Part shown: positions 1 to 36,555 of the stretch, in pieces
Layout: every line of letters begins with the position of its first letter
How positions within the stretch are numbered: position 1 is the stretch's first letter
Source of the DNA: a virus
DNA length: 36,555 nt
Strand: one strand, 5' to 3'
Virus record (IMG/VR): IMGVR_UViG_3300017776_000059
Span: 1-36,555 of that record
Notes under the pieces: generated by a model
Told to the model about the DNA's origin: nothing
The model's input: the letters and a program-made list of their open reading frames with translations, nothing else
The model's database searches: none
Translations under genes and position numbers: made by a program

Positions 1-197
1 ACAAAGTATTTAGCTGGTCTGTATAAACCCTCACCACCTGAGATCATACTTCTAAATCTGTTTACACTTGTTTGAGGATTTGCTTTTTGTGCTAATCTCT
101 CTCTTGCTTTTTTAGGATCAAAACCTTTATCTCTAGGCAGACCTATTCTAATATCAAATGGTCCTGGTATTGGTAATCGTTGTCTAATTATTGCCAT
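1..197 (-). CDS. Partial baseplate/tail-tube-type protein (N-terminal part)
   Basis: The open frame begins with ATG at 197 and runs off the left edge after about 65 codons. The N-terminus (MAIIRQRLPIPGPFDIRIG) is followed by a basic stretch and then GGEGLYRPAKYFV. A glycine, an aromatic/RPA motif and a beta strand in that order resemble the start of tail-tube-related baseplate proteins such as T4 gp48 or gp54. The start overlaps the stop of the upstream gene (TAATG), so the two are probably translated together. The exact T4 counterpart cannot be fixed from this fragment. Confidence 0.5.
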   Translation of the reverse strand, partial: MAIIRQRLPIPGPFDIRIGLPRDKGFDPKKARERLAQKANPQTSVNRFRSMISGGEGLYRPAKYF

Positions 198-751
198 TAG
201 ATAAATCTCCTACTATCTGCATATACTTTACCCTCTGAAGCTTTCTTAAATCTTTGTACTGGTAAGAATATTGCTGTTGCAGCTTCGTCTGCATTTATTC
301 TTAAAAAACCTGTCTGAACATATGGATACAAATACTTTTTGATTGTAGGTTTAACTATACCTAGATTTTTTACATCTGAATAAGACACATCAAACTTTGT
401 ATTTTTATCAAAATCTTTATCTGTTGCTGTTGCTTGCATACGTTCTAATAATCTCATTCTTAATAATGGTGGTAGGTAATGAAAGTTCATTCCTATAAAC
501 CCACCTGCAAATGCTTCTAAAGGTAATACTAATGGGAATACATCATAGTATGGTAATGTCTTTCTCATTTTAGGATTATACCCAAATAGATTAAGTCTAC
601 CTACACTAGGTCGTCTTGCTAGTTTACCTTGTCTAAACAATTCTGTAGCAGTAGTACCACTTGCTATTCTTTTAACTTGTCCTCTGTACCAGTTATTAGA
701 ACGGTCAGTATCTCCTGCCTTCATTTTGATTGTGTCAAATACACTTGCCAT
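197..751 (-). CDS. Conserved T4-like virion-associated protein, function unassigned
   Basis: This 184-residue soluble protein lies directly downstream of the head-completion gene 4. The central segment LPYYDVFPLVLPLEAF and the following FIGMNFHYLPPLLRMRLLERM look like the conserved core of a protein I associate with marine T4-like phages. In T4 the neighbours of gene 4 are genes 2 and 53. The sequence does not resemble gp53, and I cannot confirm gp2 (DNA end protector). There is no Shine-Dalgarno sequence before the ATG. A late-promoter-like box ends six bases upstream, which suggests a leaderless late mRNA. Confidence 0.75.
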   Translation of the reverse strand: MASVFDTIKMKAGDTDRSNNWYRGQVKRIASGTTATELFRQGKLARRPSVGRLNLFGYNPKMRKTLPYYDVFPLVLPLEAFAGGFIGMNFHYLPPLLRMRLLERMQATATDKDFDKNTKFDVSYSDVKNLGIVKPTIKKYLYPYVQTGFLRINADEAATAIFLPVQRFKKASEGKVYADSRRFI

Positions 752-756
752 ACTAC

Positions 757-764
757 TATTTATG
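757..764 (-). promoter_or_regulatory. T4-late-type promoter box (CATAAATA) at start codon of the 751 gene
   Basis: The minus strand reads CATAAATA, then five bases, then ATG. T4 late promoters have TATAAATA at -13 to -6. With that spacing the +1 falls exactly on the A of the ATG at 751. One base differs from the T4 consensus. No Shine-Dalgarno sequence is present. Confidence 0.4.
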
Positions 765-769
765 ATGAT

Positions 770-1237
770 TTAAAAGGTCTTTAGATGATCTTCGGTGAGT
801 ATTTTAAACGTCATATTATGCTTTTTACAGAAAGCAAATGCTGTTGACCATTTACGTCTATTTGTTTCATATGTCAATAATGACTTCTTAAAATACGCTG
901 ATTTAATCTTACCTGGTTGTGGTTTTCTTGTCTGATATTTAGGTTTTATTTCTACTATGAATTTTTTATATGTGCCATTAGGTTGTCTGATCTTCATATA
1001 GAAGTCAGGATAATACCTATGTGGTCTGTTATCTACACCTCTATAAGGTATAAAAAGTTCTTCACTACCCCATTCTACAATCTGTCTAACCTTATCACAA
1101 TAGACCATAAATCTTTTCTCCCAACTAGACCTATAGGTTATGTTCTTTACGTTGCCTTTGTATTTTTGTGGATTAAGTGGCTTGAATAAGCCCTTATATG
1201 CTCGTCTATCTATATTAGGTAATTTTTTAAACTTCAT
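770..1237 (-). CDS. 4: Head completion protein gp4 (PD-(D/E)xK nuclease-like)
   Basis: This 155-residue protein belongs to the T4 gp4 (gp50/gp4) head-completion family, which acts on filled heads before tail joining. The visible nuclease-type core is YYPDF, followed about 20 residues later by IVEIKPK, giving the D...ExK pattern. RSSWEKRFMVYCD near residue 45 is the helix that commonly precedes it, as in TnsA-like folds. I chose the ATG at 1237 (MKFKKLPNID). A longer reading from 1267 would start inside the hairpin that follows gene 32. No clear Shine-Dalgarno sequence is visible. Confidence 0.85.
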   Translation of the reverse strand: MKFKKLPNIDRRAYKGLFKPLNPQKYKGNVKNITYRSSWEKRFMVYCDKVRQIVEWGSEELFIPYRGVDNRPHRYYPDFYMKIRQPNGTYKKFIVEIKPKYQTRKPQPGKIKSAYFKKSLLTYETNRRKWSTAFAFCKKHNMTFKILTEDHLKTF

Positions 1238-1245
1238 TGTGATGT

Positions 1246-1265
1246 GGGTAGCCCGAAGGCTACCC
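1246..1265 (-). terminator. C(UUCG)G hairpin between genes 32 and 4
   Basis: On the minus strand GGGTAGCC, loop TTCG, GGCTACCC forms a perfect 8-bp stem closed by the extra-stable C(UUCG)G tetraloop. It lies just after gene 32 and ends nine bases before the gene 4 ATG. No U-run follows, so it may block 3' exonucleases or only partly terminate. T4 mRNAs also carry C(UUCG)G hairpins between genes. Confidence 0.75.
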
Positions 1266-1291
1266 ATTTGAGAAAGTGAGAGAGATAGATA

Positions 1292-2191
1292 TTAGGAATT
1301 GTCTTCAGCTAATTTACTAAAATACGATAGATCATCTCCATCGTTAGACGTTTCCTCTTTCTCTACGGCACCGTTAGAAGACTTTGGTATGTCATTGCTG
1401 ACAGGTGGGAGGTCAATGTCTTCTACGGACTCCGTACTTCTTGTTCCAGTAAGAACCTTATTCAGTTTCTCTTTGAGTTCATCATAAGATTTAAAATTAC
1501 TTGGATCAACGAAGGCCTTTAGAGCGTATTGAGATTTCCATATTTTGTCAATCTCCTCATCGGTAGGTTTTAATCTACTAACTGGCTCAAATTCAGATTT
1601 ATCATAGTTCCAATAACCATCTACTTTTCTGATTTTTAATTTGAAGTTAGCACCTTCCCAAAAGTCAAATGGGTTTACTGCCTTCTCATCTTCAAAGTGA
1701 GGGTTCATCGCTTCTGATAACTTGTCAAAGATTTTCTTACCATATTTGAATAAGAATACTTTGCCTTCGTTCTCAGGATGTTTAGGATCGCTGGCAACAT
1801 AGATGTTAGAATAGTAAGATAGTTTTCTCTTTCTTTTTCTAGCAATCTCTTTGTCTGCTTCTACGCCTGTATTCCACAATCTAGTGTTTTCTTCACTAAC
1901 AGGATCTTTTTGATTTAAAGTTGTTAAAGAATTTTCAATATACCATTGACCACCTGGTCCTTGAAACGCATGATTCCAGACTCTTTGCCATGGCATATCT
2001 TCGCCTTCTACAGCAGGTAAGAATCTTAATACTGCATAACCATTGCCTGATTTATCAAGTTCTGGTTTCCATAACCTATCGTCTTGGTATGATTTTTTCT
2101 TTTCTGGTTGTTCGATTGATTTTTCTAACTGTTTGGTTAATATGTCAAAGTTAGATTTTGACTTCTTTAGATTTTCTAATGCACTTGTCAT
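1292..2191 (-). CDS. 32: Single-stranded DNA-binding protein gp32
   Basis: This is the 299-residue replication and recombination ssDNA-binding protein. The order matches T4 gp32: a basic N-terminal segment for cooperative binding; a core with GNGYAVLRFLPA, VWNHAFQGPGGQWYIE, LSYYSNIYVASDPKHPENEGKV and FDFWEGANFKLKI; and an acidic, serine-rich C-terminal tail for partner binding. In T4 the segment after WYIE carries a zinc site with three cysteines. Here the matching segment reads SLTTLNQKDPVS, and the whole protein has no cysteine, so the zinc site appears lost. The start has AAAGGA upstream and a late-type promoter box 55 bp away. Confidence 0.95.
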   Translation of the reverse strand: MTSALENLKKSKSNFDILTKQLEKSIEQPEKKKSYQDDRLWKPELDKSGNGYAVLRFLPAVEGEDMPWQRVWNHAFQGPGGQWYIENSLTTLNQKDPVSEENTRLWNTGVEADKEIARKRKRKLSYYSNIYVASDPKHPENEGKVFLFKYGKKIFDKLSEAMNPHFEDEKAVNPFDFWEGANFKLKIRKVDGYWNYDKSEFEPVSRLKPTDEEIDKIWKSQYALKAFVDPSNFKSYDELKEKLNKVLTGTRSTESVEDIDLPPVSNDIPKSSNGAVEKEETSNDGDDLSYFSKLAEDNS

Positions 2192-2245
2192 TTGTATGTA
2201 TCCTTTGTATGTATTGTTGTATGTATTAATTTAAATATTATAGTA

Positions 2246-2413
2246 TTATTTATAATCGTTTTCTCTATCCTTTGACCATTTTTTCACTTCTTCTTGTTTA
2301 GTCTTTTCATCATAACATGCCTTTGGTAGAGACTTATCCTTTATGCACTTTTTTAAGCACTCACATGTGGATTGTATTCTATCTAATACTTTGTATATTA
2401 TTTCATCAAACAT
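2246..2413 (-). CDS. Small cysteine-rich, charged protein (55 aa)
   Basis: The frame runs ATG to TAA and encodes MFDEIIYKVLDRIQSTCECL, then KKCIKDKSLPKACYDE and a lysine/glutamate-rich end. It has four cysteines (CEC, C and C in the first 35 residues), enough for a small metal site or disulfides, but I recognise no family. It fills the space between gene 32 and the 291-aa gene. A consensus promoter lies directly upstream, with -10 TATAAT separated from the ATG by exactly six bases, and there is no Shine-Dalgarno sequence. The mRNA is probably leaderless. Confidence 0.65.
   Translation of the reverse strand: MFDEIIYKVLDRIQSTCECLKKCIKDKSLPKACYDEKTKQEEVKKWSKDRENDYK
2247..2254 (-). promoter_or_regulatory. 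T4-late-type promoter TATAAATA upstream of gene 32
   Basis: The minus strand carries an exact TATAAATA, the T4 late consensus read by gp55-directed polymerase with gp33. It overlaps the last codons of the 55-aa gene and lies 55 bp before the gene 32 ATG. That leaves a leader that includes the AAAGGA ribosome site. Confidence 0.6.
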
Positions 2414-2419
2414 AGTCTC

Positions 2420-2448
2420 ATTATATCACCATTTACTCATCTTGTCAA
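2420..2448 (-). promoter_or_regulatory. Sigma70-type promoter for the 55-aa gene, start-codon proximal
   Basis: On the minus strand TTGACA (2448-2443), a 17-bp spacer and TATAAT (2425-2420) are both perfect consensus. The predicted +1 is 2413, the A of the ATG. The -10 box sits just past the stop of the upstream gene and the -35 is inside its 3' end. Confidence 0.75.
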
Positions 2449-3301
2449 GCAGTTGTGCCTGTGTCATATATGATATAACACCCTTATCTGCCCAGGTTGC
2501 CCATTCTTTCATAGGTTGATTAGTAGGTAATTCGTTATCCTCTTTGTTTACTTTAAAAAACTTGATATTCTGATTCCATGCAAATAGATCATACCATTGC
2601 CCTACCCAATTTACATGAGGTGTGGGACCATTTTCTTTTGCAACATAATGTTTTGTGCCTGCAAATAGATTATTAACCTTATCGTCATCTGAAACTAAAT
2701 CATGTCCTATCAAATACACTTCGGTAGGTTTTTCTTCCTTACAAGCGACAAACCCAGCAGAAGCGCCACAGGCCCAACCATGGTCTTTGTATTCTGACCA
2801 ACACTCTCTAATATCTTTTGAGTAGTCAGGTTCTTTGATCCATGAAACATATAACGAGCTGTGATTAATCTTTTTCTTAATTATCTCTCTATCACCTCTA
2901 GGTGTTTCTTTCTGAGCATTTTTTAATATCTTTACTTGACCTGCTAGATTAGCACCGTGCATAACAAACTCTTGTGATGTGCCTCTATCATTCTCTGTAA
3001 CCACATCATAATCTTTTAGTTCTTCTAACTCTTGTTTGCCTAGCATACCTTGTACTAAAGACTCGTACATTGGTGATGGTACTTTAGTCCAGTTTCTAAA
3101 CCAACAAGGTATCTTATTTGCTATGCCGTTGTGATATATTTCGTGTATTACACCATTGTCAACTGCTGTTAATACATCTATTTTGTCTAATTCATCTCTC
3201 CATATGGCATTACATCCGTACACTCTACCATATTTCTTTAATGGTGTCAAGTCAAAATCTTTTCTACTCTTACCATTACCTATTAAAAATACTTTATCCA
3301 T
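2426..3301 (-). CDS. Rossmann-like protein with GNGKS motif (DUF115/MptE-like or glycan-related)
   Basis: This 291-residue soluble protein starts MDKVFLIGNGKSRKDFDL, a beta strand and glycine-rich loop. It continues with YGCNAIWRD and CWFRNW, and later CGASAGFVACKEEKPTEVYLIGHD. Repeated short strands ending in glycine loops suggest a Rossmann fold, as in the DUF115/6-hydroxymethylpterin-kinase-like family often found near glycan genes. It lies inside the T4 59-32 interval, where T4 has no gene. The function is not known from sequence, and the DUF115 comparison is from memory. Confidence 0.7.
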   Translation of the reverse strand: MDKVFLIGNGKSRKDFDLTPLKKYGRVYGCNAIWRDELDKIDVLTAVDNGVIHEIYHNGIANKIPCWFRNWTKVPSPMYESLVQGMLGKQELEELKDYDVVTENDRGTSQEFVMHGANLAGQVKILKNAQKETPRGDREIIKKKINHSSLYVSWIKEPDYSKDIRECWSEYKDHGWACGASAGFVACKEEKPTEVYLIGHDLVSDDDKVNNLFAGTKHYVAKENGPTPHVNWVGQWYDLFAWNQNIKFFKVNKEDNELPTNQPMKEWATWADKGVISYMTQAQLLDKMSKW

Positions 3302-3605
3302 AATAATAATTTAATATACCCATAGAATAGATAGCAAGTGATATAGCATTTAACACAATTAAGGATCTGTCATGCCATAACATGCCTACAATTAACCAAC
3401 CTATAAACCCTATAATAGCAATAAACATGTTTAAAGGAAACAATTCTACTGCTGTAAACATCATAGCAATAATTAATATTATACTACTTGCCCACTTGAT
3501 GTACCATGATAAATCACCTTTTGGTGTAACCTTTTTATAAACTCTGCTTGAGTTTAGTTTAGCAATCTTATCGTCTAATTTTTCTCTTATTGGTTCAATT
3601 GTCAT
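3294..3605 (-). CDS. Small integral membrane protein (103 aa)
   Basis: I start at ATG 3605 (MTIEPIREKLDDKI), which has AGAAAAG upstream and overlaps the previous stop as ATGA. An upstream methionine-like start at 3653 lies in the coding region of the 54-aa gene. The first 45 residues are charged and cytoplasmic. Three closely spaced hydrophobic segments follow, near residues 33-52, 55-70 and 75-98. No enzymatic motif is visible. It is a membrane protein of unknown function inserted between genes 59 and 32. Confidence 0.75.
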   Translation of the reverse strand: MTIEPIREKLDDKIAKLNSSRVYKKVTPKGDLSWYIKWASSIILIIAMMFTAVELFPLNMFIAIIGFIGWLIVGMLWHDRSLIVLNAISLAIYSMGILNYYYG

Positions 3606-3766
3606 CTTTTCTTCTTTGTTATATGTTGATAGTCTATGTATTGGGAACACCATTCATAAAAACTATCATTATTTGAAGGCCAACATTTAGCAAACACTTT
3701 ATCTTTTCTATGTTCCCTATATTCTGCTCTTACTTCTTCCTCTGTTAACTTCTTTTCTTCACTCAC
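3602..3766 (-). CDS. Small charged protein (54 aa), GTG start
   Basis: The frame begins with GTG overlapping the gene 59 stop (GTGTGAGTG) and ends with TGA overlapping the next ATG (ATGA). Both ends therefore show translational coupling. The product reads MSEEKKLTEEEVRAEYREHR, then KDKVFAKCWPSNNDSFYEWC and a basic tail. It has a charged helix followed by a W/C-containing segment. No family is recognised. The gene is short but its boundaries fit its neighbours exactly. Confidence 0.7.
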   Translation of the reverse strand: MSEEKKLTEEEVRAEYREHRKDKVFAKCWPSNNDSFYEWCSQYIDYQHITKKKR

Positions 3767-4362
3767 ACAAATACCTCTTTCATAATAAACTTACATTTAG
3801 TTAAGTTAATCTTAACAAAAGGACTTAACTTGGCAATCTTAAATGACTTTTCAGGCCATATAATAGTCTCTTTGATTTCTTTATCCCAACGATTAACAAA
3901 CGACAGAATCTTGTCAAAGATGATGAACGATTGAATTGAGACTTTCCCCGATAGTAATAATCGTAGCATTCTAGGATGTTGTCCATCAACCACGCTGAAG
4001 ACATCATCAAAACGAATATTATTATTGCTGATGACATTAACAATAACATTGCAATCGCTTCTAAAATTGTACGACAAAGATTCATTATATTTTTTCCACT
4101 TGTTATAAATTGTGTCTCCATCTGCTCTTACTAAATCTCCTACCCATACTTTTGGTTTGTTAGCAAAATTACTTACATAGTAATCTATTAAGTTAATACC
4201 ATATTTAGTTGCTAGTTTATGAAAGAAAAATCTATCATTACGTTTTAGAAAAGCATTTAGACTAGAATTTACTTTAGCATTATGTTTGAAATAGTCATAA
4301 TTAGGTGTGGTAAAATGCAACTTAATAGCAAGGTATAGTGTGTATGCTTCATAACTTGTCAT
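3763..4362 (-). CDS. 59: gp59 loader of gp41 helicase
   Basis: The 199-residue protein matches T4 gp59 in length, in position between genes 33 and 32, and in its helical sequence pattern. The N-terminus YEAYTLYLAIKLHF corresponds to KSVYKLYLMIKQH in T4, RNDRFFFHKLATKYG to RRDKYFFQKLSEKY, and KPKVWVGDL to the DAWIGDI segment. In T4 gp59 binds forked DNA and gp32 and loads the gp41 helicase at origins and recombination intermediates. The start overlaps the gene 33 stop (ATGA). Confidence 0.9.
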   Translation of the reverse strand: MTSYEAYTLYLAIKLHFTTPNYDYFKHNAKVNSSLNAFLKRNDRFFFHKLATKYGINLIDYYVSNFANKPKVWVGDLVRADGDTIYNKWKKYNESLSYNFRSDCNVIVNVISNNNIRFDDVFSVVDGQHPRMLRLLLSGKVSIQSFIIFDKILSFVNRWDKEIKETIIWPEKSFKIAKLSPFVKINLTKCKFIMKEVFV

Positions 4363-4580
4363 AAAGGTAGGATAGCTGTACTTGACTTCTCTATCAAGTT
4401 CAACTTCTCTGCTTCTAATTGTAATTTTTCTTTTAGAGATTTGTTTATTAATGGTCCAACACTTGCTGTGTCTATGTCATTTTCTTCACAAAATTTTAAG
4501 ACAGCATCCATATATGGTATTTTTTTCTCTCTTACCATTGCCTCTATGGTCATGGCAAACTTTTTACTATTCATTAACAT
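4359..4580 (-). CDS. 33: gp33 late-transcription accessory protein
   Basis: This 73-residue protein lies immediately upstream of gene 59, as in T4 (33-59-32). The sequence (KKFAMTIEAMVREKKIPYMD, then AVLKFCEENDID and INKSLKEKLQLEAEKLNLI) has the helical pattern of gp33 in marine T4-like phages. In T4, gp33 bridges RNA polymerase beta flap and the gp45 sliding clamp to activate late promoters recognised by gp55. The C-terminus SSTAILPL is hydrophobic, suitable as a clamp-binding peptide. An ATG two codons downstream of 4580 is an alternative start. Confidence 0.8.
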   Translation of the reverse strand: MLMNSKKFAMTIEAMVREKKIPYMDAVLKFCEENDIDTASVGPLINKSLKEKLQLEAEKLNLIEKSSTAILPL

Positions 4581-4783
4581 TATAGGTTTCTAACTATGTG
4601 TTTTCTTAATGCTCTTGTTAGTTCTTCTATTTTATCTATTATAGAAATTAGACTCGGGTCTGTTATGTACTGACCTTGTTCTTTTAATTTGTCGTATTCT
4701 CTTAATGGTATTGTTACCGTAGATTGCTCATTCTCATAAGTCATATCATGCTCATGTGTATCTTGGTCAAAATTTTCACTCAT
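4580..4783 (-). CDS. Small hypothetical protein (67 aa)
   Basis: An acidic, histidine-containing N-terminus (MSENFDQDTHEHDMTYENE) is followed by IPLREYDKLKEQGQ and a helix IISIIDK-like segment ending in a basic tail. It has no known motif. It opens the 33-59 unit, where T4 has dsbA, but the sequence does not resemble DsbA. A GAGG Shine-Dalgarno site and a strong promoter precede the ATG. Confidence 0.75.
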   Translation of the reverse strand: MSENFDQDTHEHDMTYENEQSTVTIPLREYDKLKEQGQYITDPSLISIIDKIEELTRALRKHIVRNL

Positions 4784-4805
4784 AATTACCTCACTTTATT
4801 AATAT

Positions 4806-4833
4806 ATTATATCAGATTGTGCTATAATGTCAA
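4806..4833 (-). promoter_or_regulatory. Sigma70-type promoter for the gene 33-59 unit
   Basis: TTGACA (4833-4828), a 16-bp spacer and TATAAT (4811-4806) on the minus strand, with GC before the -35. The predicted leader is about 15 bases and contains GTGAGG before the ATG at 4783. Confidence 0.8.
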
Positions 4834-5190
4834 GCCTTTTTCCTTCATAATATTAGGATTAAGAAGTAGATTGAAAGTTCTAAAAACTATACAGACATCT
4901 GGATCTGTGGGTGTGCTTACTGTAGCAAATGTTTCTGCTGTTTGTTGTTGTAGATAATAGGTTACAATATAAACTATCTCACCATCAGGTTGACCATTTG
5001 CTCTACCATAACTAATACTCAAAGGCATAAAACCTTTATCTCTTGCCCAACGATCTATTTCTTCAGGAGCTGCACAAACAACTGGCACTTGATTCCAGTA
5101 AAAATTATATTTTTCAATATCTGAGTCTGTCTCTTCGGCGAATACTACGCTAGTTAGTAAGAAAGTTAGGATAAGAAATAGTTTTTTCAT
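4822..5190 (-). CDS. Exported small protein with signal peptide
   Basis: The 122-residue product has a clear Sec signal peptide: MKKLFLILTFLLTSVVFAEE, with cleavage likely after VFA. The mature part has paired cysteines (VVCAAPEE and DVCIVF), consistent with a periplasmic disulfide, and YIVTYYLQQQ. No family is assigned. It is one of several exported phage proteins in the window. Its last codons overlap the promoter that follows. Confidence 0.75.
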   Translation of the reverse strand: MKKLFLILTFLLTSVVFAEETDSDIEKYNFYWNQVPVVCAAPEEIDRWARDKGFMPLSISYGRANGQPDGEIVYIVTYYLQQQTAETFATVSTPTDPDVCIVFRTFNLLLNPNIMKEKGLTL

Positions 5191-5196
5191 TCATAA

Positions 5197-5913
5197 CTAT
5201 TTAGTTATTTCTACTAAATTTTCTTTATGTCTTTCTAAAAACTCTTGTGTGTGCTTATAGAATAGCTCTTGGTGTTCTTTGATCTTGTCTTCGGTATGTA
5301 ACCACTCTTGTACTTCACCACTTTCACACGTTGCTAATACAACAGTTTGCTCAATCTTCTTATCAGGATACATTTCTTCAAACATTTTAGCATATGCTGA
5401 ACATTGTAAGAAGTTACCATAATTGTAATCTGCGTCACGTCTTTTTGTAGAGGTCTTAAAATCTATGATAGATAGTTTACCTTTGTACTCTGCGACACAA
5501 TCGACCTGACCTGCAACACCTATCTCTTTTGAATATAGGTATTCTTCTAGGCAATTAATATTTTCAATTCGTGCTAGATATGGTTTGATTAGTCTGAATA
5601 GACCTAGGGCAACTACGTTGGTTACACCTACGTTCTTGTCATCTTCATTATTAAGATGATTCTCAATTAATTTGTGGGTTGATTTACCTCTGTTTGTTGA
5701 GGTCACAGAGATGTAGTTAGCCATTTGTTCGCCAACAGCTTTACGCCATCCCATTATCTTTGCTTTTCTTTCTGGTATGTCACCAAGAATAGAAGTCACG
5801 GAAGGCATATTAACACCATCAATGGTATAATATCTTATACCGTGTTGGTTCTTACCTTTCACGCCTAGACTTTTAGGCAAAACAGATTCATTTAATTTTA
5901 CATGTTTAAACAT
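5197..5913 (-). CDS. PD-(D/E)xK exonuclease (RecB/Cas4-like)
   Basis: The 238-residue protein has the catalytic signature of RecB-family nucleases. GVAGQVDCVAEYKGKLSIID supplies the Asp, FKTSTK supplies the following Lys (motif DFKT), and NFLQCSAYAKMF supplies the downstream QxxxY. The upstream histidine helix is STHKLIENHL, and YTIDGVNMPSVTSIL near residue 30 is typical of the MGME1/phage exonuclease branch. It probably trims DNA ends in replication, repair or host DNA breakdown. AAGGAAGG precedes the ATG, and a consensus promoter lies upstream. Confidence 0.85.
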   Translation of the reverse strand: MFKHVKLNESVLPKSLGVKGKNQHGIRYYTIDGVNMPSVTSILGDIPERKAKIMGWRKAVGEQMANYISVTSTNRGKSTHKLIENHLNNEDDKNVGVTNVVALGLFRLIKPYLARIENINCLEEYLYSKEIGVAGQVDCVAEYKGKLSIIDFKTSTKRRDADYNYGNFLQCSAYAKMFEEMYPDKKIEQTVVLATCESGEVQEWLHTEDKIKEHQELFYKHTQEFLERHKENLVEITK

Positions 5914-5940
5914 AATATACCTTCCTTATTATATAGCTAC

Positions 5941-5969
5941 ATCTTAACACAAAAATCGGCTTGTGTCAA
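5941..5969 (-). promoter_or_regulatory. Sigma70-type promoter for the exonuclease gene
   Basis: TTGACA (5969-5964), 17-bp spacer, TAAGAT (5946-5941) with an extended TG before the -10. GC precedes the -35. The core AACCTAGTAA (5987-5978) just upstream is shared with the promoter regions near 16.75 and 19.2 kb. Confidence 0.75.
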
Positions 5970-5992
5970 GCGTTTAATTACTAGGTTGACCT

Positions 5993-6508
5993 TCAATTCA
6001 TTAACGAATCGTTAACATCATCTGTTGTAGGGCCTTTTTCTGCACTATACTCCTTTTGATAAGAAGTTCTGCCGTCTGATCCTTTAATTGCTCTCAAATA
6101 TTGTTTTCTATTATCATCTGCGTTCTTATAAGAACAATGGACCCAACCGCTATTTGGTTCTTCTGGTTTCCAAAACTCTAATATAAGTTGGTCAAAGTCT
6201 AGGTTGTCAGCGATATAGTCTGCTAATTCTTTATTTGACAATCCATAGATTTCAAAGTCAGCAGCCTGGCCTGAAGCATGCTGTGAAGTCGTGCTTGAGC
6301 CAATTGCTACACATAAATCTGGTGATCTAAATCCTGATGAAATAGAAACTACTTTACCAAAATGATCTCTAATCGGCTGCAATACATGGTCACATAATCT
6401 TTGTAAGTTTTCTATGTTGTCTTCATTAGGATTATTATTAATTCCTTTACGCTCAGCTGTCTGACTTTTGATCATTTCTGCTAGCGAAAAGTTGTTAGAT
6501 AGTTTCAT
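5993..6508 (-). CDS. Peptidase M15-type endolysin (D,D-carboxypeptidase-like)
   Basis: The 171-residue protein is a zinc peptidase of the M15_3/D-Ala-D-Ala carboxypeptidase type. SSGFRSP, then SQHASGQAADFEI (H and D zinc ligands), DLDFDQLILEF and GWVHCSYK (third ligand H) appear in the right order. It most likely cleaves peptidoglycan peptides during lysis. There is no signal peptide, so a holin or equivalent is expected. The fold is complete at about 130 residues, and the last 30 residues are an acidic/serine tail. It directly follows a coiled-coil protein gene and a lipoprotein gene. Confidence 0.85.
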   Translation of the reverse strand: MKLSNNFSLAEMIKSQTAERKGINNNPNEDNIENLQRLCDHVLQPIRDHFGKVVSISSGFRSPDLCVAIGSSTTSQHASGQAADFEIYGLSNKELADYIADNLDFDQLILEFWKPEEPNSGWVHCSYKNADDNRKQYLRAIKGSDGRTSYQKEYSAEKGPTTDDVNDSLMN

Positions 6509-6509
6509 A

Positions 6510-6905
6510 TTATCCTCTTGTTAGTTTTAGTAATTTGTCCATCTGAGCCTTGATGATTGGTCCTCTGTTAGGCCAATGTATATAAGGTTCATTAGACTTT
6601 GAAAGATTATATAAAAATGGTAACATAATCTTTTCAATCTCTTTAAATCTTTTTTCTGCTTCTGCGTCCTGTATCTCCTTGTTCACACTTTCCCGTTCAG
6701 ATACAATTTGCATAACTTCGCTCATCATTGTTTTAATTGATGACACATCACTTTTTACTTTTGATATTTCTAGGTTAGTAGTATTTAAATCTTCTTTACC
6801 AACAGCAGGTTTTGTAGTTTCCTCTGATGGTTTAGTTGACACAGGAGTAAAACCATAATCTGTATTAGTATCAAACTCACGCATAAAATCTGGCATATCA
6901 CTCAT
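6510..6905 (-). CDS. Conserved coiled-coil hypothetical protein
   Basis: This 131-residue soluble protein begins MSDMPDFMREFDTNTDYGF, a conserved-looking N-terminus. A proline/threonine-rich linker follows, then a coiled coil around residues 45-90 (VKSDVSSIKTMMSEVMQIVS). The C-terminus has YIHWPNRGPIIKAQMDKLL. A start at the second methionine is possible. I connect it with a conserved marine T4-like protein of unknown role. It overlaps the lipoprotein gene upstream by eight bases. Confidence 0.7.
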   Translation of the reverse strand: MSDMPDFMREFDTNTDYGFTPVSTKPSEETTKPAVGKEDLNTTNLEISKVKSDVSSIKTMMSEVMQIVSERESVNKEIQDAEAEKRFKEIEKIMLPFLYNLSKSNEPYIHWPNRGPIIKAQMDKLLKLTRG

Positions 6906-7164
6906 TAGTTTCCTCCTTTGTAAATTGGGTTTTAATTACTTGATTTACTATTGTTGAATAAGGGTTAAAATTGTAGTCTTTCATTGTACAATTTGATAAT
7001 AGAAGTCCTGCAAATAAAAAGGGCAGGACCTGATAGCAGGTTTTTCCTGCCCTTTCAAACAATGAGCGGATTGACTTACTCGACTCTGGTTTACGACCGT
7101 TGCGTTTCAGTTGCTCGCTCTGCTCTACTTTATTATTTAGATTTTGCAAGTCGTTTAGCGACAT
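6898..7164 (-). CDS. Lipoprotein-like protein with terminator embedded in its frame
   Basis: The 88-residue frame has a polar N-terminal part (about 40 residues) followed by CYQVLPFLFAGLLLSNC, a hydrophobic stretch ending in a lipobox-like LSNC at residue 59, and a polar tail. A normal lipoprotein would begin near residue 35, where a TTG codon would give a 25-residue signal peptide (MFERAGKTCYQ...LSNC). A strong intrinsic-terminator hairpin lies within codons 36-50. Either the upstream part is a short separate reading frame or transcription through the gene is attenuated. It sits next to the endolysin, so a spanin-like role is conceivable but unproven. Confidence 0.5.
   Translation of the reverse strand: MSLNDLQNLNNKVEQSEQLKRNGRKPESSKSIRSLFERAGKTCYQVLPFLFAGLLLSNCTMKDYNFNPYSTIVNQVIKTQFTKEETNE
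7018..7055 (-). terminator. Strong rho-independent terminator inside the lipoprotein frame
   Basis: An 11-bp perfect stem (AAAGGGCAGGA with TCCTGCCCTTT) encloses a loop that contains a second 4-bp stem (CCTG/CAGG). On the minus strand it is followed by TTATTT after the stem's own T-run. This is the best intrinsic terminator in the window, yet it is coding in the 88-aa frame. Confidence 0.75.
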
Positions 7165-7447
7165 GTTTTTTTATCACTCTCTCTGTTTGTACCTCTTTAA
7201 TAGTACGTTTTCTGTGTTCTTTTGCAAGAGCACTTCTTGGATGTGCTTCTGCAACTTTACTTAATACTTCTTTAAACCCTTGGTCATTCTTATGTGTTAT
7301 ACCTTGTATGCCACCAACAATATTAACTGTATGTACTTGTTGTTTTATATGTTTATTCTTTTTAAGATAACTCTCCATCTCTGATATTGACATCATCTCA
7401 TCATAAACTTTACCAGTTTTTTTATTTTCAAATGTGTAAAAGGGCAT
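7133..7447 (-). CDS. FmdB-like conserved protein lacking zinc cysteines
   Basis: The 104-residue product starts MPFYTFENKKTGKVYDEMMS, the pattern of FmdB-type small regulators (MPxYxFxxxxxG). It has no CxxC pairs, so the zinc-ribbon part is missing. The rest, ISEMESYLKKNKHIKQ, VGGIQGITHKNDQGFKEVL and a basic C-terminus, resembles a protein conserved in marine T4-like phages. The function is unknown. Confidence 0.7.
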   Translation of the reverse strand: MPFYTFENKKTGKVYDEMMSISEMESYLKKNKHIKQQVHTVNIVGGIQGITHKNDQGFKEVLSKVAEAHPRSALAKEHRKRTIKEVQTERVIKKHVAKRLAKSK

Positions 7448-7813
7448 TTATTTTAGGGTTAAGTGATAGCACAATTGACTTGTGGTTTCTAGCATATCTT
7501 CTAGTATGCTTTCTAAATCAATTTGACCATGTATTTCTTTTGCAGCTGCATTTATTCTGTCTGAGGTTTTACATACCTCTGAACAGACATCAGCATTATC
7601 AGCATAGTTTCTAATACCTGGTCGCAACTCAGCACTAAAGGTTATTCTTTCATGTGTTTTACCTTGATAAGTTTCAACAAACCTATCATTCAGTTCATTA
7701 AACTTTGTATAAAACTCACCTAGTGCTTCGTGTTCAGCATATGACTTTGTACCCCAATGATATGCTTGAATATCATTAAGGAAGTTCATATTCTTTTGTA
7801 TAAAATCTATCAT
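7448..7813 (-). CDS. DUF5856-like conserved protein
   Basis: The start ATG at 7813 gives a 121-residue protein beginning MIDFIQKNMNFLNDIQAYHW. Longer readings start ten residues earlier within a promoter-like box. It continues with YAEHEALGEFYTKFNELNDRFV and further long helices, the helical-bundle pattern (H and E positions) of a family common in marine T4-like phages that I recall as DUF5856. H and E residues in the first helices recall ferritin/Dps-like bundles, but a metal site is not shown. No Shine-Dalgarno sequence is present. Confidence 0.75.
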   Translation of the reverse strand: MIDFIQKNMNFLNDIQAYHWGTKSYAEHEALGEFYTKFNELNDRFVETYQGKTHERITFSAELRPGIRNYADNADVCSEVCKTSDRINAAAKEIHGQIDLESILEDMLETTSQLCYHLTLK

Positions 7814-7817
7814 ATTA

Positions 7818-7946
7818 TTATTTATAACTCGCATAAACAACAAAAAGTAAGCATAAAATAAACCCTACAATCAATACATGATTGCCTAAATTTAATAAAC
7901 TACTTCCTACTGTTTCGGGATTTTTTGGATCTATTATTTTTTTCAT
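7818..7946 (-). CDS. Tiny membrane protein (42 aa)
   Basis: ATG at 7946 to TAA at 7818 encodes a polar N-terminus (MKKIIDPKNPETVGSSLLNL) and one hydrophobic helix (HVLIVGFILCLLFVVYA) ending YK. It is a single-pass protein, N-in by charge. It overlaps the 52-aa gene upstream, and its stop overlaps the late-type promoter box of the next gene. Size and topology would suit a holin-like or inner-membrane accessory protein, but no family match is seen. Confidence 0.65.
   Translation of the reverse strand: MKKIIDPKNPETVGSSLLNLGNHVLIVGFILCLLFVVYASYK
7819..7826 (-). promoter_or_regulatory. T4-late-type TATAAATA box at the start codon of the DUF5856-like gene
   Basis: There is an exact TATAAATA on the minus strand, five bases before the ATG at 7813. 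With T4 late spacing the +1 is the A of that ATG. There is no Shine-Dalgarno sequence. Confidence 0.5.
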
Positions 7947-8058
7947 TTAGTATTCTACCATAATTAGGCCACCCAAACTTTTCGTGTGACTCACCTACAT
8001 AACGCCATCTTATAACGCCTGTATTAGGATTTCTTTCAAATATCTTTTCTTTGTTCAT
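7900..8058 (-). CDS. Small basic protein (52 aa)
   Basis: The product begins MNKEKIFERNPNTGVIRWRY and continues VGESHEKFGWPNYGRILNEK with a basic Ser/Arg/Lys tail. GVIRWRYVGE suggests a small beta hairpin. The start overlaps the stop of the upstream 45-aa gene (ATGA) and its 3' end overlaps the 42-aa membrane protein gene. It is unrecognised but its boundaries fit. Confidence 0.65.
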   Translation of the reverse strand: MNKEKIFERNPNTGVIRWRYVGESHEKFGWPNYGRILNEKNNRSKKSRNSRK

Positions 8059-8192
8059 TTTATTCTCTTAAAACTCCCCTTACCTTTTTTAGGTTGTACT
8101 ACTCTTGGTTTATACTTTGGTGTTCTAACATCTTTTGCCATAGGATTAGTTTTAAATATACTATCAATTTTTTTTTTAATCCCTTTAAACAT
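8055..8192 (-). CDS. Small strongly basic protein (45 aa)
   Basis: The frame starts MFKGIKKKIDSIFKTNPMAK and continues with KYKPRVVQPKKGKG, ending FKRIK. It is very lysine-rich, with an amphipathic first helix, so nucleic-acid or membrane association is likely. It starts one base after the GroES gene ends and its TGA overlaps the next ATG. No family is recognised. Confidence 0.6.
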   Translation of the reverse strand: MFKGIKKKIDSIFKTNPMAKDVRTPKYKPRVVQPKKGKGSFKRIK

Positions 8193-8193
8193 T

Positions 8194-8487
8194 TTATTTA
8201 TCTATGATACCTTGTATATCTGTTTCAGGCATTAAGAAATATTCTTTATCATCAACTTTAATTTCTTTACCTGCAAAAGCAGCAAACTTAACTTCGTCAC
8301 CTACTTTAACTGTCATTGTTAATCTCTCACCAGTGGTTGATTTCTTACCAGGTCCTACTGCGACAGCAATACCTTGTTGAGGTCTTTCTCTAGTGGTCAT
8401 AATTATACCACCTTTTGTTTTTTCTTCATCTTTGTCCTCATAATCTATAAGAACATTATCACTTAACGGTTTAAATGTTAACGCCAT
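8194..8487 (-). CDS. groES: GroES-like co-chaperonin
   Basis: From ATG 8487 the product is 97 residues, the normal GroES length. MALTFKPLSDNVLIDYED starts the beta barrel, TKGGIIM begins the mobile loop, and QQGIAVAVGPG, VKVGDEVKFAAFAGKEI and YFLMPETDIQGII follow as in the family. It probably caps host GroEL to fold phage proteins, the role gp31 has for T4 gp23. A textbook AAGGAG lies before this ATG. A longer start at 8544 lies inside the upstream gene and is rejected. Confidence 0.93.
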   Translation of the reverse strand: MALTFKPLSDNVLIDYEDKDEEKTKGGIIMTTRERPQQGIAVAVGPGKKSTTGERLTMTVKVGDEVKFAAFAGKEIKVDDKEYFLMPETDIQGIIDK

Positions 8488-9049
8488 TTTGTACTCCTTC
8501 TTTGAACCATTGTGGCATTTTTGATGGTGCCTTCCATGTTGCAAATCTAACTTTTTTCATTATATAGTATTTACGATAAGACGCAACTGAATCACCTGGC
8601 ACAATACACTCGTCTGGCATTGCTGGTGTAGCGTCTGTCGCTAATGCTTTGATGTTAATATTCTTTGGTGGTTGTTTTAACAACTCACCTAATTTCTGTA
8701 CAGCAAGATGGTCTTTTGTATGATTGTACCTTGACTTATATTCATCATTCATCGCCATCATGTGTTTATATAACCATATGTAATTGTAAGCAGACTTAAT
8801 AACCCATTGTGTACTAGGGTGTCTTAACCAACCTGCTTTGTAAATGATTGCTTCTTCGTTAGGATTTTCTAGTCGCCATCTTTTAATCTTACGACCATTT
8901 TTAGTTTTGTCTTCATATGGTGTACCGTCTAATACTCTTTTAGCAGTACATAACATTTGAGCAGACTCTAATATCATTTTAACAATATGTTTATCACACA
9001 TCATCTGAGCCGCTTTGACTGGATCTCTATCTACATAAAATATATTCAT
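8471..9049 (-). CDS. Conserved hypothetical protein (MNIFYVDRDP family)
   Basis: This 192-residue soluble protein has the N-terminus MNIFYVDRDPVKAAQMMCDK followed by HIVKMILESAQMLCTAKR, and later HPSTQWVIKSAYNYIWLYKH and PAMPDECIVPGDSVASYRKY. It looks like a strongly conserved protein of marine T4-like phages. Conserved H, D, E and W positions suggest an enzyme, but I cannot name the activity. Its end overlaps the GroES start by 17 bases. Confidence 0.75.
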   Translation of the reverse strand: MNIFYVDRDPVKAAQMMCDKHIVKMILESAQMLCTAKRVLDGTPYEDKTKNGRKIKRWRLENPNEEAIIYKAGWLRHPSTQWVIKSAYNYIWLYKHMMAMNDEYKSRYNHTKDHLAVQKLGELLKQPPKNINIKALATDATPAMPDECIVPGDSVASYRKYYIMKKVRFATWKAPSKMPQWFKEGVQNGVNI

Positions 9050-9228
9050 TAGTGTACTAACCTTCTCATTACATAATCTCTCATATCATATTTTTTAGCA
9101 AGATCAATTAGTTTATCAAACCACATTTTTTTCATATCATCATCTTTAGCGTCAGCACATGCCTTTGCTAAATTCTCTAGTCTTTTGATTTTATGACCTT
9201 TTACTCTATCTACATCATTTTTTGTCAT
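9049..9228 (-). CDS. Small helical protein (59 aa)
   Basis: I choose ATG 9228 (MTKNDVDRVKGHKIKRLENL). Earlier candidates are a TTG at 9267, which lies in the -35, and an ATG at 9240 inside the -10. The product is helical and charged (AKACADAKDDDMKKMWFDKL) with an MRDYVMRRLVH end. No family is recognised. The predicted +1 is about four bases before the ATG, and there is no Shine-Dalgarno sequence. The stop overlaps the next ATG. Confidence 0.65.
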   Translation of the reverse strand: MTKNDVDRVKGHKIKRLENLAKACADAKDDDMKKMWFDKLIDLAKKYDMRDYVMRRLVH

Positions 9229-9238
9229 TGTATCTATC

Positions 9239-9267
9239 ATTATATCACTTTTTATATATCTAGTCAA
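9239..9267 (-). promoter_or_regulatory. Sigma70-type promoter before the 59-aa gene
   Basis: TTGACT (9267-9262), 17-bp spacer and TATAAT (9244-9239) on the minus strand, with GC before the -35. The predicted +1 near 9232 leaves a leader of only about four bases. Confidence 0.65.
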
Positions 9268-9270
9268 GCA

Positions 9271-10191
9271 CTATTTTTTCTCATTCCAGTCGTATATTTG
9301 ATTAAGTTTTAGTCTTATTTCATCTGGATCATCACCAAATTCTTTGACTAGGCCCTTATAACCTTTTAATTTCTTATTTGATTTTTGAAGTGCTTCGATT
9401 CGTTTTTCTAAATCTCTTTTTTTAGATGTTTTAGCATATTCTTTTTTACTCTTCCATTGTCTTAATGATATGTTAGCAGCAATCAATAGCAATACTGCAA
9501 GTGGGTCAAATACAAATATGAGTATTAATATAACAATTCTAACAGCATGATCAAAATATTGTTTTGCCTCATCACCATATATGAGTTCAGCAATATACTT
9601 GATAGGTCCTACCTCTGCTTCAATTTTGTCTTGTTCTAATTGTAAACTTGCTTTTTTATTTGTAAGTTCAGCAATCTTATCACTAGCACTATTGATTGCT
9701 TCATTTAAAGCATTACGTTCTTCTTCTTGTTTCTTACGTTCTTTTAATCCTCTAGTCACATATTCTTTATCAATATAAACTTCAAGTGCTTTATCTAAAA
9801 GCGTTATGGTACTCTGTGCTCTTTCAATAATTAAATTTTGTTGTGATATTTGTTTATCAATCAATTCTATTTTTATATTATTACCTGAAGTAGGTTTAAC
9901 TTGATCTAGGTGTGCCTTAGATAAGAAACCAAAGATACCCATTGATGTTATGAATATTAAAATTATGATTGCTGAGAATAGATATGCTTTTAAAAGTCTA
10001 GGTATATTTGCACGCCAATTATGATACAACCATGAGGCTGCAACTAATTTACCTACTTCTAAAGCAGTACCCATTGCAACAATAGGTATAAACGCACCAG
10101 CAAATAATGTTGCTAAACCAAGTATAGAATACCCAGCAGCAATTACTGATATGCTTATTGCACTTATAAATGTCAGTAGTGTTAAGAACAT
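9271..10191 (-). CDS. Polytopic membrane protein with coiled-coil domain
   Basis: This 306-residue protein has two N-terminal hydrophobic segments (about residues 1-20 and 22-42), a third near 68-92, a long coiled coil around 105-205 (IDKQISQQNLIIERAQ, AINSASDKIAELTNKKASLQ), a fourth hydrophobic segment near 215-240 and a basic coiled-coil tail. The architecture recalls DUF4407-like membrane proteins and a protein conserved in marine T4-like phages. It may act in the host envelope. An AATAAATA box lies four bases before the ATG. Confidence 0.75.
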   Translation of the reverse strand: MFLTLLTFISAISISVIAAGYSILGLATLFAGAFIPIVAMGTALEVGKLVAASWLYHNWRANIPRLLKAYLFSAIIILIFITSMGIFGFLSKAHLDQVKPTSGNNIKIELIDKQISQQNLIIERAQSTITLLDKALEVYIDKEYVTRGLKERKKQEEERNALNEAINSASDKIAELTNKKASLQLEQDKIEAEVGPIKYIAELIYGDEAKQYFDHAVRIVILILIFVFDPLAVLLLIAANISLRQWKSKKEYAKTSKKRDLEKRIEALQKSNKKLKGYKGLVKEFGDDPDEIRLKLNQIYDWNEKK

Positions 10192-10194
10192 GTA

Positions 10195-10398
10195 TTATTT
10201 ATTTGTTAAATACTTTTTTTTGTACCATTTGTAGAAAGTTTTATCTGTAAATATTTCTACAATTTCACTAGCAGGTACTTGATCACTTCTTATACATTCT
10301 GCAAGTGACTCATATTCATAGGTATCAACCTTACGAGTCATCTTTTGTTTATTCTCACCCATTGTTATTATAGTTCTATTCTGTTTTGATAAACTCAT
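10195..10398 (-). CDS. Small hypothetical protein (67 aa)
   Basis: The ATG at 10398 overlaps the stop of the upstream gene (ATGA) and is preferred over a TTG at 10404. The product is polar and basic: MSLSKQNRTIITMGENKQKM, then ESLAECIRSDQVPASEIVEI and FYKWYKKKYL. The middle helices could form a small DNA-binding fold, but nothing specific is recognised. Confidence 0.65.
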   Translation of the reverse strand: MSLSKQNRTIITMGENKQKMTRKVDTYEYESLAECIRSDQVPASEIVEIFTDKTFYKWYKKKYLTNK

Positions 10399-10586
10399 TG
10401 ACAATCATCTCCATATTGAACACCTGGCATGATCTTATATAAATCTTGCAAAGGACCTGTTTCTTTAATTTGTTTTTTTCGTTCTTGTTTTTGATTATAA
10501 TTAATCACTAAAAAAACAATTGTAAAACCTATCATAGTAATTGTCATACCAAACAAAAACATTCCTATTCCATATTGTGCTGTCAT
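10395..10586 (-). CDS. Small single-pass membrane protein (63 aa)
   Basis: A long hydrophobic N-terminal segment (residues about 5-29, IGMFLFGMTITMIGFTIVFL) is followed by a basic stretch NYNQKQERKKQ and a polar C-terminus. The charge distribution predicts the C-terminus in the cytoplasm. It lies directly downstream of the membrane-anchored glucosaminidase (TAATG-type junction at 10586), so a lysis-related role is possible but not shown. Confidence 0.7.
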   Translation of the reverse strand: MTAQYGIGMFLFGMTITMIGFTIVFLVINYNQKQERKKQIKETGPLQDLYKIMPGVQYGDDCQ

Positions 10587-11263
10587 TATTTCTCCTCTAG
10601 TTTTCTTATTTTAAATATCATTCTAGCAACTCTTTTATCATAGTCTTTAGTTGTAGAAAATTTATCTAATTTTTTAATAAGTTTTAATGCGTCAAGTTGC
10701 TCATTCTTTGTTAGCATACTTGCTCTTAATTCTCTAAACTCTTTATAGGCAGAGTGATTGTTTAATAGATCAATATAATAATTAACACTATCACATTTAC
10801 TGGCAAATACTTTTACACCCCAACCAGGCCACTTTGTGACACCTTGTGGTAATAGATGTATTGTTTCTTTGTTAAATGTTCTTATACCAAATAGATTGTT
10901 ACCTTCGGTAGCAAACCTTGATTGACCCCAAGCAGACTCTAATGCTGCCTGACCTATAATCATCTCATATGGTACTCTCTTATCTTTAGGCAACGTAAAA
11001 TTTATAAAATTAATACATTTGTGCATTGCCCTTACAAATTGAATATCATTACTATATGTAAATTCAGGTTCTTGTAAATCCATTGCCTTAATTTGATTCA
11101 TATAAAATATGTCAAGTTCTAAATTAACCTTTGCTTTTGCTGACTTGTTAGGATTATTTGTACCCCACCAATAGGTTGCTGTCATCAAAGCCATTACTGC
11201 AAAAAAGACCTTAGTATAAAACCAAGCCTTATTCGCTAAATTATGCCAATTAAATTTTGCCAT
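10586..11263 (-). CDS. Membrane-anchored GH73/Bax-like N-acetylglucosaminidase
   Basis: The 225-residue enzyme has an N-terminal uncleaved signal-anchor (AWFYTKVFFAVMALMTATYW, residues 13-32) and a C-terminal FlgJ/Bax-type glucosaminidase domain. The signature is IGQAALESAWGQSRFA, with catalytic Glu in ALES, followed by EGNNLFGIRTF, WPGWGVKVFASKCDSVNYYI and YDKRVARMI. It should cut the glycan strands of peptidoglycan from the periplasm. A signal-anchor could allow lysis without a classic holin. This is a second peptidoglycan hydrolase beside the M15 enzyme. Confidence 0.85.
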   Translation of the reverse strand: MAKFNWHNLANKAWFYTKVFFAVMALMTATYWWGTNNPNKSAKAKVNLELDIFYMNQIKAMDLQEPEFTYSNDIQFVRAMHKCINFINFTLPKDKRVPYEMIIGQAALESAWGQSRFATEGNNLFGIRTFNKETIHLLPQGVTKWPGWGVKVFASKCDSVNYYIDLLNNHSAYKEFRELRASMLTKNEQLDALKLIKKLDKFSTTKDYDKRVARMIFKIRKLEEK

Positions 11264-11537
11264 CTTTAACTACCTTCTTCAAGTCTTTTACTGACTTCTT
11301 TTTATCAATCATAACATCATACCATTTAAATCTAACCTTATGTTCATTTGATGGCCCGATAAGTGGCACATCATATTGTCTTTGAAAAGTTAGAAGACCT
11401 TGAAGATATAATGTCACTAACAGGTCCATTATGCCTTTCTTATCTGTATGGTCTTTAGGTACCGTAGGTGTTTTAAAATAACCTTTACCTTTAATTAGTT
11501 CGTTTAAAATGTCTTTGTGTTGTTTCAATAGTTTCAA
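11250..11537 (-). CDS. Hypothetical protein (95 aa), TTG start with strong ribosome site
   Basis: The start codon is TTG, supported by an AAGGAGGT Shine-Dalgarno sequence five bases upstream, the best in the window. The product has a helical N-terminus (LKQHKDILNELIKGKGYFKT) and IMDLLVTLYLQGLLTFQRQY, compatible with a small winged-helix fold. A basic C-terminus overlaps the glucosaminidase start by 14 bases. Function unknown. Confidence 0.7.
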   Translation of the reverse strand: MKLLKQHKDILNELIKGKGYFKTPTVPKDHTDKKGIMDLLVTLYLQGLLTFQRQYDVPLIGPSNEHKVRFKWYDVMIDKKKSVKDLKKVVKDGKI

Positions 11538-11779
11538 TTTGACCTCCTTACATAATATTCATAACCGTGACTACTAAATTTCTTTTGCGTGAATACATAT
11601 TCACCAGAGTCTTGCAACTCTCTATATTGTTTAAATATTTTTTTTGATGTCTTACCAGGATAGTTCTCTAATATATCCTTATGTAGATGTCCTGTATAAT
11701 AATTGTGCCATGTTTTGTTGTCACAACTAACAATCTTTTTAACACCGACTTTGATTTGATTTTTTAACCACACGTCCAT
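11534..11779 (-). CDS. Hypothetical protein (81 aa)
   Basis: This is a basic soluble protein: MDVWLKNQIKVGVKKIVSCD, WHNYYTGHLHKDILENYPG, then KKIFKQYRELQDSGEYVFTQ and YYVRRSN. The last part (helix, then a strand-rich wing with aromatic residues) could be a winged helix. It overlaps the next start by four bases. No family is recognised. Confidence 0.7.
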   Translation of the reverse strand: MDVWLKNQIKVGVKKIVSCDNKTWHNYYTGHLHKDILENYPGKTSKKIFKQYRELQDSGEYVFTQKKFSSHGYEYYVRRSN

Positions 11780-11793
11780 AATATATCTTTCTT

Positions 11794-12213
11794 TTATAAT
11801 CTTAAGCCAACATAATTGACTTTAGGTTCAAAGGACCAGAATATGTCATTGTGGTTTCCTGTATCACCTAGGTTTTGCATTTGGTACAAGTGTACCATTT
11901 CATGGACTAAAGTATCCAAAAAATCTTTTTTATTAGGATAAGAAGGTAACATCTCTAATTTATAGAGTCTAGTACCTGCTCTTTTCCACTCTAATACTAC
12001 TACTTGACCTATACATTTTTGTCTAGCAAGGTCTTTAATTTCTACCTGACCGAACGGCGATAGTTTGCCATTAAACAGAGCATTGTTTAACATCTTAAAA
12101 AAGTCTTTTATATCCTTGTACTTTGTAATATATTTTCTTGTAGTACAAGTTTCTTTTTTAAGTTTACGTTTTAACTTTAATGCTTTTGATTTTCTAGTAG
12201 TTTTTTTTGGCAC
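11794..12213 (-). CDS. SprT-like zinc metalloprotease
   Basis: The 139-residue protein has a basic N-terminus, an ALFNGKL/FGQVEI segment typical of the SprT domain, and the metal motif LVHEMVHLYQ (HExxH) followed by NHNDIFW, whose histidine is the likely third ligand. SprT/Spartan proteins cut DNA-bound proteins. A phage enzyme could release host or phage proteins from DNA. The start is GTG, with AAAGGAGAGGAT eight bases upstream. The 48-aa membrane protein gene ends inside its first codons. Confidence 0.85.
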   Translation of the reverse strand: MPKKTTRKSKALKLKRKLKKETCTTRKYITKYKDIKDFFKMLNNALFNGKLSPFGQVEIKDLARQKCIGQVVVLEWKRAGTRLYKLEMLPSYPNKKDFLDTLVHEMVHLYQMQNLGDTGNHNDIFWSFEPKVNYVGLRL

Positions 12214-12340
12214 TATTTTTATCCTCTCCTTTAAAAAATATTCCCATAACTAAACAAGCAAGAATTACAATAAACAATTCTTGTGGTATTAAAGAGTAAA
12301 CTATTTGAAGTGACTCGTTGATTAGACTAATTGCATCCAT
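12194..12340 (-). CDS. Tiny membrane protein (48 aa), holin-like size
   Basis: ATG at 12340 to TAG at 12194. The product MDAISLINESLQIVYSLIPQ is followed by a hydrophobic helix ELFIVILACLVMGIFF and a charged tail KGEDKNSAKKNY. Single-pass topology with a basic C-terminus fits a small holin or membrane effector, though no family is recognised. It overlaps the exported-protein gene upstream by 14 bases and the SprT gene downstream by 20, in different frames. Confidence 0.6.
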   Translation of the reverse strand: MDAISLINESLQIVYSLIPQELFIVILACLVMGIFFKGEDKNSAKKNY

Positions 12341-12653
12341 CATTCATACCACCTTTTTCTAATAGTTTACATTTGTATTCATGGTCTGCCTTTAATCTCA
12401 TATCAGAAGCAACGCCATCTAATATAGCAGGTAAATACATTTGAAGAATAGAGATAGACTCAATCATAAACTGATGAGCAACTGCCTCTAATTCTTTTTC
12501 CATAATATAAGATATGTCTATATCAGTACCTTTGATAGTTTCTGATATAACATGACCAACAACTGCGGTTGTCTTCTCATCTGCCTTAACTGAATTATTT
12601 AAAGCAGTAAGACCGAACCACAAAATTGCAAGAAAAAATATAAGTTTCTTCAT
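12327..12653 (-). CDS. Exported small protein with signal peptide
   Basis: The 108-residue product has a signal peptide (MKKLIFFLAILWFGLTALNN, cleavage near VKA). The mature helical part (VVGHVISETIKGTDID, YIMEKELEAVAHQFMIES) ends with a two-cysteine segment YKCKLLEKGGMNDGCN. The cysteines may form a disulfide in the periplasm. The family is unknown to me. The start overlaps the stop of the upstream gene. Confidence 0.7.
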   Translation of the reverse strand: MKKLIFFLAILWFGLTALNNSVKADEKTTAVVGHVISETIKGTDIDISYIMEKELEAVAHQFMIESISILQMYLPAILDGVASDMRLKADHEYKCKLLEKGGMNDGCN

Positions 12654-12862
12654 TACTGCATACTCTTTTGTAGGTCTTCTTTAGCATAGTATAAAACTTC
12701 ACCGACATTCTCATGGTTGATGTCTAGTAAGTTTACATTATCAACATCCATGATGTCTTTTATAGCAGTTTGTTCGGTGATTAAATTATCTGTGTAATGT
12801 TTGATAATCTTATCAACTTTAACTTCAGCTTCATTTGTGTAGTATTGTTTAACTTTACTCAT
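12653..12862 (-). CDS. Small hypothetical protein (69 aa)
   Basis: The product is helical and charged: MSKVKQYYTNEAEVKVDKII, EQTAIKDIMDVDNVNLLDI, VLYYAKEDLQKSMQ. It has no motif that names a function. It is the first gene after a promoter and has AAAGGG upstream. The AATAAATA sequence before the ATG is probably part of this leader. Confidence 0.65.
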   Translation of the reverse strand: MSKVKQYYTNEAEVKVDKIIKHYTDNLITEQTAIKDIMDVDNVNLLDINHENVGEVLYYAKEDLQKSMQ

Positions 12863-12912
12863 AACTATTTATTCCCTTTCATATTGTAAGTATTAATTGT
12901 TTTCATACTCAT

Positions 12913-12941
12913 ATATTATCAGAGTTTGGTATAGTAAACAA
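12913..12941 (-). promoter_or_regulatory. Sigma70-type promoter for the 12.86-kb operon
   Basis: TTGTTT (12941-12936), 17-bp spacer and TAATAT (12918-12913), with GC before the -35. The leader is about 45 bases. Just upstream GGAC...GTCC followed by ATTTTTT (12964-12945) could be a weak terminator of the previous unit. Confidence 0.6.
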
Positions 12942-12991
12942 GCAAAAAATGGACTATTTTGTCCGTTTGTTTTGTTGATAGGCAAGGGTTT

Positions 12992-13045
12992 TTAGGGTGC
13001 GACAATCTGAACATCTAAATGTTCTCTGTTTGTTCTACACCCTAA
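12992..13045 (-). other. Structured RNA element after the DUF6433-like gene
   Basis: A perfect 8-bp outer stem (TTAGGGTG with CACCCTAA, 12992-12999 and 13038-13045) encloses a 6-bp hairpin (GAACAT CTAA ATGTTC, 13009-13024). No U-run follows on the minus strand. It may be a 3' UTR stabiliser, a weak terminator or a small RNA. Confidence 0.5.
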
Positions 13046-13063
13046 GGTTGAATTATATCGAAT

Positions 13064-13543
13064 CTATGCTGTTTTGTAGTCGTCATTCCAACCAAATGCT
13101 TCTTTTACAACAGCGTCTGTTAGACCTTTGTATAAGTTGTTCAGGTTCTTTTCTTTTGTAGCGACTAATAACTTCGCTTCATCAGCATGTAAACCTTCTA
13201 GCATTTGTATATACAACATCTCTTTTCGAGTTTTAGTTGTTCTTGTATCAGCGCCTTTAACAAAGTGCCATAATCTTTTTGACTCTGTATATAAAAGTGT
13301 ATGCTCTGTGCCTGCTGGCGCTTCATTCACTTTGTATGGTGGACTACCTTCAGGTAAATCCCATTCAATATTAGGGTCAAAAGCACCTTTTAAGATTTGT
13401 CTCAAAGGTACTGAATCATTTTGTTTAAGGACTTTTATTTTGTCCTCTTTCATTTTAGCGTTATTTACTTTTGTTAAAATTTCTGATAATAATGGAGCAG
13501 ATGAACCTGCATAATCCATTGATTGTGTTGTGTTAGTTGGCAT
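13064..13543 (-). CDS. DUF6433-like conserved protein
   Basis: This 159-residue soluble protein contains SMDYAGSSAPLLSEILTKVN, LRQILKGAFDPNIEWDLPEG, GTEHTLLYTESKRLWHFVKG and MLYIQMLEGLHADEAKLL, ending VVKEAFGWNDD. I recognise it as a protein highly conserved in marine T4-like phages, recalled as DUF6433. The function is unknown. TGAGGA lies before the ATG. It is flanked by two hairpins, so it is probably a separately controlled, abundantly made product. Confidence 0.8.
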   Translation of the reverse strand: MPTNTTQSMDYAGSSAPLLSEILTKVNNAKMKEDKIKVLKQNDSVPLRQILKGAFDPNIEWDLPEGSPPYKVNEAPAGTEHTLLYTESKRLWHFVKGADTRTTKTRKEMLYIQMLEGLHADEAKLLVATKEKNLNNLYKGLTDAVVKEAFGWNDDYKTA

Positions 13544-13569
13544 TTTTATATCCTCATTTTGTTATGTAT

Positions 13570-13590
13570 GTAGGGCGAAAAACGCCCTAC
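13570..13590 (-). terminator. Hairpin between winged-helix and DUF6433-like genes
   Basis: GTAGGGCG, loop TTTTT, CGCCCTAC on the minus strand: a perfect 8-bp G+C-rich stem in an A+T-rich spacer. No U-run follows, so partial termination or processing is possible. It separates the two genes. Confidence 0.65.
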
Positions 13591-13612
13591 ATTTATTTAT
13601 GCGTATGAGAAA

Positions 13613-13933
13613 TTACGCTTTGTAAGCATACGGAGTTCCGTATAACTTTTTGATACCAGCAGCGATAATCGCTTTTGTAGGTACACCCATTCTGTATGAA
13701 GTACCTTTAGCAGTTTTGTTGATGTAGATCATATTGCCTTCTGATCTTAACGTGTCAACTAATGCTCTTGGTGATACCAAGTCAAATTTGTTCCTTAGAT
13801 TTTTCCAAGTCACAGACTCACCTTTAGATAAAAGATTTAATACCTTTTGTCTTTTTGATAAAGTTTTTCTGCCTCTTCTTTTAGCAGTTTTTACAACTCT
13901 CAATGAGTCATTTGCGAATAATGATTTAAACAT
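13613..13933 (-). CDS. Winged-helix DNA-binding protein
   Basis: This 106-residue protein is highly basic at the N-terminus (VVKTAKRRGRKTLSKRQKVL). It then has a helix-turn-helix pattern: NLLSKGESVTWKNLRNKF, SPRALVDTLRSEG as the recognition helix, and a wing (NMIYINKTAKGTSYRMG). It is likely a phage transcriptional regulator or nucleoid-binding protein conserved in marine T4-like phages. AAAGGAGA precedes the ATG. The 83-bp spacer upstream contains no gene that I can support. Confidence 0.75.
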   Translation of the reverse strand: MFKSLFANDSLRVVKTAKRRGRKTLSKRQKVLNLLSKGESVTWKNLRNKFDLVSPRALVDTLRSEGNMIYINKTAKGTSYRMGVPTKAIIAAGIKKLYGTPYAYKA

Positions 13934-14016
13934 TATATTCTCCTTTTATGTTGGCATGATTAGAGTTAATAAGTTTGCCATTCTTAATAACTATCCCAAA
14001 GTGCTTTATGGAATTC

Positions 14017-14382
14017 TTAAAACTTGTCATAGTCTATTGTGATAGCATATAGGTCTTGTCCTGAACCTTTTGTCATCACAGCCTTATCTGTTTTAGTTTG
14101 TAGAGGATGTTTTATCTTTTGTGTTCTTAACATCATAGATTTTAATGCCTCTGATACAAGTTTATAATCTCTTAAAAAATTCTTATCTGTTACCTTTATA
14201 TTCTCACTATGTAATTTTATTAAAATATTTTCTGTAATCTCATCACACATCGCCTGACAATATATCTTTTGGTGTTCTGTTTGTATTCTTTTTTCCATTG
14301 CCTTGTCTTGTTCAGGCGTTGTGGGTCTTCTATACTTCTTTGGGAAAGGTATAATATTGTCTGTTGTTTTAGCCATCTGCAT
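14017..14382 (-). CDS. Conserved hypothetical protein (NIIPFPKK type)
   Basis: A 121-residue soluble protein with an N-terminal NIIPFPKKYRRP, a long charged helix (TTPEQDKAMEKRIQTEHQKI) and cysteines in IYCQAMCDEITEN. MLRTQKIKHPLQ and SGQDLYAITIDYDKF follow. It resembles a conserved marine T4-like phage protein. The second methionine (14376) is an alternative start. It overlaps the glutaredoxin end. Confidence 0.65.
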   Translation of the reverse strand: MQMAKTTDNIIPFPKKYRRPTTPEQDKAMEKRIQTEHQKIYCQAMCDEITENILIKLHSENIKVTDKNFLRDYKLVSEALKSMMLRTQKIKHPLQTKTDKAVMTKGSGQDLYAITIDYDKF

Positions 14383-14650
14383 TTATCTTTTCACCTTTGA
14401 AGTTTACTAAACCTTTATCGGTATAATATTCAACTAGTTCGTTATAACCACCGATATGTTTATCATCTATAATTATCTGAGGCATAGTTCTCACTTGTTT
14501 ACCTACGGCCTCAAATAACTCGTCTGGTGTTTTAAAGTCTTTACCAAACATCTTTTCTTCGTACTCAAAGCCTAGATTCTTAACCATAGATTTTGCCTTT
14601 TCGCAAAATACACAATTAGGCTTTGAGTAAATAGTTATCTTATCAGACAT
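14369..14650 (-). CDS. Glutaredoxin
   Basis: The 93-residue protein has the thioredoxin fold of class-1 glutaredoxins: MSDKITIYSKPNCVFCEKAK with active site CVFC at residues 13-16, VRTMPQIIID (cis-Pro loop) and GGYNELVEYY. The active site differs from the usual CPYC. It probably reduces the phage class Ia ribonucleotide reductase, whose NrdA ends in a CxxC tail. The start overlaps the lipoprotein stop. Confidence 0.9.
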   Translation of the reverse strand: MSDKITIYSKPNCVFCEKAKSMVKNLGFEYEEKMFGKDFKTPDELFEAVGKQVRTMPQIIIDDKHIGGYNELVEYYTDKGLVNFKGEKINADG

Positions 14651-15258
14651 TATTGTTGTACCACTTCTACTTCAACGTCTTTATAAGCCTTCTCTGCAAG
14701 TTCTTTTAACTTGTAAGCGTCAACAACACTATCAATATTGTAGTTGTACATCTTATTAAACTCACCTAGAGGTAATCTTAAACCAATCCATGCACGGTAG
14801 TATCCGCTTGTAGTCATGGTTACCTCTTGAGCGAATACTTCATATCCTCTCACTGGTGTGTCTTTGATATGGTTTACAAGAGCAGACTCAACGTCATTTA
14901 CTATTGTTTTGTTTTGAGTATTACCTAGTTCAGAAACAAATATTTTAATCTTTTTATTCATTTCACCTTTGATAATATCAGCCATTTCTGCTTTCGCAAT
15001 CATCTTTGCCTTGTCAATTGCAAGTTCTAAAGATGGTGAAACAGCACTACCTACACCGTAGATACATTGTTTATTTTTAGATTTGCCAAATCTCTTTTTA
15101 TCACATGCCTTATTTTCTGCAATATCAGCCATATACCAAGCAGGCACTTTTTTAACAGTATTGTTGCCTTCTTTTTTTATTTTATATGTTGATGATGTAC
15201 AATTAGTCAGTAATAAACCTAGACTAGCGATCATTATATATTTGAGATATTTACTCAT
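14650..15258 (-). CDS. LPP20-like lipoprotein
   Basis: The 202-residue product has a lipoprotein signal (KYIMIASLGLLLTNC, modified Cys at residue 20) and then PAWYMADIAEN, CIYGVGSAVSPSLELAIDKA, KMIAKAEMADII and YEVFAQEVTMTTSGYYRAWI. The pattern (P.W, a G.G.A segment, A..KA..A, then a strand pair) fits the LPP20/FlgO family of envelope lipoproteins. Outer-membrane placement is likely. AAGGAG lies upstream, and a perfect promoter lies within the preceding small gene. Confidence 0.75.
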   Translation of the reverse strand: MSKYLKYIMIASLGLLLTNCTSSTYKIKKEGNNTVKKVPAWYMADIAENKACDKKRFGKSKNKQCIYGVGSAVSPSLELAIDKAKMIAKAEMADIIKGEMNKKIKIFVSELGNTQNKTIVNDVESALVNHIKDTPVRGYEVFAQEVTMTTSGYYRAWIGLRLPLGEFNKMYNYNIDSVVDAYKLKELAEKAYKDVEVEVVQQ

Positions 15259-15409
15259 TCACTTTCTCCTTCACATTATTATACACATTATACACTATTT
15301 CTTTAGTTTTGTCAACAGCCTGTGTATTATTAACTGTTGCAACAAAAGGATCCCATGTAAAAGCGATACAAACCCACGCAAATACAAGGATAACTGCGGT
15401 CTTTATCAT
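15251..15409 (-). CDS. Tiny exported/membrane protein (52 aa)
   Basis: ATG 15409 to TAA 15251. MIKTAVILVFAWVCIAFTWD forms one hydrophobic segment, followed by a polar helix ending VYNNVKEKVNE. It could be a signal-anchored protein. A perfect consensus promoter is embedded in its 3' half. Its end overlaps the LPP20-like start and its beginning overlaps the upstream gene end. Confidence 0.6.
   Translation of the reverse strand: MIKTAVILVFAWVCIAFTWDPFVATVNNTQAVDKTKEIVYNVYNNVKEKVNE
15287..15315 (-). promoter_or_regulatory. Sigma70-type promoter for the LPP20-like lipoprotein gene
   Basis: TTGACA (15315-15310), exactly 17 bp, TATAAT (15292-15287), all consensus, inside the 52-aa gene. The predicted leader carries AAGGAG before the ATG at 15258. 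Confidence 0.75.
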
Positions 15410-15924
15410 TTAAGTATCTTCCATTCTCCGTTTGGTTTTAAACAAGCAGTACCAGGTCGTTTGAACCAACTATCTGGTCTTGCATATTTCCGACAATACA
15501 ACGGTGCATTATCATCTTTGTAATAGAAAGCAGCAAATAACTCCCAATATCCTGGTTTTTTTGCCTTTTCTAATTCTATTTGTTTTTTCAACTTCTCTAT
15601 TTCTTCATTCTTTGTTATACCAAACTTTGTATCGCTACAATGTAATTCTTCTTTTTTAATTATGTTATCGCCTTCTTGTTTTATAATGACGGTTACAAAA
15701 CACCATTGACCGTCAGGTGTAACCCAACGCTCTTTTATATTTTGACTCATAACGTCTTCATCTCTTGTAACCTTAATTGTTCCTTCACTTGTATTCACAA
15801 CTGATACAGGATAAATATTACCTGATAAATCACCATTCTCATTTGCAAATAGATATGTACAGACTAATATAAAAACTATACTGTAAAACATTAACTTAAT
15901 ATATGTTCTTGGATCAAATGGCAT
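15406..15924 (-). CDS. Exported/anchored protein with C-terminal 17-kDa-antigen-like motif
   Basis: This 172-residue protein has an N-terminal hydrophobic segment (IKLMFYSIVFILVCTYLF) then a polar domain. A charged helix (EEIEKLKKQIELEKAKK) leads to a C-terminal block with YCRKYARPDSWFKRPGTACL and KPNGEWKI. The C.(E/K)Y ... GTAC..P(D/N)G.W.I pattern is that of the C-terminal domain of Rickettsia 17-kDa surface antigens. The neighbouring lipoprotein carries the same pattern. Confidence 0.7.
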   Translation of the reverse strand: MPFDPRTYIKLMFYSIVFILVCTYLFANENGDLSGNIYPVSVVNTSEGTIKVTRDEDVMSQNIKERWVTPDGQWCFVTVIIKQEGDNIIKKEELHCSDTKFGITKNEEIEKLKKQIELEKAKKPGYWELFAAFYYKDDNAPLYCRKYARPDSWFKRPGTACLKPNGEWKILK

Positions 15925-16400
15925 TATTGTATCTGTACCCTTCCGTCAGGCATAATACATGCCGTACCAAAATTTGTTTTTCTAATAGGGCCACTTGCAA
16001 AATAAGCAACAGGCCATGATGGTGTAATATTAATTGTTGACTCATAATCTCTACATTTGATAGGTCCTTTGTACCAAGTATTAGTAGTTTTAATTATACC
16101 TGAATTTTTAGTATTAGGATTAAACCAGTTAGTAATATTAGGTTTGTTAGGAGCACCAATTAAGTGATCTACAAAATATTTCTTATGTGTATTAAAGTCA
16201 TCATTCCAGATTTGATCTGCACCTACAATCGCACCGACAGAGGCACAGGCAGCAATCGTTGTAGGGTCACTTACAACACCTGCACATACACCACCTGAAG
16301 TAATTGCACCAGCAGAAGCACCAGTAGTAGAAACCATATAGTCTCTACTTGAACAATTAGTCAATAATATTAATAATAATAATGTTAATATTTTATTCAT
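15924..16400 (-). CDS. Rickettsia-17-kDa-antigen-like lipoprotein with glycine zipper
   Basis: The 158-residue product has a lipobox (LLLILLTNC, Cys at 16), then a glycine/alanine zipper (GASAGAITSGGVCAGVVS and IAACASVGAIVGADQ) and a C-terminal block with CRDYES, then FGTACIMPDGRVQI. A lipobox, 2TM glycine zipper and CR(D/E)Y...GTAC.PDG make up the usual layout of the 17-kDa surface antigen family of alphaproteobacteria. It probably sits in the host outer membrane during infection or serves as a host-derived decoy. Its end overlaps the next start. Confidence 0.75.
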   Translation of the reverse strand: MNKILTLLLLILLTNCSSRDYMVSTTGASAGAITSGGVCAGVVSDPTTIAACASVGAIVGADQIWNDDFNTHKKYFVDHLIGAPNKPNITNWFNPNTKNSGIIKTTNTWYKGPIKCRDYESTINITPSWPVAYFASGPIRKTNFGTACIMPDGRVQIQ

Positions 16401-16690
16401 TAGTTAAGTTTCTTTTTCTTTTCTTCTTCTTCTTCTCTTTCTTTTTTCATCCAGTAAGGTTCAATACCGTGTTTTTCATACATGTACATTTCAGGATTTC
16501 CTGAGGCATACATTTTAATTAAGTTATCAAATTTAATTTTGATACTTCTATATTGATTCGGATGTTCTTTTTTTGCGTCAACATGTCCTTGCAAATATGC
16601 AATTGTGTGAGCGTAATCGTTTTTCTTTTTCTTTGAGTCTTTGTTTTTTACGATATTAAATTCTTCGTAAATCATTTCTTTAGTCATCAT
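16400..16690 (-). CDS. Charged hypothetical protein (96 aa)
   Basis: The protein has KKKKNDYAHTIAYLQGHVDA, QYRSIKIKFDNLIKMYAS and MYMYEKHGIEPYWMKKER, then an EEEEE/KKKK tail. It is helical and soluble with no known domain. GGAGGA lies before tandem ATGs (16690 and 16687). It is the first gene after a consensus promoter and heads the lipoprotein group. Confidence 0.65.
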   Translation of the reverse strand: MMTKEMIYEEFNIVKNKDSKKKKNDYAHTIAYLQGHVDAKKEHPNQYRSIKIKFDNLIKMYASGNPEMYMYEKHGIEPYWMKKEREEEEEKKKKLN

Positions 16691-16726
16691 AATGTTTATC
16701 CTCCACGTTTGTTAACATTTATTAAT

Positions 16727-16755
16727 ATAATATCACCTTTGTTCTTTATTGTCAA
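16727..16755 (-). promoter_or_regulatory. Sigma70-type promoter for the 16.7-kb operon
   Basis: TTGACA (16755-16750), 17-bp spacer, TATTAT (16732-16727), GC before the -35. A leader of about 30 bases carries GGAGGA. The shared 18-bp element lies upstream. Confidence 0.8.
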
Positions 16756-16768
16756 GCATAAAAAAAGC

Positions 16769-16790
16769 ATTGATTTTACTAGGTTTATAG
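16769..16790 (-). repeat. Promoter-upstream repeat, copy A
   Basis: Bases 16769-16786 are identical over 18 positions to 19213-19230, and the match extends to 21 of 22. Both copies lie just upstream of a -35 box in a non-coding gap. A shorter core (AACCTAGTAA) recurs at 5978-5987. Confidence 0.7.
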
Positions 16791-16813
16791 AAGAACAAAG
16801 CAAGAACATTAAC

Positions 16814-16996
16814 CTATTTTTCGTATTTTCCCTTGTCATTTGCAACTAATAAACATTCAGATTGTATTGATTCTATTTGAGCGTCTATTTCTGCGTCTGC
16901 TGACTTAGGAGTTTCATACTTCATCTTCCTAAGTCTATCAGACATAACTTTTAAGGAATCTATCTTATCGCAAAAATGACTAATTTTGTGTATCAT
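16814..16996 (-). CDS. Small helical protein (60 aa)
   Basis: MIHKISHFCDKIDSLKVMSD is followed by RLRKMKYETPKSADAEIDAQ and a C-terminal IQSECLLVANDKGKYEK. It looks like a two-helix coiled-coil hairpin of unknown function. It overlaps the exported-protein gene by 17 bases, and the operon ends about here, before the next promoter. Confidence 0.6.
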   Translation of the reverse strand: MIHKISHFCDKIDSLKVMSDRLRKMKYETPKSADAEIDAQIESIQSECLLVANDKGKYEK

Positions 16997-17243
16997 TTTT
17001 ACTTTTAAAGATTTGATTCCAAGGCCACTTCTTTTTCATCTCAGCAAATGAATTAGCCTGATATTCTTTTATTTCTACCCACTCATTCTTTACATGATTG
17101 CCTACTGCATTAGGTACATTAGCAACTGAATTAATAAAATCAGATGGTTTTACTTTATCATCAGCATTTGCCATGCTTATTGATATTACTATTACTGCGA
17201 CTAATGAAGCAATGAATAGTGTTGTACTTTTCATATTCCACAT
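16980..17243 (-). CDS. Exported small protein with signal peptide
   Basis: The 87-residue product has a signal peptide MKSTTLFIASLVAVIVISIS with cleavage after ANA, so the start may be the second ATG (17234). The mature part is polar: FINSVANVPNAVGNHVKNEW, then FAEMKKKWPWNQIFKS. It is a periplasmic protein of unknown role. TAATG links it to the upstream gene. Confidence 0.7.
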   Translation of the reverse strand: MWNMKSTTLFIASLVAVIVISISMANADDKVKPSDFINSVANVPNAVGNHVKNEWVEIKEYQANSFAEMKKKWPWNQIFKSKNDTQN

Positions 17244-17527
17244 TATGTTTTTCTCCCCATTGTGTTGAAATCAGCCTTATCTACAATTTGATAATTACCT
17301 TTATTGTAAGCAATGCCGATAGTTTTACCTTCAGGTAGTTGTATTTTTGGTTGTTGTCTTTTAATACAAGCACCTGGGATTCTATCACTTGTTGGTATAG
17401 AATTTCTTTTAATGCCATTAATATCTAACGTATAATCTGGTCTTTTAAAACCAGTTAGAGTCTTTGTAAAAGACTCTCTATTAATCTTTAACCACTTAGG
17501 TCTATTCGTCTTCTTCTTCTTTTTCAC
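17243..17527 (-). CDS. Basic hypothetical protein (94 aa), GTG start
   Basis: The GTG start at 17527 has GAGGAAC upstream and lies in the end of the previous gene. The product is lysine-rich (KTNRPKWLKINRESFTKTLT) with ACIKRQQPKIQLPEGKTIGI and NYQIVDKADFNTMGRKT. The middle resembles a small beta domain. Conserved-looking but unrecognised. Confidence 0.65.
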   Translation of the reverse strand: MKKKKKTNRPKWLKINRESFTKTLTGFKRPDYTLDINGIKRNSIPTSDRIPGACIKRQQPKIQLPEGKTIGIAYNKGNYQIVDKADFNTMGRKT

Positions 17528-17804
17528 GTTGTTTCTGTTCCTCTACAAAACCCTCATGTAATAATTCAGAGGTTGTTTTTTCTTTAAAACCTGTAACCAT
17601 AAAAGGTTCTTGCTCTGATTGTGTTTCTGCCCACGAATCAAATTGTTCTATTTGTTGTTTCATATCTTCTCTTACTTCTATTAAATCATCGGTTGCACTA
17701 ACAACATGTGATTCTACTATCTTGCTATCATTATACTTCATTGATTGCAATTTGTCAATAGCACTTTTTATCTTCTTTAAATAATCTCTTTCCTTGATAA
17801 ACAT
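17502..17804 (-). CDS. Coiled-coil hypothetical protein (100 aa)
   Basis: The helical N-terminal half (MFIKERDYLKKIKSAIDKLQ) continues with VVSATDDLIEVREDMKQQIE. An acidic/glutamine-rich end contains HEGFVEEQKQREKEEEDE. No family. It contains an internal perfect -35/-10 pair that may be accidental because it overlaps the codons for IDKLQSMKYN. Confidence 0.65.
   Translation of the reverse strand: MFIKERDYLKKIKSAIDKLQSMKYNDSKIVESHVVSATDDLIEVREDMKQQIEQFDSWAETQSEQEPFMVTGFKEKTTSELLHEGFVEEQKQREKEEEDE
17730..17758 (-). promoter_or_regulatory. Possible internal sigma70-type promoter
   Basis: TTGACA (17758-17753), 17 bp, TATAAT (17735-17730) inside the 100-aa gene. It could serve the downstream 94-aa gene. 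Unlike most sites here, no GC precedes the -35, and the bases are also constrained by coding, so this may be chance. Confidence 0.3.
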
Positions 17805-18016
17805 TACTTAACACTCCTTTTTAAATCATCTCTATTATTTACAAAAACTCTAATTAATCTGGACACATCAACATTTTCCTCTTTCAATGTTTTTGGGTTT
17901 TTAAATAATACCCTACTATCATTTACTTTTAAAATGTGTTCACCATCTTCAATAACAGCGTCATCTGTATGTTTACGCCAATCATGTGAAGAATATCCTA
18001 ATACATCATTACTCAT
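17804..18016 (-). CDS. Small hypothetical protein (70 aa)
   Basis: MSNDVLGYSSHDWRKHTDDA is followed by VIEDGEHILKVNDSRVLFKN and a polar C-terminus VSRLIRVFVNNRDDLKRSVK. It looks like a compact beta-rich fold with a basic end. No motif is recognised. It ends against the next gene at 17804. Confidence 0.65.
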   Translation of the reverse strand: MSNDVLGYSSHDWRKHTDDAVIEDGEHILKVNDSRVLFKNPKTLKEENVDVSRLIRVFVNNRDDLKRSVK

Positions 18017-18024
18017 AATTTCTC

Positions 18025-18426
18025 CTAGTTTAACTTTATGTAATTAATTTTACCCTCTACATAACCAATAACATTTTTCTTTATCTTTGGTTTTTTAAAC
18101 ATAGAGTTAGCGTCACCTGGTTTAAAACCATCTTTAAGTGACAATGTTATATGAGCAGAACCTGGGTTTGCTCTTTTAATTTTTTTATCTGTATCTGTAA
18201 GGAACATATCTTTGACCCACAATGCGTCAATGTTCTTATTTGCTCTATAAGCAGTTATCACAGCACCCACATTCTTACCTACTAACTTTATAAACTTATC
18301 ATATATTTTTTTAGTAGGTTTATATGCAAGTGTAATATGATCTGAAACTATGTTCGGCATTGTTGCTCTTTTCTTTACAACATTACAACTTGCCCTATCT
18401 AATTCTACAGCAAAGTATCCGTTCAT
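18025..18426 (-). CDS. 2H phosphoesterase-like protein (Acb1-type candidate)
   Basis: The 133-residue protein has two H-x-T motifs, HITLAY (H30/T32) and AHITLSL (H92/T94), the signature of the 2H phosphoesterase superfamily, which hydrolyses cyclic phosphodiesters or ligates RNA ends. The spacing (about 60 residues) and small size are close to T4 57B/Acb1, which degrades cyclic nucleotide signals in CBASS defence. An RNA 2',3'-cyclic phosphodiesterase role is an alternative. Family membership is well supported; the anti-CBASS role is inference. Confidence 0.75.
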   Translation of the reverse strand: MNGYFAVELDRASCNVVKKRATMPNIVSDHITLAYKPTKKIYDKFIKLVGKNVGAVITAYRANKNIDALWVKDMFLTDTDKKIKRANPGSAHITLSLKDGFKPGDANSMFKKPKIKKNVIGYVEGKINYIKLN

Positions 18427-18728
18427 TATTTACCTATTTGACTTTCTGCTTCTAAATTTAAAGCAACATCAATGTCTGAATCTTCTCTCATCCATGATGT
18501 GTCTTCTTCATAATCATTCTTTTTAATTACTTCTTCGATCTGCATAAAATAGCACCAGTTATCACCAAAGGTAATTGCACCAGTATAATTTAAATCAGTA
18601 TCATATTCCTTTGCATTAACTCCTAACTCAGCAGCAATATCAGTTGGGTCAGTAGCAATACCGATGTTAGTTATAACACCTTCTCTGCCTTTATCATCTC
18701 TTATTGTATCTCCTAATTTAATTTGCAT
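18426..18728 (-). CDS. Hypothetical protein (100 aa), SH3-like start
   Basis: MQIKLGDTIRDDKGREGVIT begins with a strand-turn pattern like small SH3-like barrel proteins (KLGD.I....G..G.I). It then has a flexible acidic region and YTGAITFGDNWCYFMQIEEV. The C-terminal third is acidic. Function unknown. It ends exactly where the 2H gene starts. Confidence 0.6.
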   Translation of the reverse strand: MQIKLGDTIRDDKGREGVITNIGIATDPTDIAAELGVNAKEYDTDLNYTGAITFGDNWCYFMQIEEVIKKNDYEEDTSWMREDSDIDVALNLEAESQIGK

Positions 18729-19164
18729 AACGATTTCCTCCTTCTCGTTTTAGTTCGTTTTTGTATGTTCTAGCATCCAAACTCTTTGTAAGTTCGGGTG
18801 CAAAATCGTATTTAAAAAATTGTCTACCATTCCACAACTGACCATAATCATTAAAAAATGATTTATCATTATCAACTATGTCAGCACCAAATTCATCTGT
18901 ATATGTTTTGTAGTAATCTTTACCAGAAAGTATTTCTACTTCACTATGACCTGTAGCATTTGTAGCGTCTTCGTTAAAATTTTTATCACAGAAAGATTTT
19001 ATCTTTTTGAAATTATTGATACATCTGTTTATATATTTTTCAGGTACATTTCTGAATATCGTATAATAGATAGGAAAAAATTCATCATATCTATCCTCAG
19101 AGTCTTGGTATTCTCTTTTGTAAACAAGGTTAAAAGTATTATTTTTTGTAAGTTCTTTTGTCAT
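18718..19164 (-). CDS. Hypothetical protein (148 aa), leaderless mRNA
   Basis: The ATG at 19164 gives MTKELTKNNTFNLVYKREYQ. A GTG at 19170 lies closer to the -10 and is less likely. The protein is soluble, aromatic- and acid-rich (YDEFFPIYYTIFRNVP, FFNDYGQLWNGRQFFKYDF). No domain is recognised. The predicted +1 is two bases before the ATG and there is no Shine-Dalgarno sequence. Confidence 0.65.
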   Translation of the reverse strand: MTKELTKNNTFNLVYKREYQDSEDRYDEFFPIYYTIFRNVPEKYINRCINNFKKIKSFCDKNFNEDATNATGHSEVEILSGKDYYKTYTDEFGADIVDNDKSFFNDYGQLWNGRQFFKYDFAPELTKSLDARTYKNELKREGGNRYAN

Positions 19165-19172
19165 ATACACAT

Positions 19173-19201
19173 ATAATATACTATATTGGGATATAAAACA
19201 A
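19173..19201 (-). promoter_or_regulatory. Sigma70-type promoter for the 19.2-kb operon
   Basis: TTGTTT (19201-19196), 17-bp spacer, TATTAT (19178-19173), GC before the -35. The +1 is predicted at about 19166. The shared upstream repeat follows at 19213. Confidence 0.65.
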
Positions 19202-19212
19202 GCACTATTCCT

Positions 19213-19234
19213 ATTGATTTTACTAGGTTTTTAG
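19213..19234 (-). repeat. Promoter-upstream repeat, copy B
   Basis: The first 18 bases are identical to copy A at 16769. Beyond it GGTTTTTAGGGT (19226-19237) also matches 12 bases at 12987-12998, upstream of a third promoter. The rest of the gap to 19277 shows only short palindromes. Confidence 0.7.
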
Positions 19235-19277
19235 GGTATTAGGGGGCGCAAAATGACGCACTTTAGTGAAAAACGTA

Positions 19278-19964
19278 CTATTTCCAGTAGTTTTTGACCC
19301 ATTCGCCTGATTCATACTGCATAGCGTAGTCTGGATTAGGATGACCATGAAATACACATATCTTTGCTTTCTTTTTTAAAGGGTGTTTCTTAGGTAAATA
19401 CTTCTCATACTTTTGTGGTTGACCTCTTTCAGGCCATTTAAATGAGTATGTCCAATCATCTGGTAATATCTGCGTCTTTTCATGTCTTAACATCATGTCA
19501 GTTATCACATTTTGATCTCCGTGCATACCATCATATAAAGATTTATTATTCATATAATCATCATAGATAAAACTATGATGTTTTAGATTATATCTTAACA
19601 CACTTGAATTAATAGTAGTTGTAGGTTGACCGAAATCTCTTATACATAAAAAATCTTCATCTCTGTATTGTGTAAAAAATTCATCTAGTTCATTAATCAC
19701 AACAACATCTAAATCCATATACAAAATATTACCTTCTATTTCTAATCGTTTATCATACAGGTGCATTTTATTCCACCAGCCGTCAAACTGTGGGTCAGGT
19801 ATTCTGATAGGTTTTACTCTCTCTGCAAAAGCATTGTTTGGTTCATCTGTTAAACAATAGAAATTAAAACGTCTTGTCATGTTTCTTTTGCACATACTAT
19901 AAAGTATGTTTACAAACTTGACAGGATACTTTGTTCCCCAATGTACACAAATTATATTATCCAT
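19278..19964 (-). CDS. Glycosyltransferase (GT-A, GT8-like, DxD)
   Basis: From ATG 19964, with AGGA seven bases upstream, the product is 228 residues. MDNIICVHWGTKYPVKFVNI, FYCLTDEP and then GNILYMDLDVVVIN with the DxD metal motif follow the GT8-type order. INSSVLRYN and HGDQNVITDM are the typical later motifs, and VFHGHPNP is near the end. It likely transfers a sugar from a nucleotide donor. A start at 19988 would overlap the upstream gene by 32 bases. Confidence 0.85.
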   Translation of the reverse strand: MDNIICVHWGTKYPVKFVNILYSMCKRNMTRRFNFYCLTDEPNNAFAERVKPIRIPDPQFDGWWNKMHLYDKRLEIEGNILYMDLDVVVINELDEFFTQYRDEDFLCIRDFGQPTTTINSSVLRYNLKHHSFIYDDYMNNKSLYDGMHGDQNVITDMMLRHEKTQILPDDWTYSFKWPERGQPQKYEKYLPKKHPLKKKAKICVFHGHPNPDYAMQYESGEWVKNYWK

Positions 19965-20757
19965 GTAAAATCCTATATGCTGTGCCATCTTCTATCTCTG
20001 GTATTGTAAATTGATTATGAGATAACATATTCAACCATGGCTCTACTTCTTTTCTGCTAGGTTTATATGGCGTGTTTATATTAGGTAGATTGTTTATTGA
20101 CATATCAAAGGCAACATTATTAGCATGAGTTAATACAGGCACTTGATTTAATATTGCGTCAACTGAAGCTAAACTCATATTTGTAATTAGACAATGACAA
20201 TTTTTTAAGTCTTCTTTTATATCAGTTTGCCACCATTGATTACCAGGTCTAGGTTTGTTTCTAAATTTTATAGGTCTATCTGTATGTTGTCTTAATTCAC
20301 TTTTAACTTGTTCAACCCATTCGTCTTGTGTTATACCATTTACATATTGAGTAACCGTTGGTGATGAAGGACATAATAATATATGTTCACCCTCTGACCA
20401 ACCTTTAAACTTTACATCAATACCTTGTTGCTCTAGTTTTGAAAGTCTATCAACAGAGCCTGTCTTACCTTTCTTTACATGAAGTCCACCTTTTACTATT
20501 CTAAAATATGTTTTGTCTATATCATGTATTACAGGTGCTGGGTATCTAGTTATTTGTTGAGTTAGATAACCATTATCGACCATATAATATTCTTCGTTCT
20601 TTTCTATACAACTTTTTATCTGTGGTATATTTTTACCTGCAAGACCCCAAAAAAAATGTACAGGTTTCATAGGTGTATCTTGCCAACCTTTTTTTATGGC
20701 AGGCCATATCTTATGTGATAAACATTTATCCCATTCTATGTTATGTGTAATAATCAT
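19957..20757 (-). CDS. Capsule-synthesis-like protein (paralogue A)
   Basis: This 266-residue protein has a shared C-terminal module: GEHILLCPSSPTVTQY, then VKSELRQHTDRPIKF, CHCLITNMSLASVDAILNQV and VPVLTHANNVAFDM. A GT-B-type strand pattern and the S..AVDAIL..VPV motif fit the capsule-synthesis (KpsS-like) and glycerophosphotransferase-like group. Two relatives occur at 22283 and 25988. The likely role is in building or transferring a surface glycan. Confidence 0.7.
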   Translation of the reverse strand: MIITHNIEWDKCLSHKIWPAIKKGWQDTPMKPVHFFWGLAGKNIPQIKSCIEKNEEYYMVDNGYLTQQITRYPAPVIHDIDKTYFRIVKGGLHVKKGKTGSVDRLSKLEQQGIDVKFKGWSEGEHILLCPSSPTVTQYVNGITQDEWVEQVKSELRQHTDRPIKFRNKPRPGNQWWQTDIKEDLKNCHCLITNMSLASVDAILNQVPVLTHANNVAFDMSINNLPNINTPYKPSRKEVEPWLNMLSHNQFTIPEIEDGTAYRILHG

Positions 20758-20951
20758 CTTTTACTTCTTTTAAATAAATACTCTGCAACTTTGTATATTC
20801 TATGTAAATTGGTGACACTATTCTTCCAGTATTTTTTCATCAAAGGTTCTGCAATTCTTCTAACTGCTTTACTTCGTTTACTTTCTTTTACACCTGTTTC
20901 AAATACTGCACCACCTGACAGTTTTTCTTCTCTTGTAAAATCATCTATCAT
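20754..20951 (-). CDS. Small basic protein in the glycan cassette (65 aa)
   Basis: MIDDFTREEKLSGGAVFETG and KESKRSKAVRRIAEPLMKKY, then LHRIYKVAEYLFKRSKR. It is strongly basic and helical. It is coupled by overlap to both neighbouring glycan genes. It has no catalytic motif and could be a helper or membrane-surface peptide. No family. Confidence 0.6.
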   Translation of the reverse strand: MIDDFTREEKLSGGAVFETGVKESKRSKAVRRIAEPLMKKYWKNSVTNLHRIYKVAEYLFKRSKR

Positions 20952-21619
20952 AAATCTATTTTTACTAATTCATCATATACTCTAAACCATTCATTCGCAT
21001 AATCAGATTTTTCATAACCTTTAAAGTAAGGACCACCTAGTGTGAAGTGTACATTATCTGCCTTTACATTATAATCATATTCACTAACTAACCAGTTCCA
21101 GGTAAGAGGTAAACTACCTATCAAGTTCTCTGATTCTAACCATCTAAATTGATGTAGTTCTAAACCTGTCGCTGTGTTTACAAATTCAGGTGTTAATGTT
21201 TTACATTTTGCATTGTTCATCATCATCATGCTTGACCAGTTTTTCTTTGGAAAAGGTTCGTTCTTTGCACCTCTAAACTTAGCATTCTGATTGGGTTTAT
21301 AATCATGTTTACAACACATCACAGCATAGTCATCATCTCTTAACTTCCATAAATTGTTTATATCAGTTCTTAATAACATATCACAATCCATGAATATAGA
21401 CCAACCTTCATAGTTAGATAGGTATGGCATAAGAAATCTGCTAAATGCAAATTCTGTTGATTGATTAGGTTGTTTCTTTCTAGTAAATATATTTCTTGTT
21501 GTAGATAAATCTAATGGTGTTATTCTAACAGGTTCGCTTGAGTGTTGTCTTATACTCTCTGATAAAACACTATAAGCAATCTTCTCACCTTCATCATAAC
21601 CTATAAAAATATTAATCAT
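20948..21619 (-). CDS. Glycosyltransferase (GT-A type, DxD)
   Basis: The 223-residue enzyme starts MINIFIGYDEGEKIAYSVLS, with FAFSRFLMPYL and then GWSIFMDCDMLLRTDINNLW carrying the D-C-D metal motif. NNAKCKTLTPEFV and LPLTWNWLV follow, and a GGPYFKGYEKSDYA segment ends the fold. It is similar in plan to the 19278 and 21616 proteins. A phage GT of the GT8-like group is likely; donor and acceptor are unknown. Confidence 0.8.
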   Translation of the reverse strand: MINIFIGYDEGEKIAYSVLSESIRQHSSEPVRITPLDLSTTRNIFTRKKQPNQSTEFAFSRFLMPYLSNYEGWSIFMDCDMLLRTDINNLWKLRDDDYAVMCCKHDYKPNQNAKFRGAKNEPFPKKNWSSMMMMNNAKCKTLTPEFVNTATGLELHQFRWLESENLIGSLPLTWNWLVSEYDYNVKADNVHFTLGGPYFKGYEKSDYANEWFRVYDELVKIDL

Positions 21620-22311
21620 ACTCTTGCCTCTGGACTCTTTCCTGATAACTTTCTATTACCTTTTGTGTGATCATATATGGGACCTAATACTGATCTTGCC
21701 TGTACATGTCCTTCCTTATTATCACCTATGTTATGATTCTTAACACCTTTTGCCTCGAATCTTTTTCTTACTACGTCCCATATGTATGAGTCGTGTTGTT
21801 CTTTTTCTTTATAAATTAAATCTTTATTGTACATCTCTCTCATCGCTCTAGCATAGTTTTTAGTTTCTGGATGTGACATATTAAAATATAAGAAGCCACA
21901 TTCACTATAACTAGGTCTACCTAAGTGAGTCATCATACAATCTTCTCTGTGAATATTTTTACTAATCCAATCACCATCTATTGGTTTGTAAAATACACTA
22001 TCTGCGTCTATACAGATTATACCATTATAAGCATTACTTGCTTGTAATATTGCTTCTGTATAAGCATAAACTTTATATGAAAATCTTACACCGTCTGTCC
22101 TAAAGTCATTATTTTTTTCTTCATAACTTGTAAACTTATGTCTATCTTTGTTTCTATCTACAAACTCTTTGAGTTCGGGTATCTGAGCATACATGCCTGT
22201 GTCTTCGTTGTAAACTTGTAATTGAAATGGCCAGTTGTAGGTCGCTCTAAATCTGTGAGCATAAGCTGCTTCTAATTTATTATTAAATGTTGTGACTACT
22301 AATATATTCAT
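21616..22311 (-). CDS. Glycosyltransferase (GT-A type, DxD)
   Basis: ATG at 22311 gives MNILVVTTFNNKLEAAYAHR, a normal GT start; the earlier part lies in the upstream gene. The 231-residue protein has AYNGIICIDADSVFYKPIDG with D-A-D, CGFLYFNMSH, and QHDSYIWDVVRKRFEAKG. It is probably the third GT-A transferase of the cassette. It overlaps the 22283 gene by 29 bases. Confidence 0.75.
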   Translation of the reverse strand: MNILVVTTFNNKLEAAYAHRFRATYNWPFQLQVYNEDTGMYAQIPELKEFVDRNKDRHKFTSYEEKNNDFRTDGVRFSYKVYAYTEAILQASNAYNGIICIDADSVFYKPIDGDWISKNIHREDCMMTHLGRPSYSECGFLYFNMSHPETKNYARAMREMYNKDLIYKEKEQHDSYIWDVVRKRFEAKGVKNHNIGDNKEGHVQARSVLGPIYDHTKGNRKLSGKSPEARV

Positions 22312-23185
22312 ATAAATGATCCCAAGGTTTACCTTTTTGTATTTCTTGTACACTCCATTGAGCATATGCTAAATTATATAATAATTGTTCTCTTTCACCT
22401 AGTTTTGGATTTTCAATATCGTTGATACTATGAGATGAAATCTCCCATACAAAGTTGTACTGACTAGTAGGGATCACTGGCACACCGTCTAGGATTGCGT
22501 CTAAACTACTACCTGAAGTGTATGCTACACAACAATGAGCATTTTTTAAACTATCTCTGATTGTCATATTCTCGTCATATTTTACTTGTTTTGTGTCGTG
22601 GAAGTTTCTACTTATAACTTCTCTTATCTTATTACTATTCTCTGGATGATCTCTAAAAACAATAGGTCGTTTTGTAATTCTTAATAAGTGTCTTATAGTT
22701 GTAGTGACCCATAAATCCATATCTGCACCTAGTAAAGAAGCGTCATTTAGATTTTGACCTAATACTAATATGTGTTCACCATTTGTTCGCCAAGGTTTAA
22801 TTGATAAACCTAGTTTGTTAAATCTATCTGGTTTACAATCTTTATTATTAAACTCTGCTAAATTGTTTAAGTAATGATTTAAACCAACTCTGTAATAATT
22901 ATGTCTTCTACCAATCGTTCTTCCTAGTAGTGGTGTTTCTATTATTATAATAGGTTTTCTACCATGTTGTTTTACAATATCATCTTTTAAGATATGATGT
23001 GGTGCTCTAGCCCACTTGTAATCTTTTTTAGATAACTTTTTCCATGAACCAAACATGACAGCAATATCACAACTTTGATAAATCTCTGAAGTTGTCATTT
23101 TAGAACCAGGTATTTTCTGTTGAAAATCTCTTAACAATTGCCTATCACATTCAGCAACAGCTGATCTCTCATAAACATATATCAT
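22283..23185 (-). CDS. Capsule-synthesis-like protein (paralogue B)
   Basis: This 300-residue protein has NGEHILVLGQNLNDAS, WVTTTIRHLLRITKRPIVFR, CVAYTSGSSLDAILDGVPV, and the C-terminal WSVQEIQKGKPWDHL. The GSSLDAILDGVPV block matches the SLASVDAILNQVPV block of paralogue A. An N-terminal half of about 120 residues may bind the acceptor. It is coupled to the FkbM-like gene upstream (overlap four bases). Confidence 0.7.
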   Translation of the reverse strand: MIYVYERSAVAECDRQLLRDFQQKIPGSKMTTSEIYQSCDIAVMFGSWKKLSKKDYKWARAPHHILKDDIVKQHGRKPIIIIETPLLGRTIGRRHNYYRVGLNHYLNNLAEFNNKDCKPDRFNKLGLSIKPWRTNGEHILVLGQNLNDASLLGADMDLWVTTTIRHLLRITKRPIVFRDHPENSNKIREVISRNFHDTKQVKYDENMTIRDSLKNAHCCVAYTSGSSLDAILDGVPVIPTSQYNFVWEISSHSINDIENPKLGEREQLLYNLAYAQWSVQEIQKGKPWDHLYEYISSHNI

Positions 23186-23865
23186 CTTTTTAATATGACT
23201 GCCTCACTTAAACATTTATTTCTAGGTCTGTTTAAATACATGTCATAACCTTTATCTTTAAACTCTTTTAATAAATCTTCATATTGTTTTAAACTATTTT
23301 CATTATCAATAAGTTTTACTTCAAACTCTATTAGAAATGCTTTGAAGTTTATATCATTGTCTAATATCTCTCTGCAAAAATCATACCACACACCTTCTAT
23401 ATCTGCTTTAATAATATCAACGTCATTCATATCATCTGACATAATAGTTTTTAAATTCTTTGTAGGTACATCAATGTATGCTGGGTCTTTGCCAAACTGA
23501 GGTAATGGTAATAGAGAATAACATTTAGATAGATCATTCTTATCATAATAAAATTTCATGTTGCCATTATCTTTCGCATAAGCAATTTGATGAAATGTCA
23601 TATTCTTTTTGCCTTCAAAATCTGTTTCAAATAACTTGACACTATCTGGTGTGGGATCATAACAATGTATATTCATATCAGCATTGTCTTTCAACATAGA
23701 TTGTTCCCAACCCACATCTCTATGTACACCTAATGATAATACATTCTTACTTTCTTTAACTATTTTTTCTGGCAACCAATAGTTCTTATATTGTTTAAAT
23801 GTTTGAGGTTGTAAATAGACACCTTCTAATTTTTTTATTTCTGATAGTAATTGTTCTTCATTCAT
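23182..23865 (-). CDS. FkbM-type SAM methyltransferase
   Basis: From ATG 23865 (ATGA overlap with the upstream gene) the product is 227 residues. ESKNVLSLGVHRDVGWEQSM is the SAM-binding motif I, then IHCYDPTP, VPTKNLKTIM and VDIIKADIEGVWYDFCREIL, the FkbM hallmark (KxDIEG). It probably adds a methyl group to a sugar hydroxyl of the glycan made by the cassette. Confidence 0.85.
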   Translation of the reverse strand: MNEEQLLSEIKKLEGVYLQPQTFKQYKNYWLPEKIVKESKNVLSLGVHRDVGWEQSMLKDNADMNIHCYDPTPDSVKLFETDFEGKKNMTFHQIAYAKDNGNMKFYYDKNDLSKCYSLLPLPQFGKDPAYIDVPTKNLKTIMSDDMNDVDIIKADIEGVWYDFCREILDNDINFKAFLIEFEVKLIDNENSLKQYEDLLKEFKDKGYDMYLNRPRNKCLSEAVILKR

Positions 23866-24539
23866 ATAATTTTCTGATCCTTTATCCATTCTTGTAATTT
23901 TTTTGCATATGTTAACATACCTATATGATTTGTATGTTGATCTTCGTCTGCGACCTGATACTCTTTGTTTGTTAATGTAAACTCAAATAAACTATATTCA
24001 GGTTGATAATAATATATAGTATCTATTTGTTCTCTTAATTTTATAACTTCCCAATTTTTAGGATCGTATTTCATAATACCATTAATAGTATTATACATAA
24101 AATACTTTTTACCTTGTAATAACTTTTGTATTAGTAATATATTTTTGTATGAGTGATATGCTAATTGTTCTCTCATATCATAATTTTTAAAGTCTATATC
24201 ATTCCACTTTTTTGTTTCAAAGTTATCAATAGGTAGTTCTGGTCCTTTACTAAATGCTTTTCTTTTAGTTCTATATCTTTTCTCTCTTGTAGATACATAT
24301 TGAAATCTTGCTGGGTGTGATAAACCTATCATGTATATACCATCTTCAAAATCATAAGTCATTAATCTTCTAACAACGGTGTCTATACCTGCACCTGGAC
24401 TTGCATAGTTAACTTCTTCTAAATTATTAAAATCTGCAATGTATGTTGATGTAGATTTATGCTCATCTATTAGTGTGTTAAGTTCACTAGCACAATTACC
24501 ATATGAAACACTACAACCTAAATTATACAACTTTGACAT
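23862..24539 (-). CDS. SGNH-hydrolase-like protein
   Basis: I choose ATG 24539, preceded by GAGGAAAA. The 225-residue product has MSKLYNLGCSVSYGN, an oxyanion/nucleophile-like block, VNYASPGAGIDTVVRRLMTY and DEDQHTNHIGMLTYAKKL near the end, which supplies the D..H of the SGNH/GDSL family. The pattern suggests an esterase or acyltransferase that could de- or re-acylate a sugar. The nucleophile Ser assignment is tentative. Confidence 0.55.
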   Translation of the reverse strand: MSKLYNLGCSVSYGNCASELNTLIDEHKSTSTYIADFNNLEEVNYASPGAGIDTVVRRLMTYDFEDGIYMIGLSHPARFQYVSTREKRYRTKRKAFSKGPELPIDNFETKKWNDIDFKNYDMREQLAYHSYKNILLIQKLLQGKKYFMYNTINGIMKYDPKNWEVIKLREQIDTIYYYQPEYSLFEFTLTNKEYQVADEDQHTNHIGMLTYAKKLQEWIKDQKII

Positions 24540-25911
24540 TATATTTTTCCTCAAATTTTATAGCATGAAATCTATTATTCACCATCGGTTTACCTTTTAT
24601 ATTTAGTGACGTGTTTAATAACATAGGACAACCTGTCTTATCTTTCCATCTTTTAAGTAGATTGTAGAAACCTGGATTGTCTTTCTCACTTACGGTCTGT
24701 ACCCTACTTGTACCATCTGCGTGTACTATGGCAGGAAAATCATTCGGGTGTTTACACTTTGCCACAAACTGCATATAAGGACTTCTTCTAACAGGCATTT
24801 CAAAATATTCGTGTACATCTTCCTCTAGTATTGCTGGTGCGAAAGGTCTAAACTTTTGTCTTTTCTTTATTTGATTTACTTTATCCTTTACATCATCACC
24901 TCTAGGATCAGCAAGTAAACTTCTATTACCTAATGCCCTAGGTCCATATTCTGCTCTACCATTTGCGACACCAACCATGTCATGCGATTGTATCTCTTGT
25001 ATGATACTATCAATCGGATACTCACCTTCTATGTTTGTGCCTAGATAAGGTCCTTCCCATTTAAGTTTCTTTTTAGTGACAGCAGGTATACAACCTAGTG
25101 CTGAACCACTATCGCCTGGGTTAGGCATGATCCATATATTCTTTTTTACTAAACTATTAGCAACACAATTTAAAGCACAACCACCACTTAAAATTAGATT
25201 ATCTTTCTTACAATACTTGTCAACTAATTTAAGTAATATTTCCTCATAGACTTTCTGTACTGAGGCTGCTAACTCAAAAGGTTTTGCCCATGGTAAAAAA
25301 TCTCTACAACCCTTGTGTAGATTAGTCTTAAATAGTTTTTTGATTGCTGTTGTATAATTAGGTTTGCCATATGCAGCCATACCCATTGTTATATATTCTT
25401 CTTCGTTTGCTTTAAGACCTATTCTATCTGTTATTGCTGAGTATAATAACCCTACTGAATATGGATATTTCATTGAGTGTATCTTCTTATGATTATCCCA
25501 TACCGTTAATGTTTCAAACTCACCTATTGCGTCTATCGTCAATATATTTGCGTCATCAAAAGGTGCTGTATAATATCCACCTGCCATATGTGACTCATGG
25601 TGAGATACATATTCATCAATCTTTATATTAAATTGTTTTAGATATACAGATGGTAGTTTCTTGTAATCAAATGCTTTGCTATATTGTGTGGCATATAATT
25701 GTCTTGCCTTTTTAAGTATAGGTCTTTCAAAGTAAATGACACAATCCCAAGGTCCATTCATATGTGCCTCGCTCACTATATCTAAATTTAAAAACTTATC
25801 GTTCTTAATTTGTGAGTATCTTTCAGCATGAGCAGCCCATATGATTTTATCATCTTCAACTATTGCCATAGCTGCGTCATGGTTTAAACAATTGATTCCT
25901 AAATATCTCAT
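24523..25911 (-). CDS. Carbamoyltransferase (NodU/CmcH/TobZ family)
   Basis: The 462-residue enzyme starts MRYLGINCLNHDAAMAIVED, has metal-binding HHESHMAGGYY and TIDAIGE, then LSGGCALNCVAN (nucleotide-binding region) and the C-terminal hallmark GRAEYGPRALGNRSLLADP, KFRPFAPAILEED and LLNTSLNIKGKP. The family adds a carbamoyl group from carbamoyl phosphate to a sugar or antibiotic hydroxyl. It is shorter than the usual ~550 residues but all core motifs are present. The start is coupled by ATGA to the 27-aa gene. Confidence 0.93.
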   Translation of the reverse strand: MRYLGINCLNHDAAMAIVEDDKIIWAAHAERYSQIKNDKFLNLDIVSEAHMNGPWDCVIYFERPILKKARQLYATQYSKAFDYKKLPSVYLKQFNIKIDEYVSHHESHMAGGYYTAPFDDANILTIDAIGEFETLTVWDNHKKIHSMKYPYSVGLLYSAITDRIGLKANEEEYITMGMAAYGKPNYTTAIKKLFKTNLHKGCRDFLPWAKPFELAASVQKVYEEILLKLVDKYCKKDNLILSGGCALNCVANSLVKKNIWIMPNPGDSGSALGCIPAVTKKKLKWEGPYLGTNIEGEYPIDSIIQEIQSHDMVGVANGRAEYGPRALGNRSLLADPRGDDVKDKVNQIKKRQKFRPFAPAILEEDVHEYFEMPVRRSPYMQFVAKCKHPNDFPAIVHADGTSRVQTVSEKDNPGFYNLLKRWKDKTGCPMLLNTSLNIKGKPMVNNRFHAIKFEEKYNVKVV

Positions 25912-25991
25912 TCGTATAAAAATGGGTCTTCGTCTTTTGTTTTCTTTTTTGTAAACCAGTTCTTTATTTTTTGTATTAGCCTTTTAATCAT
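25908..25991 (-). CDS. Microprotein (27 aa) coupled on both sides
   Basis: MIKRLIQKIKNWFTKKKTKD then EDPFLYE. Its ATG overlaps the upstream stop (ATGA) and its TGA overlaps the carbamoyltransferase ATG (ATGA). The first 17 residues form a cationic amphipathic helix with W and F on one face, suited to membrane-surface contact. It may exist mainly to carry ribosomes to the downstream gene, or as a membrane tether. Confidence 0.55.
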   Translation of the reverse strand: MIKRLIQKIKNWFTKKKTKDEDPFLYE

Positions 25992-26878
25992 TTTTCATCC
26001 TGTAAAAATTTATATGCGTATCCGCTTTTCATCTCTGCTAATTTAAATTGAGCACCTAGTAATGAATATAACCATTGTTCTCTTTTAGGCATGTATGGTT
26101 CTTCTATACAATCTAAATGTTCTAAATTTAAACTGACAGGTTTAGCAGGTGAGTGTTCACTTGTAAAACTAGGTATGCCTCTTACAACAGACTCTACTGC
26201 ACACATTGAGTGCCAAGATACCATTGCCCATGCGTCTTTTAAATCTTCATGTAATGGTTTCATTAACTTTGGTCCCCATTCAGCATTATCAATGTATTTG
26301 TATCTTACTCTTATTTCTCTATCTGTATGTTGTTTTAGTTTATTTACAATTTCATTTGTCCAGGTATGTCTATCAATACCATACCATCTTGCTGTATGAT
26401 AACTAGGTGGTATTACAACAATATGATTACCTTTAGTTCGCCAATCTTTTAATTCTGTTTCTTCGTATGAGTTTTTTCTAATCTCTTTATATCTGTCTTC
26501 ATATTTTTGAGATGTGCTAATAAAATTCTTTTGTGTATTGTTAACAATAATTCTATACCATATATCGCCAAAGTCTTTATGAGGTACATAATTACTTGCA
26601 AAGAAATATGGTTGATCAAAGTAATAAAACTTTGTATTTGTTTCTAAACACTTTTCATATAATTCATGCGTGTTTCTAATTATACCTTGAAAGGCAACTT
26701 CTACGTTTTCTAATTGTTGATCCCATTCGGGCCAATGAAATCTATAAAATCTATCAGCTGCAACACCCTTATTAGGTCCAGGTTTTTCTGATGGTGTAAA
26801 AAACTTACTCTTTTGTTTACTAGCAAACCCTTGTATGAATTGGTCTGTCGCCCATTTTGTAGAGAACAAATAAATCAT
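25988..26878 (-). CDS. Capsule-synthesis-like protein (paralogue C)
   Basis: The 296-residue protein shares with paralogue A the stretch KLKQHTDREIRVRY and with both the GNHIVVIPPS start and the CAVESVVRGIPSF block (S..AV.S...G.P). The C-terminus MPKREQWLYSLLGAQFKLAE matches the YNLAYAQWSVQE region of paralogue B. It probably handles another glycan acceptor. It is coupled to both neighbours by ATGA. Confidence 0.7.
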   Translation of the reverse strand: MIYLFSTKWATDQFIQGFASKQKSKFFTPSEKPGPNKGVAADRFYRFHWPEWDQQLENVEVAFQGIIRNTHELYEKCLETNTKFYYFDQPYFFASNYVPHKDFGDIWYRIIVNNTQKNFISTSQKYEDRYKEIRKNSYEETELKDWRTKGNHIVVIPPSYHTARWYGIDRHTWTNEIVNKLKQHTDREIRVRYKYIDNAEWGPKLMKPLHEDLKDAWAMVSWHSMCAVESVVRGIPSFTSEHSPAKPVSLNLEHLDCIEEPYMPKREQWLYSLLGAQFKLAEMKSGYAYKFLQDEK

Positions 26879-27966
26879 TTTTTAAATATATAATATAATC
26901 TTTTACCTGATTGTCTAGCGTTACCTGACTTAATCTCTTGTCCGTATTTCTCTCTAAATGCTATTAACATTTTATCAACATGAGATTGATTTAAAGGTCT
27001 ACCCTCTAACTTTTGTGTTTCGTAAATCATTATGCCACCATCTTTTGTCATATGATAGTGACCATTAGCAATTGTGTTTTCATCTAACTTATCATTATCT
27101 CTAACTTGTATTGTCATAGCAAAAGAAAATACAACGTCATAGGTATCAGTTGACTCTGTGACATAATCTTTAAAACCTTTTGTCACCCATGTCACATTCT
27201 CTGGCAACTCTGGCGCTTGTACAAATGGTTCTAATGCTGTTATATGTTGAAAGTTATCTGCTAGTTCTACACTAAACTCACCATGATTAGCACCTAAGTC
27301 TATTAGTGTTTTATCTTTACCTGCATATTGTCTTAAATCTAAATTATCTATTCGCCACTTCGCACTATTACCAACATTTGATTTTTGATAATTATTCCAT
27401 TCATTCTTTACCATATTATTTGCCTTTCTTAATTCTTCTGGATATTTAGTTCGGTTCTTTTTAGTCATTAATGTACCATTGATTAGTAATATCTTCAATC
27501 TATTTTCAAACACACTTGAATCCCAATGTCTTCTTATGTGATTAATAAAATCATCTTCTATTTCTAAATCACTTCCTTCAGGTAATGCGTATTCAAAATC
27601 AACTAATTTTATTATACCGTTATGCAATAATAGATTATTTTTTTGTAGTGTACCACCATACAACTTTATATTTGCATTGTCTAATGCCTCTGATATTTGC
27701 CATACATGTTCTAATAGTTCTGGTCTTGCTTTACCATCATAGGGAAATATCTGACCACAATAGGTCATCTCTATTGTTAGTTTATTATCATCACATTTTA
27801 TTATTTGAGGAAAATGTTTATTACCCTCTAATCTTTTTAAGCATTCTTTTTCTCTTTGATACGATTGTTTACCACTACCTCTATATCCTTTACTCTGTGC
27901 CTTATCAAATACTTTTAATACTGAGTCACCATTTATGAATACTTGACTTGCTTTACCTTGTATCAT
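26875..27966 (-). CDS. Kinase-like/SAM methyltransferase fusion
   Basis: From ATG 27966 the product is 363 residues. Residues 1-150 have a kinase-like fold: VLKVFDK (ATP Lys), QREKECLKRL (helix C Glu), LTIEMTYCGQ (hinge), YGGTLQKNNLLL in place of HGDLxxxN, and KLVDFEYALP (DFG-like). The catalytic Asp is Gly in that loop, so it may be inactive or unusual. Residues about 200-363 are a class-I methyltransferase: KTLIDLGANHGEFSVELAD and ITALEPF. It may modify a sugar or bind a nucleotide-sugar. Fusion seen directly; role inferred. Confidence 0.7.
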   Translation of the reverse strand: MIQGKASQVFINGDSVLKVFDKAQSKGYRGSGKQSYQREKECLKRLEGNKHFPQIIKCDDNKLTIEMTYCGQIFPYDGKARPELLEHVWQISEALDNANIKLYGGTLQKNNLLLHNGIIKLVDFEYALPEGSDLEIEDDFINHIRRHWDSSVFENRLKILLINGTLMTKKNRTKYPEELRKANNMVKNEWNNYQKSNVGNSAKWRIDNLDLRQYAGKDKTLIDLGANHGEFSVELADNFQHITALEPFVQAPELPENVTWVTKGFKDYVTESTDTYDVVFSFAMTIQVRDNDKLDENTIANGHYHMTKDGGIMIYETQKLEGRPLNQSHVDKMLIAFREKYGQEIKSGNARQSGKRLYYIFKK

Positions 27967-28501
27967 AACCTGCCTTTGCAACATAATAAGCATCCACTAC
28001 ATCTGTCACAGGATTGTTTAGTTTAGATTGATCAAACTCTTTCATTAAATCAACATCTGTATCTTTTAAAAATTGTTCATACATCTTTAACTTATCAGCA
28101 TTACCTTTACCTGTAGCATTCTTCTTTACCTGACCAGGTACAATACTTTCAAATCTTTTGTTAAGTTTGTATAGTTTATGTTTGAGTGTACCCATGTTTT
28201 CTGCTAGATTGAAAACTAGGCCTTTACTACCGTAAGAATATCCTTCTATAAAAATATTACCAATAGCAGTATTAATAATAGACATCGCCCAATCTGAAAT
28301 CTGGTCGTGTCGTTGTGTCTCGGTGGTATAGGAAGCATGAAGTCTGCCATTTATCTTACCATTATAAAAATCACCTTCATATTTTTTTACATTTGTTAAG
28401 TAATATATTTTACAATTATCTAGTTTAAATGGTCCTTTACATACACATATAGCAGGACTAGTTAAACTATAATCAATTCCAATCGTCTTCTTCTTGTTCA
28501 T
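27953..28501 (-). CDS. RuvC-like Holliday-junction nuclease
   Basis: ATG 28501 gives 182 residues. KKTIGIDYSLTSPAICV has the first catalytic Asp, IGNIFIEGYSYGSKG the Glu, KKNATGKGNADKLKMYEQFL the usual loop, and NPVTDVVDAYYVA the final acidic pair. This is an RNase H-fold RuvC-type resolvase that cuts four-way junctions before packaging, the job of endonuclease VII in T4. Longer readings begin with TTG. Confidence 0.85.
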   Translation of the reverse strand: MNKKKTIGIDYSLTSPAICVCKGPFKLDNCKIYYLTNVKKYEGDFYNGKINGRLHASYTTETQRHDQISDWAMSIINTAIGNIFIEGYSYGSKGLVFNLAENMGTLKHKLYKLNKRFESIVPGQVKKNATGKGNADKLKMYEQFLKDTDVDLMKEFDQSKLNNPVTDVVDAYYVAKAGYDTR

Positions 28502-28643
28502 TATCAAATACAGCGTCTTCTTCTTCTATCAAAGACTCTGCTCCACAGAAAGGGCAAGTTGTAGGTTCTATTTCCTCATCTGGCCATTTAATGTTATACT
28601 CTGCGTCACAATGGTGACATTTAAGTTTTGTTTGATTGCTCAT
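28473..28643 (-). CDS. Small zinc-ribbon protein (56 aa)
   Basis: The sequence CHHCDAEYNIKW and CPFCGAES has two CxxC pairs, 20 residues apart, forming a zinc ribbon. An acidic tail (EEEDAVFDNEQEEDDWN) follows. The ATG overlaps the nrdB stop (TAATG) and the C-terminus overlaps the RuvC-like start by 29 bases. It may be an RNA polymerase- or DNA-binding adaptor. The gene is short but its boundaries and cysteine pattern make it convincing. Confidence 0.8.
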   Translation of the reverse strand: MSNQTKLKCHHCDAEYNIKWPDEEIEPTTCPFCGAESLIEEEDAVFDNEQEEDDWN

Positions 28644-29749
28644 TATAGTTTAAAAGTTTTAAATTGATCTTTCTTAACATCTTGTTTTACACCACCAATT
28701 ACATAAGATTCAATCTCTGTTTCTTGTGGTGCGTTTTGTAATGACCTGCTGTTCAACCAGTGTTCAGTCCAAGGTAGTGGATTTGTGTTTATTGATTGTT
28801 CATATTTAGGTTCTAATCCTATTGCTCTCATTCTTCTATTAGCAATATATTCTACATATTGATGTAATAGTTTTTCTGATAGACCTATCATACTGCCTTT
28901 TGAAAATAGATAAGTTGCCCATCTCTTTTCTTCTTGTACAGCGTCATCATATAATTTATAAACTTCTTCTTCGGTATCTTTAATTACTTTATCCATGACT
29001 TTATCTTTTTCATAGTTTTTGTAATTGTTTATTATTCTTTGTGACATGGCAAGGTGTTGACTTTCATCTCTAGCAATTAGAGATAATATCTTTGCACTAC
29101 CTTCCATAAGTTTAAGTTCACCAAATGCAAATGAACAAGCAAATGATACATAAAATCTTAAACCTTCTAATATGTTTACTGTCACTAGAGCAAGCCATAA
29201 TGCTTTCTTTAGTTCATACATATCAACTGATTTAGGATCCATCTTATATTTGTATCCTAATTGTATTAGATGATCGTATTGATCTGTCACAGACTTTGAT
29301 CTTTTTTCTATTTTTTGATCTGCTATTATCGTATCAAAAACATCACTAGGGTCAGAGTATAGATTTTTAATAATGTAAGTGTACGAGCGGCTATGTATGG
29401 TCTCCATGAAGTCCCAGGCGACTATAGCACCTTCTAGTTCAGGTAAAGAAACAAAGGGTAGAAATGCAAGACATGGTCCTCTACCTTGTACACTATCTAA
29501 CATAGTTTGATATTTTAGATTAGATGTAAAGATAAACTTTTGACCTTCAGATAATTGACTATAATCGTTTCTATCTTTCTGTAAAGATACTTCTTCTGGT
29601 CGCCAAAAGTATCCTAATTGTTGTTGAGTTAACTTGTCAAACAAAGGGTACTTAAATGTGTCATATCTTTGTACCGCTAAATCATCACCAAAAAACATAG
29701 GTTGTTTAGTAGAATCTAAATTCTTCTCTTTGTTAAATACAGTTTTCAA
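28643..29749 (-). CDS. nrdB: Class Ia ribonucleotide reductase beta subunit NrdB
   Basis: The 368-residue diiron subunit has METIHSRSYTYI with E, H and the radical Tyr in the same spacing as E. coli E115/H118/Y122, VNILEGLRFYVSFACSFAFG, and ARDESQHLAMSQ with E and H ligands. Together with NrdA it makes deoxyribonucleotides. The start is TTG; the N-terminus (TVFNKE...PMFFGDDLAVQRYD) aligns with T4 NrdB (TVFN...PMFFG), which supports this start over the later methionine. Confidence 0.93.
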   Translation of the reverse strand: MKTVFNKEKNLDSTKQPMFFGDDLAVQRYDTFKYPLFDKLTQQQLGYFWRPEEVSLQKDRNDYSQLSEGQKFIFTSNLKYQTMLDSVQGRGPCLAFLPFVSLPELEGAIVAWDFMETIHSRSYTYIIKNLYSDPSDVFDTIIADQKIEKRSKSVTDQYDHLIQLGYKYKMDPKSVDMYELKKALWLALVTVNILEGLRFYVSFACSFAFGELKLMEGSAKILSLIARDESQHLAMSQRIINNYKNYEKDKVMDKVIKDTEEEVYKLYDDAVQEEKRWATYLFSKGSMIGLSEKLLHQYVEYIANRRMRAIGLEPKYEQSINTNPLPWTEHWLNSRSLQNAPQETEIESYVIGGVKQDVKKDQFKTFKL

Positions 29750-29750
29750 T

Positions 29751-30476
29751 TTAATCTTTCCCTTCTATTGATGATCCCTTAAAAGGGTCATTTCTTGTAT
29801 CTCTATTATTCTCATCATATTTTGTTGAGGCAACTGGTCTTCTTTGTTCTTTATAAAAGAAATCTTTACTGTCGCCAAATGCCCACTTCTCTTCCTGTTC
29901 ACTAAAAAAGTATCTAGTTGACACTTGAAAGTCAGGCGTCTTTAAATCTTTAGGTGTTAACGATTGTTCAAACCACAACATTCTATTATTAGGCTGAGCA
30001 AAGAATTGCCCGTTGTCAAGTTTACCAAAATTATGTTGTTTATGTTCAGCAGGTACTTCAGAGACAGATGTATTTATAATATTAGGATCACTATGGGTAC
30101 TATCAACTGTAAACAAGTATTCACCACCCATTCTCTTACCACCTTTTAACATTATCTGTACATCACAATTCTTTAATAATCTTTTTGACCACACTTGTAT
30201 GTCATAAGAGAAACCATCCCATAAAGATATTTCACCTAGTGATAATTGATCTTCTTCTTTTATATCTTTCTTCCATACAAAAGCAGATAAAGGAAACTTA
30301 TCAAAACAAGCACCGTAATCTGGCATGTATGCTTCAAACATTAATGCTCTACCTTGCATTGATTTAACTGCAAGCAAAACACATTCAACAAATTCACCAT
30401 GACCTTTTTCTAAATCATGTAAATATTCTTTTCTAATCCAACATTTTATATATGGTACATTTGCTACAAAGTTCAT
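29751..30476 (-). CDS. Conserved hypothetical protein between nrdA and nrdB
   Basis: ATG 30476 overlaps the nrdA stop (TAATG) and gives 241 residues; a GTG at 30488 is less likely. The protein starts NFVANVPYIKCWIRKEYLHD, then GEFVECVLLAVKSMQGRALM and FEAYMPDYGACFDKFPLSAF. WDGFSYDIQVWSKRLLKNC and LWFEQSL follow, with a polar tail. It resembles a protein often found beside RNR genes in marine T4-like phages. No catalytic motif is visible. Confidence 0.75.
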   Translation of the reverse strand: MNFVANVPYIKCWIRKEYLHDLEKGHGEFVECVLLAVKSMQGRALMFEAYMPDYGACFDKFPLSAFVWKKDIKEEDQLSLGEISLWDGFSYDIQVWSKRLLKNCDVQIMLKGGKRMGGEYLFTVDSTHSDPNIINTSVSEVPAEHKQHNFGKLDNGQFFAQPNNRMLWFEQSLTPKDLKTPDFQVSTRYFFSEQEEKWAFGDSKDFFYKEQRRPVASTKYDENNRDTRNDPFKGSSIEGKD

Positions 30477-32788
30477 TATATTGTACACGAGTCACAATTC
30501 TCGTCCTCCTCTTTTGGTTTATCTTCTTTAGTTTCATCTACCCAGCCAACTGGATGTGCTGGTTCGTCTTCGTCTTTTTTACTATCATATGTATTTTGAT
30601 AGTATGATGTCTTCCAACCATACTTGTAAGTATTTAAAAGGTCTTGAGCCATAACTGATATAGGTACTTCACCATTCTCAAAGTGTTCAGGATTATAAGA
30701 CCAGTTACCTGATATTGCCTGATCAAAATACTTTTGCATAACAGAAACTACATTTATATAACCTTCGTTGTTAGGCATATCCCATAATAATGTATAGTTA
30801 TTTTTTAGTCTTTGATAATCAGGTACTATCTGTTTTAAAGGACCTTTTTTACTTTTCTTAATACTTAAATAATCTCTAGGTGGTTCAATACCATTAGTTG
30901 CATTAGAAACAATAGATGAAGACTCACTAGGCATTTGTGCTGATAATGTACTATGTCTTAAACCATTTTTCTTAATTTCTTTTCTCAACCATTCCCAATC
31001 ATAAGTAAGTTCTCTCTTAACTAATTCGTCAACATCTTTCTTATATGTATCAATAGGTAAGATACCATCAGAGTATTTTGTTCTATCAAAATAGTCGCAC
31101 TTACCTTTTTCTTTTGCAACTTGCATACTTGCACTTAATAGGTAAAATTGAAATGCTTCTGTAAGTTTATCTACTTGTCGCCATGCAAGTTTCTGATTAT
31201 ATTTGTAACCTTTTTTAGCAAGGTAGTGAGCAAGGCCAATGTAACCTATACCTAAACTTCTTCTTGCCTTTGTAGATACTTCGGCAGATACAATAGGATA
31301 TTTTTGATGATCTATTATTTCATCTAGTGCCCTTACTGCAAGATCACAAAGAGGTTCTAGTTCGTCTCTCTTATCTATCTTACCAACATTGATAGCAGAT
31401 AAAATGCACAATGCAATTTCACCCTCACCATCAATATGTTGAATTGGATCAGTAGGTAGAGTTATCTCTTGGCAAAGGTTAGACATTAATATTCTATCCT
31501 TGAAAGATGAGTGGTCGTTTGAGTGGTCAATATTCATAATATAGATACGACCTGTCTCTGCTCTTTCTTTTAAGATGTCAAAGAATAACTCCTGGGCACC
31601 TACTTTTGTTTTCCACACACTAGTTTTTCTCTCTGCCTTTTCATACAGCTCATCAAACTTATCAGTACCCCAAGCCTCATACAACTCTGGTACTTCATGT
31701 GGTGAAAATAATGTTATATCTTCATCTTTGATAAATCTTTCATAAAATAATTTAGATAACTGAATAGAGTAATCTAATTTTCTAACTCTATTATCTTCGG
31801 TACCTTTATTATTTTTTAAGACAATGATGTCTTCTATTTCTTTGTGCCAAATAGGGAAGTGAACGGTAGCTGATCCTCCTCGGACTCCGTTTTGCGTACA
31901 ACATTTAACTGTTGCTTCAAACTTCTTAAGGAAAGGAATAACACCCGTATGCTGTACCTCACCGCCTCTAATCCGTGAGTTGATACCTCTGATCCTTCCT
32001 GCGTTAATTCCGATCCCAGCTCTTTGGGCCACATAACGCCCAATAGCCATGTCACTGCTAAAGATACTAGGTAAAGTATCGTCCACATCAACAAGCACAC
32101 AACTAGCGTACTGGCGCATAGGAGTCCTAACACCAGCCATAACAGGAGTAGGAATATTGATTTTAAACTGACTAATAGCGTCATAGTATTTTTTAACATA
32201 ACTCATCCTTTTGTTCTTTGGGTATTGTGAAAATAGAGTAGCCGCAATCATCATGTACATAAATTGTGGCGTTTCATATATCATATTCACACTTCGGTCT
32301 TGTACAAGATATTTGTCTAGCACTTGTCTTAAACCTGCGTAAGTAAAATCATAATCTCTATTGTGATTAATCCAGTTCTCCATTCTATCAAAATCTTTTC
32401 TATCATAGTTTTTTAATATCTCATCATCATACATTTTTAAATCTACTGTTTTCTTAACATGGTCAAAAAAGTGTGGGTGATCCCATAGTTTATGAAAGAT
32501 TTGTTTTCTTAAACTGAATAGTAATAATCTTGCTGCTACATAAGTGTAATTAGGTGTATTTAAGTTTATTAAATCTGCAGCTGACTTAATTAGTATTTGT
32601 TGTATCTCATCTGTTGACATACCTTCATAGAATTGTAGGCCACTATTCATTTCTATTTGTGAAGCAGATACACCTTTTATATCTTCTACAGCGTATTCAA
32701 CCATTGAATGGATTTTATCTATATCTAATTTTTCTGTTCCTCTGCCGTTTCGTTTATTGACGTTAATAGACTCGTTTCCTGTGACCAT
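30476..32788 (-). CDS. nrdA: Class Ia ribonucleotide reductase alpha subunit NrdA
   Basis: The 770-residue large subunit has an N-terminal ATP-cone (about residues 10-100, VNKRNGRGTEKLDIDKIHSM), then PTPVMAGVRTPMRQYASCVL with the active-site Cys. The substrate-site loop AGIGINAGRIRGINSRIRGG, SNLCQEITLPTD and EPPRDYLSIKKSKKGPL follow. The C-terminal CDSC is the redox-shuttling pair that glutaredoxin or thioredoxin would reduce. AAGGAG precedes the ATG. It works with NrdB downstream. Confidence 0.96.
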   Translation of the reverse strand: MVTGNESINVNKRNGRGTEKLDIDKIHSMVEYAVEDIKGVSASQIEMNSGLQFYEGMSTDEIQQILIKSAADLINLNTPNYTYVAARLLLFSLRKQIFHKLWDHPHFFDHVKKTVDLKMYDDEILKNYDRKDFDRMENWINHNRDYDFTYAGLRQVLDKYLVQDRSVNMIYETPQFMYMMIAATLFSQYPKNKRMSYVKKYYDAISQFKINIPTPVMAGVRTPMRQYASCVLVDVDDTLPSIFSSDMAIGRYVAQRAGIGINAGRIRGINSRIRGGEVQHTGVIPFLKKFEATVKCCTQNGVRGGSATVHFPIWHKEIEDIIVLKNNKGTEDNRVRKLDYSIQLSKLFYERFIKDEDITLFSPHEVPELYEAWGTDKFDELYEKAERKTSVWKTKVGAQELFFDILKERAETGRIYIMNIDHSNDHSSFKDRILMSNLCQEITLPTDPIQHIDGEGEIALCILSAINVGKIDKRDELEPLCDLAVRALDEIIDHQKYPIVSAEVSTKARRSLGIGYIGLAHYLAKKGYKYNQKLAWRQVDKLTEAFQFYLLSASMQVAKEKGKCDYFDRTKYSDGILPIDTYKKDVDELVKRELTYDWEWLRKEIKKNGLRHSTLSAQMPSESSSIVSNATNGIEPPRDYLSIKKSKKGPLKQIVPDYQRLKNNYTLLWDMPNNEGYINVVSVMQKYFDQAISGNWSYNPEHFENGEVPISVMAQDLLNTYKYGWKTSYYQNTYDSKKDEDEPAHPVGWVDETKEDKPKEEDENCDSCTI

Positions 32789-32797
32789 GTTATCTCC

Positions 32798-33811
32798 TTA
32801 ACAACGCTTGTATGAATTTAATTTAGTTAATGCTGATAGACCTGAATAGGTATTTTCTGTAATGATGTTTTGAATTTGTGATTTTGTCTTGCCTTGTAAT
32901 ATCATATCGTTAATATCTTTTTCTTCTTGTCCTTCTGGCCATATGACCAATTCGTAATCTTTTTCTACCACTCTATACATTCTATCTACAATTTGTTTAT
33001 TTCGTGGCTCGTTATCAAAGATAAACACCACGTCTTTTTTTTCTACTGGTAGTTGTAGGTCAGCACCAGCAGCTGCAAGGCAATTATCTATAAACAAACT
33101 ATCAATAGGACCCTCTACTATGTATAATCTATTTTGTAGATTTACACGTTCAAGGCCATATATTTTTTGTTTGTTTTCATCAAATTTTAAAGTAAGATAT
33201 TTAGGTGTTTCTTTACCAAAAGCTCTACCTTGAATTGCAAAGACTTCACCATCAACATCATAGAAAGGTATAATCAATCTAGGATGCTCGTAAGATTTAT
33301 TTAGTTCATCAAAAGTACCAGGTCTTAATTTATTTACATAAGATTGGAACTTGTCGCAATAAAATAATCTATCGTAATACTGCTTAGGTATTTGACGATT
33401 AATCAAATACTTTTTTGCAGGATGTGTGTCTTCAATTTGACTAAAGTTTGTTAAACCTTTTAGGGGTGTAGATTTTAATTTTTCTTTAGTATTGTTTTTA
33501 AACTTGTCTAATAGGTTTGTTTCACCTATTGGTTTATTACCTTTATATCTCTCTAAAACATACTGATCGTATAAAGGTCTATCTACAAGTTTAATTAGAT
33601 TTGCCAGATTGAGGCCTGAACCACAATTGTGACATTTGAAAAACATTTCTGTTTTTACTTTGTAAAGATATGCCCTTGCTTTGGTTTTACTCTTTTTAGA
33701 GTCACCACATACAGGACATCTAAAATTATAGAGATAATCTCTTTTCTTTTTAAACTGCTGCAATCTAGGCTGTATTTTACTGATATAATCTAAATCAATG
33801 TAACCACTCAT
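32798..33811 (-). CDS. 61: DNA primase gp61
   Basis: The 337-residue primase has an N-terminal zinc ribbon (NFRCPVCGDSKKSK and FKCHNCGSGLNLANL) and a central TOPRIM-like core: LYIVEGPIDSLFIDNC with the Glu, then AAAGADLQL and VVFIFDNEPRN with the DxD-type acid. T4 gp61 makes RNA primers with gp41 helicase. The start has no Shine-Dalgarno sequence. The -10 of a consensus promoter ends exactly six bases before the ATG, so the mRNA is probably leaderless. Confidence 0.93.
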   Translation of the reverse strand: MSGYIDLDYISKIQPRLQQFKKKRDYLYNFRCPVCGDSKKSKTKARAYLYKVKTEMFFKCHNCGSGLNLANLIKLVDRPLYDQYVLERYKGNKPIGETNLLDKFKNNTKEKLKSTPLKGLTNFSQIEDTHPAKKYLINRQIPKQYYDRLFYCDKFQSYVNKLRPGTFDELNKSYEHPRLIIPFYDVDGEVFAIQGRAFGKETPKYLTLKFDENKQKIYGLERVNLQNRLYIVEGPIDSLFIDNCLAAAGADLQLPVEKKDVVFIFDNEPRNKQIVDRMYRVVEKDYELVIWPEGQEEKDINDMILQGKTKSQIQNIITENTYSGLSALTKLNSYKRC

Positions 33812-33817
33812 AACAAT

Positions 33818-33846
33818 AGTATATACTATATATACAAGATTGTCAA
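33818..33846 (-). promoter_or_regulatory. Sigma70-type promoter for primase, start-codon proximal
   Basis: TTGACA (33846-33841), 17-bp spacer, TATACT (33823-33818), GC before the -35. The predicted +1 is 33811, the A of the primase ATG. Confidence 0.75.
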
Positions 33847-33847
33847 G

Positions 33848-34360
33848 CTAGTTTAACCAAGTAAACCAACCTCGTTCCATCATCTCTGGACCCCACAATC
33901 CTACGATAATAGCACCACCTATAATCATCCATCTATACTTCTCAAGCATACCTACTCTATTACCTAGATTGACATTGAGTTGTTTTATCTCACACATAAG
34001 ACGTTTTTCTGATAGTTCAACTTCATCTCTTAAATCTTTGACAGATTTGTTTAACCTAGAGTGTATATCTTCAAATTTGTTATCACTTTCTTTTCTTCTA
34101 TTTTCAAGTAATGAAAATATAGCCTTATCTATATCTTCATTTTTAGATAGTTTTTCTTCATGTACAGCTAACATTGATTTAATAGATGATGATATATCCG
34201 TTAATTTGTCTATGGTATTATCTAGTTTTACATTCACATTGGCAACGGATTTTACTTCGTTTCTTAAAACCTCAATAGATGTCTGTTGCTTAACTACGTC
34301 TTTTGATAGTTGAGCCACAGTTTTTCTAGTTTCACCGTTTCCGTTTGTTCCGTTTGCCAT
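33848..34360 (-). CDS. Coiled-coil protein with C-terminal membrane anchor
   Basis: This 170-residue protein has a flexible Asn/Gly N-terminus (MANGTNGNGETRK), a long coiled coil through residues 20-135 (VLRNEVKSVANVNVKLDNTI, RRKESDNKFEDIHSRLNKSV) and a C-terminal hydrophobic segment (RWMIIGGAIIVGLWG) with a short tail ERGWFTWLN. It is tail-anchored and may tether a complex to the host membrane. It follows the cyclase unit. No Shine-Dalgarno sequence. Confidence 0.75.
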   Translation of the reverse strand: MANGTNGNGETRKTVAQLSKDVVKQQTSIEVLRNEVKSVANVNVKLDNTIDKLTDISSSIKSMLAVHEEKLSKNEDIDKAIFSLLENRRKESDNKFEDIHSRLNKSVKDLRDEVELSEKRLMCEIKQLNVNLGNRVGMLEKYRWMIIGGAIIVGLWGPEMMERGWFTWLN

Positions 34361-34365
34361 GTGAG

Positions 34366-34373
34366 TATTTATT
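34366..34373 (-). promoter_or_regulatory. Late-type AATAAATA box at the start codon of the coiled-coil gene
   Basis: AATAAATA, then five bases, then ATG at 34360, the same spacing as at 757 and 7819. The first base differs from T4 TATAAATA. Predicted +1 at the ATG. Confidence 0.4.
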
Positions 34374-34375
34374 TG

Positions 34376-34576
34376 TTATGCGACTTTTAGCATGGATCTT
34401 AATTGAGCTATTTGTCTTATTTTCCAAAGCTTTAAAAATGTTCTTCTACGCCTTCGTTCTTTTTGTTTTTTAATTTTGAGCCAGTGTAAATTGAGTAGGT
34501 AAAGTTTTTGTTTTTTGTCATTTTGTATTGTCCTTTTGATTAGTATTCGTAGTTTTCTTTTTTGGATTAGTGTCAT
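34376..34576 (-). CDS. Questionable basic frame (66 aa)
   Basis: This frame is extremely rich in K, R and L (KERRRRRTFLKLWKIRQ) and overlaps the cyclase end by 59 bases. Such composition is typical of a wrong frame in A+T-rich DNA. It is listed because the space would otherwise have only a 29-codon frame. I favour the shorter frame at 34432 as the real start region. Confidence 0.25.
   Translation of the reverse strand: MTLIQKRKLRILIKRTIQNDKKQKLYLLNLHWLKIKKQKERRRRRTFLKLWKIRQIAQLRSMLKVA
34432..34521 (-). CDS. Small protein after cyclase, possible frameshift (29 aa)
   Basis: ATG 34521 overlaps the cyclase stop (ATGA) and encodes MTKNKNFTYSIYTGSKLKNK, then KNEGVEEHF and stop. The stop comes right after a run of five T's. 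Skipping one T would continue as FKALENKTNSSIKIHAKSRI, a normal-looking protein. Either a 29-aa peptide, a natural +1 shift or a single-base sequencing error is possible. Confidence 0.4.
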   Translation of the reverse strand: MTKNKNFTYSIYTGSKLKNKKNEGVEEHF

Positions 34577-36395
34577 AACCCTCCTGTACTGTATAGATTG
34601 CTACTTTATTTGATTTACCTTTCACTTGAACATCATCTAACTTTTTGAAATTATATTTTTTGGATATGTCTTTGTAAGTATCGTGGCCAACAACTAAGGT
34701 TGCGTCATAATTTTTAGATACACCTTCTAATCTACTTGCAAGATTAACGGCGTCACCTAAAACAGAATAGTCAAATCTTTGTTCAGATCCCATATTCCCA
34801 ACTACGGCCTTTCCTGAATTAATACCTATACCTATATTTAGTTTATTACCTTTACCAAAACCATCACTATCATTTAACTCTTTTAGTTTATCTATCATTT
34901 GTAGTGCCGAAACGATTGCTAACTCTTTATGATTTGCTGTGTCAATTGGCGCATTCCAAAATGCCATTATACAATCTCCCATGTACTTGTCAATAGTACC
35001 ATTGTTCTTCATTATTATATCTGTCATAGGTGTTAGAAACTTGTTAATTACTATTGTTAGACCTTGAGGATTTTTTTGATACTTTTCTGAAATAGGAGTA
35101 AACCCTCTTATATCACAGAATAAAAATGTTAACTCTTTTGTTTCACCACCTAGTTTTAGTAGATTAGGATTCTGTTGTAATTTTTTAACCATCTTAGGTT
35201 CTAGGTAATGCTCAAATTGTTTTTTAATTTGTTGTTTTAATTTAAACTCTAAAACAAATCTATTAAATATACTATGTAATCCTACAAATATTATTGTTAT
35301 GAATATCCAACTAGGATCAAATAGCATAAGTTGTTGTTGAAAGAAAAAGTTAGAATATACAAAACTACCTATACTCATCATTACCATGGCAGCTGCAACC
35401 ACATAGTAAGGTGTAAATCTTGTAAGTATTATTAAAATTAAACCTGCAACAAAAGCAATCGCAAGTTCTATTAAAGGCATTATATCAGTTCTTGTTATTT
35501 GTTTTTCTTGTAGCACGGTCTCTAATGTAGAAGCTGTCAGTTCATAAGCGTATCTTTCACCTACTGGTGTTGCGATTATGCCACCTAAACCCTCTGCACT
35601 CATACCTATGATTACGGTTCTGCCATTAAACTCTGTAAAGTTCATATCTGCTGCTGATATAGTTTCATATTCTTTATTCCATCTTAACCATACTCTAGCA
35701 TTTGCGTCTGTTTTAATTGTAGAAAAACCAGGTACTCTCATGGCTTGTACACCTGCTTCACCTGATTTAACTTGATAACTTGGTGCACCCATGGCAACTC
35801 TAATAACTTCTATTGCCATTGCAGGATATATGTCTTCTCCTATTTTCATCAATAAAGGCATTCTTCTTACAACACCATCTACCTCGGGTGCTGTATTTGA
35901 AACACCTACACCAGCAGCGTTATGAAACTTCTCAATAGGACCTAACATTCCTCCCCATTCAAACAAGAAAGGTAATGGGTCATTTACTTTTGCAACTCCT
36001 CTAGGTACACCATTCTTATTAATCTGGTTAGTGCCTATCTGTGCTATTACTATATGATATGGCAATACATCTGCTAAATCATCATCATAACCCATTCTAT
36101 CTGTTTCACTAAAAAGTATGGGTACTACTATAACTTGAGCGCCATCTAATCTTGCTTTAAGTATGATGTCTGCTAATACATGTCTAGGCCAAGGCCATTG
36201 ACCATATTTTTCTATTGCCTTTTCATCTATGGTAATAACACCTATGTCTTTTGAAATCTCTTTTGTTTCTGATTGTAATAATATATCAAAGGACTTTAAT
36301 CTTAATATCTCTTTTATTTGTGGGTCTTTTACACCTATAAATGTTAAAACAAACAAGGTTATAAATGCAATAGTCCAGTGTGTTATATATTTCAC
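34518..36395 (-). CDS. CHASE2-domain class III adenylate/guanylate cyclase
   Basis: The protein (about 625-627 residues, GTG start at 36395 or 36401) has an N-terminal membrane segment, a CHASE2 sensor region (to about residue 295, including GVITIDEKAIEKYGQWPWPR), three membrane helices (about 305-400) and a C-terminal cyclase domain. Counting from the 36401 start: metal Asp at FCDIRGFT (D430) and GDCIMAFW (D476), adenine-contact Lys in DKYMGD (K472), S546, N553 and R557 in YSVLGDAVNLASRLE. All key residues are present, so cAMP synthesis is likely. It could send a second messenger in the infected cell. GTGA overlap with the upstream stop favours 36395. Confidence 0.92.
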   Translation of the reverse strand: MKYITHWTIAFITLFVLTFIGVKDPQIKEILRLKSFDILLQSETKEISKDIGVITIDEKAIEKYGQWPWPRHVLADIILKARLDGAQVIVVPILFSETDRMGYDDDLADVLPYHIVIAQIGTNQINKNGVPRGVAKVNDPLPFLFEWGGMLGPIEKFHNAAGVGVSNTAPEVDGVVRRMPLLMKIGEDIYPAMAIEVIRVAMGAPSYQVKSGEAGVQAMRVPGFSTIKTDANARVWLRWNKEYETISAADMNFTEFNGRTVIIGMSAEGLGGIIATPVGERYAYELTASTLETVLQEKQITRTDIMPLIELAIAFVAGLILIILTRFTPYYVVAAAMVMMSIGSFVYSNFFFQQQLMLFDPSWIFITIIFVGLHSIFNRFVLEFKLKQQIKKQFEHYLEPKMVKKLQQNPNLLKLGGETKELTFLFCDIRGFTPISEKYQKNPQGLTIVINKFLTPMTDIIMKNNGTIDKYMGDCIMAFWNAPIDTANHKELAIVSALQMIDKLKELNDSDGFGKGNKLNIGIGINSGKAVVGNMGSEQRFDYSVLGDAVNLASRLEGVSKNYDATLVVGHDTYKDISKKYNFKKLDDVQVKGKSNKVAIYTVQEGYDTNPKKKTTNTNQKDNTK

Positions 36396-36555
36396 AACCA
36401 CTTACCTATTAATTTAAGAAAATATGCTATAGGTATGACACATATAGCAGCGATTATACCTTGTTCTAATAACATTATAAAAAAGATGTAAACACAAAAA
36501 ATATAAAACGCTATAGTCTTCCAATGAAAGATAGCTGCTAATATTAGATCGGAAG
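36392..36555 (-). CDS. Partial membrane protein at the contig edge
   Basis: The frame is open from the right edge to TGA 36392. LAAIFHWKTIAFYIFCVYIF is followed by LLEQGIIAAICVIPIAYFLK and LIGKWL, giving two hydrophobic segments. The stop overlaps the cyclase GTG. The first codons at the edge derive from adapter sequence and are not real. An in-frame ATG (MLLEQGI) is an alternative start. Confidence 0.55.
   Translation of the reverse strand, partial: SDLILAAIFHWKTIAFYIFCVYIFFIMLLEQGIIAAICVIPIAYFLKLIGKWL
36546..36555 (+). other. Illumina adapter remnant at contig end
   Basis: The last ten bases, AGATCGGAAG, are the first ten of the common Illumina TruSeq adapter. This marks untrimmed read end and a linear-contig boundary, not phage DNA. 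Confidence 0.85.

Follow-up and report, generated by a model that had tools for sequence, protein, structure and literature searches.

The window, that is, the whole stretch of DNA analysed here, is a single linear record from IMG/VR, 36,555 bases long. Close to its right-hand end, on the minus strand, lies a GTG-initiated open reading frame without interruption (34518-36401, 627 aa). A second GTG at 36395 is the likelier start, because it shares bases with the stop codon of the preceding ORF (GTGA) and an AGG lies 9 nt ahead of it, and it gives a gene at 34518..36395 (-) encoding 625 aa. The preliminary description of this DNA had used the coordinate of the 36395 start, yet its residue numbering runs from 36401. 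The product matches PHROG 35576 over residues 2-607 (E 8e-227). Its N-terminal part is a CHASE2 domain, a periplasmic sensor region (PF05226, 3.4e-41; residues 18-320, 35442..36350, minus strand), for which the Pfam boundaries include the flanking membrane helices; its C-terminal part is a class III cyclase catalytic domain (PF00211, Guanylate_cyc, 3.6e-23; residues 421-605, 34587..35141, minus strand). One transmembrane helix is predicted at the N-terminus and three after CHASE2 (about 308-329, 332-357, and 364-386), so that sensor domain, membrane bundle and cyclase domain follow each other on a single chain, the layout of a CHASE2 sensor cyclase. In an AlphaFold2 model built from 42 phage sequences (mean pLDDT 80.6), the catalytic part resembles solved class III cyclases with Z of 24.0-23.6, among them CyaB (3r5g, Z 23.9) and CyaC (1wc1, Z 23.6). 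By sequence, the nearest PDB entry to the catalytic domain is P. aeruginosa CyaB.

All six catalytic residues are present in the window protein and align with those of solved and bacterial cyclases: the metal-binding D430 and D476, the adenine-selecting K472 and D550, and the transition-state N553 and R557. With an intact frame, both Pfam domains and D430, K472, D476, N553 and R557 in place, the claim that a phage encodes a CHASE2-adenylate cyclase with every catalytic residue held, and D550, which had not been listed, can be added. In an alignment of 83 phage rows, where phage Melnitz is entered twice, D430, K472, D476, and R557 never vary (83/83), and N553 is replaced in Melnitz alone (by Ser). 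In a second, overlapping set of loci the complete DKDDNR set was found in 40 of 41 cyclases, the remaining one being truncated. Between close phage pairs the median dN/dS was 0.24 in CHASE2 and 0.078 in the catalytic domain, which is purifying selection and puts the gene far beyond chance. From the K472/D550 pair, cAMP is well predicted as the product.

The genes on the 3' side of the cyclase are those of a T4-like phage. A basic ORF of 66 aa (34376..34576, minus strand) overlaps the 3' end of the cyclase by 59 bp, and is kept at the equivalent place in contigs L008, L010, L013, and L018-L020. It is followed by a DUF7201 coiled-coil/membrane protein (33848..34360, minus strand; PF23831, 2.4e-15), a T4 gp61-type DNA primase (32798..33811, minus strand; PHROG 47, 1.1e-81), and the large subunit of ribonucleotide reductase (nrdA, 30476..32788, minus strand). 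The last two are phage landmarks, 59% and 82% identical respectively to their counterparts in Pelagibacter phage Mosig, where the DUF7201 counterpart likewise adjoins the primase. At the place of the cyclase, the cultured relative Mosig (L087:36717-39383) encodes two other proteins, one of 611 aa and unknown family and one of 132 aa, next to the DUF7201 gene that it shares with the window; comparison of the two phages suggests a variable slot next to the primase. The 611-aa protein (Mosig_00201) was considered as a cryptic cyclase and rejected, as it has no Pfam cyclase or CHASE2 match. Further along the window we observed two phage auxiliary genes, one for a ferredoxin-like protein between nrdA and nrdB (29754-30488) and one for a NolO-like carbamoyltransferase (24523-25911), located downstream of a gene with a methyltransferase domain. 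A perfect consensus match to a sigma-70 promoter (TTGACA-16-TATAAT; 34966-34993, minus strand) lies inside the catalytic domain and faces DUF7201 and the primase. In the promoter and terminator scan of the window, match counts equalled those of shuffled sequence, and the Rfam search gave no match.

On the 5' side, the window holds only the 3' end of a gene for a small two-TM protein (36392..36545, minus strand), which overlaps the cyclase start (GTGA) and is about 62 aa long as read in contig L004. The last ten bases, AGATCGGAAG (36546..36555, plus strand), are a remnant of sequencing adapter of non-phage origin; they are missing from L004, which otherwise matches the window and differs there. 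Contigs L038 and L048 have comparable small proteins between their curlin and cyclase genes, and in phage contig L076 this place is taken by an IscU/NifU-like iron-sulphur scaffold gene (9631-10020; PF01592, 1.6e-37), so that varied small genes occupy the spot across phage contigs. The T4-like replication region first proposed for the gene holds for its downstream side (DUF7201, gp61-type primase, nrdA); upstream the window offers little sequence, and relatives show that the gene normally closes a cassette for curli, a system of protein-fibre export.

The cyclase is a phage gene. The proposed search for CHASE2-cyclases in marine T4-like phages returned full-length relatives in the cultured phages HTVC008M (54% identical) and Melnitz (47%), and at least 592 confirmed relatives in a scan of viral contigs. 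Phage cyclases form a single clade against 10 bacterial rows (SH-aLRT 100). Together with the T4-like flanks, the cultured-phage copies and this clade rule out host contamination or misassembly, the objection that a phylogeny might have raised. A scan of a genome collection for bacterial relatives, run with poor patterns, gave two phage contigs in Flavobacteriaceae MAGs and one Treponema catalytic domain. Both contigs (L089 and L090) carry the phage cyclase and are phage contigs binned with bacteria; L089 has a curli cassette beside the cyclase and L090 has T4-like tail genes. The host of the window's phage is very probably SAR11, a bacterium abundant in the ocean, given that its ribonucleotide reductase and primase are closest to those of Pelagibacter phage Mosig.

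The closest known counterparts differ from the window. HTVC008M, a T4-like phage of SAR11, has a full-length CHASE2-cyclase with the six catalytic residues (KC465899, 11972-13807), located beside tail genes rather than the primase; its CHASE2 is about 60% identical to that of the window, whereas its catalytic domain is of another type (c4) and only about 47-50% identical. The Melnitz protein (MZ577097, QZI94833) is also full-length and belongs to the same cassette, but its host is OM43 instead of SAR11, and its catalytic domain carries N553S, sits on a long, fast-evolving branch and is 36.6% identical to that of the window, while CHASE2 is still 59.4% identical. In class III cyclases, losing the transition-state Asn strongly lowers activity.

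In HTVC008M and Melnitz the cyclase closes a series formed by csgF, csgG, curlin, a FecR-domain protein and a second curlin-repeat protein, and the order CsgF-CsgG-CsgB-FecR-curlin-cyclase recurs across IMG/VR contigs. It is complete in L006, a contig that shares synteny with the window (cyclase 80%, DUF7201 41%, primase 60%, nrdA 79%, and nrdB 80% identical). The window itself ends 154 nt upstream of the cyclase start, the final ten bases being adapter, so the curli genes, which fall outside it, almost certainly lie just beyond its edge; for the window's own phage, their presence is judged from relatives such as L006. When phage FecR proteins were used as queries, a CHASE2-cyclase was found downstream in 38/38 loci with at least 4 kb of downstream sequence and CsgG upstream in 70/70 loci with enough upstream sequence, among the best 80 FecR matches; as these come partly from the same contigs as the scan for cyclase relatives, the counts are not a sample of all phages. 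The curli genes of these phages were described in earlier papers (PMC7029224, PMC9004378), and Wittmers et al., 2022 reported the type VIII secretion (T8SS) cassette with FecR and adenylate cyclase in SAR11 podo- and myoviruses, with the gene order and cyclase gene seen in the window's relatives, arguing for an alphaproteobacterial origin and reporting transfer from myo- to podoviruses; SAR11 itself has no curli genes (PMC9599517). Since the HTVC008M gene was already annotated as a cyclase and the cassette was already described, the kind of finding is not new, and the roles first suggested for the enzyme had missed the curli/FecR cassette that is its key context. What is new and testable here is the FecR pairing, the mosaic structure of the protein, and its likely role as a sensor.

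The FecR-domain protein has been read as an iron regulator, and the cyclase as a CsgD-type control (PMC9599517); we read the former as the partner of a bacterial-type CHASE2-cyclase, and the latter as a mosaic of two halves. On plasmids, a FecR neighbour was found at 9/10 CHASE2-cyclase loci versus 0/6 loci of cyclases in which CHASE2 was not detected, in a small, rhizobium-heavy sample where neighbours were called from record annotation and a profile made of phage FecR proteins only. At the one exception, on an Azospirillum plasmid (L101:2990-7636), the CHASE2-cyclase has no detected FecR neighbour and is directly upstream of a gene for a ShlB-type outer-membrane secretion barrel. The annotated bacterial FecR/CHASE2-cyclase loci that we read contain no curli genes. 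The same clustering is reported for Campylobacterota (PMC9239204), and S. meliloti CyaK has a FecR-TPR neighbour. As in the window protein, the DKDDNR active site is intact in the bacterial FecR-paired cyclases; overall identity between the window protein and CyaK is about 30%, and bacterial FecR partners are larger or otherwise fused, in contrast to the phage protein, which consists of a FecR domain only. Sequence comparison thus indicates that FecR and CHASE2-cyclase are a bacterial signalling pair independent of curli, and this pairing outside curli loci suggests that the phage FecR is probably the envelope partner of the cyclase and not an iron regulator. In the FecR proteins of L006, HTVC008M, and Melnitz, PF04773 is the sole Pfam match at E up to 0.1. 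We rejected a FecR-type anti-sigma iron regulator, as the cytoplasmic N-terminal regulator domain is absent from these three proteins, and for the same reason we find no support for the iron-dependent regulator proposed in the literature. Structure prediction of the phage FecR protein gave a pLDDT of 38.6, too low for use.

The two halves of the cyclase have separate histories. Phage catalytic domains split into distinct types, whereas CHASE2 domains make one group, and the trees disagree: by CHASE2, the window and L006 are sister to L008 (100/100), and L012 and L089 are sister to L036, yet in both cases the sister carries another catalytic type. A single clade for the window's catalytic type was rejected on CHASE2 data (AU p 5e-47), and the two CHASE2 clades were rejected on catalytic data (AU p 0.001 and 1e-89), p values that are weakened by the groups having been named once the trees had been seen. 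Between the window or L006 and L008, identity falls from about 90% to about 30-70% inside the same gene pair. Independent contigs share each mosaic (L005/L006; L008/L010; L012/L089), which argues against assembly chimeras. We also considered whether catalytic type tracks the 3' flank, and rejected it: the two main types are each found at both the primase locus and the gp2 locus, indicating that the swap is independent of the flank.

Pairwise identities point the same way. CHASE2 identity correlates with that of CsgG (0.73) and FecR (0.67), and that of the catalytic domain barely does (0.27 and 0.22). After dereplication the values were 0.61 and 0.53 for CHASE2 and 0.20 and 0.13 for the catalytic domain. 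The correlation of CHASE2 with FecR is partly expected, as linked genes tend to share history; CsgB, however, lies nearer to CHASE2 than CsgG does and yet shows the weaker correlation. If only the main catalytic type is considered, the two halves of the cyclase correlate at 0.57, suggesting that swaps are occasional. There are signs, then, that the CHASE2 half is inherited with CsgG and FecR while the catalytic half is swapped between phages.

We propose that the cyclase is an inner-membrane sensor that would report the state of curli, or of the envelope, as cAMP to a host receptor. We give this reading as a whole a probability of about 0.5; that the enzyme is active, what its ligand is, whether the signal is positive or negative, the receptor and the gain for the phage are all inferred. 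The cyclase would be the output module of the phage-borne curli cassette and would be anchored, presumably as a dimer, in the inner membrane of SAR11 during infection, with CHASE2 in the periplasm, connected through the three-helix membrane bundle and a linker helix to the class III catalytic domain in the cytoplasm, which would turn ATP into cAMP. CHASE2 would read the envelope part of the cassette (the CsgG/CsgF outer-membrane channel, the secreted FecR-domain protein and the curlin subunits), most likely via the FecR-domain protein, which we consider the most likely input because FecR and CHASE2-cyclase genes adjoin in bacteria too. The cAMP would then act on a cyclic-nucleotide receptor, which would be the host's, given that a search for the cyclic-nucleotide-binding domain PF00027 in six phage records (HTVC008M, Mosig, Melnitz and three contigs; three of the six are complete genomes) gave no match at E up to 1; a receptor encoded by the phage was rejected on these grounds. 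We found nothing usable in the literature on a CRP/cAMP system of SAR11.

A precedent comes from S. meliloti, whose CHASE2 cyclases answer an external protein through the outer-membrane barrel NsrA, and whose CyaD1 makes cAMP constitutively when deprived of CHASE2 (PMC13001267, PMC5498481). By analogy, we propose that the phage's own outer-membrane channel (CsgG), secreted FecR-domain protein and CHASE2-cyclase may parallel this arrangement. The FecR-domain gene beside cyaD1, smc02177, was dispensable for perceiving the signal tested (PMC5498481), so FecR may act downstream or at another step. Against the sensor reading, Melnitz retains the cassette despite its altered active site. A possible refinement, which we regard as less likely than not, is that the system is a self-contained trans-envelope relay carried as a unit, in which CHASE2 is matched to the CsgG and FecR of its cassette and the cyclase domain is an interchangeable output, swapped between phages (the CHASE2 tree forces at least four changes of label) and altered by N553S at a catalytic residue in Melnitz, whose host belongs to another class.

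Among the alternatives to the sensor, the one that survives best, rather unlikely in our view, is that the phage simply raises cAMP and pushes CRP-type regulation of carbon and energy use in its host, the curli neighbours being hitchhikers. The conserved adenine-specific active site, the strong constraint on the catalytic domain and its retention with any CHASE2 lineage fit this. Hitchhiking is harder to reconcile with a FecR/CsgG linkage that is complete in testable loci, with the co-inheritance of CHASE2 with CsgG and FecR, and with the constraint seen on CHASE2 too; the receptor, moreover, is neither present in the phage records nor known from SAR11.

The reading of Wittmers et al., 2022, in which cAMP would act back on the phage's curli pore, by changing its expression or its gating, and FecR would sense iron or stress, accounts for the co-location of the cyclase with all curli genes and was argued by analogy with gammaproteobacterial CsgD control (PMC9599517). 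CsgD is nevertheless absent (PMC9599517), the six phage records hold no cNMP-binding regulator, and the phage FecR, a FecR domain alone (Pfam, E 0.1), gives no sign of an anti-sigma regulator architecture; we regard this timing role as unlikely. Interference with a nucleotide-signal defence, which the preliminary description had suggested, fared worse. A cyclase that supplies or misleads a defence based on cyclic nucleotides (Pycsar or CBASS, for example) would agree with the match of PADLOC PycC profiles (6e-27), but these hit the catalytic domain only and recognise a fold common to class III enzymes; K472/D550 in the active site form the pair for adenine, the partners are FecR and curli and not defence genes, and no cyclic-nucleotide-binding protein is found in the six phage records. 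Membership in Pycsar was rejected for lack of an effector with PF00027 in those records, and a counter-defence or decoy role is highly improbable. Equally improbable is a catalytically idle protein in which CHASE2 and the membrane part work and the cyclase domain is a relic, as N553S and the long branch of Melnitz might suggest, since all other phages keep every catalytic residue and the catalytic median dN/dS of 0.078 lies below that of CHASE2.

Exchange of the catalytic half between phages is an unusual example of recombination within a signalling protein; the half exchanged may be the one that needs to fit the host. Phages of SAR11 rank among the most numerous on Earth, and the curli system that they carry comprises multiple genes. 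If the last two partners of the cassette are read as a bacterial FecR/CHASE2-cyclase signalling pair, this system gains an output that can be tested, cAMP, and a sensor that can be tested as well, and the published question of why phages have curli can be put as specific experiments on cAMP during infection.
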